The notes under the pieces: generated by a model
What the model saw: the letters and a program-made list of their open reading frames with translations, nothing else
Told to the model about the DNA's origin: nothing
Databases searched by the model: none
Origin: Tieghemostelium lacteum
Taxonomy: Eukaryota; Evosea; Eumycetozoa; Dictyosteliales; Raperosteliaceae
Assembly (NCBI GenBank): GCA_001606155.1
Contig: LODT01000035.1
Coordinates: 124,001 to 188,000, forward strand
Length of the DNA stretch: 64,000 nt
Direction: 5' to 3'
In this document: positions 1-64,000 of the stretch, piece by piece
Layout of the letters: the number at the start of each line of letters is the position of its first letter
How positions within the stretch are numbered: the stretch's first letter is position 1
Translations under genes and position numbers: made by a program

Positions 1-1
1 T

Positions 2-1018
2 GAAGGTCACTGGTTAGATAGAGCAAAGGCTAAATATGATTCTGGATCTGTTGAAGCTATGAAATATGTTCTCAATGTATTGTTAATATTTGTCCCAATG
101 CCTTTCTTCTGGTCTCTATATGATCAATCAGGTTCCAGATGGACTTTGCAAACTAAATCTATGGACATCACAATTGGTAAGATTAAATTAGAAAAGGATA
201 TGATTCAAGCTCTCAATCCACTTTTAATCATGATATTTGTCCCTATTTTCCAATATTGTATCTATAAGCCATTGGATAAGAAAAATATTCATTTCACAGC
301 TCTTAAGCGTATGACTGTTGGTATGTTCTTAGCAATCGTATCATTCTTAATTGCAATGTTTTTGCAGTTATATATTGATAGTAAACCAGCCAACACTGTT
401 TCTGTAGTATGGCAGCTGCCACAATATGTTGTTATGGCATGGGCTGAAATTCTACTAAGCATTACTGGATTAGAGTTTGCATATAGTCAAGCTCCAAAAT
501 CAATGAAAAGTATTATCATGTCAGCTTGGTTACTCACTGTATCTCTTGGTAATGTATTTGTTATTGTTGTAGTAGAAGGTATCAATTTACCATCAAGATG
601 GGTTGAATTTTTAGTATTTGCTGGTGTAATGGCTTTCTTTACTGTAATATTCATTATCATTGCAATTAATTATAAATATGTTGATCCAGATGTAATTAAT
701 CAAATTGGAAATGATACAACTTCAAATCCACCTGATAGCCCAATTATTCAAGATAACACAAGTACCAAATCCAAAATGGGTGAACCTCAACTAGATCTCT
801 TATCACCACATAATTTAATATCCCCACCATTTATTACACCAACTATTGAAACCCCAGTTGGTTCTACTCCACAATATCACCATGAAAAGAAAACAATAAC
901 CACCAATTCTACAACTAGTTCAACAAGCAATAGTTCAACATTAAACGTTCCATATGTTCCAAAGCCCAGAAAACCATCTCCACGACCATCACCAACCCTC
1001 ACTCAACAAAATAAATAA
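2..1018 (+). CDS. POT/SLC15-type oligopeptide transporter, C-terminal part (5' end outside window)
   Basis: Proton-coupled di/tripeptide transporter of the POT (PTR2/SLC15) family in a cell membrane. The frame is open from base 2, before the first Met at 59, and the residues there (HWLDRAKAKY) are the usual stretch just before TM7 in SLC15 proteins, so the gene starts upstream of the window. The visible 338 residues hold about six hydrophobic segments. The family-typical stretch EILLSITGLEFAYSQAP lies in the loop and helix preceding the last two membrane spans. After the last span comes a Ser/Thr/Pro-rich cytoplasmic tail of about 100 residues, longer than in animal PEPT proteins, ending PSPTLTQQNK. 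No intron is needed in the visible part. Family assignment is firm; the transported substrate is inferred from the family. Confidence 0.88.
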   Translation, partial: EGHWLDRAKAKYDSGSVEAMKYVLNVLLIFVPMPFFWSLYDQSGSRWTLQTKSMDITIGKIKLEKDMIQALNPLLIMIFVPIFQYCIYKPLDKKNIHFTALKRMTVGMFLAIVSFLIAMFLQLYIDSKPANTVSVVWQLPQYVVMAWAEILLSITGLEFAYSQAPKSMKSIIMSAWLLTVSLGNVFVIVVVEGINLPSRWVEFLVFAGVMAFFTVIFIIIAINYKYVDPDVINQIGNDTTSNPPDSPIIQDNTSTKSKMGEPQLDLLSPHNLISPPFITPTIETPVGSTPQYHHEKKTITTNSTTSSTSNSSTLNVPYVPKPRKPSPRPSPTLTQQNK

Positions 1019-1161
1019 ACAATAACAACCATGTTTAAACTTTATCAAATTGATAAAGTATTTTTATATAAAGTTATCATGATATCAACTTTTTATAAAA
1101 GAAAATTTATTAATAAAATATAAATCTTTACTAAAATTAGTTGTGAATTTTATATTAAAAT

Positions 1162-1655
1162 CTATACTGAATATTTTTCAAAAATGGTTACAAATGGATC
1201 TAGAGATTTTGGATAATTTGCAGTGATATCAAAAACAATACCAATCTTTTTTGAAACGACAGTGATTTTATAAGTTGTTTTCCAAGGTTTGTTACTACTG
1301 TCATGAAATGTAGTGGGATCCATATTCTTAAATTCATCACTATCAACTAGATCTTCAAGTTTTTTTGCATCTTCCATTGTCATCTTACCAGTCTTTCCAT
1401 TCTGATTGATATAATATCCAGAATTTAATTCAATTTGTAAACTCTTATATTCATTATTTGGACCACCTTGTCTTGATATTACCAGATCCTAATTAAACCA
1501 TATCATATCGACATATATTATTAATATTATTAAAAAAATTTAAATATTATTTTTCATTTTAAAATAATTACCCCTGAATCACCACTTGTTATATGAAATA
1601 ATAGAAAACAACTTGATATTATTGAAAAAATTAAAAGTAATTTTAAAGATTTCAT
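1162..1655 (-). CDS. Small secreted protein, emfourin-like (2 exons)
   Basis: Spliced model: exon 1 1572-1655, exon 2 1162-1488, giving 136 residues. Exon 1 encodes Met-Lys followed by a long hydrophobic run (LLLIFSIISS), a clear signal peptide. The intron starts GTAATT and ends TTTAATTAG and is phase 0. The mature part starts DLVISRQGGPNNEY and continues with short beta-like strands, a helix around MEDAKKLEDLVDS, and ends at EKYSV. The layout (a strand with Arg-x-Gly-Gly, then a leucine-containing helix, then strands) resembles the emfourin type of metalloprotease inhibitor. That likeness is from memory of the family and is weak. What is firm is a small, single-domain secreted protein without cysteines in the mature part. 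Confidence 0.6.
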
Positions 1656-2282
1656 ATTAGTTGTTGACAAATGGGTTGTGTAAAGAAAAAAATCAAATAA
1701 ATAATATTAGAAGGATATTTAATTTACTCGTTTTTTATACTATTTTTTACATGTAATTTAATTGTAAAGAATATTCCTCAGATTAATAATATTACTATAA
1801 TTATTACCCTATACGCAGATGACACTGCAACATTAATATTCTTTTTCTTCTGTTATTATATTGATCTTAATATATTTCATTACAATTAAAGTCAATTCGA
1901 TCGAATTCAAACTGATCTTGAAATGATTTCTGATAATGTTCAGTTTTGGGATTAGTTTGTGTACGTTCGGTAATATCCCAAAACTGAATAATAGTAATTA
2001 TATAGTGTTGCTATTTACATTTTGTGGTGTGTGTTTTTATAAAATTACTATTTTGGGTTAAACTTATATAGAGATATATAAAAATAAAAAAAAAAACAAA
2101 CATGATAATACCTAATAGATAGTAATCATTGTTTTATTAATTCTTTTCTTCTATCCTCCACAACACATAAATGAGAGATGACAATTTCATACTGTACGCA
2201 CGACACTTTAAAAAATTAATTAATAAAATGTTAATGTAAATCGATTGGTGGCAAACTATATTATAAATTTATGTTGAGAGGT
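1656..2282. other. Intergenic stretch with two palindromic elements
   Basis: No coding frame is supported here. The stretch lies between the 5' end of the small secreted protein gene and the 3' end of the 2H-phosphoesterase-like gene. It holds a perfect 14-bp palindrome at 1894-1907 (AATTCGATCGAATT) and a 14-bp inverted repeat at 1939-1988, listed separately. The rest is AT-rich sequence with no recognisable signal. Confidence 0.6.
1939..1988. repeat. Inverted repeat, 14-bp arms, 22-base spacer
   Basis: Left arm 1939-1952 (TTCAGTTTTGGGAT) and right arm 1975-1988 are exact reverse complements. The 22-base spacer includes GTACGTTCGG, which is GC-richer than its surroundings. A G-T and a T-A pair extend the stem slightly outward. 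It could be a transcript hairpin or the trace of a template-switch event; no gene covers it. Confidence 0.8.
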
Positions 2283-3160
2283 CTAAAATTGATTATTGTT
2301 CTCAAAATTAAAAGTACCATATTGGTTATCTAATACAGTTCCATAATCTCCTACATTTCCTATACCTATACTAGGTGAATAGAATTGATGTGGTTGTATA
2401 TTAATTGTATCAAAAACATTTACTAAATTGTCAATGGCGTCCCATGCTAATGTTATACTAAATTAGTTTAGAATAATATTAGAATTAATAAAATCTAATT
2501 GCTAATAATAATTATAAGATAGAATTATATAGTACTTTATACATACTGTGGTTGAAATTGTGAAAATACATTTGGTGAACCATATTTTGTAATCATTGCA
2601 ATCTTTTCAGATCTAATAGGTTCTGGTAATGCATATACCCATGAGGGTATACTTTGATTTGGTGTTATATATTGATAAGTATTATTTACAACAAAATCTG
2701 ACAAGTATTGTAAACATGGTAAAACTGTTGCGTTCCACATTCCGTATTGTGCTGAAACCATTATATTTGTCATTTCAACTTGACAACTTTCTCCAACTTT
2801 ACTCAATATATCTATATTATTTAAAATTCTGAATTTAAGTTATATATCAATTAGAAATCAGTGTTTCTATTAAATATCTATACAGTATCTGATAATATGT
2901 AATTATGATATATACACTTCTTGTAGATAAGGAATTGAATCATTTTGAAAATCAGTTAAGTATAAAGTAACATGTGGTATTGATATTTTCCCTAGAAATA
3001 TTTGATCATTTGGTGCTAAAGTATTTACTTGTTGATTATATTCTATAGCTAATTCATATGTAACTGGATCTAAATTTAAATGAATATCCAATTGAATTGA
3101 TGTAATATAACCAATACAGAATAATAGTGCAAAGATTATACTTTTCATTCCCATTGACAT
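2283..3160 (-). CDS. Secreted 2H phosphoesterase-like protein (3 exons)
   Basis: Spliced model: 2916-3160, 2547-2828 and 2283-2457 read on the minus strand, 702 bases, 233 residues. Introns use GTATAT and GTATGT donors and keep frame. A signal peptide starts at Met1 or Met5 (SIIFALLFCIGYITS). Two H-x-T motifs appear: His63-Val-Thr in IPHVTLYLTDF and His176-Ile-Thr in QPHITLAWD. The second exists only after splicing, because its His codon spans the exon 2/3 junction. Paired H-x-T/S motifs, each followed by hydrophobic residues, mark the 2H phosphoesterase superfamily (RNA ligase-like and cyclic phosphodiesterase-like enzymes). The spacing of about 113 residues is somewhat long. Glycosylation-type sites (NNTY, NATV) fit secretion. 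The substrate is unknown; an extracellular or lysosomal enzyme acting on RNA or cyclic nucleotides is an inference. Confidence 0.7.
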
Positions 3161-3257
3161 TATTGTAAAACGAAAAATTAAAAAAAAAAAATAAAAAGTC
3201 CTCTGATCTATTTATAAATATTTAATCATATTTGACAAGGTACGACATTATAATTAT

Positions 3258-6200
3258 TTATTTCATTTCATAGGATATGAAGATATCCCAAGTCATTAAA
3301 TTATTACATACTTGGGATATATCTGATATTAATGCTTTAAATTTAGCCTTATTGTTTAATCTATATTTCATGATATAAAATTAATATGATTTATATTGTT
3401 TTTTATAAATTAAATGAGTACATACGTAATGATAATTTTTGCTAATCTTTCTCTTTCATTTAATGGTGTTTCAGATGGTAACCATGTTGCATTTAATATA
3501 CATTCGATAATAACTCCTTTAGACTCCGGGTATCTTAAAACTAGAATGATAAATTTAGATAGTTAGTATATATTTATACTGAAATTTGTATAATAAATGT
3601 ACATACTCCAATCATATAACAATTCAGAGAATTTAATTGTCATAGTTTTAGTTGAATCATTTACAATGGCCACAAAGATATTAGATAGAATTGGTTTTGT
3701 ATAGTTGGTAACCAGTGTGGCATGAGTATTCATCTTGATAAATAACTGTTTGTAAAAATTGATTATACTCTCTACTGATTCCTTTTCTGTATTTAATAAA
3801 AATCTAATTGAAAGTTCCATGATATTCAATGCATACGGTGAGCTATAAAATATATTTGGTTGGATTACCAATGTTGTCTCTAGACATTTAAAATATCTTT
3901 CGATAGTTGACATTGATTCACTGGTATCTGTAAATTGAATTACCAAATAATATTAATATCTAATATATCATGGAATTACAATAAAATATAAAATATAATA
4001 CATACTTTCCATAATAGTTGGCAAATAGCTAGTTATCATATTATTAACTACATTTTGAATGTGGGCTATAAAATTTGGAATCTTACCAAAGGTATTAATT
4101 ATCAAATCTAATGATTCATAGAATTTTGAAGTTATAGTTGGTATGGCCTTCATAGTTGATAATAAATAATTAAATATATTATCAATATTCAGCATACTCT
4201 CTGTACCCAAATCATGAACAATCTTCCAAAATATTTTCCAAATGGAATCTGAAAGTTCAATACTTCTATTTTGAACTGATAATTTATGAATATCCTCCAA
4301 AATCACCCAAATTCCATTGATAAATTCTTTAAATAACGGCACTGAATCTTCTCCAAAACTTTAAAATTTAATATATTAATATTAATATATTTGATTTGTA
4401 TCTAGAATATTGAGATATAATGTGTACATACTTTAAAGAAGATTCTAATAAAGATATTTTACTAACCAACATTGAAATATTATCAGGATTGGTATGATCC
4501 AAAACTAAAGCATTCTTGATATTGCTAACTATTGGATTCAATAATCTCTGTAAAAATGATGGTTTTTGATTGATATTGATTTGATTTATCAGATTCAAAA
4601 TGGATTCAATAAATAGTTTTTGTTGTGAAGTTGTCAAACTATCATAATAGGTCTCCAATGTTTTCAATGTTATTTCTAAATTTTCATATAATTGATCACA
4701 ATATTCCTCTGTATATTTATATAATAATTTTACTAAATTTGTAAAATGTATTAGTCCTTTAATAACTATATATAGTATGGAAAGTTGGTTGTACTTACAT
4801 GATTCATCTCTAGTATCATTGTGTTGAATAATAGAGAGAATATAGTTATAAGATTTAGGCAGTAATTTATATTGGAATATAAATTGTCTAAAATCTTTTA
4901 GTAGGAGGAGGATGGTAAATGTCAGTTTAGGATGATAGGGTAGAGTTAGAGTTTGAGAGAGAATATCCAAAGTCAATTGATAGGAAATACCATCATCTTC
5001 AGTGTCTTCAATGATATTTATAGAGACACAGTTAAAAACATAGATAACGACCTCGTAAGATCTCCATGTCTTACAATTCTTTTTCAACAGATCGTAAATA
5101 TACTGAATAAATTCATCAGGACCAATAATGGAAAAACAAGTAACAATGATATCGCATACATTGTTTCTATAGTTGATAATGTCATCTTCCATATCTTCAA
5201 AATCCTCTTGACTCAACTTATCGTTACTCTGTGACAAGTCATTGGGATATGACGATCTTTCAATGAGAATCTGTAATAATTTAGCATAAATCTTTTTCAA
5301 ATCCTCCTGATCCTCTACATTTTCTCCCAAATAAGACCATGCATTAAATGTCAATTCTGATACCTCTCTGTCATGATGTAAACAAAATTCTAATAGAAAT
5401 GATAGACATTGTTGTATATCACTATTTGTGGTATCTGTCATTAACGGTGCATAACATTCAACAATCTGTGATAATGTCTCTGCAAATGTTCTACAAATAT
5501 TTAAATTATCACCTGATAATAGATGTAACGATATATTAGTATATTTCTATATTATATACCCTATATCATCTTTAAACATACTTTGAACAGCAGATTCATA
5601 AATATTCTTTAATGACATAAATTTTCTAATGATTGGGACCATAATAGTTTCAAAACATGCAATATCTTTAGAATGTATTCTTAGTGAATTTGTAACTGGA
5701 ACTGGTGTTGTCAATGGTGACATATAAGTGTGAAAATTAATAAGATCACCAATTAAACTCATACCCTCAACCAATATATCTTGGTTTTCAATAACTTTAA
5801 ATACATTCATTAATAATCCACTTTTTATAACAGCCCTATTTAAATTATAATTCAAAATATTAATATATATTCAAATCTATAGACATTTCAAATGATTACT
5901 GATATGATTATAACATACTTTGCATTACTAAATCTAATCCAATGTTTAACACATTTTAATAGTAAAACATTTAATTGTTGACTTAAACCTTTAGCTAGAT
6001 ATTCAGAGATTGATACAATTACATTTTCAGAATTTGCAATAAAAGTCTCTTTAATCAGTATTCTTCTGGGATTGGAAAGAACTACAGATTCAAATTCAAT
6101 AGGTAGTAATGTCAGTATATCCAATGTACCTTTTTTAATTCTATCTGTTGATTGTGGACTATGTAATAAATTTAATAAATCCACAACTGCATTCTCCCAA

Positions 6201-6883
6201 AGTTTAGGAATGCTATGTATCACTAATTATTATAAAAAAAGAAATAAAATACAAAATCTATTAGTATTTTTTTCAATGAATTAATCAAATATGTGATATG
6301 ATTATTAGAAATACTTACTAATTGCTGAAATACATGAACATATTTTCTGATTAAATACTTGATTGTTATCCTTATCAAATAAAAATCTATTAAATACAGT
6401 GTTTTTTATAGTTATTCTAAATTCATCAGTCCAACGTGCTTCCCAATCACTGTGAACTTTAGTGTAGAGTGTCTGTATACCAAAGAATTGACTGAAAAAT
6501 GGCTGATTTACTTTTATCAATTCCAAACACATTGGTACAATTCCACTGTTATTCTGTAGATCCAATAACCATCTATTGGCTTCATTCTGTATGACTGTAT
6601 CTGTCTGTTGAAATAGTTTCTGAAGAACCTGTTCAACTTGTTCCAGTGTAGCTCCAGCTGCACTAGTTCCATTCATTGCACCACTTGTCATTCCACTATT
6701 ATTATTAACATAAGAGTTTAATGTAAAAAAGTTATTATTATTATTGTTATTCTTTATCAATGTGCTATCTCCACCGTTCAACAATGGGAAATTTAGTGAA
6801 CTTGGATCAATCACACTACCCATTGATTGAATTGTAGGAGATGATGATAGTTTTGGTGTATTATCTAATTTATTATTCATCAC
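3258..6883 (-). CDS. Importin-beta family receptor, transportin-3/importin-13 type (8 exons)
   Basis: Nuclear transport receptor built of HEAT repeats. Model: exons 6319-6883, 5919-6222, 5582-5835, 4432-5512, 4006-4358, 3607-3927, 3426-3540 and 3258-3360, all phases consistent, 1031 residues. Donors are GTATGT or GTAAGT. An Asn/Ser-rich start of about 75 residues precedes the conserved region (LEQVEQVLQKLFQQ, then W-rich NRWLLDLQ, QPFFSQFFGIQTLYTKV). The region LNICRTFAETL with LTFNAWSYLGEN and the end FKALISDISQVCN match the TNPO3/IPO13/Mtr10 branch; TNPO3 usually imports SR splicing factors. The exon 3 donor was chosen at GTATGT (5576-5581), because the weaker site downstream brings a stop into frame. 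The choice between TNPO3 and IPO13 is not certain. Confidence 0.85.
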
Positions 6884-7270
6884 TCCTCACCTGTGATATC
6901 AATAACCCTCCTATGTAGATATCTTATGATAAAAAAATCTAAAAAAAAAAAAAAAAATTAAAAAAAAAATATTTTAGATAGTCTTAATTCTCTGAATTCC
7001 AATTTTTATCATTTCACAATTGATATTCGATTTTTTGAAATTCTTAAATATGTCCTTTTCCGACAGTTTAACCTTCATTTTTTATTTATAGATTTTATTA
7101 TAACTTTCTGGATTTTATTAATTAATTTTCATTGCCCTATCATTTTTTTTTTTTTTTTTTTTTAAAATTTTTTTTTTTTCACAACTCTCTCACACCACCC
7201 ACATTGTAAATTAGTAAACCATCAATAACAATATCAACTCATCATCTTTCATTAAAAAAAGAAATCAAAA
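6884..7270. promoter_or_regulatory. Divergent promoter region between karyopherin and MOB1 genes, with poly(T)/poly(A) tracts
   Basis: 387 bases separate the two divergently transcribed starts. A poly(A) run near 6942-6970 and a poly(T) run from about 7143, broken by AAAA and continuing to about 7179, sit here. Oligo(dA/dT) tracts upstream of genes are typical of dictyostelid promoters. A CACAACTCTCTCACACCACCCACA stretch close to the MOB1 start is unusually pyrimidine/C-rich and probably part of the 5' UTR. No specific factor site is recognised. Confidence 0.4.
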
Positions 7271-8001
7271 ATGACACTATTTTCATCTCTTCTATCTAAA
7301 GTTGCTATTAAAGATAAAGAGAATAGTACCCACATTAAACATCCAAAAAAGAAACATCCACAAGGGTCATCAAGATACACCCTCAGACAGAGTTTAAAGA
7401 ATAAATTAGCAGCAGGTACAGTGTTGAGAGATTCTGTTAAATGTCCTGAAAATGAAGATGAAAATGAATGGATTGCAATGTTAGTCATTGAATCCTACAA
7501 CAATATGATCAATAGTTATGAATTTATTCAACAGTTTTGTACTGATCAAACATGCCCACAAATGAATGGTGCAAAGTAAGTTATTGCTTCTGTTTACAAT
7601 TCTAATAATATCTCATTTTTACTAATATTATCACTCTAAAATTTTAAAGAGCCGTTTATTATTGGACAGAAGGTAAAGGTAAACCACAAGAGTTACCAGC
7701 TCATCAATATATTGATAAATTGACAAATTGGATTAATGAACAAATTGATAACCCTGATATTTTCCCAGTTGGTGGTAGTAATTTTTCAAAGACATTCAAA
7801 GCTAATGTATCAAAGATCATTAGCAGAATGTTAAGAGTTTATGCTCACATTTATTATGCTCATTGGGAACACATTAAAACTTTGAATGTTGATGGTCATG
7901 TAAACACTCTATTAAAACATTTACAATACTTTGCAGAGGAATTTGGTTTAATTGGTGAAAAAGATAAATCTGTAATGAAACATGTATTTGATACTTTATA
8001 A
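7271..8001 (+). CDS. MOB1-like kinase activator (2 exons)
   Basis: MOB proteins bind and activate NDR/LATS kinases in the Hippo and mitotic-exit pathways. Exons 7271-7575 and 7650-8001 join in phase 2 (GTAAGT donor, TTTTAAAG acceptor) to give 218 residues, the usual MOB1 length. The zinc site is visible: CTDQTCPQM supplies two Cys and the helix HIYYAHWEHI supplies two His. The segments YYWTEGKGKPQELPAHQYID and GGSNFSKTFKANVSKIISRMLRVYAHIY are family hallmarks; the YxxW core often read YEYLW or YRWAD in MOB1 is VYYWTEG here. The first 35 residues are basic. Identification is firm; assignment among MOB paralogues (MobA, B or C) is not attempted. Confidence 0.92.
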
Positions 8002-8443
8002 AACAAACAAACAACAACAATAATATCTATAACATTACTTCCTCTCTCTCTCTATACATATCAACCTAATTCAATCAAATAATAACAAAATAATAATACA
8101 ATATCTATAGTTTCCAAAAACCCAACTATCAACATTCATTCTTCCTTAATCAAAATGTAAATATAAAAAAAAGAAATCAAGTTACAACAATGCAATTGTA
8201 TTAATTCTTTTTTATATTATGTTTTATTTATAAAATGGCTAAAAATTCAGTTACTTCTAATAACCATTCGAATTTATAATACTTGGCTATATTTAAAGAT
8301 GGTCAAACTTTTTGATTTAAATAATAAATTAACATGATTAATAATTGTAATTATAATAATATTATTTATATTGATTAGGATATTTAAATTTAATTATTGA
8401 TATACGTTTGTTATTTTCACAACATATGTTAACATTTTCAATG

Positions 8444-8809
8444 AAGAAAATCCCTAAAGACCATCGCAAATAAATTAAACAAAAATCATAAAAAATCAGT
8501 TCCACACTTACATATTTCTTGTATTTTAATCATTGATAATTTTTATATTGTTTATTTTAATGGTAATAACCGTTTTGATACAACCATTACCCTAGGTAAT
8601 GTAAGGATAAATGGTAATTTAGTAAGCTTTAATTCATATATTTATGTGCGTATAAACCCAATTGTATCAGTTCAACAACAAGCTCATGGAGGCCCAGTCC
8701 GTGTCTTTGTTCGTGGCAATAGTGTGACACCACTTTTATACTGCTATTTTTTCATGCGAAACTATTGCAAGAAGTCTCCATATGTCCAAGGGCAAAAAAT
8801 CAGTTGAAG
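8444..8809 (+). pseudogene. Open frame of about 120 codons lacking an early ATG; possible gene remnant
   Basis: The plus-strand frame reads through without stop from 8444 to the TGA near 8807. The translation includes FNGNNRFDTTITLGNVRING and VSVQQQAHGGPVRVFVRG, which looks like real protein rather than the Lys/Asn/Ile mix of random AT-rich DNA, and GC content rises locally from about 8640. The only Met is late (FMRNYCKKS). I do not recognise the family. It may be a decayed exon, or an internal exon of a gene whose other parts I cannot find. Confidence 0.3.
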
Positions 8810-8953
8810 TTAACAATGTAGGAGTTGAACATCCTTCCTAGATGGGGATTACTAAATGAATAGCAAAAATTTATTTGCCTAATATCTATTTTTTGCAGTT
8901 GCTACAGGTATAGGTTCTTTGTTTTTAAGTATATTCAAATTAAATCCCATTTA

Positions 8954-9030
8954 ATCTAACAATTCATTTTCAATTATATAGCAAATTTGTTGTGGAATAA
9001 AAAATTATAATTGAAAATGAATTGTTAGAT
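8954..9030. repeat. Perfect inverted repeat, 25-bp arms, 27-base spacer
   Basis: Left arm 8954-8978 (starts ATCTAACAATTCATTTTC) and right arm 9006-9030 are exact reverse complements over 25 bases. The spacer 8979-9005 is 27 bases. Pairing stops sharply at both ends. A transcript would fold into a long, fully paired stem. No terminal duplication or transposase is near. Two further repeats in this window (60361-60441 and 60704-60770) have the same 27-base spacer. Confidence 0.9.
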
Positions 9031-9459
9031 GATATTATTTTATTCAAACAATTTTAATATAAAAATTAAATAAATTTTCTCATTTTGGTTAAAATAAACA
9101 ATTAAAATCATAAATTATTTTATTTTCTTTATTCTATTTAATCAAATATACAATTCTTTTATAAAAGTTATTTGAGTACCTTATAGTATTCACTTTTCTA
9201 TACTAAATAATTTTTATTACAGAGGATTAATAGGGGTTTTTCATTTGATTTTAGTTGAATTTATAAAGATGTCAATTGAACATCAGCTCAAATATCTACT
9301 GAGAAATATTTGCTTCTTATTAGTCAATCAATCAATATAGATAGGTGCTGGGCAGGCATTCTAAACTCAAATCTTTTGGATTCAACATAGGTCCTGTGGC
9401 AACACCATGCATAAAATTTGCTTTTCAAATTTTCGATGTGATTTGTTAAAATATAAACT

Positions 9460-9505
9460 TTCGTTCCAAATTTATTCGTTTTTTCATTATCTTTATGGGA
9501 ACGAA
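9460..9505. repeat. Imperfect inverted repeat, possible decayed hairpin
   Basis: TTCGTTCC at 9460-9467 pairs with GGAACGAA at 9498-9505, spacer 30 bases. Outside this core the flanks (TTAAAATATAAACT on the left, TTTTATGTTAAA on the right) are also roughly complementary if two bases are allowed to bulge, so the original arms may have been about 20 bp. This could be an older version of the perfect repeats elsewhere in the window. Confidence 0.5.
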
Positions 9506-9689
9506 TTTTATGTTAAAAAATTAAATTAATTATGAAGTTTGTTTATAATATCAAGATAAGAATTTAATATAATTATGAGATGGTGAATTGTGTAATTCTG
9601 ATGTGTATTGTTAGTGGGACTTTTAGTTCTTTTTCACAAAATTTTAAATTTTTATTTCCAATTTATATAGAATAGAATCACAAACAAGA

Positions 9690-10268
9690 ATGGTTCTATC
9701 TGAAAGATTAAATCAACGCAATAATAGTAATGTTAAATCTAGTGAAATTACAACCTCTACACATAAACAAAAAAAAGAATTAGAAATAAATACAGCAGAT
9801 GAAGTGAAGGTCACAGGAGAAGATTGCAATACCTGTGATGCACTAGGAATACCAGATAAGAAAGATCAAATGTTTAAATTAATTTCACAAACAGGACCTT
9901 CAGAAACTGAGATTAAAGATATGAAATTCTGGGAACCTATGCCAGAACCACCTGACTATATAGAGTTGGGTAACTCTGGTTGGACACTATTACACGCCAT
10001 AGCTGCATACTATCCGACCATTCCAACAAATACCAAAAAAGAACAGGTACGTCAGTTTCTAGAGAGTTTCTCAAAGGTCTATCCTTGTGATGTTTGTGCT
10101 AAAGATTTTCAACATATTCTAAAGAGTACTCCACCACAACTGGATTCTCAACATGATTTCTCAATGTGGCTTTGTAATGCTCACAATAATGTAAATATTC
10201 AGTTAGGTAAACCAACATTTGATTGTAATTTAGTTAATAAAAGATGGCAAAGACAAAATCATCATTAA
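9690..10268 (+). CDS. Erv1/ALR-type FAD-linked sulfhydryl oxidase
   Basis: Single-exon gene, 192 residues. Erv1/ALR re-oxidises Mia40 during disulfide-coupled import into the mitochondrial intermembrane space and passes electrons to cytochrome c. The catalytic pair is Cys133-x-x-Cys136 in YPCDVCAKDF next to the FAD site. The structural pair Cys162 and Cys179 flanks the HNNVNIQLGKPTFDC segment, which carries the His/Asn residues that contact FAD. An N-terminal shuttle pair Cys46-x-x-Cys49 (DCNTCDAL) sits in a flexible, charged arm, as in yeast Erv1 and animal ALR and unlike plant Erv1, where the shuttle pair is C-terminal. The start is the only Met that includes the shuttle arm. Confidence 0.92.
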   Translation: MVLSERLNQRNNSNVKSSEITTSTHKQKKELEINTADEVKVTGEDCNTCDALGIPDKKDQMFKLISQTGPSETEIKDMKFWEPMPEPPDYIELGNSGWTLLHAIAAYYPTIPTNTKKEQVRQFLESFSKVYPCDVCAKDFQHILKSTPPQLDSQHDFSMWLCNAHNNVNIQLGKPTFDCNLVNKRWQRQNHH

Positions 10269-10377
10269 ATTAGATATTTTCTCTAAATTTATAAGTACCC
10301 ACATGATGATGTGTGTTGTATTGACTCTAAAGTGTTTTACAATTTATTTTTTTTTCCATTTTGATTTTAATTTGGAT

Positions 10378-10789
10378 ATGTTTAGAATTGGATCAATATC
10401 AACTAGTAACTTTACTCAATCCACATTAGCAGTTAATGAACTAGTTCAATCAAGATACATTGTAAAAAAGCTTTATAAAGAGTTATTGTATCTCGGTAGA
10501 ATATCATTTCTAGGAGTTGACTATGTAAGAGATAGAGCAAAACCTCAGTTTCTAAAAAATGCAAATTTAACTGTACGTTTTAACCTATAAAACTCTTATT
10601 TATAAATTACTAACACGATCTCTATAGGATATAGATGAAATTAACAAATGTATAGAAAGAACAAAATATGTAATCAAAGAAGTAGAGGCAATGAATAAGT
10701 TTCACAAATATAGACATTTAAAGAAATCTTATGAATTCAATGAATATCTTGATAATTTCACCAAAGAGAAATTCAATGACCAGATATGA
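10378..10789 (+). CDS. LYR-motif protein, LYRM5/ETFRF1-like (2 exons)
   Basis: Exons 10378-10572 and 10628-10789 join in phase 0 (GTACGT donor, TCTATAG acceptor), 118 residues. The core KKLYKELLYLGR, GVDYVRDRAKPQFLKN, and EMNKFHKYRHLKKSYE-type end (seen as VEAMNKFHKYRHLKK) follow human LYRM5, now called ETFRF1, a small mitochondrial matrix protein that binds electron-transfer flavoprotein and removes its FAD. The LYR tripeptide is read here as L-G-R within LYLGR, as in LYRM5. I chose Met at 10378 (MFRIGS), giving a short mitochondrial-type leader; an in-frame upstream Met at 10303 would add a hydrophobic, Phe-rich stretch that looks like 5' UTR. Confidence 0.8.
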
Positions 10790-10948
10790 ATAAAAGTGTA
10801 AATAATAATAACTCCCTTTTTGTACTATATATACTACTATTGTTGTTGTTGTTGTTGTTGATGTTGATGAAACTATATACAAAATTTGATTGTTTTGTGC
10901 TTATTTTATTAGCCTATATTATATAAATTCTATACTATCACAATGTGT

Positions 10949-11376
10949 CTACTCTATACCAAACTTTTGTTTTAAAGCATCTAATTCCTGTCTTTTCTTT
11001 TCTTGTTCCATTTTCTTTGCTTTTTTTGTATGTTGATGATAGAGTACCACCAGATATCTATTATTTACATTGTAACCTGATAGTGCTTCACAAGCATTTC
11101 TGGCATCGTGTATATCTTCGTAAACTACAAATGCAGTTCCTTGTGTTTCGTTGGTATTACCTAATCTAATCTGTCTAATAGCTCCATAAGCTCCAAATAT
11201 CTCATATAAATCTTTTGATGTAATTTTAAATGGTAAATTCCTATATTATAACAATAGTACCAGTTAGTAATCATTGATTATATCCATAATCTTTTAAATC
11301 TTATCCTACTTACTTTACAAATAAAATTCTATTTACTTCAGGAGGTAATTTAGTCAATTTTTTGAAACTTGCCATT
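10949..11376 (-). CDS. sf3b6: Splicing factor SF3B6 (SF3b14/p14), with apparent +1 frameshift in exon 1
   Basis: Exon 1 11314-11376, exon 2 10949-11240, GTAAGT donor. The protein is an RRM that contacts the branch-point adenosine within the U2 snRNP SF3b complex. Exon 2 gives [39 protein letters not shown] and [18 protein letters not shown], close to p14 orthologues. In exon 1 the reading starts [12 protein letters not shown] and then meets TGA (CCT CCT TGA AGT). If one T (11340 or 11341) is skipped, it continues EVNRILFVK, exactly the expected LPPEVNRIL. So the gene carries one extra base: a sequencing or assembly error, a real mutation, or a +1 frameshift at CCT-TGA. With the skip the protein has 117 residues. 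Confidence 0.85.
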
Positions 11377-11473
11377 GTTGAAATTTAAAATAATAAAAAT
11401 GTAAAAAAAAATATTAGTTTATTTGAATAACCATGATTAAATATGAGAACTCATATATATATGATAAAAAAGA

Positions 11474-12109
11474 TTGATTAACAATATAATTAATTCCAAT
11501 AACAATATTAATTTTTTTTTTTACTCTATTATTTTAATTATTCAGTTTTTTATTCATCTATTTATCACTAACAATTTACATACATATAACTATACAATTT
11601 ATAGAATGTACACAAGAATTTTGAATAATTTAATGAATAGATTAGGAGTTAGAAAGGTGAATGTAGAAGAAAACCTAAAGCCATTAGGACCAGTACTAGA
11701 AAATCAACCTGTATTTGAAGAACCAATGATTGAGGAACCCAGTATGGAGGAACAATTAGAGCACATTACAATAGAGTATCAAAAAATAAGTGACAGACAA
11801 AATATACTAAATGAAACTATTTTAAATATTTCAAAAGAAAAGGAACAATTAGCTAAAGAATTGATTTGTAAAAAAGCTAGAGTTCAGCTATTAGAACATG
11901 AAATTAAAAAAATTCGACTACCATCTCACCATAACAATCAATCTAATCAAAATCAGTCATCATCAAATTTCAATAGATATAATTATCAAAGATACAGAAA
12001 CAGAAACCACCAGTCCATTATTATTCATGTGAATACTCACGGTGATAGATCCACTACAGTACCAAGAACGAAGTACCATTATAATTATTCTACAAATTAT
12101 TACTCATAA
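11474..12109 (+). CDS. Hypothetical coiled-coil protein with N-terminal hydrophobic segment
   Basis: Single-exon open frame of 211 residues. Residues about 12-32 form a Phe/Ile-rich hydrophobic run that could anchor the protein in a membrane if the first Met is used. A second in-frame Met at residue 45 (11606, MYTRILNNL) would remove it. The middle, about residues 88-148, is a charged helix with coiled-coil character (EKEQLAKELICKKARVQLLE). The end is rich in Asn, Gln, Tyr and Arg (NYQRYRNRNHQ), low complexity and basic. I do not recognise a family. Codon use and the AT-rich leader look like a normal gene of this genome. Confidence 0.5.
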   Translation: MINNIINSNNNINFFFYSIILIIQFFIHLFITNNLHTYNYTIYRMYTRILNNLMNRLGVRKVNVEENLKPLGPVLENQPVFEEPMIEEPSMEEQLEHITIEYQKISDRQNILNETILNISKEKEQLAKELICKKARVQLLEHEIKKIRLPSHHNNQSNQNQSSSNFNRYNYQRYRNRNHQSIIIHVNTHGDRSTTVPRTKYHYNYSTNYYS

Positions 12110-12272
12110 TGTATTAATAACATTTCTTTCTTTTTTTTTTGAAATAAAATTGAGTTTGAATAGTTTATATCTGTATTTAAATACATGTCTTGATATATTT
12201 TGTTTTGATTTGGACAGTGTTATATTAGTTTGAAATATTAAAATTAATGTTTATTTACCAAAACCTATATAT

Positions 12273-15029
12273 CTATGACATTGCTGGATCATTATCTTCT
12301 TCACTTTCTTCTTCATTGTCATCTTCACTTTCATATATTAAATCATCATCATTAATTTCTACATCTTCATCTTCATCTTCATCCATTTCATCATCATCAT
12401 CATCATAATATTCATCTTCATAAATATATTCATCTTCATCAATATATTCATCTTCTTCATCCTCTTCAAAATCCTCATCAGAGTATACAGAATCTGATGA
12501 ATAGTCACTTTGACTTTGATGAAAATGTGAGTTATCAGTGTCAACATTATCAGATTCCTCATCAATTTGTATACCATTCTTATTGAATTCCAGTGAACTA
12601 TAAGTGCTATAATCATTCAAATAAGTTAACCCTATCTCTTGGTCCTTATAGTACTTTTCCATTTGTTTGGATTTATCTAGTTCCAATGAATGATTTTCAT
12701 CTTCATCTAACCAATTATCAGTCTGATCAGATGAGGTCTTAAGTTCCTCTTTTATAATCTCAATTACACTGTTATAACCCGGCCCTTTCTTCAATGATTC
12801 CCAATTGATATCTTGTCTCTTGGAATATAGATATTTTAATATGGATTTTCTTGATTTTGAAATGGCTTCTAAAAGTGTGTTTGATTTCAACTGTGCCTTC
12901 TCAGCAAGTGACTTTACAAATAGAGTATAGTTATTACGACTAACCACCTCTATATATGCATCAAAAAATGTTTTGGCAATGACTGGATTGTATCTATGTT
13001 TAGCCACTAGATAATTATAAACAGAAAGCTTATTAAATTCTATACTAGTGCCAACAGCTTGCTCAATAAATTTAGTTCTTTGTAAAAATTGGCAATTTAG
13101 AGATCTCAAATAATCAAGTATCTGAATCTGCCCCATTTCACAACATTGTAAGAATAGTTCTTCTACTATTGGTTCCTCACAGGAATGTTTACCTAAAAAT
13201 AACTTTACAGTATCAAAATAGGAGAACTCCAAACACATTATTAAAGGTTCTCTTCCTTCATAAGTAGACCAATCTAAATCAAAATAGGGAAGATTCATAA
13301 GAAGCAGTCCCATTATAGAAGGATTATCAATTTTGGCAGCAACTAAATACAGTTTCTTTACAGATGTATGAGAGAGTTTTCCTACTGTTCCTACTTTCCC
13401 ATAGTTTGTAGTATACTCGTCAACTTTATCAAATTCCTGTTTGACAATAGCCTCAATGATTCTGTAGAATGGATACATTTTATCTTCATCAAAATGTAGA
13501 TCCCTTTTGATGTACTGATAGACTTCCAAATGGTTGTTGATAAGTGATGCATTGGCTAGAACTGCTAGTTTATCCGATGGATTACAGTCTAGTAATCCAG
13601 TGGAAAATGATGGATTATTTTTATAATTCTCACAAATGTATTTAAATAGTTCTAATCTACCGTTACTGACCATTTCCATTAGCACTCCGTCTAAGAGTTC
13701 TTGTGAGAATTGGTAATCTTTACCAAAATGACTTTCAGCCCATTGGAATACAGGTAAATGTCCTCCAGCTGCAACTGAGAAATAGACATGATTAGTAATT
13801 GCAGTTGGATACTTTTCGGCAATTAATTTAACATTTTCTAATAACCCCTCCTCACAACACAGCATAAAACACTGTTTTGAACAACCTTCAGTACGATTAC
13901 TAAAGATGAATTTGAGGATCTCTAGATTATCATAATTAGAGTCTGCCAATGACTTTGTGCATCCAACTTTAGAGTGTTCATGAAAGTACTTTATAGTCTC
14001 TAGATCCTTTACCCTGTTAAATGCATTTTTGGTATGTTCATTATATCCATTCTCAAAAAGCCATTGAACAATCTCTAAACCATGTCGAGATGCTTTATCC
14101 AGAATCTTCATCTGAGGATCTAATAAAAAGTGTTTATGAAGAACTTTCAAAACACCTAAATGGTTACATTCAGCAGCTTTATATGCCAACACAGTCTGTC
14201 TTTGTGTGCTGCTTATAAGAAACCCTAAATCTAGTGTCTTGTCTGACAATACATGGTCCAAGAACTTATCAGTACCCATTGCGCAAGAGTACACAAATAA
14301 GCCCAAAGTCACCTCTCTAAATGTTTTTCTTTGTTTTAGAAAATCAAATAGTTTTATATTCCCACTTTTACCTAACCCTGCTATACCCCGTAACGATACC
14401 TTCTCACATCTGTTATCCAGTAGCCAACTAACCATTTCCAATGCTTTATCATGATCAGTATTTGCACAACACTTATCAATTGCTTCAGTAGTACACCCTT
14501 CACTTCTATTCTCATGTAGAAATCTAACTACATCCATATGACAATTACCAGCAGCTGCATCCATTGCAACATTCGTGCACCCCTCTGATCGATTCTGGTG
14601 AAGGAATTTAACAATTTCTAAATGTCCATTAGTAGCTGCACCATCCATTGCATAGTTTGAACATCCTATAGCCTTATTATAATGCAACCATTTTACTACA
14701 TCCAAATGTCCTTTAGTCGAGGCAATATCTATAAGAGTACTTGTATAATAAAGTCCAGGTAATTCATCAACAATCTTTAAAAGCTCCAAATCACCATGTT
14801 CAGCTAGCATATGTAAATGTTTAGGTGACCAATGATATAAATCTTCGTTTCTCAGTATCTTGTCTTTAAGTAACTGAAAATAACCATTTCCTAGAATCCA
14901 ATTGACATTGTCTATATCTTGATATTTTTTACCATTTTTTGACTTTACAAAACTAAATATCTTTTCTCTCAAAAATTGATTTGAAAATACATATTTATAA
15001 TATTTATAACAATTCACTGTGTTATCCAT
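12273..15029 (-). CDS. Ankyrin-repeat protein with acidic C-terminal tail
   Basis: Single-exon gene, 918 residues. The N-terminal about 60 residues (REKIFSFVKSKNGKKYQDID) precede a long array of diverged ankyrin-like units of about 33 residues. The best are residues about 105-210: GHLDVVKWLHYNKAIGC, GHLEIVKFLHQNRSEGC and HMDVVRFLHENRSEGC. The repeating ending (N-R-S/T-E-G-C-T/S) is characteristic of a greatly expanded family in group 1-2 dictyostelids. Units become weak but traceable to about residue 780. The last 130 residues are extremely acidic (runs of Asp/Glu/Tyr) and low complexity. No catalytic domain is visible; a protein-binding role is the usual inference. Confidence 0.85.
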   Translation of the reverse strand: MDNTVNCYKYYKYVFSNQFLREKIFSFVKSKNGKKYQDIDNVNWILGNGYFQLLKDKILRNEDLYHWSPKHLHMLAEHGDLELLKIVDELPGLYYTSTLIDIASTKGHLDVVKWLHYNKAIGCSNYAMDGAATNGHLEIVKFLHQNRSEGCTNVAMDAAAGNCHMDVVRFLHENRSEGCTTEAIDKCCANTDHDKALEMVSWLLDNRCEKVSLRGIAGLGKSGNIKLFDFLKQRKTFREVTLGLFVYSCAMGTDKFLDHVLSDKTLDLGFLISSTQRQTVLAYKAAECNHLGVLKVLHKHFLLDPQMKILDKASRHGLEIVQWLFENGYNEHTKNAFNRVKDLETIKYFHEHSKVGCTKSLADSNYDNLEILKFIFSNRTEGCSKQCFMLCCEEGLLENVKLIAEKYPTAITNHVYFSVAAGGHLPVFQWAESHFGKDYQFSQELLDGVLMEMVSNGRLELFKYICENYKNNPSFSTGLLDCNPSDKLAVLANASLINNHLEVYQYIKRDLHFDEDKMYPFYRIIEAIVKQEFDKVDEYTTNYGKVGTVGKLSHTSVKKLYLVAAKIDNPSIMGLLLMNLPYFDLDWSTYEGREPLIMCLEFSYFDTVKLFLGKHSCEEPIVEELFLQCCEMGQIQILDYLRSLNCQFLQRTKFIEQAVGTSIEFNKLSVYNYLVAKHRYNPVIAKTFFDAYIEVVSRNNYTLFVKSLAEKAQLKSNTLLEAISKSRKSILKYLYSKRQDINWESLKKGPGYNSVIEIIKEELKTSSDQTDNWLDEDENHSLELDKSKQMEKYYKDQEIGLTYLNDYSTYSSLEFNKNGIQIDEESDNVDTDNSHFHQSQSDYSSDSVYSDEDFEEDEEDEYIDEDEYIYEDEYYDDDDDEMDEDEDEDVEINDDDLIYESEDDNEEESEEDNDPAMS

Positions 15030-15460
15030 TACTTAAAAAAAATCCTAAAGGACATTACTTTTATAAAAAATCAAAATATCTCATTTATGAAATTGAATTT
15101 TTTCCAACTATTCAAATTTTGAATTGAATTTTTTAGATGTTTATATTCACCAGTTGGATTTAGTCACTTTAGTTTCTAGGTAGAGTATAGGTAGACCTTC
15201 ATATGCATGCTACAAATCCATTTTTTAAACTTAGAAAATAATTTCAGAAAAATAAAATTCTAAAATCATGTTTAAATAGCAATAAATTTGTGTTTATTTA
15301 GCTAAAGGGTGTTCGAACTTTACCCCTCTTAGTATTTTTTTTGTACCATTGATTTTACCCAAAGTGTGACCAAGAAAAATAACAAATAAAAGGTAATTAT
15401 AATGTGTTGTTGTTGTTGTTGATAATAAATAAATAATATTAAAACTAATAAAGAATAGTT
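15030..15460. other. Intergenic stretch, no gene seen
   Basis: 431 bases between two minus-strand genes: promoter of the ankyrin gene and 3' flank of the membrane-protein gene. A (TTG)n-like run of GTTGTTGTTGTTGTT near 15401-15420 lies close to the latter's stop. An 80-codon frame on the minus strand overlaps the neighbour's end and is rejected. Confidence 0.5.
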
Positions 15461-18400
15461 CTAGTTTTGTTGTTGAATTGCTGTTAAACTCGTACTTGGA
15501 CTTAGGGATAAACCTCTTTTCTTTGATTTCCACCAATATTTTACACCACCATGTTTGATATTATAGTGAATGAAAAATCCTGCAACTACTGAAATAACTA
15601 CTACACCACCTACAATAGATGCTACCAATATAATTAAGGTTTTTCTACTTAAAGATGATGAATTGTTGGATTTACTATTGTTTGTACCACCTTCTCCATC
15701 ATTTCCACCTCCATCTGTACCTCCATCATTTCCACCACCATCATTACCTCCATCTGTACCTCCTTCATCGTCAGAATCATCGCTCCAACTTTTAATCAAA
15801 ACTGCAAATGAAGTGAAATGGTTGGTTGAACCTAACAAAGTACCTTTAGGTGTAACTACTAAACTCTGTTGATTCATACATTGCCAAGAGTTAGTGGATG
15901 TATTGATAAAGAATAGACATATTTGTGAGAGGTTGTATTGGTTGAGATTTGGTATTTTCAATTCAAAGTGAACAGGTTGAGAAAATACTGGAGATAATAG
16001 ACCAGTAAGTTGTAGATCGAATGTAAAGGATACTGAAACATCTCGGAATGATGCTGTTGTGCTATTACCCCAAATTTCAGTTCCTAGAACTTGGTCAAGG
16101 TAGCTATCGGATAGTCTGTTGATTGTTAATCGATTATTGAAGAGTACTGACAAGAATCCATTTGGTAGATTAATGTATCCATAGATATCGAGAAATGTGG
16201 AATTGGTTTTATAGATGATCGGTACTGTAATGTCTTTGACTGAGTCAACTGGAGTGTAGGCTAATGATGGTCTGAATAGACTGGGAAGTGATATACATCC
16301 TTGTGTACCTACTGTGCAACATTTAGTAACATCGCTTTGACACTGACCATTTTGGCATTGAACTTTACCAAATGGACATCCATAGTATGGAGTGAGTGGA
16401 TCTACACAAGTTAGAGGATTGGTGCAATTTGGACATGTTGTAGTGTTGTCAAGTGCTGGAATACATCCATCTAGACATCTCATCTCATTGGTGCCGCATG
16501 CAGGCATTGGTTTACATAGACTTGTAAGTAATGCACAATCGCCATTCCAGCATTTAATTGGAGTTAAAAGTGGACATGTTCCATTGGCAAGTGGACAATT
16601 GTCAACAGATGCAACACATCTACCATCATTACAAGTGTATTGTGTGCAGTTTATGAGTCTTAAAGCAACTAGTTTCTCATCACAAATGAATTGGTATTCT
16701 GATGAACCTACTGGAGATGGAGTTTGTGTTTGACCATTACATTGAACTGTATCTTCATCGGATAGAACTACCACAAAATTGACATTCTCTAGATTGTCTA
16801 AATTCTGATTGGTAGCCAGAGTCAAACCCCCAATAGTTATATTGGAATTTGATAGAACCTTGAGACGATTAGGTAATTCAAGGTTATCAATATTAAAAAC
16901 CACATTTTGCAAAATAGCATTAACATTGTCTAATAGTAAATCTGTAAATGGTTGGGCAACTTGGAATATACCACCAAGATTCAATATTGTATTTTGAGTG
17001 AGACTCAAAGTACCTTTAGTGATAAACGATATCTTATCGACTATATTCAATAGTGACCCAGTCAATTCCAATTGACCATGACTTACAACCAACTTTTTCA
17101 AATGCAAAGCCAAGTCGTTTATAGGGTTGATTTGTGATCCAAGTTGCAAGGATCCAGTAGACTGAATGAGTCCACCAAGTGATTCGATTTGAGTTGCTCC
17201 AAGATTATATATTAAAGAAACAGGTGATGTTACATCACCTAAAAGTAGTTTACCTATAGCCCCACTGCTACCTGCAGTTCCTAGAACTATTTTATCTAAA
17301 CCCGTTACCAAATTCCCAGGTAACAGGTTATTAATCAGTGTAGTTTCACTCAAGACATTCAGTGACTGATTCAGGGTCTGACTTATAAACTGTAATGGTG
17401 TATTTTCAAAAACACCATTACCACTGAGTGTCAATATCTGTGAGGTTACATTAACTACACAATTTAGAAAATCATATGTATTCAATGTCAATGTATTTTG
17501 TATGACCCAGTTTGTAGAGTTGGATAACACATTTCCAATAGTCATTGCACCGGGTGTTGTGATTTGAATAACTGAGTTTACTGAACTGAATGTACCAGGT
17601 AATGAAAATACACTGTCAATAGTCAAAGTAGATTCTACAAGTGACACTAGATTCTTTAGTTCACTAACACCTTTTGCCAGAACTTTAGTAAGATATAGAT
17701 ACTGTGTATTGGCATTGGGTATAGTTATCTGTGTTAAACTGTTACTTAGTTTAAGTGTTAGCACATCGATATTCTGTATATTCAATCCTTGAAAATTATT
17801 ATTGAAATTGGCAGTTAGAGTATTGACAGTAGCAGATAGAGTAGCACCAACAGTTTTAGTTACATTTACAGCTGTTGACAGAAAGTTTAGTCTTGGATCA
17901 GCAGTTCCAGTGACACCTACCAACTCTTTCATAATCACATCAAAATTACCATCAAACGTCAGTTCAGAATTAACACCCACTATAGTAGGTGTTTGGAATG
18001 TCAATGATAAATCTTTAAATATAGTTTTGGTAGCATTTGATTTTATACCTGACTGATTCTTTATAAAAAATTTACAATTTGATTTTAATTCTATAGCACC
18101 ATTTACAACCAATACACCACCCAGTAAATTAATATTACTGTTACATGTTAAATCACCATTGATTGTCAGTATATTTGACAATGTCAAATCAGCTGTCAAA
18201 TTAATGGCATCTGTAATTGTAGATAATGCTGTTATAACTATTGGATTCTGTATCAAACATATACCCAATAAACAAACTGGACATAATTGTGATCCTTCAT
18301 TATTACAAAGTAATGCTTCTACTCCAAATCTATTTTCACTACTGATACTAATTATCAGAAATATTATAAATATTAACTTTACAGTTAAAAACTGTTTCAT
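15461..18400 (-). CDS. Large type I membrane protein with Cys-rich middle and GPS-like motif
   Basis: Single exon, 979 residues. A signal peptide (MKQFLTVKLIFIIFL) starts it. Residues about 50-560 are repetitive, rich in Ser/Thr/Asn/Leu/Val, with alternating hydrophobic pattern (LGGVLVVNGAIELKSNC, GGLIQSTGSLQLGS) suggesting a beta-solenoid. A Cys-rich part about 570-710 has short CxxGxC units (CNDGRCVASVDNC, CWNGDCALLTSLC). Near residue 870 comes CLFFINTSTNSWQC followed by NHFTSFAVLI, like the GPS end of GAIN domains. An Asp/Gly linker, one membrane span (TLIILVASIVGGVVVISVV) and a basic tail of about 35 residues follow. I do not recognise a named orthologue; a surface adhesion or wall-like protein is likely. 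Confidence 0.8.
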   Translation of the reverse strand: MKQFLTVKLIFIIFLIISISSENRFGVEALLCNNEGSQLCPVCLLGICLIQNPIVITALSTITDAINLTADLTLSNILTINGDLTCNSNINLLGGVLVVNGAIELKSNCKFFIKNQSGIKSNATKTIFKDLSLTFQTPTIVGVNSELTFDGNFDVIMKELVGVTGTADPRLNFLSTAVNVTKTVGATLSATVNTLTANFNNNFQGLNIQNIDVLTLKLSNSLTQITIPNANTQYLYLTKVLAKGVSELKNLVSLVESTLTIDSVFSLPGTFSSVNSVIQITTPGAMTIGNVLSNSTNWVIQNTLTLNTYDFLNCVVNVTSQILTLSGNGVFENTPLQFISQTLNQSLNVLSETTLINNLLPGNLVTGLDKIVLGTAGSSGAIGKLLLGDVTSPVSLIYNLGATQIESLGGLIQSTGSLQLGSQINPINDLALHLKKLVVSHGQLELTGSLLNIVDKISFITKGTLSLTQNTILNLGGIFQVAQPFTDLLLDNVNAILQNVVFNIDNLELPNRLKVLSNSNITIGGLTLATNQNLDNLENVNFVVVLSDEDTVQCNGQTQTPSPVGSSEYQFICDEKLVALRLINCTQYTCNDGRCVASVDNCPLANGTCPLLTPIKCWNGDCALLTSLCKPMPACGTNEMRCLDGCIPALDNTTTCPNCTNPLTCVDPLTPYYGCPFGKVQCQNGQCQSDVTKCCTVGTQGCISLPSLFRPSLAYTPVDSVKDITVPIIYKTNSTFLDIYGYINLPNGFLSVLFNNRLTINRLSDSYLDQVLGTEIWGNSTTASFRDVSVSFTFDLQLTGLLSPVFSQPVHFELKIPNLNQYNLSQICLFFINTSTNSWQCMNQQSLVVTPKGTLLGSTNHFTSFAVLIKSWSDDSDDEGGTDGGNDGGGNDGGTDGGGNDGEGGTNNSKSNNSSSLSRKTLIILVASIVGGVVVISVVAGFFIHYNIKHGGVKYWWKSKKRGLSLSPSTSLTAIQQQN

Positions 18401-19221
18401 CTTCTTTTATCCTCCTCTTTATATAAAAATAAATATTGTAATTTTTGATTTCTTGCTATTTCATAAATAATGGTGTAATTGTCGGTCCTGATAGTTCTTT
18501 TTGAAAATTTAATTTTTTAAAACTGTAATTTTTTTTTTTACATATAAATAAGAAGTTTGATCAAAATCGATTTTTTTGTGTATGTGTGTGTTGATGATAA
18601 ATAAAAATAATTATAAAAAAAAAAATAAGAAATAGGAGGGTCTAAGAAATCAATCTCTAGAATATATTTTTTTTTTTAATTAATTTAGAACTAGGACCTC
18701 CTCAGTACTTGAAATTGCGTAATCACACAAGTCTGTTTATTTCAAATTTTTTGACTTATGAAAATATTTTTCTTTTAAATGACGAAATATCACAAAGATA
18801 TTTATTTTAAAAAAATTTATAACAAAGTTTACACAATAGAATGCCATTTTGATCTTAATAATCTATCAATTTATTACCTTTAAAAAATTTTTAAATAAAT
18901 TCACTTTTCATACAATTTAAATGATCAAAAGGTACAATATCAATTTATTTGAATGTGTGGAATTGATATTACCCAAGTTGTTGGTCATAAAGAAAGATAT
19001 TTATATAAAAGTTTTTTTATTAAACAAGCAAAATAAACAAAATCTCCTCTTAAGATTACATATAATTAACATAATTTTCATTTGTGGTTGGGTTGTGTTT
19101 TTTTCACTTGTGATTAATTTAAATATTTACAATGAATTATTTGAAAAGATGAAGAGGTGTCTCAAAGTTTTTCATGGATATTATATTATCTCTTTTTTAT
19201 TTATTTAAGTAGAAGTAATTT
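18401..19221. other. Intergenic stretch, no supported gene
   Basis: 821 bases between the 5' end of the membrane-protein gene and the 3' end of the RasGEF gene. It holds A/T runs and a 95-codon plus-strand frame (18921-19208) rich in Ile/Leu/Lys/Asn with no family likeness. A TGTGTATGTGTGTGTTGATG run near 18577 is a small GT-rich repeat. Nothing else is recognised. Confidence 0.5.
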
Positions 19222-22200
19222 TTATTGGTCACCATTAGTGTTAGAGCTATTGGTGGTATTATCTTGATTTAAATTAATATATTTAATACAATCTTGATTT
19301 AATAAATAATTTTTAAAGGATTCCAAAAGTTGATCTTGTAGAGACTGTTGGGTATCACTTGAAAAGGTTAATGATGAAACCTTTAAACCTAGTTCTTTTA
19401 TAGTTTTACAATTGGATTCCAATTCAATTTCCAGGTACCATTCAAATTCAAAATAATCTTTAGCTTCGTTTGATCTTGATTTTTGTTTTTTGTAATTTTT
19501 AATTATTATATTACTACTTTGTTGTTGTTGTTGTAGTTCCTCTGCAGTTGGTTGATCTTCACTATTATTACTATTACTATTACTATTATTATTATTACTA
19601 TTTAAAAGTTTTTGAATTTGAATTTTCCAACCACCAGAATCCATAAATGGTATATTTTTACAAATATTAAAAGTCAATTCAATTACAACAGGTGCAATGA
19701 TGGCTTGATTACAACATTTTAGAATTCCAACTAATCGACTGTCAGCACCTACAACTTCTTCAAGGAATCTCAATAGATCTCTCTTGATATCAGAGTCAAC
19801 TGTAGTGTTCAATGGTATATATTGAGGGAACTCATTGGTAATCTTTTCTTGAGTTTCTGTAGATTCAACAAGCTTGGATAGACTTTGAATAACCTGATGT
19901 GTATCCAATATCTTATTGCAATTAGTCATTGAAGTAAATCCACTAGCAGTCTCTGAATTTTCAATAACAAATCCAGATGCCAAACGAGGAAGATCAATCC
20001 CAACACTGGTCTGAGCTAATGGTTTAGCATGTGTCTTTGGAATTTGTTTTCTCCAGTCATCAGCTTCAACAGGTTGAGGTTGTTCAATTTTCTTGGATTT
20101 GACAACAGGAGGTTCAGCTTTAATTGACAAATCAGCAAGCTCATCCATTGAAAGTGTATTGATATCCTGTAGTTGGATATAGAGTTTACTCTGTTTCATT
20201 GTATAGGTTCTCTGTTGGAGACGTTGAAGTTCAACAACAACACCAAAGATAGTACGAAGTTTCTCAGCATTAATCAAACCATCGCTAGTTTTAGTTGGTA
20301 TCTTTTGATCCAATTGTGTCAAGACATTACGAAGTAATGAGAAATGTGGAACACATGCACTGTTGATAGATTGACAAATCTGGTTAAATGTCTGTTGTGG
20401 ACTTTCAATCTTTGCAGTCCAGACTGAAATGGATTGTTCAAGATTTTGAATCTTTTGCATGGTATCCTTTGAAACACTGTCCCAAGTCTGAGTAAGTCTC
20501 TTTACATGATGATTCTGAAGAGCATTGAAAATACTAATACATGTATTATAATTTGCCAAATCTCTACAAGAGAGTGCAATGTCAACTAGATAGTTAATGA
20601 CATTGGCTCTCTGAGCTTTATCTTCACAAGACAGTATCTCACCCATTGCCCATTGACACCAAATAGTTGATTTCTTCAATGCACTTGACAATGAAGGTGC
20701 TGTAGTAGGGTCTACAGTACCTTGCATCAAACGTACCCAATCAGAGATTCTAACCTCATTAAACAAGGCAAAGTCAACCAATGTGCATTGCTCTGCAAAT
20801 TCAATGGGACTTGGTAGATCCTTTCCACTACCAGATGCATTTCCAGTTAATAACGATTCACTAAAAGATGCTGATCTAGAACGTGCGTGGAATTTAGGTA
20901 CTTTGAGAATATCAGATAACCCAAATCTATGAGTTAATCTAGAAGAGATTTGAGCCTCTAAATGTGGGAACCCTTTTAGTATCTTCTGAGAGAGTTTCTT
21001 GTCTTCTTTCAGTTCCTTGTAGCAATAGTCCACCCAAAGTTTAACAGAATCACTAATGCAAGATGCCTTCTTTGAACGTCTTTCGTTCTTCCATTTCTTT
21101 TTTGAGTTGTTGTCATTGTTCTCACGGAATAGTGCAATGAGTTTGTCAACCAATTCATTAGGTTGGATGAAATAAATGTGAGAGATAAAGAATGTCAATG
21201 AGAAGTAACGTTCATTGTAGATATAGTAGTAATCAGTTGCCTTGTCAATGAGTTTGTCAATGCTGGCTTCGGTGATTATGAGTTTACCATCTGCAGATGT
21301 TGTATACTTAATGTCAGATTGTTCACGATTTTCAAATATAAATACATAGTTTTCCATGATTAGTTTCATCATTTCAACAGCCAACTGTGGTGTAGTCTGT
21401 TGTTGAGAGGTTCTAATCAACTTGGGACCAAAACATTTGGATAAAGTCTGAATAGTTGCAGCCTTATTCTGGTTAGATACAATATTAATATACTTGCTCT
21501 GAAGAAATGTAACAATCAACTGCAATACATTTCTTCTCAGTTGACTTAGAGAGCTAATGAGGTTCTTCAAATCTTGAAGTTTTACAGTGGGATTAGTGAT
21601 ATCATTAATCTCAATTAAATCACCATAATATTTCATATTGACCAATGGTTGAGGTAACTCTGCAAAGAATAATATCAATAGACCTGCAATTACCTTTGGT
21701 GATGATGTTGCATTTTGGAAATCCAAAACCTCCGAATCTGATTTCTTTCTAAGAGATACAACTTCCTGATCCAATTCAGCATCAACAAACAATTGGTTGA
21801 CATCCAACTGTTCAGCATTTGATAGTACATTAATACTAGATTTAAGAATATTTGGTAATTCACCATTATTATTTGCAAATAATTGTTTTAATTTTACATT
21901 AAATGTTTCTAGTTTTAAAATAGTTGTTAATATACATAAATTATACAGTGAATAGGAATTGAGATTACTTACTAGTTGAATTGGATTGAGCTTGTTGTGG
22001 TTTTTTAATTTCAGAAAGTGAGAGTGTTTTTGAAATTGGTCTTTTGGAAGATGAGGAAGATGATGAGGATTTAGTTTGTTTCTTTTGATCCTTTTCAGCT
22101 TTCTTTTTATCTTTTTTCTCTTTTTTGACACGTTCTCTTTCTTCTTTGGAGACTTTAGGTTTTTTAGATTTACCACTTGATGATCCAGTGCTGGTTGAGA

Positions 22201-23500
22201 GTATAGAGTCACTTGGTGAGGTACCAGATGGGACAATTTTATCTTCCTTGTTCATATTAAATGTTTTTGTTACAGTTCTAGTGAGAGTAGCACCAATAGA
22301 TTTATGTTTAGAATCTTTAGATTTACTGATGGGTCTACCGTTTTTATCTACACTTGCGGCAGTAGATGCAGATGCAGTAGTTGGAACACTACCTGCAGAG
22401 TTAGTAGGTGAAACTGGTGTTGATACACTTTGTTTTGGTTGTGGACTTGATGATACATTATTATTACTGCTGCTGGCATTGTTATTGGTAGTTTGATGAA
22501 TTGAAATTGGTTCTGATCTGGTTAGTTGAATATCATTTCCATTGTTATTGACAGTGGATGGGTTTTGAACTGAATCCAGACTGGATGTAACTTGGTTTAT
22601 TTGAGCTTGTTCAGCTTGGTCTGGTTTGTTGTCTGATTGTTGTGGTATCAAAACTACGATATTATCTTTAAGTTGTTGGGTGGCACTTGGGACAAATGAT
22701 GATACTTCCTCATCTGATTCATCTTCTGAAGGCTCTTCTTCAGAGGAATCAGATTCATCAGATTCCTCATCAGATTCCTCAGGTTTAACTTCTTGGCCAG
22801 TTATATTAATGTCATCAGTAACTTTTGTTTCATCTAATGGTTCATTTAGAGTTGCAATAATAGGCTTCAAAGTATCACAACTTATAGATCTTGATCTTCT
22901 GTAATCATTCATCAAAGGAGAAATAGCTCCTGATCTTTTAATCTCACTTTGATCACCATCCAGTTGTGTAGTAGTTGTTGTTGTAGTGGTAGTGGTTGTA
23001 GTAGTTGTAGTAGTTGTAACATCTGTAGTCAAAATTGGATTTGGTAAAGTTTGTGATTTATCATCCTGTATCTGTTGATTAATTTGTCTAACTTGATCTA
23101 CTAACTTTGATAAATCAGATTTTGAACCCAACCCTTTTGTACTAACATTAATATTATTGTTATTATTATTATTCTCTATATCACCAGATTTCTTTAAGAG
23201 ATTGGTAAAGTCCATAGTAGATCTCAAGTTTCTTCTGGCATTGTATTTCTCAGTCTCCTCTTGAATCTGAATAGACTTTTGTTTCCAAAAATCAAAAGCA
23301 CCAGTTACATTCTTATCATTCCATTCCTTTTCATCAATAAGAACCTCATCTGTAGTTGGTGGAGGTGGAGGTGGTTGAAGTAGTGGGAAATTTAGTTTCT
23401 TTGGTACAACTCTAGTGGGAATGTCCTTGTTAAGTGTAGTTGTCTTCTTCTCTACAGATTTCCAAAAATTCAATGCAGAGAAGTTCTCTGTATCGGCCAT
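19222..23500 (-). CDS. RhoGAP-RasGEF protein (2 exons); GAP lacks the arginine finger
   Basis: Exons 21973-23500 and 19222-21908 (GTAAGT donor, AACTAG acceptor), 1404 residues. Residues 1-509 are low complexity (Ser, Thr, Asn, Glu), with a Thr run and an acidic block. RhoGAP-like domain about 511-700: FFAELPQPLV and KCFGPKLIR are conserved, but the site normally G-I/L-F-R reads QLFVDAE, with Val551 where the arginine finger belongs. RasGEF_N-like helices about 720-775 (IDKATDYYYIYNERYFSL). RasGEF catalytic domain about 884-1103 (TLVDFALFNEVRISDW, FNQICQSINSACVPHFSLL). A C-terminal conserved part about 1130-1404 is unassigned. The RasGEF would load GTP on a Ras/Rap; the GAP part is probably a binding module or inactive. 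Alternative N-terminal frames upstream of 21908 are shadow. Confidence 0.88.
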
Positions 23501-24167
23501 TGTCTTTTTGAATAGTGTCTAAATGCTATATTTTCTGTTTATATGTTTTTAACTCTCAATCAATGACAATTAAATTAAAGTCTAATCTAATAATAATAAT
23601 GGCTATACTGATGATGATAATAATGATTGGATTTCAATCGAATGAAATACTCTTTCTTTGAGGTAATTATAAAAAAAAAATCAAAAAAAAAAAAAAAAAA
23701 AAAAAACAATATTTTTTCAAATAAATAAAATTTGGGTTTTGATTTGATTTCTTTTTATTATAATTTATAAAAAATATGACATAGGTTGTATTTACATTAT
23801 TTATTTCTTTTAAAAAACTTACTCCACAAATTTCATCATTATTATAATTGTTAATAAAATGAATTCTCTATTGATACTTCTTATTCACCTATTAAGTGAA
23901 TACCATAACCCAAGATATATAAAATTCCAATAATATATCAAGTAAAGTATGAATATTAAAAATATATTTATTATTATCTTTCATTCAATTTCAATTGACA
24001 AGTGTATAAAAAGACAATAATGAAAAGTTGTCCCTCGTTTGCACCAGGTGCACACCATTGAAATTTTTTAAAATTTAAAAAAAAACAATTAATTTTTATT
24101 TTGGAAAAAGAAAGAAAATTGGAGATACATTTTTGCGAAGGTATACACCAAGAACAGATATTGATAA
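23501..24167. promoter_or_regulatory. Divergent promoter region, RasGEF and PRPP-synthetase-like genes
   Basis: 667 bases between divergent starts, with a poly(A) run around 23669-23706 and many A/T tracts. TTTGCACCAGGTGCACACC at about 24038 contains an 11-base palindrome (GCACCAGGTGC, an E-box-like centre) about 130 bases before the PRPP-synthetase-like start, unusual in GC content for the stretch. No further element is recognised. Confidence 0.4.
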
Positions 24168-25127
24168 ATGAGTAATAAATTTGTAGTATTGTCTGGTAGT
24201 GCACATCCAGAATTTGCTCAGTTGATTGCTAGATATTTGAATACAGAATTGGGAGACTGTTCATGTGGAAAGTTTAGTAATAGCGAGACATCGGTCATTA
24301 TCAATGAAAGTATTAGATCAAAGGATGTTTATATAGTTCAACCTACATGCTATCCAGCCAATGACAATATAATGGAGTTACTGGTACTGGTAGATGCAGT
24401 TAGAAGAGCTAGTAGTTTGCATATAACTGTGGTTATCCCATTCTTTGGCTACTCTAGAAGAAACAAAAAGGAGAAATCACGTGAACCTATCACTGCAAAA
24501 CTAATCGCCAATATGATAGAGACCAGCGGTGTGAATAGGGTTATATCCATGGATTTAGAGGCTTCTCAAATTCAAGGGTTTTTTAATATACCCGTAGACA
24601 ATCTCTATGCTGAACCTTTGATTGTAAAGTATATTGAAAAGAATATTCCAGCAACTGAGAAACGTGTTATAGTCTCACCAGCAGTCGATGGAGTGAAGAG
24701 GGCTAAACTGGTAAGCGATAAACTGAATTGCGATTTGGCAATTCTCGACAGACAAACTAAAGATGATGAAACAGATGACATGATACTAGTAGGTGATGTC
24801 AAAGGTTGTGTAGCTATAATCATAGGATCGATAGCTGACACTTGTTTGACACTTAAAATCGCCACACAGATACTAAAAGCCAATGGTGCTACTAAAGTCT
24901 ATGCACTGTGTTCACATGGTGAACTCTCAGGAAATGCCATTGAAACTATAAATAGTTCAGATTTGGAAGAGTTGGTCATTACCAACAGTATTCCACAATC
25001 TGATAAAGTTAAAGCATGTCCAAAGATTAAAATTATCAATGTTGCTCCAATGTTTGGTGAGGCATTACGTCGTATCATACATTCTGAATCCATAACATCA
25101 CAATCCTCAAAATTCACAATTCTATAA
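24168..25127 (+). CDS. Ribose-phosphate pyrophosphokinase paralogue, probably inactive
   Basis: Single exon, 319 residues, the usual PRS length. The fold is preserved end to end (FSNSET, NIMELLVLVDAVRRAS, KSREPITAKLIANM, QIQGFFNIPVDNLYAEP). However, key catalytic positions are changed compared with human PRPS1: the catalytic His of DLHASQIQGFF is Glu131, the metal-binding Asp of VSPDAGG is Ala172, and the PRPP-loop pair VDD is Ile219-Gly220-Ser221. In the ATP loop YARQDKK reads YSRRNKK. All of these are normally near invariant. It therefore looks like a non-catalytic subunit or regulator, comparable in role to animal PRPSAP proteins but of independent origin, since it keeps no PRPSAP insert. 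A catalytic PRS would be expected elsewhere in the genome. Confidence 0.9.
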   Translation: MSNKFVVLSGSAHPEFAQLIARYLNTELGDCSCGKFSNSETSVIINESIRSKDVYIVQPTCYPANDNIMELLVLVDAVRRASSLHITVVIPFFGYSRRNKKEKSREPITAKLIANMIETSGVNRVISMDLEASQIQGFFNIPVDNLYAEPLIVKYIEKNIPATEKRVIVSPAVDGVKRAKLVSDKLNCDLAILDRQTKDDETDDMILVGDVKGCVAIIIGSIADTCLTLKIATQILKANGATKVYALCSHGELSGNAIETINSSDLEELVITNSIPQSDKVKACPKIKIINVAPMFGEALRRIIHSESITSQSSKFTIL

Positions 25128-25345
25128 AATCCCCCTTTATCCTCTTTTATATGTACATATATAAACTATCCTATTCATAAAATAAAAAAAACAATATATA
25201 CTGAATACCCAATGTAATGATTCGGTACTCAAAAAAAACATCATTATGATACACACCACTCCGAAAGACCTAATTTCAAAATTTTTACAACTTTTGTATG
25301 AAGTGATTCCAAACATAAAACTCTATATTTGTAAAATACAAAATC

Positions 25346-26350
25346 ATGTCAAATAATAAAAATGAAAATACAAATATACAACATACAGTAAAAGAGACAG
25401 AAAAGGATGCATTTTCAGGTGCATTAGCAGGTCTTACGAGATCATTTGTTAGAGCAGTTGCACAATTTGGTAGATCAAGTATTGTAAAAGGAGGTGTCAG
25501 TGCATTGTTTGAAGAGACTGCTAGTTATCCATTAGATTTAATAAAGAGTAAAATGCAGACTTCGACCAGTACGACAAACATGTCTGTGGGTTCTGCACTA
25601 AAAGATATCTATAAGACACAAGGTGTGATGGGTTTATTTAAAGGTCTTTCATCACCGTTAGTGGCGAGTGCAATTATAGGGTCAACTCAATTTGGTGTTT
25701 TTGAAGGTACTTATGATATACTGTTACACAGACAATGGATACATAGTGAGACTGTAAATTTGGTAGTTGCTGGTGCTGCCAGTGGATTTGTTCAGAGTTT
25801 TATAGCAACTCCTGTTGATGTTATAAAGATACGGATGCAGTTACAAGGTGGTGATCATGGACACTCTGGAAGTAATATACAAACTGCAAAATCGATAGTT
25901 TCAGAGGCAGGTTACAGAGGTCTATATAGAGGATTAGGTGCGACAATGTACAGAGATGTACCAGGGTTAGCTGTATTCTTTACTTCTTATGAGATGTTAA
26001 AGAGACAATTGGGTGTTACAGGTGGTCACGGTGGTGGATCTTCAAGTGGAGTAGAACATAGTACTGAAGAGGATATAGGTAGTAGTGGTGGTTTTTTAAA
26101 AATTTTAGCAAGTGGTGGGTTAGCAGGTGTTTTATATCATAGTTCAACTCACATGTTTGATGTTTGTAAAACTTTAATTCAATCTGATATCAAAAGAGAG
26201 AAATATCAAGGAACTTTTGATTGTTTGAAAAAGGTATATCAAACTTATGGTGTACGTGGTCTCTTTAAAGGATTTCAGCCAACAGTTATGAAATCATTTT
26301 TATCAAATGCTGTAGGTTTCTATGTTTATGAATTAATTAAACATATTTAA
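25346..26350 (+). CDS. Mitochondrial carrier family (SLC25) transporter
   Basis: Single exon, 334 residues, three tandem repeats of about 100 residues. Signatures: YPLDLIKSKMQ (repeat 1), TPVDVIKIRMQ (repeat 2), and a weakened MFDVCKTLIQ (repeat 3), each followed by the G-x-x-G-L-x-x-G element (GLFKGLSSP, GLYRGLGATMYRDVPG, GLFKGFQPT). The third signature lacks the Pro. A Gly/Ser/His-rich insert (about residues 225-248) separates repeats 2 and 3. The order of contact residues (GLYRGLGATMYRDVPG) recalls the carnitine/acylcarnitine and ornithine carrier branch. The substrate is not assigned. The inner mitochondrial membrane is inferred from the family. Confidence 0.9.
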   Translation: MSNNKNENTNIQHTVKETEKDAFSGALAGLTRSFVRAVAQFGRSSIVKGGVSALFEETASYPLDLIKSKMQTSTSTTNMSVGSALKDIYKTQGVMGLFKGLSSPLVASAIIGSTQFGVFEGTYDILLHRQWIHSETVNLVVAGAASGFVQSFIATPVDVIKIRMQLQGGDHGHSGSNIQTAKSIVSEAGYRGLYRGLGATMYRDVPGLAVFFTSYEMLKRQLGVTGGHGGGSSSGVEHSTEEDIGSSGGFLKILASGGLAGVLYHSSTHMFDVCKTLIQSDIKREKYQGTFDCLKKVYQTYGVRGLFKGFQPTVMKSFLSNAVGFYVYELIKHI

Positions 26351-26468
26351 AAAAAATGAAATATATACCACACCACATACCACATATTACCTGAAAAGGG
26401 GATATTTAGTTTGAATAAATAGAATATAGGGAGTCAAATTAAATAACTAAATATATTTGGTGATAATT

Positions 26469-28289
26469 TCATCTTTTATTGTAAAAATCTGATTTGAATG
26501 TACCCACGAAGGGTATTGGTAAATGTACAGGTAGGAATTGAGGTGGATTGTATTCCTTCAATGAGAATACATGATTATCAAAGAGTACTACACAACCTAT
26601 AGTTAGATGTTTGAGTGTTGGATGTGCTGTGAGAATCTTATTTAACTGTACTTTTTGATATGGTGTATATTGTAACTGAGATTGATTCTCTTTTGCACCT
26701 TCTGGTAACCTTAGTTCATGTAAAGTGTTATTCAGTTTAATAGTGTCAATGATTCTGTCTAGATATTCTAAATTCTCTGAGAGGTATTTACTTGATGGTT
26801 TTGGAATATAGTATCTATTAGGTTCTCTAGTAGTAGACAATAACAGTGATTGTAAATTCTTATTTTCTGCTAAAGCTTTTAGAATATCCACACTTAACAC
26901 ACCGTTATAAAACTCTGATGAAAAGTTTTTGAGAGAGGGGTGATGTACAACTAAAATCGATGTAAGAGTGGCACTATCACAGTACTCAATTCTAATTGTT
27001 TCCAAATATATATTATCTTGTAACTTGAAATCAACTACCCGAAACCCAATATTAATTACACTCTCTCTAAGTACTTTAATAGTCTTCAAATTTGGTAGGT
27101 TTGCTTGAACGATATGACCTATTAACCTATTAAGTGTTATAAATGTTGGTAAATAGGCATCAAAAGTAACTAATGTGCCAGCCAAATGTTTAAAATCATT
27201 AAAGCTTATAGTATGGGATGGTATTAGCAGATACTCAAGTTTAGATCCTTCACCAGACCACATGGAAACTATTCTCTCTGCACCTGATTTCAGTGCGAGT
27301 TTAAGTGTAGTTAAATGTGTATTTTTAAATGGATATGCACTGTAAGAACCATCACCTGGAATAGGTTGATTAATCACCATATCTAAACACTCCAGAACCT
27401 GATTAGAATCCAGTAATCTAACAATATCAGCAATGGAGATATTAAATTGTCTCATCTTAATTTCAATTTCCCTTAATGAATGGTGATGTGACATTGCCTG
27501 AAACCAATCTGTATCAAGTCCTTCAAATTTTGCATCTTTCAAAACTAATTTTCTTAAAGTTATAGTAGTACTGAGAATCAGTGGTAATGTTGATCTTCCA
27601 ATGAAAACATTATCAAAAGTCATTGAATCTAATGACCTTAACTGAACCCCCATATGTATTGGTTGAGATGATATATTCAATGAAGACGAATACAATTTCA
27701 AATGTTGTAAATCAGGAAATTTACAACAACTTTGCCATACCTTTTCCATCAAATTTTCAGAAATACAAATATCAGGAGATTGATAATATGCACCTGGAAC
27801 ATTTAATTCCAATTGTAAAGTTTTCACTTGTTTTAGAACTGCCAATACATCTATAGATTCATCACCTAATACAACATCACAAAAGCATGCAATAGAATTA
27901 AAACTCAATTCTAATGAGTTTAATTTTAGGTTTGGTATAGTTGTTAACACTGAACAGTCATTGTTATTCAAATAAACCTGTTCAATAATGAGATTGTCAC
28001 TGTACTTTTGAATATAAGGTTGTAAGGTAAACTTGGTATTTATAAGTAAAAGACACTTTAATTTAACATTAAATCTATGAATAATTTCAGAGACCATGGA
28101 TAAATTTCTCTTTAAATCACATATAGTCATAGTGATTGGTACACATAGTCTGGGTGTTACTTGATCTCTCCATTCTTTGCATACTGATGATAATTGACTT
28201 AGTTTTTCTACAAGAAATTCTAGGTATTGACCACTAAGAATATCATTCAAAATTCTAATAATAACATAATTTGGTATTGGTATTGACAT
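26469..28289 (-). CDS. F-box/LRR-like dictyostelid protein, 606 aa
   Basis: Single exon. It starts MSIPIPNYVIIRILNDILSG, then KLSQLSSVCKEWRDQVTPRL, which fits an F-box-type helix pair (the V-C-K-E/R-W core), followed by diverged leucine-rich stretches up to the C-terminus (LKLNSLELSFNS, LRKLVLKDAKFEGL, NLQSLLLSTTREP). This N-terminal VCKxW plus leucine-rich layout is a large, poorly named family in dictyostelids. Two relatives lie in this window (31458-32838 and 58247-59815). SCF ubiquitin-ligase adaptor function is an inference, not shown. It is convergent with the carrier gene, 118 bases apart. Confidence 0.75.
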   Translation of the reverse strand: MSIPIPNYVIIRILNDILSGQYLEFLVEKLSQLSSVCKEWRDQVTPRLCVPITMTICDLKRNLSMVSEIIHRFNVKLKCLLLINTKFTLQPYIQKYSDNLIIEQVYLNNNDCSVLTTIPNLKLNSLELSFNSIACFCDVVLGDESIDVLAVLKQVKTLQLELNVPGAYYQSPDICISENLMEKVWQSCCKFPDLQHLKLYSSSLNISSQPIHMGVQLRSLDSMTFDNVFIGRSTLPLILSTTITLRKLVLKDAKFEGLDTDWFQAMSHHHSLREIEIKMRQFNISIADIVRLLDSNQVLECLDMVINQPIPGDGSYSAYPFKNTHLTTLKLALKSGAERIVSMWSGEGSKLEYLLIPSHTISFNDFKHLAGTLVTFDAYLPTFITLNRLIGHIVQANLPNLKTIKVLRESVINIGFRVVDFKLQDNIYLETIRIEYCDSATLTSILVVHHPSLKNFSSEFYNGVLSVDILKALAENKNLQSLLLSTTREPNRYYIPKPSSKYLSENLEYLDRIIDTIKLNNTLHELRLPEGAKENQSQLQYTPYQKVQLNKILTAHPTLKHLTIGCVVLFDNHVFSLKEYNPPQFLPVHLPIPFVGTFKSDFYNKR

Positions 28290-28471
28290 AATTTACAATA
28301 CATATATAATTTATCTTTATCATTAGAAAATTTTAGTATAACTAAAATCTTTTCAAAAAAAATCTCCAAAATTTTTCTTGAATTTGAGTTTGAAATTAAG
28401 TGGAAAAAAGATATCACACAACCATTCATTACCAAATCAGATTATTATTATAATAACAAAACAAATTTATT

Positions 28472-29817
28472 TTAATTTGCTTTAACATCTGTAATCATAG
28501 ATGCATCTGTAATCGTATTTGTTGGTAATATTGGGTTATTAATTATAGCTGTTGGTTCCACTGTACACTGTTTTTTTCTTAATCTTTCAATAGCATCTTC
28601 ATCATCTGATCCTCCATCCAAATCTATATTATTATTATTATTATTAATATTATTATTATCATCAGTATTTTTATCTATATTTAAATCATTTAATTCATCT
28701 CTTGTTTTCTTTTTACTTTGTTGTTGTTGTTTTTGTAATTTAACTTTTCATTATTTTCATTTTGAATTTGATTAATTATATTTATATAGTTTTGATTTTG
28801 TGGTTTAAGTGATTGTTGGAATTGAACATATTCATCATAGACACCAAATATTTTACACATGGATTCATAATCCATTGCTTTTTGTGTTTGTTTAAATTCA
28901 GGACCATTACCTGCATTGTTCTCTGACAGAATATAACAAATTACATATTTTGAATTTTTAATGTGATTGCAAGTCTTCCAACTATATCTTAGATAATCTT
29001 GAATAATACTTTTGAAACCAGGTGAATGGTTTCTAAACATACTAGGATTCTTAATAGCACCTCTAGCAACCATGATTGATGATGCTTTAGTCTCTGTTTT
29101 CACACGTTCCATGTCATCGTGTTTGAATATCGATCCATTTGCTATAATAGGCACTGAAAAGGAGGCATTCTCTAATATATTCTTTAACCTATCCCAATGG
29201 GCTGAATCTCTAGGTCGTTCAGGTATGGTTCTAGTGTGAACACCAATAGCTTTCACACCACAAGATTCAATAACCTTAAGTAAATCTATAGTCTTTTGAT
29301 CGTCTTCTAATAGTCTAATTTTACAAGTAACTGAAATGGGTAGATTTCTAACTAAAGTAGTTAGAATATCTTTGATTGTCTCTGGTTTAGATAACAGTTT
29401 ACTACCCATATTTCCTTGAGTTGAAAAATGTTTTGGACATCCCATATTAATATCCAAAGCACAAATATCTTTTACAACTACATTAGCAGCATTGAGTGCT
29501 GTTACAGCTGAAGGTGTACCTATTTGTAGTACATTGAATCTATCAGATTCACAAGTTCTGTACACTACAAATCCACTCTTGTCTACAAAATCAATGGTAT
29601 TATACTGTTCGTTATAAACTCTCTTACAAGTTGACAATTTAAAATCAATAAGTTCTTCAGAGTATGCTATATCACAACCATTATCCAATGTCATTAATCT
29701 CATTGGTAGTGTTCCGATTCTAACCATCGGCGCCAATATCTTTTTATCATAATAATTCATTACAACATTACTATTCTTTGTTTTATAGTAACTTTCATCA
29801 ATATCCATTTCTATCAC
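28472..29817 (-). CDS. dus2: tRNA-dihydrouridine synthase Dus2-like, with C-terminal frameshift
   Basis: Reduces uridine 20 in tRNA to dihydrouridine using FMN. The conserved barrel reads from ILAPMVRIGTLPMRLM through INMGCPKHFSTQGNMGSKLL (catalytic Cys in GCPK, the Dus2 form) to CKIRLLEDD, GVHTRTIPERP, IIANGSIF and MVARGAIKNPSMF. In the given frame the protein ends at 28690 (375 residues, ...KRKQEMN). If one A is added to the AAAAA run at about 28734, the frame becomes KLQKQQQQSKKKTRDELND and stays open to a TAA at 28472, adding an Asn- and acid-rich tail with EDAIERLRKKQ. So the tail is probably real and one base is missing: a homopolymer error or a recent mutation. The catalytic part is not affected. 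Confidence 0.85.
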
Positions 29818-30095
29818 TAAACCACACTCCTAACAAACTGCCTTGTTTATGAAAAATAAAAAAAAAACTAATACCTAAAAGTGTGAATAAAAAAGGGAAT
29901 TCTCTTGGAATTGATTTAAGAAATTAATTAAAAAAAAATAAAAGATTTCTTTAATTTAAAGATTTGGTGTGTATAAATGAGTTACTTGTTCTATTTAACA
30001 CAATTATTATTATTATTGTTTTAAAAAAGAAAAAAAAAATCTATAAATAGTAGGGAACTATATATCATTCCTCTGTTTCCCAGTTGTTGTAATAT

Positions 30096-30618
30096 TTAAA
30101 ATGAACCACCTGTTTGAGTTAAAGCTACATCAATAATATCATTATTTTCCATTCCCAACTATAAATTATATTAGAAACTAAATCAAAACTGTCATATTTA
30201 GCAAATCAATTTAACATACACTTGCAGGAGTAGCATTTTGGTCTAATCTTTGACCATCATATAAAAAACGAATTGAATTTTGAGATACACCTTGTCTTGA
30301 ACAATAAGAGTCCATCAATTTTCTTAATGGAGTTGTTTTTTTAATCTTAAAATAAACTTCTTGATTTGCCTGTTATTTCCACTATAGTTAGTATATATAG
30401 TACTAAAATTTTACTAAAAATGATATCTATAGTGAGATTTCTCAAAGTAAACATAGATATGATTTCTTTCGTCATTTGCATTTTCTACATACTTGATTTA
30501 TAACTTTAATATTGATTTGTTCATCACTTGGTTTAACATCAACTGGTTGATCTTCACCAGCATTTCCACCTTCATTACCATTATTATTATTTAAACCTGG
30601 TTCCTCTTTAGCTGACAT
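30096..30618 (-). CDS. SUMO precursor (3 exons)
   Basis: Exons 30493-30618, 30220-30369 and 30096-30158, all phase 0, 112 residues. SUMO is a ubiquitin-like modifier joined to lysines of nuclear proteins. An acidic, Asn-rich arm of about 35 residues is followed by the beta-grasp core: INIKVINQANQEVYFKIKKT, PLRKLMDSYCSRQGVS, IRFLYDGQRL, and a C-terminal TQTGGSF. The Gly-Gly pair is followed by Ser-Phe, which a SENP/ULP protease would remove. Introns use GTATGT donors; one lies between codons of the first strand. The gene is too short per exon to show up as a long open frame. Confidence 0.95.
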
Positions 30619-31457
30619 TGTGTTTTGTGTGATATTTATTTATCCCGAAATATTCAAAAATTTAAAAAAAAGATCAAGAAAGAGAACTCTTAAAATAAAA
30701 TTAAAAAAATTAGAATTGAACCGAGCATTTCATGGACTTTGCAAATTCAAGTTCGCGTAGTCTGTACTTCTTTTTCAATGGCCTGATTTATTCATTAGAT
30801 ATCTCAACACTCTACTCTATTGATCCGCTGACAAAGTTCGTTGATAGGTATACCATTGACAATTTTAATTTCAAAGGTGGTCATTTTAATTTCAAAAATA
30901 GGATCCACGCCACATTTTTTTAATTTTTCACTGCTGGATAAATATTTAACATTACTGAATACATAATTTAAATATACCCTTACTAACCCAATGTATATTT
31001 TTGGATACATCTACAGCAGCTTCAATTTTAATTCCATGGCGAATAAAAGATTTTTTCAAATGAATGTGAACTGATGGCTTTTTAATAGGAAAGAAAGAGG
31101 TAACTACTATTGAATAAATTTCTGTATCATTTAAAATGAATGGTCTTTTACCATATCATGATTGTGGATCCTAAAGAAGTATCAATTTAAAAATGTGATT
31201 ATTAATTTGAATAAGAAATTTCTACTTCTCTTTTTTCATAGACATTTTATAATTGTATTGTTTATGCATATGTGTAGTTCTTTATTAAAAAGTAAACCTC
31301 TATTAATTCCTTTTTTTATTTTTTCTAAAAATCTTCAACAAACAAATAAACAATATACAATAAACTTTTAATTGAATTCATTGATTATACTCTTATTTGT
31401 GAGGAGATCAATTAAACAGTTTTTATAATTTTAGATTAGTGCTCTAAGATAGAGATT
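30619..31457. other. Interval between SUMO and an F-box/LRR gene, mostly a decayed coding remnant
   Basis: 839 bases. It holds the SUMO promoter, the pseudogene remnant described separately (about 30724-31170, minus strand) and the 3' flank of the neighbouring gene. A poly(A)-rich stretch lies at 30655-30710. Short plus-strand frames at 30732-30923 and 31162-31371 are rejected as chance. Confidence 0.4.
30724..31170 (-). pseudogene. Unidentified decayed gene remnant
   Basis: On the minus strand several coding-like stretches follow each other in protein order but cannot be spliced into one open frame: GKRPFILNDTEIYSIVVTS and HLKKSFIRHGIKIEAAVDVS (about 31040-31150), CGVDPIFEIKMTTFEIKIVN and PINELCQRINRVEC (30804-30925), and INQAIEKEVQTTRT (about 30735-30780) after three stops. 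An acceptor-like TTCTTTAG sits at about 31168. The stretches look like real protein. I do not know the family. A broken copy of a gene present elsewhere is the simplest reading; a wrongly read intron pattern is the alternative. Confidence 0.35.
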
Positions 31458-32838
31458 TTAACGTAGAGTTGTCGATGGATTAATTTTACCATCAGCAACA
31501 ATATTGTAAGAAAATGATTGAAGAGTGGTGTTTGTTGAGAGTGCATCTACTAATCTTTGTTTAAATTGATATGGTTTCTCACCATCACCAAGTATGAATG
31601 TAATATACATACTTGTCAAATTTGGATGAGTATTTAAACTGATTATATCTATAATTGAATCTGTAACAGTTTGATAATCTAAACAATTTATATAATAAGT
31701 AAGTTTATCAATTTAATTGAAAAGTTTATATAACATGTTAATAACACCTACCATTTAAATCTTGATTTGATTTATGCACAAGTTTAAATTGTTTAACTAC
31801 TTGACTAATGATATTAGTGCTTTTAGTTTTCGTGTAGAATAGGCTGTAGTTGACATCAAGATTGGTTATACACTTATTGACTGCCAATGCTTGTTGAATA
31901 CCCTCCTTTTTTTCAAATGACATTTCTTTTAATCTCAATTTACCAAGATAAACTTCTTTTAGTTTGTTATTCTCTCTTATTAACCTGGAAAATGTGTTTA
32001 GTTCTTTTTGATTCAAATTACAAAACCCATAGGCACATTTAATTTTTAAATACTCTAAGTTACTCCAAGCTGCGAAATAGCATGCGAGACGAAAAGTACT
32101 TACACCCTGAGAAATAGTTAGATCCAAATACTTTAGATGTAGATTCTTTGAGAGAGCGTTGAGTATATCTTCCAAATTCTCTTCATTGTCTCCTGCTTCA
32201 CGGTAAATCTTACAATCCAAGTACTTGAAGTTGTCGAAATATGGTAGATCCCATAAAAATATTTGAGTAGGGCTGCCAGATTCCTCTTGATGATCTCTTC
32301 TATACAATGTAAGGGAGTCTAGGGACGGGAAGAGACTCTTGCAAATTTCAAGCATATCGTAGAAATCAGATGGTATTTGATCCATTCCATAAGTATCGGC
32401 ATAAACATGTTCAAGAGATGATGTAATTTCATCGAAATGTCCTTCCTTTTGCTCTTTAACCAGTGTTTCTATCAGCTTATTTGTGACATCCTCAAAGTGA
32501 CCACTAATAGTTAGTGATTGCATTTTATTGATGATAGGAAACTTTTGTTTGGTGGTTTGTTCACCTCTAATCATCATGAGTAATGGTGACAGATCTGTAT
32601 CTTCCGAATAGAATTGATCAATATCCACCCTATTTAATGAACCAGACACCAATTTAAACCATCTCTTACATACTCTTGCAAGATTGAAAGCTTCTTTTGT
32701 ATATCCTATGTAAGTTCTACCAGCAATATAATAAGAATTCGATGGTCTACGTGGTAAATCTGATGTTAATAGTAATCTAATAATCAATGGTTCAACCAAT
32801 GATGTTCTACTACTAGTATATACATTATCATTAGACAT
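31458..32838 (-). CDS. F-box/LRR-like dictyostelid protein, 435 aa (2 exons)
   Basis: Exons 31752-32838 and 31458-31678 (GTAGGT donor, TTGTTTAG acceptor, phase 1), 435 residues. The N-terminal part has LARVCKRWFKLVSGSL, the family's V-C-K-R-W core, then leucine-rich stretches (MQSLTISGHF, SLDSLTLYRRDH, LKYLDLTISQGV, LEYLKIKCAYGF, LKEVYLGKLRL). Exon 2 adds MYITFILGDGEKPYQF and NTTLQSFSYNI. It is shorter than the two relatives in this window and keeps an intron that they lack. Function unknown; SCF adaptor role is only an inference. Confidence 0.72.
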
Positions 32839-33251
32839 TATTTAGATATATAAAGTCTTTACACAAATGAACTTTCAAATAAAAAAAAAGGATCAATGTT
32901 TCGGTTGTATAAAAAGTTACTAAATGATGAGGTATAAAAAAATTGGGATTTTGAGTTACTGAACCAATCATGGATATTTTTAGTAGAATTTTTTTTTGTT
33001 TTTTTTTCTAAGTCGGCTGGATTTAATGATTTTATGACAACATTCTATTCTATTCCCAAAATTTTGGTTTGCCAAACCTGGTCAATGAAAATCCATACTT
33101 CAGTCCAAATAGGAATGTGATCTATTAGGGTGTGAAAATAGCTTGTTAATTTGTCCTCTTTAAACATTTCCCAAATATAAAGAACCAAATGAGGGGTTTT
33201 ACATTTTTCATTTAGTGAGTTTTATTAAGTTTAGGTTTTTTAGTGAGAAAG
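32839..33251. other. Intergenic stretch, no gene seen
   Basis: 413 bases between two minus-strand genes. Around 33030-33140 the sequence is less AT-rich and the minus strand gives a short run (SHPNRSHSYLD) before a stop; too little to call. A poly(T) run lies at 32990-33008. Confidence 0.4.
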
Positions 33252-35180
33252 TTAACTGAATTTAGTTTGAGGACAAACATGATTGAATTTTTTAGCATGA
33301 TCAAATTTGTTAAATTGTGTCCTACAATTTACACCATAGTAGCAATTGTCACGGTTTACTGCATAGTCTGGTAAATCATTTTTAGGTGTTGCTATACGAT
33401 GTTCATGTAGATACTTTACAAATACACCTCTGGTACAATGAAAACATACATAATCATTGACATTGAGATTTGGTGTTGACCCTTTTGCTATATTGTCCAC
33501 ACACTGCAGCCACAAGTCATTTACAGTCTTTTGTTGTTTGGTTAGATAGTCATTGGTAATCTTTTGTTCATATTGGTTGCCGTTAAATGCATTCGATGGT
33601 ACCATGGTATGAACATGTTGGTTGACTTGAGTGTATCTATTGTAATGGTCATTTGGGCAAGGTCCGTATACTGAACAGAATGCCCTGTGACACAGTTTAC
33701 AATGTGCCGATGGTAACTCTGGATTCTGTTTAGGGAACATTCTGGCACATGCTGAACAGTAGTTATGCGATATAGGCCCTCCAGGACCTGGAGTAGGACA
33801 CTGATATCCATTCTGTACCAGTGAAGGTGTTGTACAATACAAGCATTTCTGATAGCTATCATCATCATCGTCATCTTCATCGCTGTAGTAGTCATCTTCT
33901 TCATCGTCGTCATAATAGTCATCATCTCCATACTTCTTTTTAGACTTATTTAGAATGTTCTTTTGTAACATTTCATCAGTGATCTTACATCGTTTGTCCA
34001 TATCATCAAGTTCATCTTGATCACGTTTCCAATCTGGGTTCTTTTTAAGAAGTGTCTCAATGAGATTATTTATCGAATGGTTCTTTTGGGCAAAGTTAAC
34101 TTTTTGTCGACACTGTGGACAACTATCTGACTGAGCTCTCCATTCACCATAACAATACATGCAGTAATTGTGCATACATGGTATCAAAGTTAGACATTTA
34201 TATAAAATACATTGACATATACCACAAAGAAGATTCTCTTGCATAGAATTATTGAATATTTCATCATCTTTACTAGCGGTGGTGTTATTATTATTATTGT
34301 TATTTGAGTTGGTAATCTTTGTTGGTGTTAAACCTGTGTTTGTGTCCATTGGTAGTATAGTAGATTTCAGTTTCTTCAAAATATGAGATTGATTGACATC
34401 TTGTGGACTTATATTACTAAGTCCTGATGACAATTTTCTTTTTAAACTTTCAGGTATACTAGTTGAAGTTGTAGTTGTGGTTGTGGTTGATGATGAATTC
34501 ATTTTTACATTAGATAATTTTTTTGTGGGTGTGTGGGTAGTGGTTGTGGGGTTACTATCATACTGAGATAATACAGTTTTGGTGGAAGTTAGTGCGGTGG
34601 GTACTGTAGTACCTAAATAATCTGGTGTATCTATTATTTGAGTATCTTGTTTCTTTAAAGGTGTTAAAACCGATGGGCTGTCATCAACCATTTGAGTCGT
34701 ACCCTCTTCCTGTTGCTGCTCTCTCATTAATTTTGATATCCTCTCTAACTCTTGTCTACGTAATTGTGCAACATCTTGAAATTTATAAACTACTCTACTG
34801 TCATCTGACATGTCCATTGTAGAAGTCAAAGCTATATCATTCCCGTTAACCAATGGACTTTTTATATTTTTAACTATTCTTCTGAGATTTAGGTATGTTC
34901 CATTAGTTGACAAATCCTCTATATAATAACGATAGTCAACCTCATCAGGTTCCTTTTGTCTGAGTATTCTACAGTGTCTTGAACTGATTTTCTTGTCAGT
35001 ATATTTTATCTGACACTCTTTGTTACGACCAAATAAACAATCATCATCTTTCAATTCAATATGTTCAAATTTGGGATTCATTGAAATTAATCTACCCCAA
35101 ACATCATCTTTTAATCCAGTAATGTCATCTATTATATTACTTGAAGATACATCCAAATCTGTATTGGTGCTGATATCCAT
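33252..35180 (-). CDS. chfr: CHFR-type E3 ubiquitin ligase (FHA, RING, Cys-rich, PBZ-like finger)
   Basis: Single exon, 642 residues. Mitotic-stress checkpoint ligase family. Domains in order: FHA about 30-125 with the phosphothreonine-binding GR-x(n)-SSRH-x(n)-NGT pattern (LFGRNKECQIKY, ISSRHCRI, STNGTYLN); a low-complexity Ser/Thr/Asn linker; RING about 316-365 (CGICQCILYKC, CMHNYCMYC, CPQCRQKV); an acidic Asp/Glu/Tyr stretch; the CHFR Cys-rich region about 445-530 (CLYCTTPS, CSACARMFP, CKLCHRAFC); and a C-terminal PBZ-like poly(ADP-ribose)-binding finger about 616-640 (NCYYGVNCRTQFNKFDHAKK with FNHVC). Having all four parts in this order makes CHFR the clear call. Confidence 0.92.
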   Translation of the reverse strand: MDISTNTDLDVSSSNIIDDITGLKDDVWGRLISMNPKFEHIELKDDDCLFGRNKECQIKYTDKKISSRHCRILRQKEPDEVDYRYYIEDLSTNGTYLNLRRIVKNIKSPLVNGNDIALTSTMDMSDDSRVVYKFQDVAQLRRQELERISKLMREQQQEEGTTQMVDDSPSVLTPLKKQDTQIIDTPDYLGTTVPTALTSTKTVLSQYDSNPTTTTHTPTKKLSNVKMNSSSTTTTTTTSTSIPESLKRKLSSGLSNISPQDVNQSHILKKLKSTILPMDTNTGLTPTKITNSNNNNNNNTTASKDDEIFNNSMQENLLCGICQCILYKCLTLIPCMHNYCMYCYGEWRAQSDSCPQCRQKVNFAQKNHSINNLIETLLKKNPDWKRDQDELDDMDKRCKITDEMLQKNILNKSKKKYGDDDYYDDDEEDDYYSDEDDDDDDSYQKCLYCTTPSLVQNGYQCPTPGPGGPISHNYCSACARMFPKQNPELPSAHCKLCHRAFCSVYGPCPNDHYNRYTQVNQHVHTMVPSNAFNGNQYEQKITNDYLTKQQKTVNDLWLQCVDNIAKGSTPNLNVNDYVCFHCTRGVFVKYLHEHRIATPKNDLPDYAVNRDNCYYGVNCRTQFNKFDHAKKFNHVCPQTKFS

Positions 35181-35479
35181 TTTTGAATGAAAACTTAAAA
35201 AAGCTTAACTGTGAAATTTATTTAAAAAATTAAAAAAAAATTTCTTTTTGATCATTCCTAGAAAAATATCTATCTTGAAAACAATTAAAGAGATAATTTT
35301 ATATATATTTGAAATTAATTTTTATTTATTTTAAATTCCATTTTTGGTAAAATTTATATGGGGTTAAAAGAGGGGTTAGAAAACAAATAATTTTCTATTT
35401 CTGTCTTTACTTTTGTGTATTTAAATATACATATTATTATAAATACACAGCAAAAGGTATAGAATATGATAATTAAGCA

Positions 35480-38224
35480 ATGAATTATTATAATAAAAAT
35501 ACCAATCCATTAAAAAGTCAAATGGAATTAAATGAACCTCTTCAACAACAAAACAGGTTAATGCAACAACATATTTATATGCCTCCAACTGACATTGAAC
35601 CATTAGTTTTAAATGAAGAGGATTTGAATATAGTCAGACTTGCAAGTAACAATGCTCTGACCGATTCACAAAATATTAGAGATGAAAATCCACCAAAAGT
35701 ACTTAAACAGCATAAGATATCGTCTAGTATCCCAGTACATCCACAAGTAAACAACAAAGAGAAGGTTAATTTAGTACCACTTCAACAACAGCAACCAATA
35801 GTTATGGCAGAGTCTAAAAGAGTGTCTACTATAAGGACACCAAGTAGACCTTTAATATCACCTACTACAATTATAAACTCAGATGGACCACCTAGAAAAT
35901 CAACAATTTCAAAGAATCTTCAAGGTTTCTTTAGAGATATTGATAATAATAATATATTTAAAATTAAAGATGTACCGGGTACTGGTGATAGTAGTATTGG
36001 AAATGGTTCTTCTCCAAAATTAATAAAACCAATTCCAATAATACCAGGAAAGAAAGAAGAGGTTACAACAATTACAACAACTGTAAATAGTCAGGATAAT
36101 GTAATTGAAACTACAAAAACTACAACTGTTTCAAATACTGGTAGATCAACACCAATGTCAATTTCATCTACCTCTTCTAAAGCTTCTACATCTAGTAAAC
36201 AATTGAAAAAGAAAAACAAGTCGATATTTCCAATAGAGAGTAATAATATATTCAATTATGAGAAACCAAAGATTTCTTATAAGACTAGAGATTTTATATT
36301 GGCATTAAAAGAGGTTATAAAGGATATTCAGTTGCTATTAGAGAGAAATGATCAATCACTAAAGACATTATTGTCTAAATTATACATGACGATAAAGGAG
36401 TTGCATTCTGAAGGTAATCTACAGATACTGTATGATGATGTCAGTTTGATAACTGAAATTATTATAAGGTCAGGTTACTTTATTCAGATATTTCGTAGTT
36501 TCTTTCGTGTAATGAATGAAGTAAAGAATACTGAAATCTTTTTTGACTTTCTTCAAGAGTGTAAAAAGATGGTGGAGATTATAAACTTAATTATAAAGAG
36601 TCGTGGTGATGAAGGTCAGACTAGACAGATTATCAGTATTGAAAATGATCAGAGAAGAATTTTAATTAAGCAAATGAAGTATCTCATTCAGATACTTTTA
36701 AAGAATGAGGATTTGATATCTCTGGTACAGAATGTCTCCTATCTAAAGAAACAAGTTGATATAGCAAAAGAGGAACAAAAGAAAGCATTTCCATTCAGAG
36801 AAATGAAACAATCACTTCAATACGCACCCTTAACTAATGAAGTTATAAATGCTGTGCAAGCCATTGTTGGTGAACGTCCTAATATTCGTATTTTCTTTAG
36901 AAAAATACATGAAGCCTATTTGTATATTAAAAACAACAGACGTTATGTTCAAGTCATTAGAGAATTTACTGAGGTTATCAGAACTATTTATTCTAAAGAC
37001 GATCCAATACTCACTGATGAACAAGAGGATAGAGCAAGAGAGGCTATGGATAAACTGGAAATTATGGTATTGGAGATATGTGCACTTCCACAGATTATAG
37101 ATGCAAGAGTCCAATTATCATTTCTCTTCTCAAAGTCCAACGAAGATAGACTGAACCATAAACTGATTGCAGATGTAAAGAATCTATTTTACAACTTGAA
37201 AGCTGACCCAGACTCAAATAACAATCACATTAATTTTGATATATTCTATGATTTGAAACGGTTAATCATTCCCTATATCATAAAGAATATACATGTCATT
37301 ACACTGCCAACTATCACTAATCTAGATGACCCAGTTCCTGATAAAAAGTTGGAATACAAGTTTGAACATATTGAAATTGAAATTACCAAATTAGACCCAG
37401 AATCAATTAAATTTGGGTTAATGGGCAGTATAGAATCCATTCCTCTAAAATTAAAAGGTACGATAAAATCAATTGTATCTTTGGAGATTAATAATATTCA
37501 TTTGAAAATGGATAATGTTAAATGGATGGTTATCAAACATTCATTTCCAAAGATTAAGGACAGTGGTCTTCTGAATATTGCCACTTCAGAAAAGGGTATC
37601 AATTTACGAATAAAACTATCATTCTCTGAAAAGATTATAGAATCGAAACACCTATGTAATATCTACAAGATCAAATGTGAATTGAATGATCTAGATATAC
37701 AAATATCCAAATCCAAACACAACAAACTCTACAAGAAAATCTATAAACTCTTTAAGCATAAAATCACCAAAATGATAGAGAACTCTATAGTAGATCAGAT
37801 TCGTGCCAAAATCACAGAATTCGAGTTAATTATTTACAATCTCATCTTTGTAGAGGACAAAGATAAACAGGCACTAAGAGAGTTAAAGGAACAGAATAAA
37901 ATTAAGAGAGAAAGAATCCTCGAGAGAATAATGGTTGAAATACCTCAATCTGAGAAAATCTCAAGAAGATTCCTCTCCAATTTCGATCACACCACTGATA
38001 GTATAAAACCACAGTATGGTATAAGACGTAGTAGTAATGCCAGTTTAGATGAATTTATCAAACAGAACTATCACCCCAAATCATCACTAGACTCACCTAA
38101 TCTCACATCAACCAAAATTCATCGTAGAAGAAACTCACAACCTGAACTATCATTCTCACCTTCACTCACCAACATGTCCCTTCCAAAACAAGTTAAATTT
38201 CAAGATAAAAAAATACATGAATAA
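35480..38224 (+). CDS. 914-aa protein, possibly HAM1/BPI-like lipid-binding family
   Basis: Single exon. Residues 1-260 are low complexity (Gln, Ser, Thr, Pro, Asn). From about residue 268 a long helical region begins (DFILALKEVIKDIQLLLERND, KTLLSKLYMTIKELHSEGNL, YDDVSLITEIIIRSGYF), followed by more helices to about 600. From about 610 a beta-rich part follows (LEYKFEHIEIEITKLDPES, PLKLKGTIKSIVSLEINNI, LNIATSEKGINLRIKLSF) that resembles a TULIP/BPI-like fold. This order recalls fungal HAM1-type proteins (helical N domain plus lipid-binding C domain). The likeness is from memory and not verified. The tail is Ser/Arg-rich. The start sits in good context, 299 bases from the divergent CHFR start. 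Confidence 0.6.
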   Translation: MNYYNKNTNPLKSQMELNEPLQQQNRLMQQHIYMPPTDIEPLVLNEEDLNIVRLASNNALTDSQNIRDENPPKVLKQHKISSSIPVHPQVNNKEKVNLVPLQQQQPIVMAESKRVSTIRTPSRPLISPTTIINSDGPPRKSTISKNLQGFFRDIDNNNIFKIKDVPGTGDSSIGNGSSPKLIKPIPIIPGKKEEVTTITTTVNSQDNVIETTKTTTVSNTGRSTPMSISSTSSKASTSSKQLKKKNKSIFPIESNNIFNYEKPKISYKTRDFILALKEVIKDIQLLLERNDQSLKTLLSKLYMTIKELHSEGNLQILYDDVSLITEIIIRSGYFIQIFRSFFRVMNEVKNTEIFFDFLQECKKMVEIINLIIKSRGDEGQTRQIISIENDQRRILIKQMKYLIQILLKNEDLISLVQNVSYLKKQVDIAKEEQKKAFPFREMKQSLQYAPLTNEVINAVQAIVGERPNIRIFFRKIHEAYLYIKNNRRYVQVIREFTEVIRTIYSKDDPILTDEQEDRAREAMDKLEIMVLEICALPQIIDARVQLSFLFSKSNEDRLNHKLIADVKNLFYNLKADPDSNNNHINFDIFYDLKRLIIPYIIKNIHVITLPTITNLDDPVPDKKLEYKFEHIEIEITKLDPESIKFGLMGSIESIPLKLKGTIKSIVSLEINNIHLKMDNVKWMVIKHSFPKIKDSGLLNIATSEKGINLRIKLSFSEKIIESKHLCNIYKIKCELNDLDIQISKSKHNKLYKKIYKLFKHKITKMIENSIVDQIRAKITEFELIIYNLIFVEDKDKQALRELKEQNKIKRERILERIMVEIPQSEKISRRFLSNFDHTTDSIKPQYGIRRSSNASLDEFIKQNYHPKSSLDSPNLTSTKIHRRRNSQPELSFSPSLTNMSLPKQVKFQDKKIHE

Positions 38225-38247
38225 ATTAAGGGATTTCACTATTTATT

Positions 38248-41200
38248 TTAATCTTTACTCTCTATATCAATTTGAGATTTGTTATCTAGTATATATTCAC
38301 TTGCACGCAATCTAAGTTCTTCTGATTTCTTTTCCAATAGTTTTGAAGCTGCATTGATTATCCTTTTTGCATCCTTATTATCTATCTTTAAATTAACACT
38401 AATCTCACTTTCTGTGGCACTGGCAACTGATTTTACAGTCTTAAATCCTGCATTATATAATTGTCTAGCTCTACCTCTTTTGATATTTGGAATCTCCATA
38501 AGAGCAATAAGCTCTTCTTTTGCACCTTTATCCAATCTTTTAATATACAATTTAACCAAAGCATTTAATTCTGACCATCCAATAGTCTGACAAAATAAAC
38601 TAATAGTAAATGCATAACCACTTGCATTTTGCATGAGACCTTGTAAAGAACCTCTATCTATCCTATATTTACTGGCAGTAGGTGACAATTGTGACTCTTG
38701 TATCATGTCACACAATGCCAATGAGAAATAGAATCGAATATATTTCAAAAGTCTCGGAGACTTCAAATCTGGACCATGTATAATAACATCTTCAATATAC
38801 TCTGAATTGATACCAAAAATCTCTGCAACTTTAGCTTTGGTATCTTTAAGACCAGTTAAAAGACATCTAAAATTCTCCCAATCAATAACTTGAGGTATAT
38901 TAACCATTGGAGTACACAAAAAACATAAATTCAGAGGTTCATTAAAATAGAATGGTTTAGTTTGAAAATCCGATAGTTCTTTGAAAATCTTATCATTTTC
39001 CTCTATGGAAATGGTAGATTTAAAACTTGCCAAACCAATCTTTGTAGGTTTGTAAATTAGATTTTCAGGATCCTTTTCCAATTCTTCCTGTTGTTGAATA
39101 GTCAATTTTGGATCTTTAAACACTTCAATTAGTTTCTTATCAACCAATAACTTGAGTGATATACTAATTTGTTCTTTGAAATAGTCATAGAGTTCCATAT
39201 GTTTCTTTGCTGGCGGTAACCTAGGATGAGTTACATATAGTGTAAACGTTATAAAATGAAATATAGTTAAGAGACTATTGGAAACTTTGGTGCACAAACT
39301 CTCTAAAATAATTCTAGTCCAATTATTAGGTGTATCTAAATTGGAGTATAATATATCAATTTTAGAAGTCATCAAAAACCTTGCATGTTTTTCAGTATTT
39401 CTATCGGATATCAAGAAACTCTCACCAAATTTATCAATACCAGCTCTACCAGCTCTACCACACATTTGTTTGTAGTTTCTAGGTGACAATAAGTTTGGTC
39501 CCATCTTTGGAGATCTCATTATAACTCTTCTAGCAGGAAGATTTACACCAGCAGATAAAGTACTAGTAGAACACAGTATCAATAGTACATGCTTTTTATA
39601 ATGATTTTCAATGATTTCTCTCTCTTCATTCGTTAAATTAGAATTATGAAAATAGACACCAGCACGAATCATTTTCTTGGAGTTCTCTTCTAGTTTTGCA
39701 CCTATAGAACCTTCTATCATTATAATCATGTTTTCTCGTTCCTCTTGATTCGATTGAATGACATGAGTTGGTAGACTCTTGGATAGCATTAAAGCAGTAT
39801 CCATACACAACTGTTTGGAAGCACAAAATACCAAAACGGAATGATCAGGTACAACTTCAGCACAAAGTTCAACCAAATGGCGATTTTCATCGGTTCCTTC
39901 TAGGGTTTTAACTTCATTGTTCTTATTGTCAAAGACCTTGTTTCCAACTTTAACATACTCTGTCAAAGGTACTGGTCTATAGTCACCTTGGTAGTGGTGT
40001 CCTCTAAACCATTGTGACAAATTACCAATATTGGGGATAGTAGCTGACATGCCAATAATCTGAATTTTTCCATTACCACAATAAATCAATTTACTAATTA
40101 AAAGTTCCAGTAGAATACCTCTGTCATTATCACCAACCATATGGAGTTCATCAATCACTACACAACCAAGTTCATGTATCTTGTTATCTTCAATCATTTG
40201 GTTAATTACAATATTCGCTTTCTCAATGGTACAAACCATCATACGATGTCCAGGTGATGCTGGTATGGTACCTTCACCACCATAATAAGAATCTACAGGA
40301 AATGATAACTTCTCACCAAACTCTTTTAAAGATCTAGCTTTTTCATTTACAATAGATATAAAAGGGAATATAAACATTCCTTTCTTCTTATAAGATACAA
40401 TATTTTTAATTAAACAAATCTCTGAAACCAAAGTTTTTCCACCAGATGTTGGTTGAGAATATACATAGTTTTTACCATTGATAGCATAATCTGAACATAA
40501 CAATTCTTTTTGCCAGTCATATAACGAGCTTATACCTCTAGATATATAAATTTCAGCAACCGTTGCAGGAAGTTCATAAACCTTACTCAAAATCTCTGTT
40601 ATTGAATTTGAAATTGTTTTTAAATCAGGAACCTCTTTATGTACTCTGACAATATCTTTTACAGTTGCATTATTATTGTTATTATTTTTATATTGATTTT
40701 TTTGTCCACCTTTATAACTATTGTTATTATTATAGTTGTTATTGTTATTTTTATTTTGATTGCTATTATTATTAATATTATAGTTTACTTTAAGTGGTTG
40801 TCTACCAGGGATAGCAGAAAAGTTCTGATTTTGAAGATTATGCTTAATTAGGGTTGTTTGAGTACTCTCTCTTTTTGCCATATTATTTTCAATCTCTTCT
40901 AATATAACTTGACTAGCATGTGTTGAATCTTCTAATTCTTTCATATCAAATGATAATTCAAGAGGTTGTGAAATACCTGCAAATGAATATTGACTAGATC
41001 CAAAATCATAATCATCAAAATCAATATCAGAACTACTAGTAGTTGGTGAGTTATTATTGCTACTATTGTTATTATTATTAATCAAATTATTGGTTGTTTG
41101 ATTACTTGTATTAACATAACTATTATTATATGAAATTGATGGTAATGAAGTAATGCTTGAAATTGTAGATGTAGGTGATATTCTATTAGTTGTAGTCATT

Positions 41201-41334
41201 GTTCTATTGGCTTTATAGCCACCTATTGAATGTACATTATCTTGAGTATCTTTTTTTAATATTTTATTTTTAAGTTGCTGTTGGTTGGTATTAAAAGTAC
41301 CAAGCGGCCGTTTGTTATTTAGACCCCCAAACAT
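38248..41334 (-). CDS. helq: HELQ/HEL308-type DNA helicase
   Basis: Single exon, 1028 residues. A 3'-5' superfamily 2 helicase acting at stalled forks and in end joining. The N-terminal about 230 residues are Asn-rich. Helicase motifs: LYDWQKELLCSD (Q motif), TSGGKTLVSE (I), FIFPFISIVNEK (Ia), VVIDELHMVGD (II, DELH box), IIGMSATIPNIG (III), VLVFCASKQLC (IV), STSTLSAGVNLPARRVI (V) and YKQMCGRAGRAG (VI). The C-terminal part has a winged-helix and a helix-hairpin-helix-like stretch (IPNIKRGRARQLYNAGFKTV). There is no polymerase domain, so it is HELQ rather than POLQ. It converges on the previous gene, stops 24 bases apart. Confidence 0.92.
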   Translation of the reverse strand: MFGGLNNKRPLGTFNTNQQQLKNKILKKDTQDNVHSIGGYKANRTMTTTNRISPTSTISSITSLPSISYNNSYVNTSNQTTNNLINNNNNSSNNNSPTTSSSDIDFDDYDFGSSQYSFAGISQPLELSFDMKELEDSTHASQVILEEIENNMAKRESTQTTLIKHNLQNQNFSAIPGRQPLKVNYNINNNSNQNKNNNNNYNNNNSYKGGQKNQYKNNNNNNATVKDIVRVHKEVPDLKTISNSITEILSKVYELPATVAEIYISRGISSLYDWQKELLCSDYAINGKNYVYSQPTSGGKTLVSEICLIKNIVSYKKKGMFIFPFISIVNEKARSLKEFGEKLSFPVDSYYGGEGTIPASPGHRMMVCTIEKANIVINQMIEDNKIHELGCVVIDELHMVGDNDRGILLELLISKLIYCGNGKIQIIGMSATIPNIGNLSQWFRGHHYQGDYRPVPLTEYVKVGNKVFDNKNNEVKTLEGTDENRHLVELCAEVVPDHSVLVFCASKQLCMDTALMLSKSLPTHVIQSNQEERENMIIMIEGSIGAKLEENSKKMIRAGVYFHNSNLTNEEREIIENHYKKHVLLILCSTSTLSAGVNLPARRVIMRSPKMGPNLLSPRNYKQMCGRAGRAGIDKFGESFLISDRNTEKHARFLMTSKIDILYSNLDTPNNWTRIILESLCTKVSNSLLTIFHFITFTLYVTHPRLPPAKKHMELYDYFKEQISISLKLLVDKKLIEVFKDPKLTIQQQEELEKDPENLIYKPTKIGLASFKSTISIEENDKIFKELSDFQTKPFYFNEPLNLCFLCTPMVNIPQVIDWENFRCLLTGLKDTKAKVAEIFGINSEYIEDVIIHGPDLKSPRLLKYIRFYFSLALCDMIQESQLSPTASKYRIDRGSLQGLMQNASGYAFTISLFCQTIGWSELNALVKLYIKRLDKGAKEELIALMEIPNIKRGRARQLYNAGFKTVKSVASATESEISVNLKIDNKDAKRIINAASKLLEKKSEELRLRASEYILDNKSQIDIESKD

Positions 41335-41977
41335 TAATATATTGTTGTCACATTAATTTTTAAATCTTTGAAAATTTTAAAAGAAATTATTATTAAACAA
41401 TTTTTTTCTAAGAAAATTAAAATAGATCAATTTTATCATCTTCATAATCTAATTTAGAAGATATCTACCATTCTTTTCTGATTTTACAGTGATTGATGAT
41501 TTCAAATAAGAGATTTGTAAGTCATTGGAAGACTACAATAGTTATATTGATGAATTAAAAATTGAGACGGATGACGTAACTGAATCTGCTAAACTTATTG
41601 GAAACGATATTCAAAATCTCAGAAACAAATGTGGATATTTTAGATCAGAAATGTGATATATGTAACTATCCAGTGTTTGCAAAGATTCTATCTCTTTGAT
41701 TGTAAACATATCGAAACATAAATCAAATGATCAGCTGTACAAAACAAAAATAAAAATTAAAGTTCCCTCCCCATAGGGTGTATACACCAACTTATCTTTT
41801 CCAGAAATTTAATTTAATATCAAAATCAATTTCCACCTGTGTTAATGGATATTGGATATTTTAATTTAAAGTTCTTTTTTTTGTTTTTTTTATTATGAAT
41901 ATTTTGATTTCGGGTAGATTATTTATGTGTAAAAAAAAGTAATTATATTTTAAATATATTCAAATTAGAGATTATAT
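41335..41977. other. Interval between HELQ and eIF3C, containing a VPS18 fragment
   Basis: 643 bases. The HELQ promoter (41335-41440) and the 3' flank of eIF3C surround the decayed VPS18 piece listed separately at 41457-41722. Beyond the fragment there is a poly(T) run near 41876-41893 and nothing else I can name. Confidence 0.5.
41457..41722 (+). pseudogene. Decayed fragment of a VPS18 gene (C-terminal region up to RING)
   Basis: Plus-strand reading gives ED-I-x-PFFSDFTVIDDFK, stop, EICKSLEDYNSYIDELK, ESAKLIGNDIQNLRNKCGYF, then after a shift of one base KCDICNYPVFAKI and FDCKHI. This is the CTD of VPS18 (HOPS/CORVET tethering subunit), where metazoan and fungal proteins read LPFFPDF-x-x-IDxFK, ICxSLxxYNxxIxEL and a RING beginning K-C-x-x-C. 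The fragment has one in-frame stop, at least two frameshifts, no start and no remaining gene upstream. A partial duplicate of the host gene that inserted here and decayed is the likely explanation. Confidence 0.8.
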
Positions 41978-44887
41978 TTAATTAACATATAGAGCTTGTC
42001 TTTGATTTTTGTGTTTTGGATTTGATTTACGTTGTTGTTGAGATTGTGATTGTTGTTGAGATTGTGATTGTTGTTGAGATTGTGATTGTTGAGAAGATTG
42101 ATGTTGTTGTTGATTGTAATTTTGACGATGGTGGTGGTGATGGTGACCTTGACGAGACTGTTGATTTTGAAGATTTGGTAGATCGTCATTCTTCTTTCTG
42201 TAAATGGTACCAAATTTAACATCGTATATACGTTCATTCTGTTCAACAAAATCTACTAATCTCTCAGAGTAGTGTAAAGCTAGATATTGGAGTTTAGTTT
42301 GTTCAGCACGATGGAATGTGATGGTTTCAGTTGAGTGTTCCCAACTTGCTGAAATCTCTTGGTTGGTCATCATTTTACTGACTATACTGTGAACATGGTT
42401 TTTGGGTAGTTGGAAACGTTCAGAAATCTCAGATAGCAACATGCTGTCAAAATAAGCAGAATAAGTGAACAAGAAGGTCTTTAGAGATACCTCTTGTACA
42501 ATTCTCTTTAATTTCTCTTTAACTTGGTCAGCAGAAGGTATCAAAGCCCAGAATTTCAATGTGTTTATATAATCTAGACATTGTACCCAATCACCAGTTG
42601 ACAATGCTTTACTGGCTGCATAAATGATATCCTTACTAGACTCTGAAGGTGCGATAAAGATTTGTCTGTCTACACTGTCCATATGACGTTGATAGAACTT
42701 GCAAGTCTTGAGTTTGGACTCGAATGGATGTGAAGCAGCTTGAGGAACTGCAATCAACATACCAGAGATCAAATTGACAGTTTCAATAATATCAATTGGA
42801 ATCCACATGTGAGCTGGAATAGCACGAGTGGTTTCCTCAACTTCTCTGGTGGTATCTCTTTCAGCTGATTTTGGTTGAACGGATAGACCTTGTGCAAGAA
42901 GATCTTTTCTCAAACCAGAGAAATCAGCAACACAAGATTGAGCCTCTTGAATGTATCCACAACGGAATGCGCACAGACCCAATTGAACCATTGCACGATT
43001 GAATAGAATCTGAGTGGAGATATCCATAAGAGTTGGGTTATCTTGAATATGAGACATTAACATCATATCTCTAGCTTCATGGAACTTGTTGTTGATGGCA
43101 TTGAAATAAATATTACAGAGAATGGTACGAGCATTGAGACGTTCATCACCAAAATTGTAAATCAAAGGTGACAGTTTACTAATGACTTGTTGGTTCTCTA
43201 CAGAGTATTTATAGTATGCATGTTCAATACGTCTGACAGAGATTTTAGCAATAGCCTCACGATTACCACGTACCTCGTAGAACTCTTGAATCTTACAGGC
43301 AATCTCTAGAAGAGTTGGCTCATCAGAGAGTCTTTCAGCATACTCTTTAGTCTGATAGGTCAATGATTGCAAACCTTTAGAGAACTCGTCGTCTAAGAGC
43401 TCAAAGAGAGCTAGTAAATCACCTCTGACTACTACTTGACCAGCTGTCAAAACTGGGTCTTGACTAGCCAATGCCAAAACAAAGTTCTTATTCTGTTGCA
43501 AAATCTGAATGAGTTTCATAATGTTCTGAGCTACATTTCTCCAGATTTGAGTGGTCAATGGAACTTGGATATTTGCTGTATCAAATTGAGCGGCAATCAA
43601 ATGGTTGAGAACATTGAATTGCTCTTTATCGCCTTTAATCAAACTATTGAGTTTCTCTAAATGTTCAATTTGTTTCAAAGAGTCAGTCTTGACTTTACCT
43701 CTTTGTGAGACAACTTGCTTGAGTTTCTCCAAGAGTTCCATTTGAGAGAGGTTATCGTATTGTTCGAGAGCAGACTGTACAATAGGAGTTGTAGAATCAC
43801 TGCTTGTCAATACTGGTGATGTCTGTCCTGCTTGAGTGACTTTTAGCTGATCAGCTTGTGCTTGTCTGTTAGCTGAAGGTTTCTTCTTTCCACTGTCAGG
43901 TTGACCAGGTTTCTTTGGTGTCTCTTTAGCTGTAAACCATTTATTTCCACCTTCGTCATCGTCATGATAATCTGATGAATCTTCGCTATCTGAATCCCAA
44001 GACTCTGACAATAGTTCCTCTTCTGAATCCTCTTCAGATGAAGTCTCACTCTTTAGGAATCTACTAGCAGCTGCTGGTTTCTTAGCTGATGCTTTAGCCA
44101 TAGGTTTACCAACTGGTTTCTTTGGTTTATCTTCCTCTGATTCACTCTCTGATTCACTCTCTGATTCTGATTCCTCAGATTCCGAACCACTTTCTTCCTC
44201 TGATTCTGAACCACTTTCTTCTTCAGATTCAGAACCACTTTCTTCCTCTGACTCTGACTCTTCTTTAACATTAACTAAATCTGGGTTTTCACGATAGACT
44301 TTAATATCCTTTTCATAATCTGTATTAGATTTCTTTAGTTTCTTTGTCAATGCATTAAAACCTTTTGCTACATGAACATTAAATTTCTTTGTAGCCTCTT
44401 TAGTAGTACCACTATGTGCTCTCTCAATAACAAACAATGCCTTGATAAATGATGGTGGATTACCATTTGCAGATGTAATCTTTCCTGATTTTCCAATAAC
44501 TTTAATCATTTCATCATAAACTAGTATTATTTATAGTATATATATTAATATATTAAATTCCTACTAAATAGATCTCTATATATATATATATTGCTGTATA
44601 TTATAATCCTCCTTTAGGAACTTATAATGATGAAGATGCATACATTCATTGATTTTATCCCAATTGTTAATTTTAATAGAATTTCTAATTTTTGCTAGAA
44701 AGTCATCATACTGTTCCCAAAGTTTATCTTTTGGTGATCTGACAACTCTCTTTACTTCAATTTCATCTTCAGATGATTCTACATATTTTGGAACTGGTTT
44801 TTTAGATTTAACTTCTGATCCTGATGATGAATCTGATTCAGATTCAGAAGATGATGATGCTGCGTAAAACTTTGATTTTGAAGCCAT
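41978..44887 (-). CDS. eif3C: eIF3 subunit C (2 exons)
   Basis: Exons 44644-44887 and 41978-44520 (GTATGC donor, ATACTAG acceptor, phase 1), 928 residues. Core subunit of translation initiation factor 3. N-terminal Ser/Asp/Glu-rich start (MASKSKFYAAS with acidic Ser runs), then DKLWEQYDDFLAKIRNSIK and KALFVIERAHSG as in other eIF3c. A second acidic block carries three copies of EESGSESE followed by a Ser-Glu alternation. The conserved helical and PCI region runs to about residue 830 (HMWIPIDIIETVNLISGML, SEISERFQLPKNHVHSIVSKMM). The tail is Gln/His/Ser-rich with a tandem QQQSQS unit encoded by an 18-base repeat. Confidence 0.93.
42042..42091 (-). repeat. Tandem 18-base coding repeat in eIF3C tail
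   Basis: On the plus strand a unit of the form TTGTTGAGATTGTGATTG is repeated almost three times without change, encoding Gln-Ser-Gln-Ser-Gln-Gln on the minus strand. The nucleotide identity of the copies points to recent slippage expansion. Confidence 0.7.
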
Positions 44888-45364
44888 CTTGTATTTTGTC
44901 TTATCAACTAGAATTGAATTTATCTTTGTTAGAAAAAGATAAAACTACAATATGAAAATACAACTAAAAAAAAAAAAAAAAAAAACTTTTTAATAAAAAT
45001 TGAATTTCGATAAAACGAAGATTAGAGCTTCAAAATAGAGAAAAAAAAATGAAATTTGTTATTTACTTAAATATTAATAGGAACTTTGGAATTACTATAT
45101 TTAAATAATCATAAAAGTATTATGTAGATTTAATTAATAATTTTCTTTTAATAAATGTTTTTTTGAGTTTTCTACAACCTTTACTTCCTATAATGATATT
45201 GATAGTACCAAATACCTGAAATGATCAATACTAATAAATTTGAGTCAATATTCCAAAATAACAATAATAGTAAAAATATTATTTATTTATAAAAATGCGC
45301 CATTTTGTCAAATAGGATAATTTTTGGTTCATCATTTTTGTGAATTTATTTTGTTAAGGATAAA
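44888..45364. promoter_or_regulatory. Divergent promoter region, eIF3C and TRIP13 genes
   Basis: 477 bases. Poly(A) run at about 44967-44984 close to eIF3C, long AT-rich centre, and ATAAAAATGCGCCATTTTGTCAAAT near 45290 before the TRIP13 start, including a rare GC patch (GCGCC). No named element recognised. Confidence 0.35.
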
Positions 45365-46639
45365 ATGAATCAATTTCATTTGAATATAGAAGTTCAGTTG
45401 AAAAGCAAGTCACCTGTAAAATATAAGGATGTTATAGATAGTATTTCAGTATATTTAAAAGAAGAGACTACTCATAGGGTGTTGATAGAGAGATGTAAAA
45501 GTCATATGACAATGAATGATAATGGTAATTTAGAGTCTTTTCAATGGGATGTCGATCAGTTACCAATGAATATTAGTAAACATGTGGATAGAGTTGATAT
45601 ATTCCCAGTTTGTAGAGTTGTAGAAAGTAGTGTTGAAATTGAATTTAACATACATGTGTACAAATTGTCAAAAGAAAAGTCTTCGGATGAGGTATCTCAA
45701 GATCAAGATGAATCATCACCTTTTCAACAATGGATATTACCAAACCAGGAGTTTGGTACACTTTGGGAGAGTCTGGCATTTGATGACAGTCTTAAAAGTC
45801 AGTTGTTAGATTATATCAGTACTCTACTGCTGTTTGGTAGATTTCAAATCGACAGTAATATTATTACGAATAATAGAATACTGTTTCTGTATGGACCACC
45901 TGGAACTGGTAAAACATCACTTGCCAAAGCTTTGGCTCAAAAGATTTCAGTTAGATTTCAAAATCAATTTAAAGATTCATTTCAACTTTTTGAAATCAAC
46001 AGTCACTCTCTTTTCAGTAAATGGTTTTCAGAGAGTGGTAAACTGGTGATGAAACTCTTTCAGAGAATTAGAGAACAACTGGAAGACCAAAATAGCTTTC
46101 TAGTGCTACTTATTGATGAAGTGGAGTCACTGACATCAGCTAGAAAATCAGCATTACAGGGTAATGAGCCTTCGGATGCCATACGTGTAGTCAATGCATT
46201 TCTGACACAACTCGATCAACTTAAACTCTACAAAAACATTTTGATTATATCCACTAGTAATCTTCCACAAGCTGTTGATGATGCATTCATTGATAGAGCT
46301 GATTGGAAGCAGTATATAGGTCCACCATCAATCAAAGCCAGAGACTATATATTCTCTTCCATCATTAATGAACTACAACAAAAACAATTTATTCAACCCT
46401 CAACGACTAATATTTTAATGGAGACTGATGATCAAAGTAATTCAAAAGCTATTACAATTCAAGAACTAATCAAACTAACAGATGCTCATAGTGGTAGATT
46501 TTTAAGAAAATTACCATTTCTAGCCATTTCAAAATGTATATCATCTGGATACACACCACCTATACCCTATAATGAATTTTTAAAGTCACTTCATATTTGT
46601 ATTTTAAATAATAAGATTAAAGAAGAATTTGGAAAATAA
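45365..46639 (+). CDS. TRIP13/Pch2 AAA+ ATPase
   Basis: Single exon, 424 residues. TRIP13/Pch2 remodels HORMA-domain proteins such as MAD2 in the spindle checkpoint and meiosis. Walker A is GPPGTGKTS (about residues 177-185), Walker B is LLIDEVESL, and the family mark after it is ARKSALQGNEPSDAIRVVNAF. Sensor/arginine region ISTSNLPQAVDDAFIDRADWKQYIGPPS is nearly identical to TRIP13 except Trp for Ile in RADIKQ. The N-terminal domain (about 1-105) is divergent and precedes QWILPNQEFGTLWESLAFD, the usual linker WxLP-x(n)-LWESL-x-x-D. D. discoideum-type dictyostelids lack classical synaptonemal complex, so a checkpoint role is plausible. Confidence 0.93.
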   Translation: MNQFHLNIEVQLKSKSPVKYKDVIDSISVYLKEETTHRVLIERCKSHMTMNDNGNLESFQWDVDQLPMNISKHVDRVDIFPVCRVVESSVEIEFNIHVYKLSKEKSSDEVSQDQDESSPFQQWILPNQEFGTLWESLAFDDSLKSQLLDYISTLLLFGRFQIDSNIITNNRILFLYGPPGTGKTSLAKALAQKISVRFQNQFKDSFQLFEINSHSLFSKWFSESGKLVMKLFQRIREQLEDQNSFLVLLIDEVESLTSARKSALQGNEPSDAIRVVNAFLTQLDQLKLYKNILIISTSNLPQAVDDAFIDRADWKQYIGPPSIKARDYIFSSIINELQQKQFIQPSTTNILMETDDQSNSKAITIQELIKLTDAHSGRFLRKLPFLAISKCISSGYTPPIPYNEFLKSLHICILNNKIKEEFGK

Positions 46640-46710
46640 AAAAATTAAATTGGTGTATGTGTTTTATATATATATATATGAATCTAAAATCTATATGTTT
46701 TGTATTTGTT

Positions 46711-48915
46711 TTATTTTAATTTTGCATTGATTGGGGTTGATCTTGAAGTGGTTAATGATACTTTTTGAGCAATTAAGAGTTCAGTATTCTTGTAGAAAAC
46801 TTTGGAATTTTCAAGTTTTAATTCATAGTGAAGGAATTCTTTTTGATAGTCAATAGAGGCTTTTGGTTGAATGGTCATTCCCTTACCTGCGATAGTTGAT
46901 CCAACTTGTACATTGGAAATCTCATCTTGGGGTGGAGAGAGAACAGATACATTACCAGCACCATCATCAGCAACTACAACCATAGCCTCTGAAAGTACAC
47001 CTTTGAATTTAGATGGTTTCAAATTGAGTACAACTGCAAGTTTCTTATCTTTGAGTTCAGAAGGGTCTGGATAACTACCTTTCAAACCTGCTACTGAGGT
47101 CTTTGTTACACCATTACCAATATCCAATTGAAGGAGATACAAATTTTCAGCAGTTGGATGATTATCCACCTGTTTAACTTGAGCAATTTTACAGTCGATT
47201 GGGAACTCTGGTCCAACACCTGAAAATCTTTGACGATATTCCTTGAGGTTGTTACCATCAATTCTCTGAATCAGAGGAGTAATGTTATTGGATATCTCAT
47301 GACCTGGTTTAATAAGGAACTCGAATACAGTTGAGAATGGAGTTGGATCTACTGCGAGTTGTTGATGAATTTGGTTGGACAATAATGGTGTAAATGGTTC
47401 AAAAATGGTTGCCAACATTTTAATACAGTTAATGAGAATATTCAAAATGGTACCCGAACGTGGATCGGTAACTGGATAGTCCCAAGCCTTGTTAGTTTGC
47501 ATGTATGCATTACAACGTGCACTAATACTCATAGCAATCTTTAGACCTTCTTTAATCTTGATAGCTTCCATATTCTCAAAGTAGTCAAAGAGTAGTTTAT
47601 TAATTTCCTTAATAAACTGTTCATCACCTTCTGTGATTACACCAATTGCTGGAAGAACTCTATTGTACTTATTATCAATATACTTTAAGACTCTATTGAT
47701 AAGGTTACCATAGTTATTGAGTAATTCATTGTTTTTAGCATTGAAATCGTCCCAACTAAATATAGAATCAGATTGTTCAGGTCTGTTAGAAAGTAGATAG
47801 AAACGGAAGACATCAGCAGGGATACCAGTTGATTTAGCACCATCACCAAAAATACCGGTATTACGAGATTTTGAGAATTTACCAGTTTCGTAGTTGAGGA
47901 ACTCGGTGGTTGAAAGGGTCTTCAACATGGTGTAATTGTCGTGTGTTCCAATGAGACTTGCTGGGAAGATGACAGTGTGGAAAGGTACATTGTCTTTACC
48001 CATAAATTGAACGAGTTCGACTTGTTCAGGGTTCTTCCACCATTTCTCCCACTCTGGAGTGTACTCTTTGGTGATGGAAAGGTACCCGATAGGAGCATCA
48101 AACCACACGTAGAATACCTTGTCTTTGTATTCCTCGAGAGGTACTGGTGTACCCCATTTAAGGTCTCTGGTGATACAACGTGGTTTCAGTTCACCTTTAA
48201 CCCAAGTATTAGTGATATGAATACTGTTATCTGACCAAGCACCTTTTGCAGAGTTTGTGTCCACAAAGGTATTAACTCTCTCTTGCAACTGTGGTAAATC
48301 TAGAAAAATGTGTTTGGTTGATTTTAAATGTGGGGTATTTCTACAAATTGAACAACGTGGGTTCAAAAGTTCTTCAGGGTTGAGAAGTTTTGAACACTTG
48401 TCACATTGGTCACCTCTAGAGTCTGGGTATTGACAGTTTGGACAAGTACCTTCTACAAATCTGTCTGCAAGGAACATTTTGCAATGGTCACAAAATAGTT
48501 GTTCCATCTCTTGACTTTGAGTATACCCATTCTTGTGACATTTATTGAATATATCCTGAGCAATTTCAGTCTGACTTTGAGTTGATGTTCTACCAAATTT
48601 ATCAAATCCGATATTAAACCATTCATAGATCTCTGCATGAATCTTGTGGTATTTATCACAGATTTCTTGTGGTGTACATTTCATTTGTAGTGCTTTGGTT
48701 TCAGTTGCAGTACCGTATTCATCAGTACCACAAATATAGATACAATTGTAACCTCTTAAACGGGCGTATCTAGCATAGACATCACCACTCAATACACAAC
48801 CTATAATGTTACCTAAATGTGGTACATTGTTTACATATGGTAATGCACTGGTAATCAAAAGATTCTTTTGACCAGGTTTTGGTAATATAACTTCACCAAC
48901 TTTAGGAGAACTCAT
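46711..48915 (-). CDS. metS: Methionyl-tRNA synthetase, cytosolic, with C-terminal EMAP II-like domain
   Basis: Single exon, 734 residues. Class I synthetase. HIGH-type site PHLGNIIGCV near the N-terminus, KMSKS-type site GKFSKSRNTG, and a double zinc knuckle in the connective peptide (CDHCKMFLADRF, CPNCQYPDSRGDQCDKC, CSICRNTPH). The anticodon-binding helical part follows (AMSISARCNAYMQTNKAWD). From about residue 570 a tRNA-binding OB-fold of the EMAP II/Arc1p type is fused (CKIAQVKQVDNHPTAENLYL, LNLKPSKFKGVLSEAMVV, NVQVGSTIAGKGM). Many fungal and animal cytosolic MetRS carry their tRNA-binding help on partner proteins; here it is on the enzyme itself, as in plants and nematodes. Confidence 0.95.
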   Translation of the reverse strand: MSSPKVGEVILPKPGQKNLLITSALPYVNNVPHLGNIIGCVLSGDVYARYARLRGYNCIYICGTDEYGTATETKALQMKCTPQEICDKYHKIHAEIYEWFNIGFDKFGRTSTQSQTEIAQDIFNKCHKNGYTQSQEMEQLFCDHCKMFLADRFVEGTCPNCQYPDSRGDQCDKCSKLLNPEELLNPRCSICRNTPHLKSTKHIFLDLPQLQERVNTFVDTNSAKGAWSDNSIHITNTWVKGELKPRCITRDLKWGTPVPLEEYKDKVFYVWFDAPIGYLSITKEYTPEWEKWWKNPEQVELVQFMGKDNVPFHTVIFPASLIGTHDNYTMLKTLSTTEFLNYETGKFSKSRNTGIFGDGAKSTGIPADVFRFYLLSNRPEQSDSIFSWDDFNAKNNELLNNYGNLINRVLKYIDNKYNRVLPAIGVITEGDEQFIKEINKLLFDYFENMEAIKIKEGLKIAMSISARCNAYMQTNKAWDYPVTDPRSGTILNILINCIKMLATIFEPFTPLLSNQIHQQLAVDPTPFSTVFEFLIKPGHEISNNITPLIQRIDGNNLKEYRQRFSGVGPEFPIDCKIAQVKQVDNHPTAENLYLLQLDIGNGVTKTSVAGLKGSYPDPSELKDKKLAVVLNLKPSKFKGVLSEAMVVVADDGAGNVSVLSPPQDEISNVQVGSTIAGKGMTIQPKASIDYQKEFLHYELKLENSKVFYKNTELLIAQKVSLTTSRSTPINAKLK

Positions 48916-49392
48916 ATCTAATTCGTAAAATAATAATAATAAAAAAAATTATAATAAAAAATTAAAAAAAAAACAACTTCATTTTATTTTAAACAATTGC
49001 CATCTTTATTAAATTGTTAAATAATGAGTATAAAATGAAGTTTTTATTCTTAAGAACTTCTCAATAACTTGAATTATAAATAAATCATTAATTAAAAAAT
49101 TGTATTGTTAAAGAAAGGAAAAAAGTATGATTTAATATGTGAAAATTAATAAAAGATTCTAAAGAAAATGAAATAAATTCTGGATAATTATTAATTTAAA
49201 TGATTGCAATGTCAACCCCATAACCACCAAATTTATAAAATCAGATTTTTTGTGGCAACAAAAAAGAAATACAAAAAAATTTGTTTTTTTTTTTTTTTTT
49301 TTTTTTTTTCAAAGTTTGATTTTTTCATATAAATAGATATCTTTGTAAAGTAATCGTTTATTTATTTTTTAAATAGATAAGATTGGTAAAGA
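48916..49392. promoter_or_regulatory. Divergent promoter region, MetRS and aquaporin genes, with poly(T) tract and imperfect hairpin
   Basis: 477 bases between divergent starts. A poly(T) run at about 49284-49309 lies about 85 bases from the aquaporin start. An imperfect inverted repeat occupies 48975-49042: AACTTCATTTTA (48975-48986) pairs with 49031-49042, with an inner AACAATT/AATTGTT stem and a bulge. Confidence 0.4.
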
Positions 49393-50362
49393 ATGTCAGG
49401 TGATGATCAAAATTTAGATTATAATGAATTGGAAGAAACCAGTATTACAGTAGATAAAGAACAAGAGGAAGACGAACAACCAATTGTAGATTCCGAAGAG
49501 GCAACTAATAAGAAAAGATGGATATTAATTCGTGCAGTTATCGGTGAATTACTGTGCACTTTCCTTTTCATCTACATTGTTTGTGCAACCTCTGCCAATT
49601 TTATCAGATTAAAGACTGTTATGAACCCAGTAGTAGGTGCCTTATCTACTGGTTTTGCATCAGTTGCCTTAATCTATGCTTTTGCAGATGTTTCTGGTGC
49701 ACATTTCAATCCAAGTGTAACCTTTAGGTAGGGCAGATCAATAGTCAATAATCAAAGGAGATAGTAGGTAATAACTAACACTTTTTTTAACTAAAATTTT
49801 TGAAATTAGTACAATGATTACAAGAAAGACATCGATTACAAAAGGTTTAATGTATATTGCTGCACAATTAGTTGGATCAGTTTTAGCTGCATTGATATTA
49901 TTGGCAACATTCCCAGGAGATGATTTTAAGGGTGGTAATGTTGCATCCGCTCTTGCAATTGAACCAGCACCAGATGCTAATATTGGTAATGCATTCTTGA
50001 TGGAAATGATTTTAACTTTTATTTTGGTTTATGTAATCTTTGCAGTTGCTTTTGATACTGTAGATAACAATGTAAAGACTGTTGTACGTGGTGGTAAACA
50101 AGGTAATAATTTGACCATTTATAATACCTCTGGTCAGACCAAAGCTGGTTTTGCCCCAATTGCTATTGGTTTCACTTTAGGATTTTTATGTTTTATGGGT
50201 GGTTCGGTATCTGGTGGTGCCTTTAACCCAGCACGTGTATTTTCAACTGCTCTCGTTGGAAGAAATTGGACTGCTCATTGGATGTATTGGATTGCTGATT
50301 TCTTAGGTGCCGGTTTAGCTGGTTTCACCCAAAGTTTCTTCTCAACTAAATACAATAAATAA
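49393..50362 (+). CDS. Aquaporin (MIP family) with long charged loop (2 exons)
   Basis: Exons 49393-49727 and 49810-50362 join in phase 2 (GTAGGG donor, GAAATTAG acceptor), 295 residues. A water or small-solute channel. An acidic N-terminal arm of about 38 residues is followed by six membrane spans and the two half-helices HFNPSVTF (NPS rather than NPA) and GGAFNPARVF. The residues around the second motif (G-G-A-F-N-P-A-R) are typical of water-selective members. Between spans 4 and 5 there is an extended hydrophilic loop (DNNVKTVVRGGKQGNN, then NTSGQTKAGFAP) of about 30 residues; comparable loops gate dictyostelid AqpB. Selectivity and gating are inferred only. Confidence 0.92.
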
Positions 50363-50549
50363 ATTAATCACCTCCCCTCAAACAATCTCTAATAATAGTA
50401 ATAATAGTAAACAACAATAATAATAGTAATAAATGTTCAAAAAAACTTGAAAAAAAAGTATAATATTTATAAACACCTATGTCCACGTATTGTGGAGTTT
50501 GTGTGGTTTTTTTTCAATTTTAAAATAGGGTAATTAATTCAAGTTAGCG

Positions 50550-53500
50550 TTAATTACTATTTTGTAATTTGAGTTTATTCTGAAGAGATATCATATGAAG
50601 CATAACTTTTTTATGAGCGTGATTTTTAATAGCTACGTATGCAATAATAACCAGCAGAGCTACTCCAAATACAGAGCAACCAACTATAATTCCAATTAAT
50701 TGAGTTTTGGTTAGTCCTTTTGATTTGGTACAAAATGATGAGTCCTCTTTAACTAGTAGGGAGAAATCTGGATCTAGAACAATAGTGCTTTGATAAAATG
50801 GAACATTGATGGCTATTGTAGATTGTAGTGATCCAGAAGTATTCTGTTGTGATATCAATTGATTTTGAATTTGTGTTGGTCTATTATCGATTAGACCAAC
50901 TTTAATGAACCTACTGTAAAGTGAGTATTCATTAATTGATAATTTATAAAATTCGTCATTTTCGTTATTGTTTCCTTGTTCAGTTTGACTTGTTGGAGTA
51001 CAATCACCTATATCAGATTGACTATTTTTGAAATCGGCTGTGAAGATAAATTGTAGTGTATTGACATTTTTGGTGAATTTGTAAGGTGTCATTGAGATGG
51101 TGTATTTGAGGGTTGAGGGATTCATTGGTAATTGTTGGCCTGCAAATTCTACAACTTCATATTTTGTAAACCATTTCACAGTTACTGATACAGTGGTACT
51201 CAAATCCATGTGTGTGAAATTGTATTGGTAGAGGTACTCAGTATTCTCACTATCGGATTTATTAGTGAATATCCATACATGGAAATCCTCTTGATGTACT
51301 GGTTCACCTTTGATATCCAGTTCTCTGAGACCAATAAGACTGACAAGACCTGAAAGTTTAACTCCATTTTCACCTTCTGGTAAATCAGTTTTGAAATCTG
51401 GTGAGGTTTCGTTGATTGTTGGGTTCACGATTATAACTTGTGACATACAATCTGCACCTTGGTAACCAGGTTTACATTCACATCCAATGAATTCTATACA
51501 TGTACCTCTAGATGGTCCACCACATACTGGGCTACCTTTACAATTTCCAGATGGTGCTGTAATAGTTGGTGTAACAGGTACTTTATAAGGTGTAATAGTG
51601 AGAATATTGGAAGACTCTCCGTACACATTTTGAACTAATACATCAAATGTATCATGAGGAAATTCTGAAATTCCATAACAAATTAAATAACTTCCAGACT
51701 TTTGAATAATGTTTCGATAGGTGATATACCCTTTTTGGTCTTTATAGTTGATATACACTGTCACTGTATTTTCTAATTTTTTACCATAAATGGTAATTGA
51801 TCCACCGTAATTAGAAATAGACTCAACTGATTGCAAGTATGGTTTAGTTGCAAGATTAGTTGGAATAGGTTCTAAAAATTTAAACATATAGTTTTGTAAT
51901 TTATCTGTAACTCCGTTGATTGTAGGTTGAATGTATCCATTAAACCCAAATCCGTATGGTATAGTTACTTCACTTGCAAATGTACATTCAGTATTAGAAC
52001 AATTCTGGAAGTCTAGTGTAAATCCAATAGATTCTCCAGACATTGTGGATAGAGATAAAATAGGTAGAGTATCAGTTTTTATACCTACACCAGTTGGGCC
52101 ATCGTCTACTATCAAAATTGCAGTTTCAGTTCTAAACTTTGCTTCAAATCCTACATCAACACCAGACTCATTAAAGAATGAGAAGGATACTAGAATTGGT
52201 GAATTATTATCCGTTGTAGCTGGACATGTGACTGATACTCTTTGAGATGATTCATCGTTTATGATATACTGCAATGCATTGAATTGGTAGTAATTTGGAT
52301 CATATTTGAGAGTTGCAACTGAAAACCATCCAGATTTATCTTGTAGATATACTTCTGCAATATTGTAGATCTCAGATCGACAAGGATCACTTGGAAGTGG
52401 GAAAACAAGTGAATATAGATCACTAGCTTGATCATAAGTCTCCGCTGAAAGTTTTCCACTATAGCCAACATAATTATTTATACTACGTATTGTTAAGTTA
52501 CCCCAATCGAATCCATTGATTTGATCTTGAACTCTAACTCTAAATCCAAAATGAGTACTATTCAAAAGAGGATAAGAATTTACAATAAATGGTGGAACTT
52601 CATCAGATTCAGTGGCAGTGGTAACTTTCAAATCAGCAATTGAACCAAGTCCAGAAACCAATACTGCAGAATCATATAAACCATTGGCATATAATTGGTA
52701 ACACACAGATTTCACCATTGATCTTTGTGGAATATAAAACTGACATTTAAAGTATCCTTTAGAAGCATCCCAATCACAATAGTTTATAGTAGAATAGATA
52801 CTAGATCTATCACACATTTGGAAATATACCAGAGTATTAGGTGTAGATTTTTCAAAATTGATATACAATTCATTATTTAGACCTGAATTACTAACATTCA
52901 TATTATTATATAAAAATTTAAATACCTTAATAGATTTTACCAAATCATAATTGACTGGATCTATAATAATTTAAAATTAGTAATTTGCTTTGAAAAATCA
53001 TGACGATAGTATAGTAAATAGATAAATACTTATAAAATTATAATAAGATTTTGGTAGTTGAGATAATTGAATAGAAGTTGGAAAACTAGAGTAGACCATT
53101 TGATTTCCACCTATATCACCAATTTTAATTTCTTGAGATGTTTGGTCATAGACATTTACAAATCTTTCAAAGTGTATGGTACCATTGGTGGTATTTCGGA
53201 ATACTATGTCACTACCAGTGAGTATAATAGGTTGTTTAGTTTGTCTGTCTATGAATGGTAGAGTTACAGAACCTATTCCAGCAGCGTCTTGAAGAATAGC
53301 TCTAAATAATCTCCTATCAGATATGATGGTGTCAAATTCCAGTGATATTAATAGAGGTATTGTGGTATCGGTTTGAATTGTTTGTTGTGGGATAGAGTAT
53401 GGCAGGGGCATGTGTTGAACTGTACCAAATACATATGTAGGGAGGTACTTTGGTGAAAATATCTGAACATTGTCATAATAGAATGCTCTATCTTGTGTGG

Positions 53501-54809
53501 TTCTATATCCAAAGGGAAATGGGGTACTAACAATTCCAAGTGGAAGTGGGTAGGTATTATAGTAATTAAAATTTAAATAATTTTGGTCCAAAATCATTGT
53601 AGTAACCAATCTGTTAAATCCTGATTTAAGGTCAGGTCCAGCACTCCCTCCAAGACCAGTAATTTGGTTTTTATCTATATATATAACAACCAGTTAATAT
53701 TGATATATGGATATAAATAAGATAATAACTTACATGAAACATTAAAATTTTCATTTGAAATTATATTTCCCAAATTATAAATGAGGATAGGGCTAAACAG
53801 TACCGATGAAATGGGAAATGATAAATAATAGGTTTTTTGATTACTGTTTCTTAGTCTTGGTATAAATCTTGTAACTTTAATTGCAGCATTATTTATATTC
53901 ATATTTAAATATACAGTTTCATTGGCATTTACTGTATAATTTAGTGTCATTTGATTTAAAAATGTAATTGTATCATTAGCTTGAGGATTAAATTTAACTT
54001 CTGGATTTTCTGTTCCATCTATTCATTTAAATGATTTTTTGATAAAATTAGAATATAAATATTCCAAATAAAGGGGAGTCTACAATTAATATTTACTTTT
54101 TAAAAATGAGGTAAAAGTATTGTTAAATGTTAAATAGAGACTTGTGTCTATTGGAACTTGACATTCTATTATAAAGGTTGGTATTAGATCGAATGGTGTT
54201 GACTTTAGAGTTAGTTGATAGGTTAGATATGAATAATGAATATTCATTGGATATACTACTAATGATACTGGTCCCAGTCTAGTAAAGCAATTGACACCAC
54301 TCAAACTTCTATCTATACCTTTAGCTTGCAATACCAAATGACTTGAATTAAAGTATGGGTAATCCAATAATGTAGTGTTTACAACTTCAATTGTCATGTT
54401 AAGTGGTACACTGATGCATTCATAGGATAAACCACTGATGACAGTTGATCCAACTGTTAATGACATGCTAGAAGGTCCCAAAGGGAATATAGTAGTACCT
54501 GTATACAACACGTTTGTTGTATTCTGAAATGCAATTTTAACATAACTACTAGAAGGTGAACTAACAAAAGATGTTTGTGTATTTATATTATCGCCACTAT
54601 CTATACCTAATAATATCTCATAATTCACTATACACGGATAATATCTATTCTCAACATTGAATCTTTGCAGAATAGGTGCTAAATTAGTTGATATTAGTTT
54701 TTGCCTGGGGGTGTTTAAATTTCCAAAAAGCATTATATTTACTTGATTCGGTGATATTTATAAAAATTAAAAGTAATAAATATATAACATGATATATATA
54801 CGTTTTCAT
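50550..54809 (-). CDS. Type I receptor with TIG-like and EGF-like domains (5 exons incl. signal-peptide exon)
   Basis: Exons 54743-54809, 54097-54678, 53734-54018, 53030-53674 and 50550-52960, all phases consistent, 1329 residues. The first exon is proposed here: it encodes MKTYIYHVIYLLLLIF, a signal peptide, and joins through a 64-base intron (GTAAAT to TTTAG) to TPILQRFNVENRYYPC. Starting at the Met at 54733 instead would leave a membrane protein without signal peptide. The ectodomain is a long series of beta-domains, with a TIG/IPT-like part (VESISNYGGSITIYGKKL), an EGF-like unit (CKGSPVCGGPSRGTC then CECKPGYQGADC) near residue 980, one membrane span (QLIGIIVGCSVFGVALLVII) and a short basic tail. 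Several N-glycosylation sites. It resembles the dictyostelid TIG/EGF adhesion families (ComC/Tgr-like); ligand unknown. Confidence 0.85.
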
Positions 54810-55061
54810 TTAATTGATTTTTAATTTCAATTATTTATCAATTTTTTTTTTTTTCGTGTCTCGATATTCTGTCCCAGTGCCATCTTTTCAGAGGAATTAT
54901 CAAAGAAGATATTTTTTTGGTTCTGTATTTTTGGTGTAAGATAAAATTTAAACTCTTTATAAATATATAAATATATTTTAAAGATATTTATTTAAATGAT
55001 TATTATTATGCATATGATGACAAATTATTGTAATTTTTGTTGTTTTGTTTTGATAATTAAA

Positions 55062-57923
55062 TTAATATGGATTATTAATTAAGAACTCTAGAGTGTGTTC
55101 AAATAGTGCCATAATGTCTGGTGAAGTTGTTTTTGAAACGCATCTACAGATATTAGTTTGATAGTTAAAAGTGAGTTCTAATAGAATGTATATAGAGTTT
55201 TCAGTTTTACAAGAGAGGAAAGAGATTTCTTCTTGATTACCAACTCTCTTTCTGACAATTTCAAAAATGTTTTTGGAGGCCAATGATTTCAAGATGGAAT
55301 CGGGATTGAATTGTACTCTAACTGGAATATCTCTAGAACGCTCATTTAGTTCGGGTATTGATTTCCACATGGACAAATAAGACTCTTTATCCAATGGACC
55401 ATTCTCAGTCAACAGACAATTGAATGGGAATGTAATCTTGAAATAGAAACGTTCTTGACTTGGAAGTACCATAATACACATATCAATGACTGGATTCATT
55501 TGAGGTGATGAAGCACCAGTGGTGTTAATTGGAATGGAGATATCAGTCTGTTGATTTGGTTCCAATGATCCACAAGATAGAATAGGGTCAGCTGGAGTAA
55601 TACCAAAATAGTTTTGGTAGAATTGAATCTTGAATTTTTGCATAGAAATTTGTGATGTGTTGAGTAAATTCAACTCTAATGATATTCTACCATTGAATCT
55701 AGTGAAAGCACCTGAAATTACAATATTTTGATGATTTGGTTCTTTACCATAAACCAAAACCTTATTGACTTTTGGTGGAGTTGATGGACCACCACGACCA
55801 CCACCGCCTCCTAAAAATGATAAATCATTAGGACTTTGTTGTTGTTGTTGTTGTGGTTGACCGTATCCACCAGTCATTTGGTTATTGTTTACTGGTGAAC
55901 CAAAGTTCAAATCAGAGAGATCCAAGTCAATCAAACTGCCAGTTTTCTGTGGACCTTGAGGTTGTTGTTGTTGTTGTTGTCCATATCCTTGTTGACTATT
56001 TTGTGGTGACATTGTATTGGAAATGTTATTGTTATCATCGTCTACATATTCAGGTTCTTCATCTTCATCTTCATCACGAACACCTCTGAGGCCACCTCTC
56101 TTGAGACCCTTGAGTTTAGTAACAAAGGTTTCAGGTGGTTTATGATAGACACTAGCAAGAGTTGAGATGTTATTAATGAGTTCATTCAATAATGAGTCTT
56201 CCAAATGACTGGTACTATCAGTAATCAATGGTTTCTCAGAGAGAACAATAGCCTTAGCAGCCTCAAAATTGGTAGCTAACAATCTCCAATAGACAAAACC
56301 ACGATCTCTTAAATCTGGGTTATCGGATTCCTGTGTACTTAAATTAAGTACTGTTTGTACCATCTGTTGGGCATCTTTAGGTCTCTTTAAGAACAACTTG
56401 ACAATGGAGGTAAGTAACTGCAATTGTACTTGGGAATTCTCGTCTTTGAAACCTTCCAAGAAGGAATTGAGTAATTCATGAGCATTATCAATTCTTTCAG
56501 CATATTCACCAATGATCCAAATCATAGAGGCTTTAGCTTCAGGTTCATCTAGTGACTCTAGATTTGCACAAAGAGTTGCAATGACACCTTCGTATTTATT
56601 TGGATACTTACGGAAGATATCCTTGATGACAATAATGGCTTCTTGTACTACATAATTGACTTTAGTAGTGATCAAGTCCAACAATACCTGTATACATTTC
56701 TCAGAGGCACGGTCAATCTTGATAGCACAACGTCCGATTGCTCTAACAGCCTTTCTGACAAACTCTACATCAACTTCGGTGGCATATTCCTTGAACTCCA
56801 ATAACACCTCTTCAATGTTCTTTTCGTTGGCGAGCATAATCATAATTTCGAGTTTTTCCATTTTTACATAGATTGGGTCATTGTATTTACAAAAGAATAC
56901 CTTCATCTCGTATTGTAGTACTTCAGGTCTCTTTTGAACAATTAGGTTAATGTTTCTCAACCCGAGGAACTGAATTTCAGGTTCCTTAGAGAGCAAGGTA
57001 ACCAAAGGTGGAGCCATCTTCTTACAAAGAGCTCTGACAACATCGTTATTGTGGATACTGTTCATGTACTTCATAAGTACCTTAATGGAAGACAACACAA
57101 CAGCACTGTTAGCATGTTGCAATCTTGGAGTTACTCTTTCACATACCGATTCAGCCTCTTGACTAGACTCTGGGTTATACTTGCATAGAGCATTTAGAAT
57201 AAAGATCTGACCCCACTCTGTAGTAGCTTGTAAAGCTGCCAAGAGTTTATTCAAATTATTCTGATTGATTCTAAAAATCTCGTGTTTAGAGACCTCGTCA
57301 ATCTCAGTCAATGCTGCAACGGCATTGGCAACAACCATTGGATTACTATCACCCAACATGTCATTGAGAATAGCCAAAAATCCTTGTGATTCGACTAGTT
57401 CCGGATTGACATCATAGAGCTTAGCTACACAAACTGCAGCAGTCTTTCTAACATATGGATCCTGATCTTTCAAACAAAATCTCAATGGTTCACATAAATG
57501 CTCTGTAATGTTATCTACACGAATACAACCCATAGTTCTAACTGCCAATGCTCTAATCAGTGGATTAGGATCCGATGCATCCTTTTGAAAGGTATTTACA
57601 GCCAAAATAGCACGATCAGGATGATTCTTGGCATAGTTCATCACATAGAGATAAACTAGTTTCTTTAATTCCAAATTATGGGTTTGCATACAATTGAGTA
57701 CATGTGTAAATAACATACTAACATCTTTTCCAACTGTCATTGCTGCAATAACTTTCTTTACTGCTTCTTTCTTTTTATCTTCTCTCTGTGATAATAACTC
57801 TTCTTTTAATTCATGAATTTCACCTATATTTCATAGAATATATAAATATCATCAAATATAATTTATTTCTGAAATTTGAAATTTACCTTTTTTGGTTGTT
57901 TGAAAATATTTTGAATCTGACAT
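55062..57923 (-). CDS. ap1b1: AP-1/AP-2 complex beta subunit (beta adaptin; 2 exons)
   Basis: Exons 57887-57923 (12 codons) and 55062-57823, joined in phase 1 (GTAAAT donor), 932 residues. Large subunit of a clathrin adaptor at the trans-Golgi or plasma membrane. The start MSDSKYFQTTKKGEIHELKEELL and the HEAT-like trunk (MTVGKDVSMLFTHVLNCMQT, KKLVYLYVMNYAKNHPD, GCIRVDNITEHLCEPLR) are near identical across eukaryotes. The hinge is Gln/Asn/Gly-rich and holds a clathrin-box-like LIDLD (SLIDLDLSDLNFGSP). The C-terminal ear (about 690-932) is present. Beta1 and beta2 are not separable here. The tiny first exon is easily missed; without it the protein would begin at an internal Met. Confidence 0.94.
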
Positions 57924-58246
57924 CTTTTGAATAAGAGATAGGAAGTTATGATGACTTATCTACCTACTCTGGCTTTTTAATTTGTAAAAAAAAAAAAATG
58001 AAGATAATGATACAAAAAATTATCAAAAAAAAAAAAAAAAATTTCAGTGGTGCAATGTTGGCTTCGAAAAATGAAATAGAATATATTAAATTTATTAATT
58101 GTGATAATGAATGCCATTCTGCATATAATTTTAAAAAATTTTTATATATTGGATGTGTAATTGGAATATATTTTTAATTTAATTGTTATTTTAAATAATC
58201 TTATAATCCAAATCCAGACGACATTCAAATAACAAGATTATTCTTT
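57924..58246. other. Intergenic stretch, no gene seen
   Basis: 323 bases between two minus-strand genes, with poly(A) runs at about 57989-57998 and 58024-58040. TTCAGTGGTGCAATGTTGGCTTCG near 58043 is a short non-AT island. No coding frame or RNA gene recognised. Confidence 0.4.
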
Positions 58247-59815
58247 TTATATAGGTGGTAATGGAAGTTTAGATCTTATAGCATTTATATAAAACTTATT
58301 AAAATCTAAAAAATTTTGGGAATTGTAGAGGAAATGGTCGGATTGGAAATATTGAAATCTTAAGCTACCAAATAGATGGCGTATGTCTACTAGGTAACTT
58401 TGGAGAGTTGGATGTTTTTCAAAGATTTCCATGAGAAGATAGTCAATAAATGATAACCAACTTGAATTTGAATCGTATAATGTGAATTCACAATGAAGTA
58501 GGGATTGGTTGAGTGAAAGTGTTTGTTTGATGTTTGTTAGGTGTTGGTCTGAAACAGCAATAGGGTCATCTACTTTAATATATAGAAACTGTAGTGTACG
58601 ACTGTGTTCTAAATATTGTAATAGCAGTGGTGTTATAATATCATACATATCAAGTGAGATTGACTGAAGGTTTTGGTATCTCGATAACCCAGAATCCAAA
58701 GGAAGAAGTTCTAAATCGATACAATGGCTATTCAATTTGATAGTTTTCAAAGCACTATTAGTGTGGGGAATTAGAAAACTATTTGAAAATATTTTTTTAA
58801 GTGTGGTGTTCTCTTTGAACATATACATTATCAATTCATTTGATAATGCATTGGTATCAAATCTAGTCAGTTGATTCAGAGGATCTTTTAGATAATTTAT
58901 AATAAGTGGAGTAAAGACAGGAATTAGACCTTGTCCATAGAAATTCAAATGCAAATTACACAAAGATTTCATCTTTAAAAGTGGCTCAAATAGCTCTGTT
59001 TCTCTATTTTGTGCAATATAGATTCCAGGTATAGTTTTAGGTAATACACGAGAGTCAATGAAACCATTAGATTTCAATTTTAGTGTGTGTAATCCAGGTA
59101 CATGTTCTAGTTCATTCATAAACCCTATAGCTTGACCCAAATCTTGAAACACTGGTGCATATAAAACAAGTTTAGTCAAATTCTTTAGTTTATCTACATT
59201 TGTAATATAAAATGTTGAAAACCCCAAAACCAAAGTCTCCAAAGCACATCCATTTCCACCACTTATAAAATGGTCACAAATAAGTTTTTCATTTTGTGAT
59301 ATCATACCACTAGAAGGTGTCCATTGTCTAATAATCTTAATATGCTTCAATTGACTTCTATCAACATTGGACACCCTGCTAAATGTATAGCTGCCAAGTG
59401 TAATGGTATCTACTATAGTGTAATCAGTACTCAAATGTATATAATCACTATTATCTAGTGTATAGGTAATATCTAGTTCATATACATTATTGATTACTTG
59501 TAATGTAATTTGAGTACCTGATTGGTGCAAAGTGTATGCATTTATCTTTGGTTGCTTCATTAGTGAATATTCACTATGAAATGGTATGGTTTCAGGTATC
59601 ACTTTTAGTAGATAGTCTCTGATAAAAGGTATAGTTGTTCTGATTCTATTAAACCAATGTTTTGATACAAAAATCAAATTATACCTCCACCAATACACTT
59701 GATTTTCTTTAAATTGTCTATTTTTAAATTTTACATTATCTAACCTCCATGTATATTCCAAAAGTACAAATTGTATTTGAATTGGTATTTCTCTACCAAA
59801 ATTAATTAATCTCAT
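58247..59815 (-). CDS. F-box/LRR-like dictyostelid protein, 522 aa
   Basis: Single exon. It begins MRLINFGREIPIQIQFVLLEY and reaches WWRYNLIFVSKHWFNRIRTT, where V-S-K-H-W takes the place of the VCKxW core seen in the two relatives in this window. The rest is diverged leucine-rich sequence (LETLVLGFSTFYI, LKNLTKLVLYAPVF, LHTLKLKSNGF, LQSISLDMYDI, LQFLYIKVDDP). It lacks catalytic motifs and a signal peptide. Members of this family are numerous and vary fast in dictyostelids. Function unknown. Confidence 0.72.
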   Translation of the reverse strand: MRLINFGREIPIQIQFVLLEYTWRLDNVKFKNRQFKENQVYWWRYNLIFVSKHWFNRIRTTIPFIRDYLLKVIPETIPFHSEYSLMKQPKINAYTLHQSGTQITLQVINNVYELDITYTLDNSDYIHLSTDYTIVDTITLGSYTFSRVSNVDRSQLKHIKIIRQWTPSSGMISQNEKLICDHFISGGNGCALETLVLGFSTFYITNVDKLKNLTKLVLYAPVFQDLGQAIGFMNELEHVPGLHTLKLKSNGFIDSRVLPKTIPGIYIAQNRETELFEPLLKMKSLCNLHLNFYGQGLIPVFTPLIINYLKDPLNQLTRFDTNALSNELIMYMFKENTTLKKIFSNSFLIPHTNSALKTIKLNSHCIDLELLPLDSGLSRYQNLQSISLDMYDIITPLLLQYLEHSRTLQFLYIKVDDPIAVSDQHLTNIKQTLSLNQSLLHCEFTLYDSNSSWLSFIDYLLMEIFEKHPTLQSYLVDIRHLFGSLRFQYFQSDHFLYNSQNFLDFNKFYINAIRSKLPLPPI

Positions 59816-60247
59816 TGGTTTTTTGAATTTTTATAAAATAAAAAAACAGATTTTTTGTTATTATATTAATGTTACATTACACGTCCAAAATAGCCACAAT
59901 AAGTTTTATCTTTATAGGTTCATCTTTAGTTTATTTTAAATTATTATTTAAATATTTAAATATAGGATCAATGTGCATACAAATTTACGAATTCACATAT
60001 TTATTTATCACTGTAAAAATATTATAATTTAAAAATTTTATTTTATCACTTTAAAAATAAATATTATTATTTAAAAATTCAATATAGAGGTGTGGAAGAC
60101 TAAAATACATAGTACCTAGCGCGCGTGACATTCTTCCACAATTGCCGTTTTTTTTTTTTTAAGTGCCACAATGAGTCTAGAGTCTTTTAAAATTTTGGTT
60201 TTTTTATAAAGAAATATTCGACGTGATAATAACAAAAAATAATAATA
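59816..60247. other. Intergenic stretch with GC-rich island
   Basis: 432 bases. At 60117-60128 CTAGCGCGCGTG is strikingly GC-rich for this genome. It lies in the loop of a weak inverted repeat: TGTGGAAGA at about 60092 and TCTTCCACA at about 60133, 9-bp arms. A poly(T) run follows (about 60149-60160). TATAAA at about 60206 and the AATAATAATG start context of the next open frame look like a promoter. Confidence 0.45.
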
Positions 60248-60335
60248 ATGTCTTCAAAACAAACTAAAAAAGATAGAGATATTAAAGAAATAATTGAAAA
60301 TGCAAGAAACATTTTTCATAAAATAGTAAATTTTT

Positions 60336-60441
60336 TCAAACAAGAGTATTTAACTTTAAATATTGATACAATCGTTGAAACTGTATCGATATTTAAAGTT
60401 AAATACTCTTGTTTGATACAGTTTCAACGATTGTATCAATA
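60336..60441. repeat. Interleaved perfect inverted repeats A-B-A'-B'
   Basis: A is 60336-60363 and A' 60389-60416, exact reverse complements over 28 bases, spacer 25. B is 60361-60387 and B' 60415-60441, exact over 27 bases, spacer 27. The arms alternate (A, B, A', B'), overlapping by two or three bases at each join, so the two long stems exclude each other in DNA, or could pair as a pseudoknot in RNA. Put differently, bases 60389-60440 are the reverse complement of 60336-60387 after swapping its halves. No mismatches were found on reading base by base. Confidence 0.93.
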
Positions 60442-60703
60442 AGCTTAGTGAGATTCTTATCATGGCCTAGGCAAGGTGCATTACAGAGGATTTATCATTA
60501 GTGGCATTGTAAGTAAGCTAAATGATTACATTAACAATTGCATACACTGTAAAAGAGGAAATAACAGTAACGTAAAATTGGTTTTTGAAAAAGAACTATC
60601 AACATTAATGGAAACAAAATCAATACAAAAAGATGAGTTATTCTTGAAATCTCTAAGAAAAAAAGCAAAAAGGAAATTAAAACCAGAAACTCAATTGACA
60701 TTC

Positions 60704-60770
60704 ATAGAAATTGGAATACAGGGAAATTGATCCAAAAAGGAACAGGGAAACCCTGTATTCCAATTTCTAT
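60704..60770. repeat. Perfect inverted repeat, 20-bp arms, 27-base spacer
   Basis: Left arm 60704-60723 (ATAGAAATTGGAATACAGGG) and right arm 60751-60770 are exact reverse complements. The spacer 60724-60750 is 27 bases. It lies 260 bases after the interleaved pair, inside the same fragmented open frames, and interrupts the coding-like sequence. Confidence 0.92.
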
Positions 60771-60943
60771 AGACATCATAACAAATTTGCCCCCATCAAT
60801 AATGACATGGAAGTAGAGAATTTTAACATACATTTTCCAAAATATCAACAACAACAATACTTATTAACAAGTATAATGTTTAAATACAGTTTTAAATAAA
60901 ATTCTTTTTTCAATCACAGTAATGTTTATATATCATTACAAAT

Positions 60944-62705
60944 TTATTTTTGATCATAATAATTTTGATTTGTAAAAGTAACCCAATCGTAATCCCAATA
61001 TGAGATTAAACCGAGATGGGTTGTATTCCAATCTCTAGAATTCCAATCAAAAGGTGGAAGATTGTGGGATGTTGTTGGACCTGAGATGGCATATACTTCA
61101 CCACGTTTAAATAAAGAATAGGATGTTAATTTGGTATCTAAACCACCACCAGCACTTGGACCTGGATCTGCAAGATCACCACGAGCTGCTATAGCATACC
61201 ATGGGTTACCTTGAGACAATGGGTCATTCTTAAAATCGTTATATCTCATAAAGTATTTTGCATCTTCAATGGTATGAATATCGTTAGCCTGTCTTCTGAA
61301 TATCTGACCTCTTGGTGCACCTTGATAGGTGTATTCACTAACATTTAAACTATTGTAACCAGAGATATTATAGATATCATAATAAAATGGAATATTGTAT
61401 CCTGGAGTATACCCAGTTCTCAGAACTGGAGTGACATCAGAGTATTCAACATATCCTGGGATTTGTTCGAGAAGGTATAAACCACCTTCATTTATACCTT
61501 GGTATGGAGTAAATCTCTTGTAGTCTAGAATCTGGTACTGGTTATTGTAAGTTCCAGAATTGTATCTAGCAAATGTCTGACACCATTCCAAAGGACTTGT
61601 AGACATTCTGTTGGCATTCATGATTCTCAACCAGTATAACACAGATTGTGGGTTAATGAGATGATAGAGGTCATTAGTTACTAAAGAGTTAGTGGTCTCT
61701 AAAACCACCAACCCAGTATCCATTTGATAGAAGTCATCGATAGATACAACCACACCAGGATACGATGAAAAAAGTATAGATTTTGTAACCACACCACTTT
61801 CTTGAGAAAATTCAAAATTATAGGATTTGAATATTCTAATACTCATATAGTAGTCGTCAAATGTAGTGTGTGCAGCATAGATTTCCGATAGATCGTCCGT
61901 GAGTTTAACCATACTTGTACAATGTTGATTCTTATGGAAATAGTTTTCGAGTTGTTCTCTAGTTGTTATATTTATACTACTTAGATTGAGTGCTGGAATG
62001 AGTTCAAATAAGTCACCGTACATGTTGAGTATGAATATATCGTCTACTCCAATCTTTAGTTGAGCAATATCAGGGTTGTCACTCTGAGATGCTGCATCGT
62101 TGTAGCCTAGAACCATTGCATTGACTTGGTCCAATGTCAATGAGATACCTGTCCAATACTGTTGATCTTCAAGTGATACACCAGACAAAGTGGAATTGAC
62201 AATAGCTGATTTCATAAATGTGATAGTATCGAATATCCATTGACTTAAATCCTCAGGTATAGAGGTACTGTTGAATTGGTTGCTTAGATAGTTGTATCTG
62301 CTGTTATATATCATCTCATAGGTTAGATATCCTTCAAGATATCCAGCTGCAGATGCCTGTAAACTATCATTAAAACTAGAACTGGTATTAATAGATAGAT
62401 ATGCCCATCCATTATACTTTTGTTCACCTTGATATGATGCAATTGCAACTGCATTCTCTTGAATTCCTATAATAATGTATATATTCAATTAATAACTCAA
62501 TTCAAATAAATTTTATAAAATTTGCATGTTGTCTGTTGTTTTTACCATTTGTAATTTTGAATTGACCATCAACATTGAAAATAGAGTATTTTGCAATATA
62601 ATCATCTTGTATATTCATTTTAAATTGAGTTTCAGCATTTTTCTTTGAGTCCACAGTAGATAATATTACTGCTATAAAAACAAGTGATAAGAATAATCTA
62701 TACAT
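60944..62705 (-). CDS. Phospholipase B-like protein (2 exons)
   Basis: Exons 62546-62705 and 60944-62466 (GTAAAA donor, TTATAG acceptor, phase 1), 560 residues. Secreted or lysosomal lipid-cleaving amidase/phospholipase of the Ntn-hydrolase fold (laminA/PLBD family; D. discoideum PlbA was the founding amoebal enzyme). A signal peptide (MYRLFLSLVFIAVILS) starts it. The nucleophile site is Cys236 in HCTSMVKL, followed by the AAHTTFDDYY strand, as in PLBD HCSxLxKL...AHSSW. Conserved C-terminal parts include QVLRTGYTPGYN-type (seen as VLRTGYTPGY), IFRRQANDI, MRYNDFKNDPLS and AARGDL. Many N-glycosylation sites. The precursor is normally cut just before the nucleophile Cys. Confidence 0.93.
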
Positions 62706-63146
62706 CTTATGATTTTAAAGAAAAAAAAAATAAATGGGATTTCTACTCAATCTTATTTATTTTAATCACAATAACCCCATTTTCGCCAATTTAATTTTTT
62801 TTGATTTTTTTAATTTTACAGTTACTTTTCTGAATTCAGAAGAGAAGAGAAGCAACATGTGTAAACCATTATTTACTTTTCTTTGATTCAATTACATTAA
62901 AATATCCAATAATCTTGAGAATTCCTAAAAAATGATTTATTTGTCATCGTAAGATATTTTCATTCATGAAATTTATCAAATAATAGCAAATATCACTTCA
63001 ATTATTCATATAATTTATATTTGTTTATTATAATAATGAAATTTATGTTGGAGTAGGGTATTATAAAAATATTAATTAATTATATTTATTTAATATTAAT
63101 AAAAGATATTGTGATATGGGAGTTGGGTTTGAATCTCGAGATTATT
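62706..63146. other. Intergenic stretch, no gene seen
   Basis: 441 bases: promoter of the phospholipase B-like gene and 3' flank of the next gene, both on the minus strand. Near 62830 CTGAATTCAGAAGAGAAGAGAAGC holds a 10-base palindrome and a short purine repeat. A GGGTTTGAATCTCGAG stretch near 63125 recalls a tRNA B box but no cloverleaf can be drawn around it. Confidence 0.45.
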
Positions 63147-63848
63147 TTAAGCCATGATGAATTTAACTCTGTGTGGTAATCTGATGTTAGATGGTTTTCT
63201 GTGATTGAAATGTAATTTCATTAGATTGCTTGGATTGTAACATGATTCTGGAAGTTGGAAGAGATAGTCTCTGAATCCATTTTCATACATGTAAATGTTA
63301 CTTAGAGTAACTTGTTCATTACCAGATTGGGTAACTGACATTGGAGCACAGTTGACTGCATCCCAAAGAACAATAGTATCATTTGAGAGTAATTCTTGAA
63401 CCTCAATAACACCGAGAGTAACTTCACCAATATTAACAAATCCAGTTGGTAAACCAGTTGGAATATTAGTACCTGAATATTCAAAACAAGTATCAACACC
63501 ATTACCATCAGTTGCAATTACATATTGAGTATTATTTCCACTGAATTCAATAGTGGTACCAGTGTAGTTTTGACCATTAGTGGATACTTCAAATGATGTA
63601 TACAAACGACCACCTTCATAATCAATTGATAAATAGGTTGCTAATTTCATTTTTACAAAATTTCAATATTAGTACTATTTATATATATTTTTCAAATATT
63701 TCAAATACATACATTCTACAAAACCATCATTTCCAGGTCCATAAGAAACAGTTCCTATGTATCCAGAAAAACCAGTTGGAGTTGGACAATTACTAGCACC
63801 AACAATGGAGGCAATCAAGCAAAGAGATAAGATAATTAAGTATTTCAT
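63147..63848 (-). CDS. Secreted protein of unknown function (2 exons)
   Basis: Exons 63713-63848 and 63147-63640 (GTATGT donor, GAAATTAG acceptor, phase 1), 209 residues. The signal peptide reads MKYLIILSLCLIASIVGAS, then NCPTPTGFSGYIGTVSYGPG. The mature protein is beta-rich with even-spaced Gly/Thr/Asn and four or five Cys (CPTP, DTCFEY, NCAPM, ESCYNP), plus glycosylation sites (NYTG, NNTQ, SNDTI). No transmembrane segment. The end is basic (HFNHRKPSNIRLPHRVKF). Small secreted beta-proteins of this kind are common in dictyostelids; I do not recognise the family. The Met at 63650, often taken as start, lies inside the intron. Confidence 0.75.
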
Positions 63849-64000
63849 TTTTTGAATTATTATTATTTAAAAGTTTTTTATATTTTAAAGTAATGAATTT
63901 AATTTTGTTCAAGTTATCACATTTTTATACTTTATCATTCTTGGAGTCACAATTGTAAAGGTTTTACCAGTGTTTATAAAAAAGCTTTTGGATTTGGTAT
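63849..64000. promoter_or_regulatory. 5' flank of the secreted-protein gene
   Basis: 152 AT-rich bases up to the window end. TATAAA-like sequence (TATACTTTATC at about 63928) and a GTTTATAAAAAAGC stretch near 63972 are present. Nothing else is recognised. Confidence 0.3.

Follow-up and report, generated by a model that had tools for sequence, protein, structure and literature searches.

In the four-point description of template switching, events of the '4 before 1' class produce direct plus inverted repeats, and an enrichment of template switches in the vicinity of AT-rich and poly(dA:dT) tracts is reported (Walker et al. 2021, PMC7954356). In yeast, template switching is reported to invert the spacers of inverted repeats, but only where the arms exceed 9 bp (Abraham and Hazkani-Covo 2021, PMC8604942). 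Foldback insertions, also described in yeast, started from an imperfect inverted repeat of 10 bp around a 41-nt loop, and complex insertions of the same study combined two fragments that came from a single locus and lay in inverted orientation (Yu et al. 2024, PMC11724301). Small inverted triplications (SIT) have spacers of about 30 bp and junctions of about 6 bp (Lei et al. 2026, PMC13334657). These statements and the comparisons made below refer to excerpts of the four reports. A limited search of the literature on Dictyostelium together with template switching or inverted repeats revealed no such dictyostelid event among titles and the opening lines of abstracts, which leaves its absence unproven.

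The locus described here occupies positions 60336-60441 of the window, that is, of the whole 64-kb stretch of DNA that was analysed (30% GC), and consists of two inverted repeats whose arms alternate in the order A-B-A'-B'. Arm A (60336-60363, plus strand) pairs exactly over 28 nt with its reverse complement A' (60389-60416, minus strand) across a spacer of 25 nt, while arm B (60361-60387, plus strand) pairs exactly over 27 nt with its reverse complement B' (60415-60441, minus strand) across a spacer of 27 nt, a value set by the length of A'. A overlaps B by 3 nt, and A' overlaps B' by 2 nt. An earlier note on this DNA had reported alternating inverted repeats of 27-28 nt, each exact over its full length, and had described the two long stems as mutually exclusive; the coordinates confirm the former statement, and their interleaving bears out the latter. 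Inward of A/A', 60364-60370 pairs with 60382-60388, with a single T/G mismatch at 60364/60388, and in a second inverted-repeat search the A arms reached 43 nt at 91% identity, B/B' being unchanged.

This arrangement can be reduced to one putative insertion of 50 nt at 60392-60441. The reverse complement of this segment is found in the doubled sequence of 60338-60387, which means that the insert repeats the neighbouring 50 nt as exactly one turn in inverted orientation. The earlier note had derived the second half of the locus by rotating the first 52 bases and taking the reverse complement; the inverted rotation is indeed exact, but the unit is 50 nt long (60338-60387) rather than 52. The one-turn relation holds in four of the nine registers tested (shifts from -3 to 0, corresponding to insertion starts from 60389 to 60392) and fails in the other five. 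Since ATA is present at both ends, the boundaries of the insertion can slide by up to 3 nt leftward, to 60389-60438. The GC content of the insert is 24%, the same as that of the non-coding rest of the window.

Immediately to the left of the insertion stands TGTATCGATA (q', 60382-60391, plus strand), which is complementary at 9 of 10 nt to TATTGATACA (q, 60361-60370, plus strand); q and q' form an imperfect 10-nt inverted repeat around an 11-nt loop, ATCGTTGAAAC (60371-60381, plus strand). In the reconstruction proposed below, q would be the left half of the priming quasi-palindrome and q' the primer end of the first switch. Within the insert, TTGATACA (60413-60420, plus strand) is an 8-nt direct copy of 60363-60370 at the candidate TTGA return junction, and it is followed by GTTTCAACGAT (60421-60431, minus strand), the exact reverse complement of the loop at 60371-60381. 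The loop is exactly inverted, the left arms TTGATACA are identical, and the right arms match at all but 1 of 10 nt, as expected of spacer inversion. Imperfect 10-nt inverted repeats (at most one mismatch, loop of 3-59 nt) number 778 in the 64 kb, or about 12 per kb, a count that includes overlapping positions and low-complexity pairs. Because such pairs are common, the presence of q/q' by itself is weak evidence, and what gives it weight is that it lies precisely at the insertion edge. Matches of 2-4 nt at the junctions are likewise weak evidence: with non-coding base frequencies assumed, the chance per trial is about 0.01 for a match of 4 nt and about 0.10 for one of 2 nt. All of these features, namely the inverted repeats, the pairing of q with q', the shared letters at the junctions and the one-turn relation, are read directly from the sequence.

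Judging from these sequence relations, the A-B-A'-B' layout is very probably a scar left when DNA synthesis switched templates locally. It most likely represents a mutation of an ordinary kind whose outcome is unusually intricate, and no function needs to be invoked for it. The new sequence is a reverse-complement copy of a source located within a few tens of nucleotides, as expected of a template switch, and an imperfect inverted repeat is present at the switch point, as expected of foldback primed by a quasi-palindrome. One contiguous reverse-complement fragment (2->3) does not explain the whole change, for which two fragments are required. The locus is assigned to compound template switching rather than to one four-point event because the reverse complement of AB reads B'A' and does not contain A'B' as one contiguous piece; no single four-point event yields A-B-A'-B', and a compound history is required.

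We infer the ancestral state, the order of events, the strand and the polymerase events as follows. The ancestor would have carried q (TATTGATACA) and, after an interval of 11 nt, q' (TGTATCGATA or TGTATCAATA), and at the empty site either CTGTATCGATA or TGTATCAATA would have been followed directly by AGCTTAG. In the first switch, the growing 3' end at q' would fold back, or jump to the sister strand, and pair with q, from where copying would run backwards from about 60360 to 60336, yielding A'. Two continuations could be proposed. In a two-step variant, the TTGA at the end of A' would re-pair with TTGA at 60363-60366, the start of B, and B would be recopied before synthesis entered AGCTTAG, producing A-B-A'-B by a '4-before-1' event, while the 11-nt loop of one of the B copies would be inverted, simultaneously or later, by spacer inversion between inverted repeats. 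Alternatively, in a one-event variant, the end would jump from 60336 to 60387 on the same template by means of 2 nt (GA/TC), copy B' and return through ATA, so as to cover the 50-nt unit in exactly one turn. The one-event variant explains all 50 of the 50 inserted letters, although its middle junction is weaker. The two-step variant, whose return junction has TTGA in common on both sides, explains 49 of 50, namely 25 of 25 at 60392-60416 (the reverse complement of 60336-60360) and 24 of 25 at 60417-60441. Its only miss, at 60438, is the site of the difference between q and q', and would vanish if the inversion took the arm along, or if the first copy was inverted and position 60388 changed later. 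From one sequence the two variants are inseparable, and each relies on template-switch behaviour already described in the literature (PMC7954356, PMC8604942, PMC11724301, PMC13334657).

Compared with the '4 before 1' class (PMC7954356), the locus shows the same local combination of an inverted and a direct copy, seen as one larger insertion in an AT-rich setting. However, a single event of this class gives A-B-A'-B, whereas the second B here carries an inverted loop, and therefore a second pair of switches or a later inversion is required; besides, the present locus is read from one sequence and its ancestor is deduced. Spacer inversion as reported in yeast (PMC8604942) likewise reverses a loop and leaves the arms nearly unchanged, but the loop is 11 nt long here, compared with 2-5 substitutions per inverted spacer in yeast genes, and its inversion is deduced from two copies within one sequence. 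The resemblance to foldback inverted insertions at breaks (PMC11724301) lies in the priming by a 10-nt imperfect inverted repeat, the copying of neighbouring sequence and the size of the insert, since 50 nt is inside the reported range of 10 to >150 bp; the differences are the length of the loop, 11 versus 41 nt, and the second segment, which one foldback leaves unexplained. Those insertions arise at breaks, whereas the likeness found here is one of sequence and implies neither a break nor a particular enzyme. SIT (PMC13334657) share with the locus strand-to-strand switching, direct and inverted copies, and short spacers, but they consist of direct, inverted and direct copies of the same segment (148/160/148 bp), while here A and B occur twice each, one copy per orientation. 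The direct-inverted-direct layout is absent from 60330-60450, where the longest exact direct repeat is 8 nt. As a mutation scar, the locus is a clean and readable case of compound template switching in an apparent dictyostelid, an affiliation already assumed in the earlier note and in agreement with the 30% GC of the window and an Ependymin_amoebozoa match at 63147-63650; it is a further case of a known mutation kind and probably no gene switch.

The inserted letters could also have come from a DNA circle of 50 bp that was cut out of A-B, or copied from it, and integrated beside its source in the opposite orientation, much as the earlier note had imagined. This route is formally equivalent to the insertion, the insert being exactly one turn of the unit, and TC at 60336-60337 and 60386-60387 could close the circle. 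However, a duplex DNA circle of 50 bp is mechanically unlikely, and both its reinsertion beside the source and its opening at q would be coincidences that local foldback at q/q' predicts. Because the flanking imperfect 10-nt inverted repeat can prime a local template switch, the circle is unnecessary, and we consider it very improbable. A tandem duplication followed by inversion was also considered and rejected: the single inversions of A-B-A-B that were worked out give A-B-B'-A' or A-A'-B'-B and not A-B-A'-B'. The perfect inverted repeats and the ATA flanking the insert at both ends would suit a tiny foldback or MITE-like mobile element; nevertheless, all inserted letters can be supplied by the adjacent 50 nt, a 28-nt probe (spanning A and the start of B, up to 3 mismatches) finds just its own two copies in the 64-kb window, and a mobile origin appears exceedingly improbable. 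Neither a 27-nt piece of A searched against prokaryotic genome contigs nor a 23-nt piece of B searched against viral contigs gave any match, which says little, since these collections are not expected to include this organism. In vitro polymerases generate foldback chimeras of the same kind, and a chimeric library molecule could have entered the assembly consensus. Such a molecule would, as we reason, have to dominate the consensus; moreover, similar repeats are present at two further places in the window, and mismatches in the arms (at 60388, and in the extended arms at 8949-9035, which are 93% identical) hint at age. An artefact of this kind seems very unlikely, and local template switching is preferred to all of these routes.

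The repeat lies at the end of a 64-codon open reading frame (60248-60442, plus strand), closed by a TAA at 60440-60442 that straddles the end of B'. The earlier description of a gene-like open frame ended by the repeat agrees with the position of this stop codon, while its 'gene-like' part is weakly favoured by GC content at codon positions and opposed by the lack of a Pfam match for the frame or for its first 41 codons. Over the 144 nt before the insert, GC content falls from 0.29 at the first codon position to 0.21 at the second and 0.12 at the third; this gradient is coding-like, but 144 nt are too short to decide; overall, the frame before the insertion has 21% GC, the same as the upstream intergenic stretch (21%). 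Joined without the 50 nt, the frame would run for 67 codons; no long open frame is therefore cut short by the insertion.

The same layout had been proposed to be a two-state switch, an attenuator or a pseudoknot. As a functional RNA or DNA device (attenuator, riboswitch-like element or pseudoknot) controlling the frame at 60248-60442, it could draw on the coding-like GC pattern of the 144 nt and on the stems themselves, which exclude each other and differ little in stability: at both 22 and 37 °C the predicted minimum of either strand is the A/A' fold, which exceeds the best B/B' fold in stability by just 2.3-3.8 kcal/mol. Bistability of the RNA is thus thermodynamically possible in the folding model. 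Yet formal bistability is already implied by the layout, since any A-B-A'-B' arrangement must have it. On the plus strand, a prefix ending at 60414, before B', already folds 33 pairs of the A/A' stem, and because these pairs form before B' is transcribed, B/B' would need to displace A/A'; the DNA strand is likewise predicted to fold into A/A'. The frame lacks a Pfam match and terminates within the repeat, removal of the insert would lengthen it by only 3 codons, and a search of the whole window with Rfam 15 at gathering score gave no matches. With 33 A/A' pairs preceding B' transcription and no Rfam match, the proposal is left unsupported, and a functional switch appears most improbable.

A different role would be that the A/A' hairpin is, or is becoming, a small-RNA precursor, whose near-perfect stem Dicer would cut. 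This reading is compatible with template switching, because template switching could have created the hairpin; RNA hairpins can arise in this way according to an excerpted report (PMC8794818). The hairpin comprises 81 nt, with 34 Watson-Crick pairs, one wobble pair and an 11-nt loop. The folding z-score of 60320-60460 is -9.57, and none of 200 shuffled sequences was as stable. In the excerpt consulted on dictyostelid and other amoebozoan miRNAs (PMC11014262), dictyostelid pre-miRNAs are most often 75-125 nt long and mostly intergenic, and the A/A' hairpin, stable and of suitable size, falls within this commonest range. The same source suggests 0-1 mismatch in the duplex among the marks of new miRNAs, but in precursors of >200 nt, compared with 81 nt here. 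It also describes miRNAs as less AT-rich than their surroundings, whereas the insert matches the non-coding rest of the window in GC content (24% each). The absence of Rfam matches in the window further argues against the small-RNA reading, and any recent foldback would look alike. If transcribed, the A/A' hairpin could, by its modelled fold, feed the RNAi machinery; a precursor role is nevertheless quite unlikely. A wider conjecture, itself quite unlikely, is that in this AT-rich amoeba short quasi-palindromes support compound foldback copying that favours spacers of about 25-27 nt and keeps making near-perfect hairpins in non-coding DNA, some of them becoming Dicer substrates, and that the locus would be a newborn small-RNA gene before decay. 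As a single locus it is a curiosity and not a new system; if such scars were frequent in dictyostelids, the fast turnover of their miRNA hairpins would have a concrete source in them.

Exact inverted repeats were counted across the window with spacers of up to 200 nt, low-complexity arms being removed from data and controls alike. Six repeats of at least 12 nt were found, compared with 2.6 expected under an order-3 Markov model. Four of them are at least 20 nt long, against none in 40 order-3 Markov windows (longest simulated repeat 16 nt) and none in 200 windows simulated from non-coding composition. These four are A/A', B/B', a 20-nt repeat at 60704-60770 and a 25-nt repeat at 8954-9030, the last two resembling the locus in style and lending weight to template switching; the two shorter ones, at positions 1939 (14 nt) and 48975 (13 nt), may be chance products. 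None of the six loci overlaps an open reading frame of at least 150 aa, and 31% of the window lies outside such frames, which are not gene models, so that introns and short exons may be present at the repeat loci.

The second repeat of foldback type, at 60704-60770, has exact 20-nt arms (60704-60723 and 60751-60770) separated by 27 nt. A hairpin, ACAGGG-AAA-CCCTGT (60742-60756, 3-nt loop), is present at its inner edge and could possibly be its seed, and the direct repeat ACAGGGAAA is found at the same locus, which, from its sequence, looks like a simpler scar of one single template switch. The repeat at 8949-9035, outside long open reading frames, is exact over 25 nt (8954-9030), extends to 30 nt at 93% identity around a 27-nt spacer and is probably an older foldback scar. 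The spacer is exactly 27 nt in three of the four repeats of at least 20 nt (8954-9030, 60361-60441 and 60704-60770) and 25 nt in the fourth, a number of cases too small for conclusions. That two scars of foldback type fall within about 435 bp (60336-60770) would be in keeping with unconstrained DNA.

Downstream of the insert, a frame at 60476-60730 gave a sub-threshold match to the Pfam family Integrase_H2C2 (E 0.02, 15.5 bits versus a cut-off of 25.5), which covers the C-terminal half of the family with its C-x2-C region; for the longer frame around it, with X at stop codons, the values were E 0.056 and 14 bits. One could guess that this stretch is a decayed integrase-like remnant. A search of viral contigs with this frame gave 63 pattern-matching stretches and no relatives at E 1e-3, and a tRNA scan returned no hits. 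Upstream of the 60248-60442 frame, TGTGGAAGA and TCTTCCACA form a 9-nt inverted repeat at 60091-60140, with a spacer containing GCGCGCG amid AT-rich DNA; this repeat may have arisen by chance. The locus lies between a 522-aa gene at 58247-59815 and, on the minus strand, a phospholipase B-like open reading frame at 60944-62488 (Pfam E 1.1e-152); a further minus-strand neighbour is an open reading frame at 63147-63650 that matches Ependymin_amoebozoa (E 9.6e-19).
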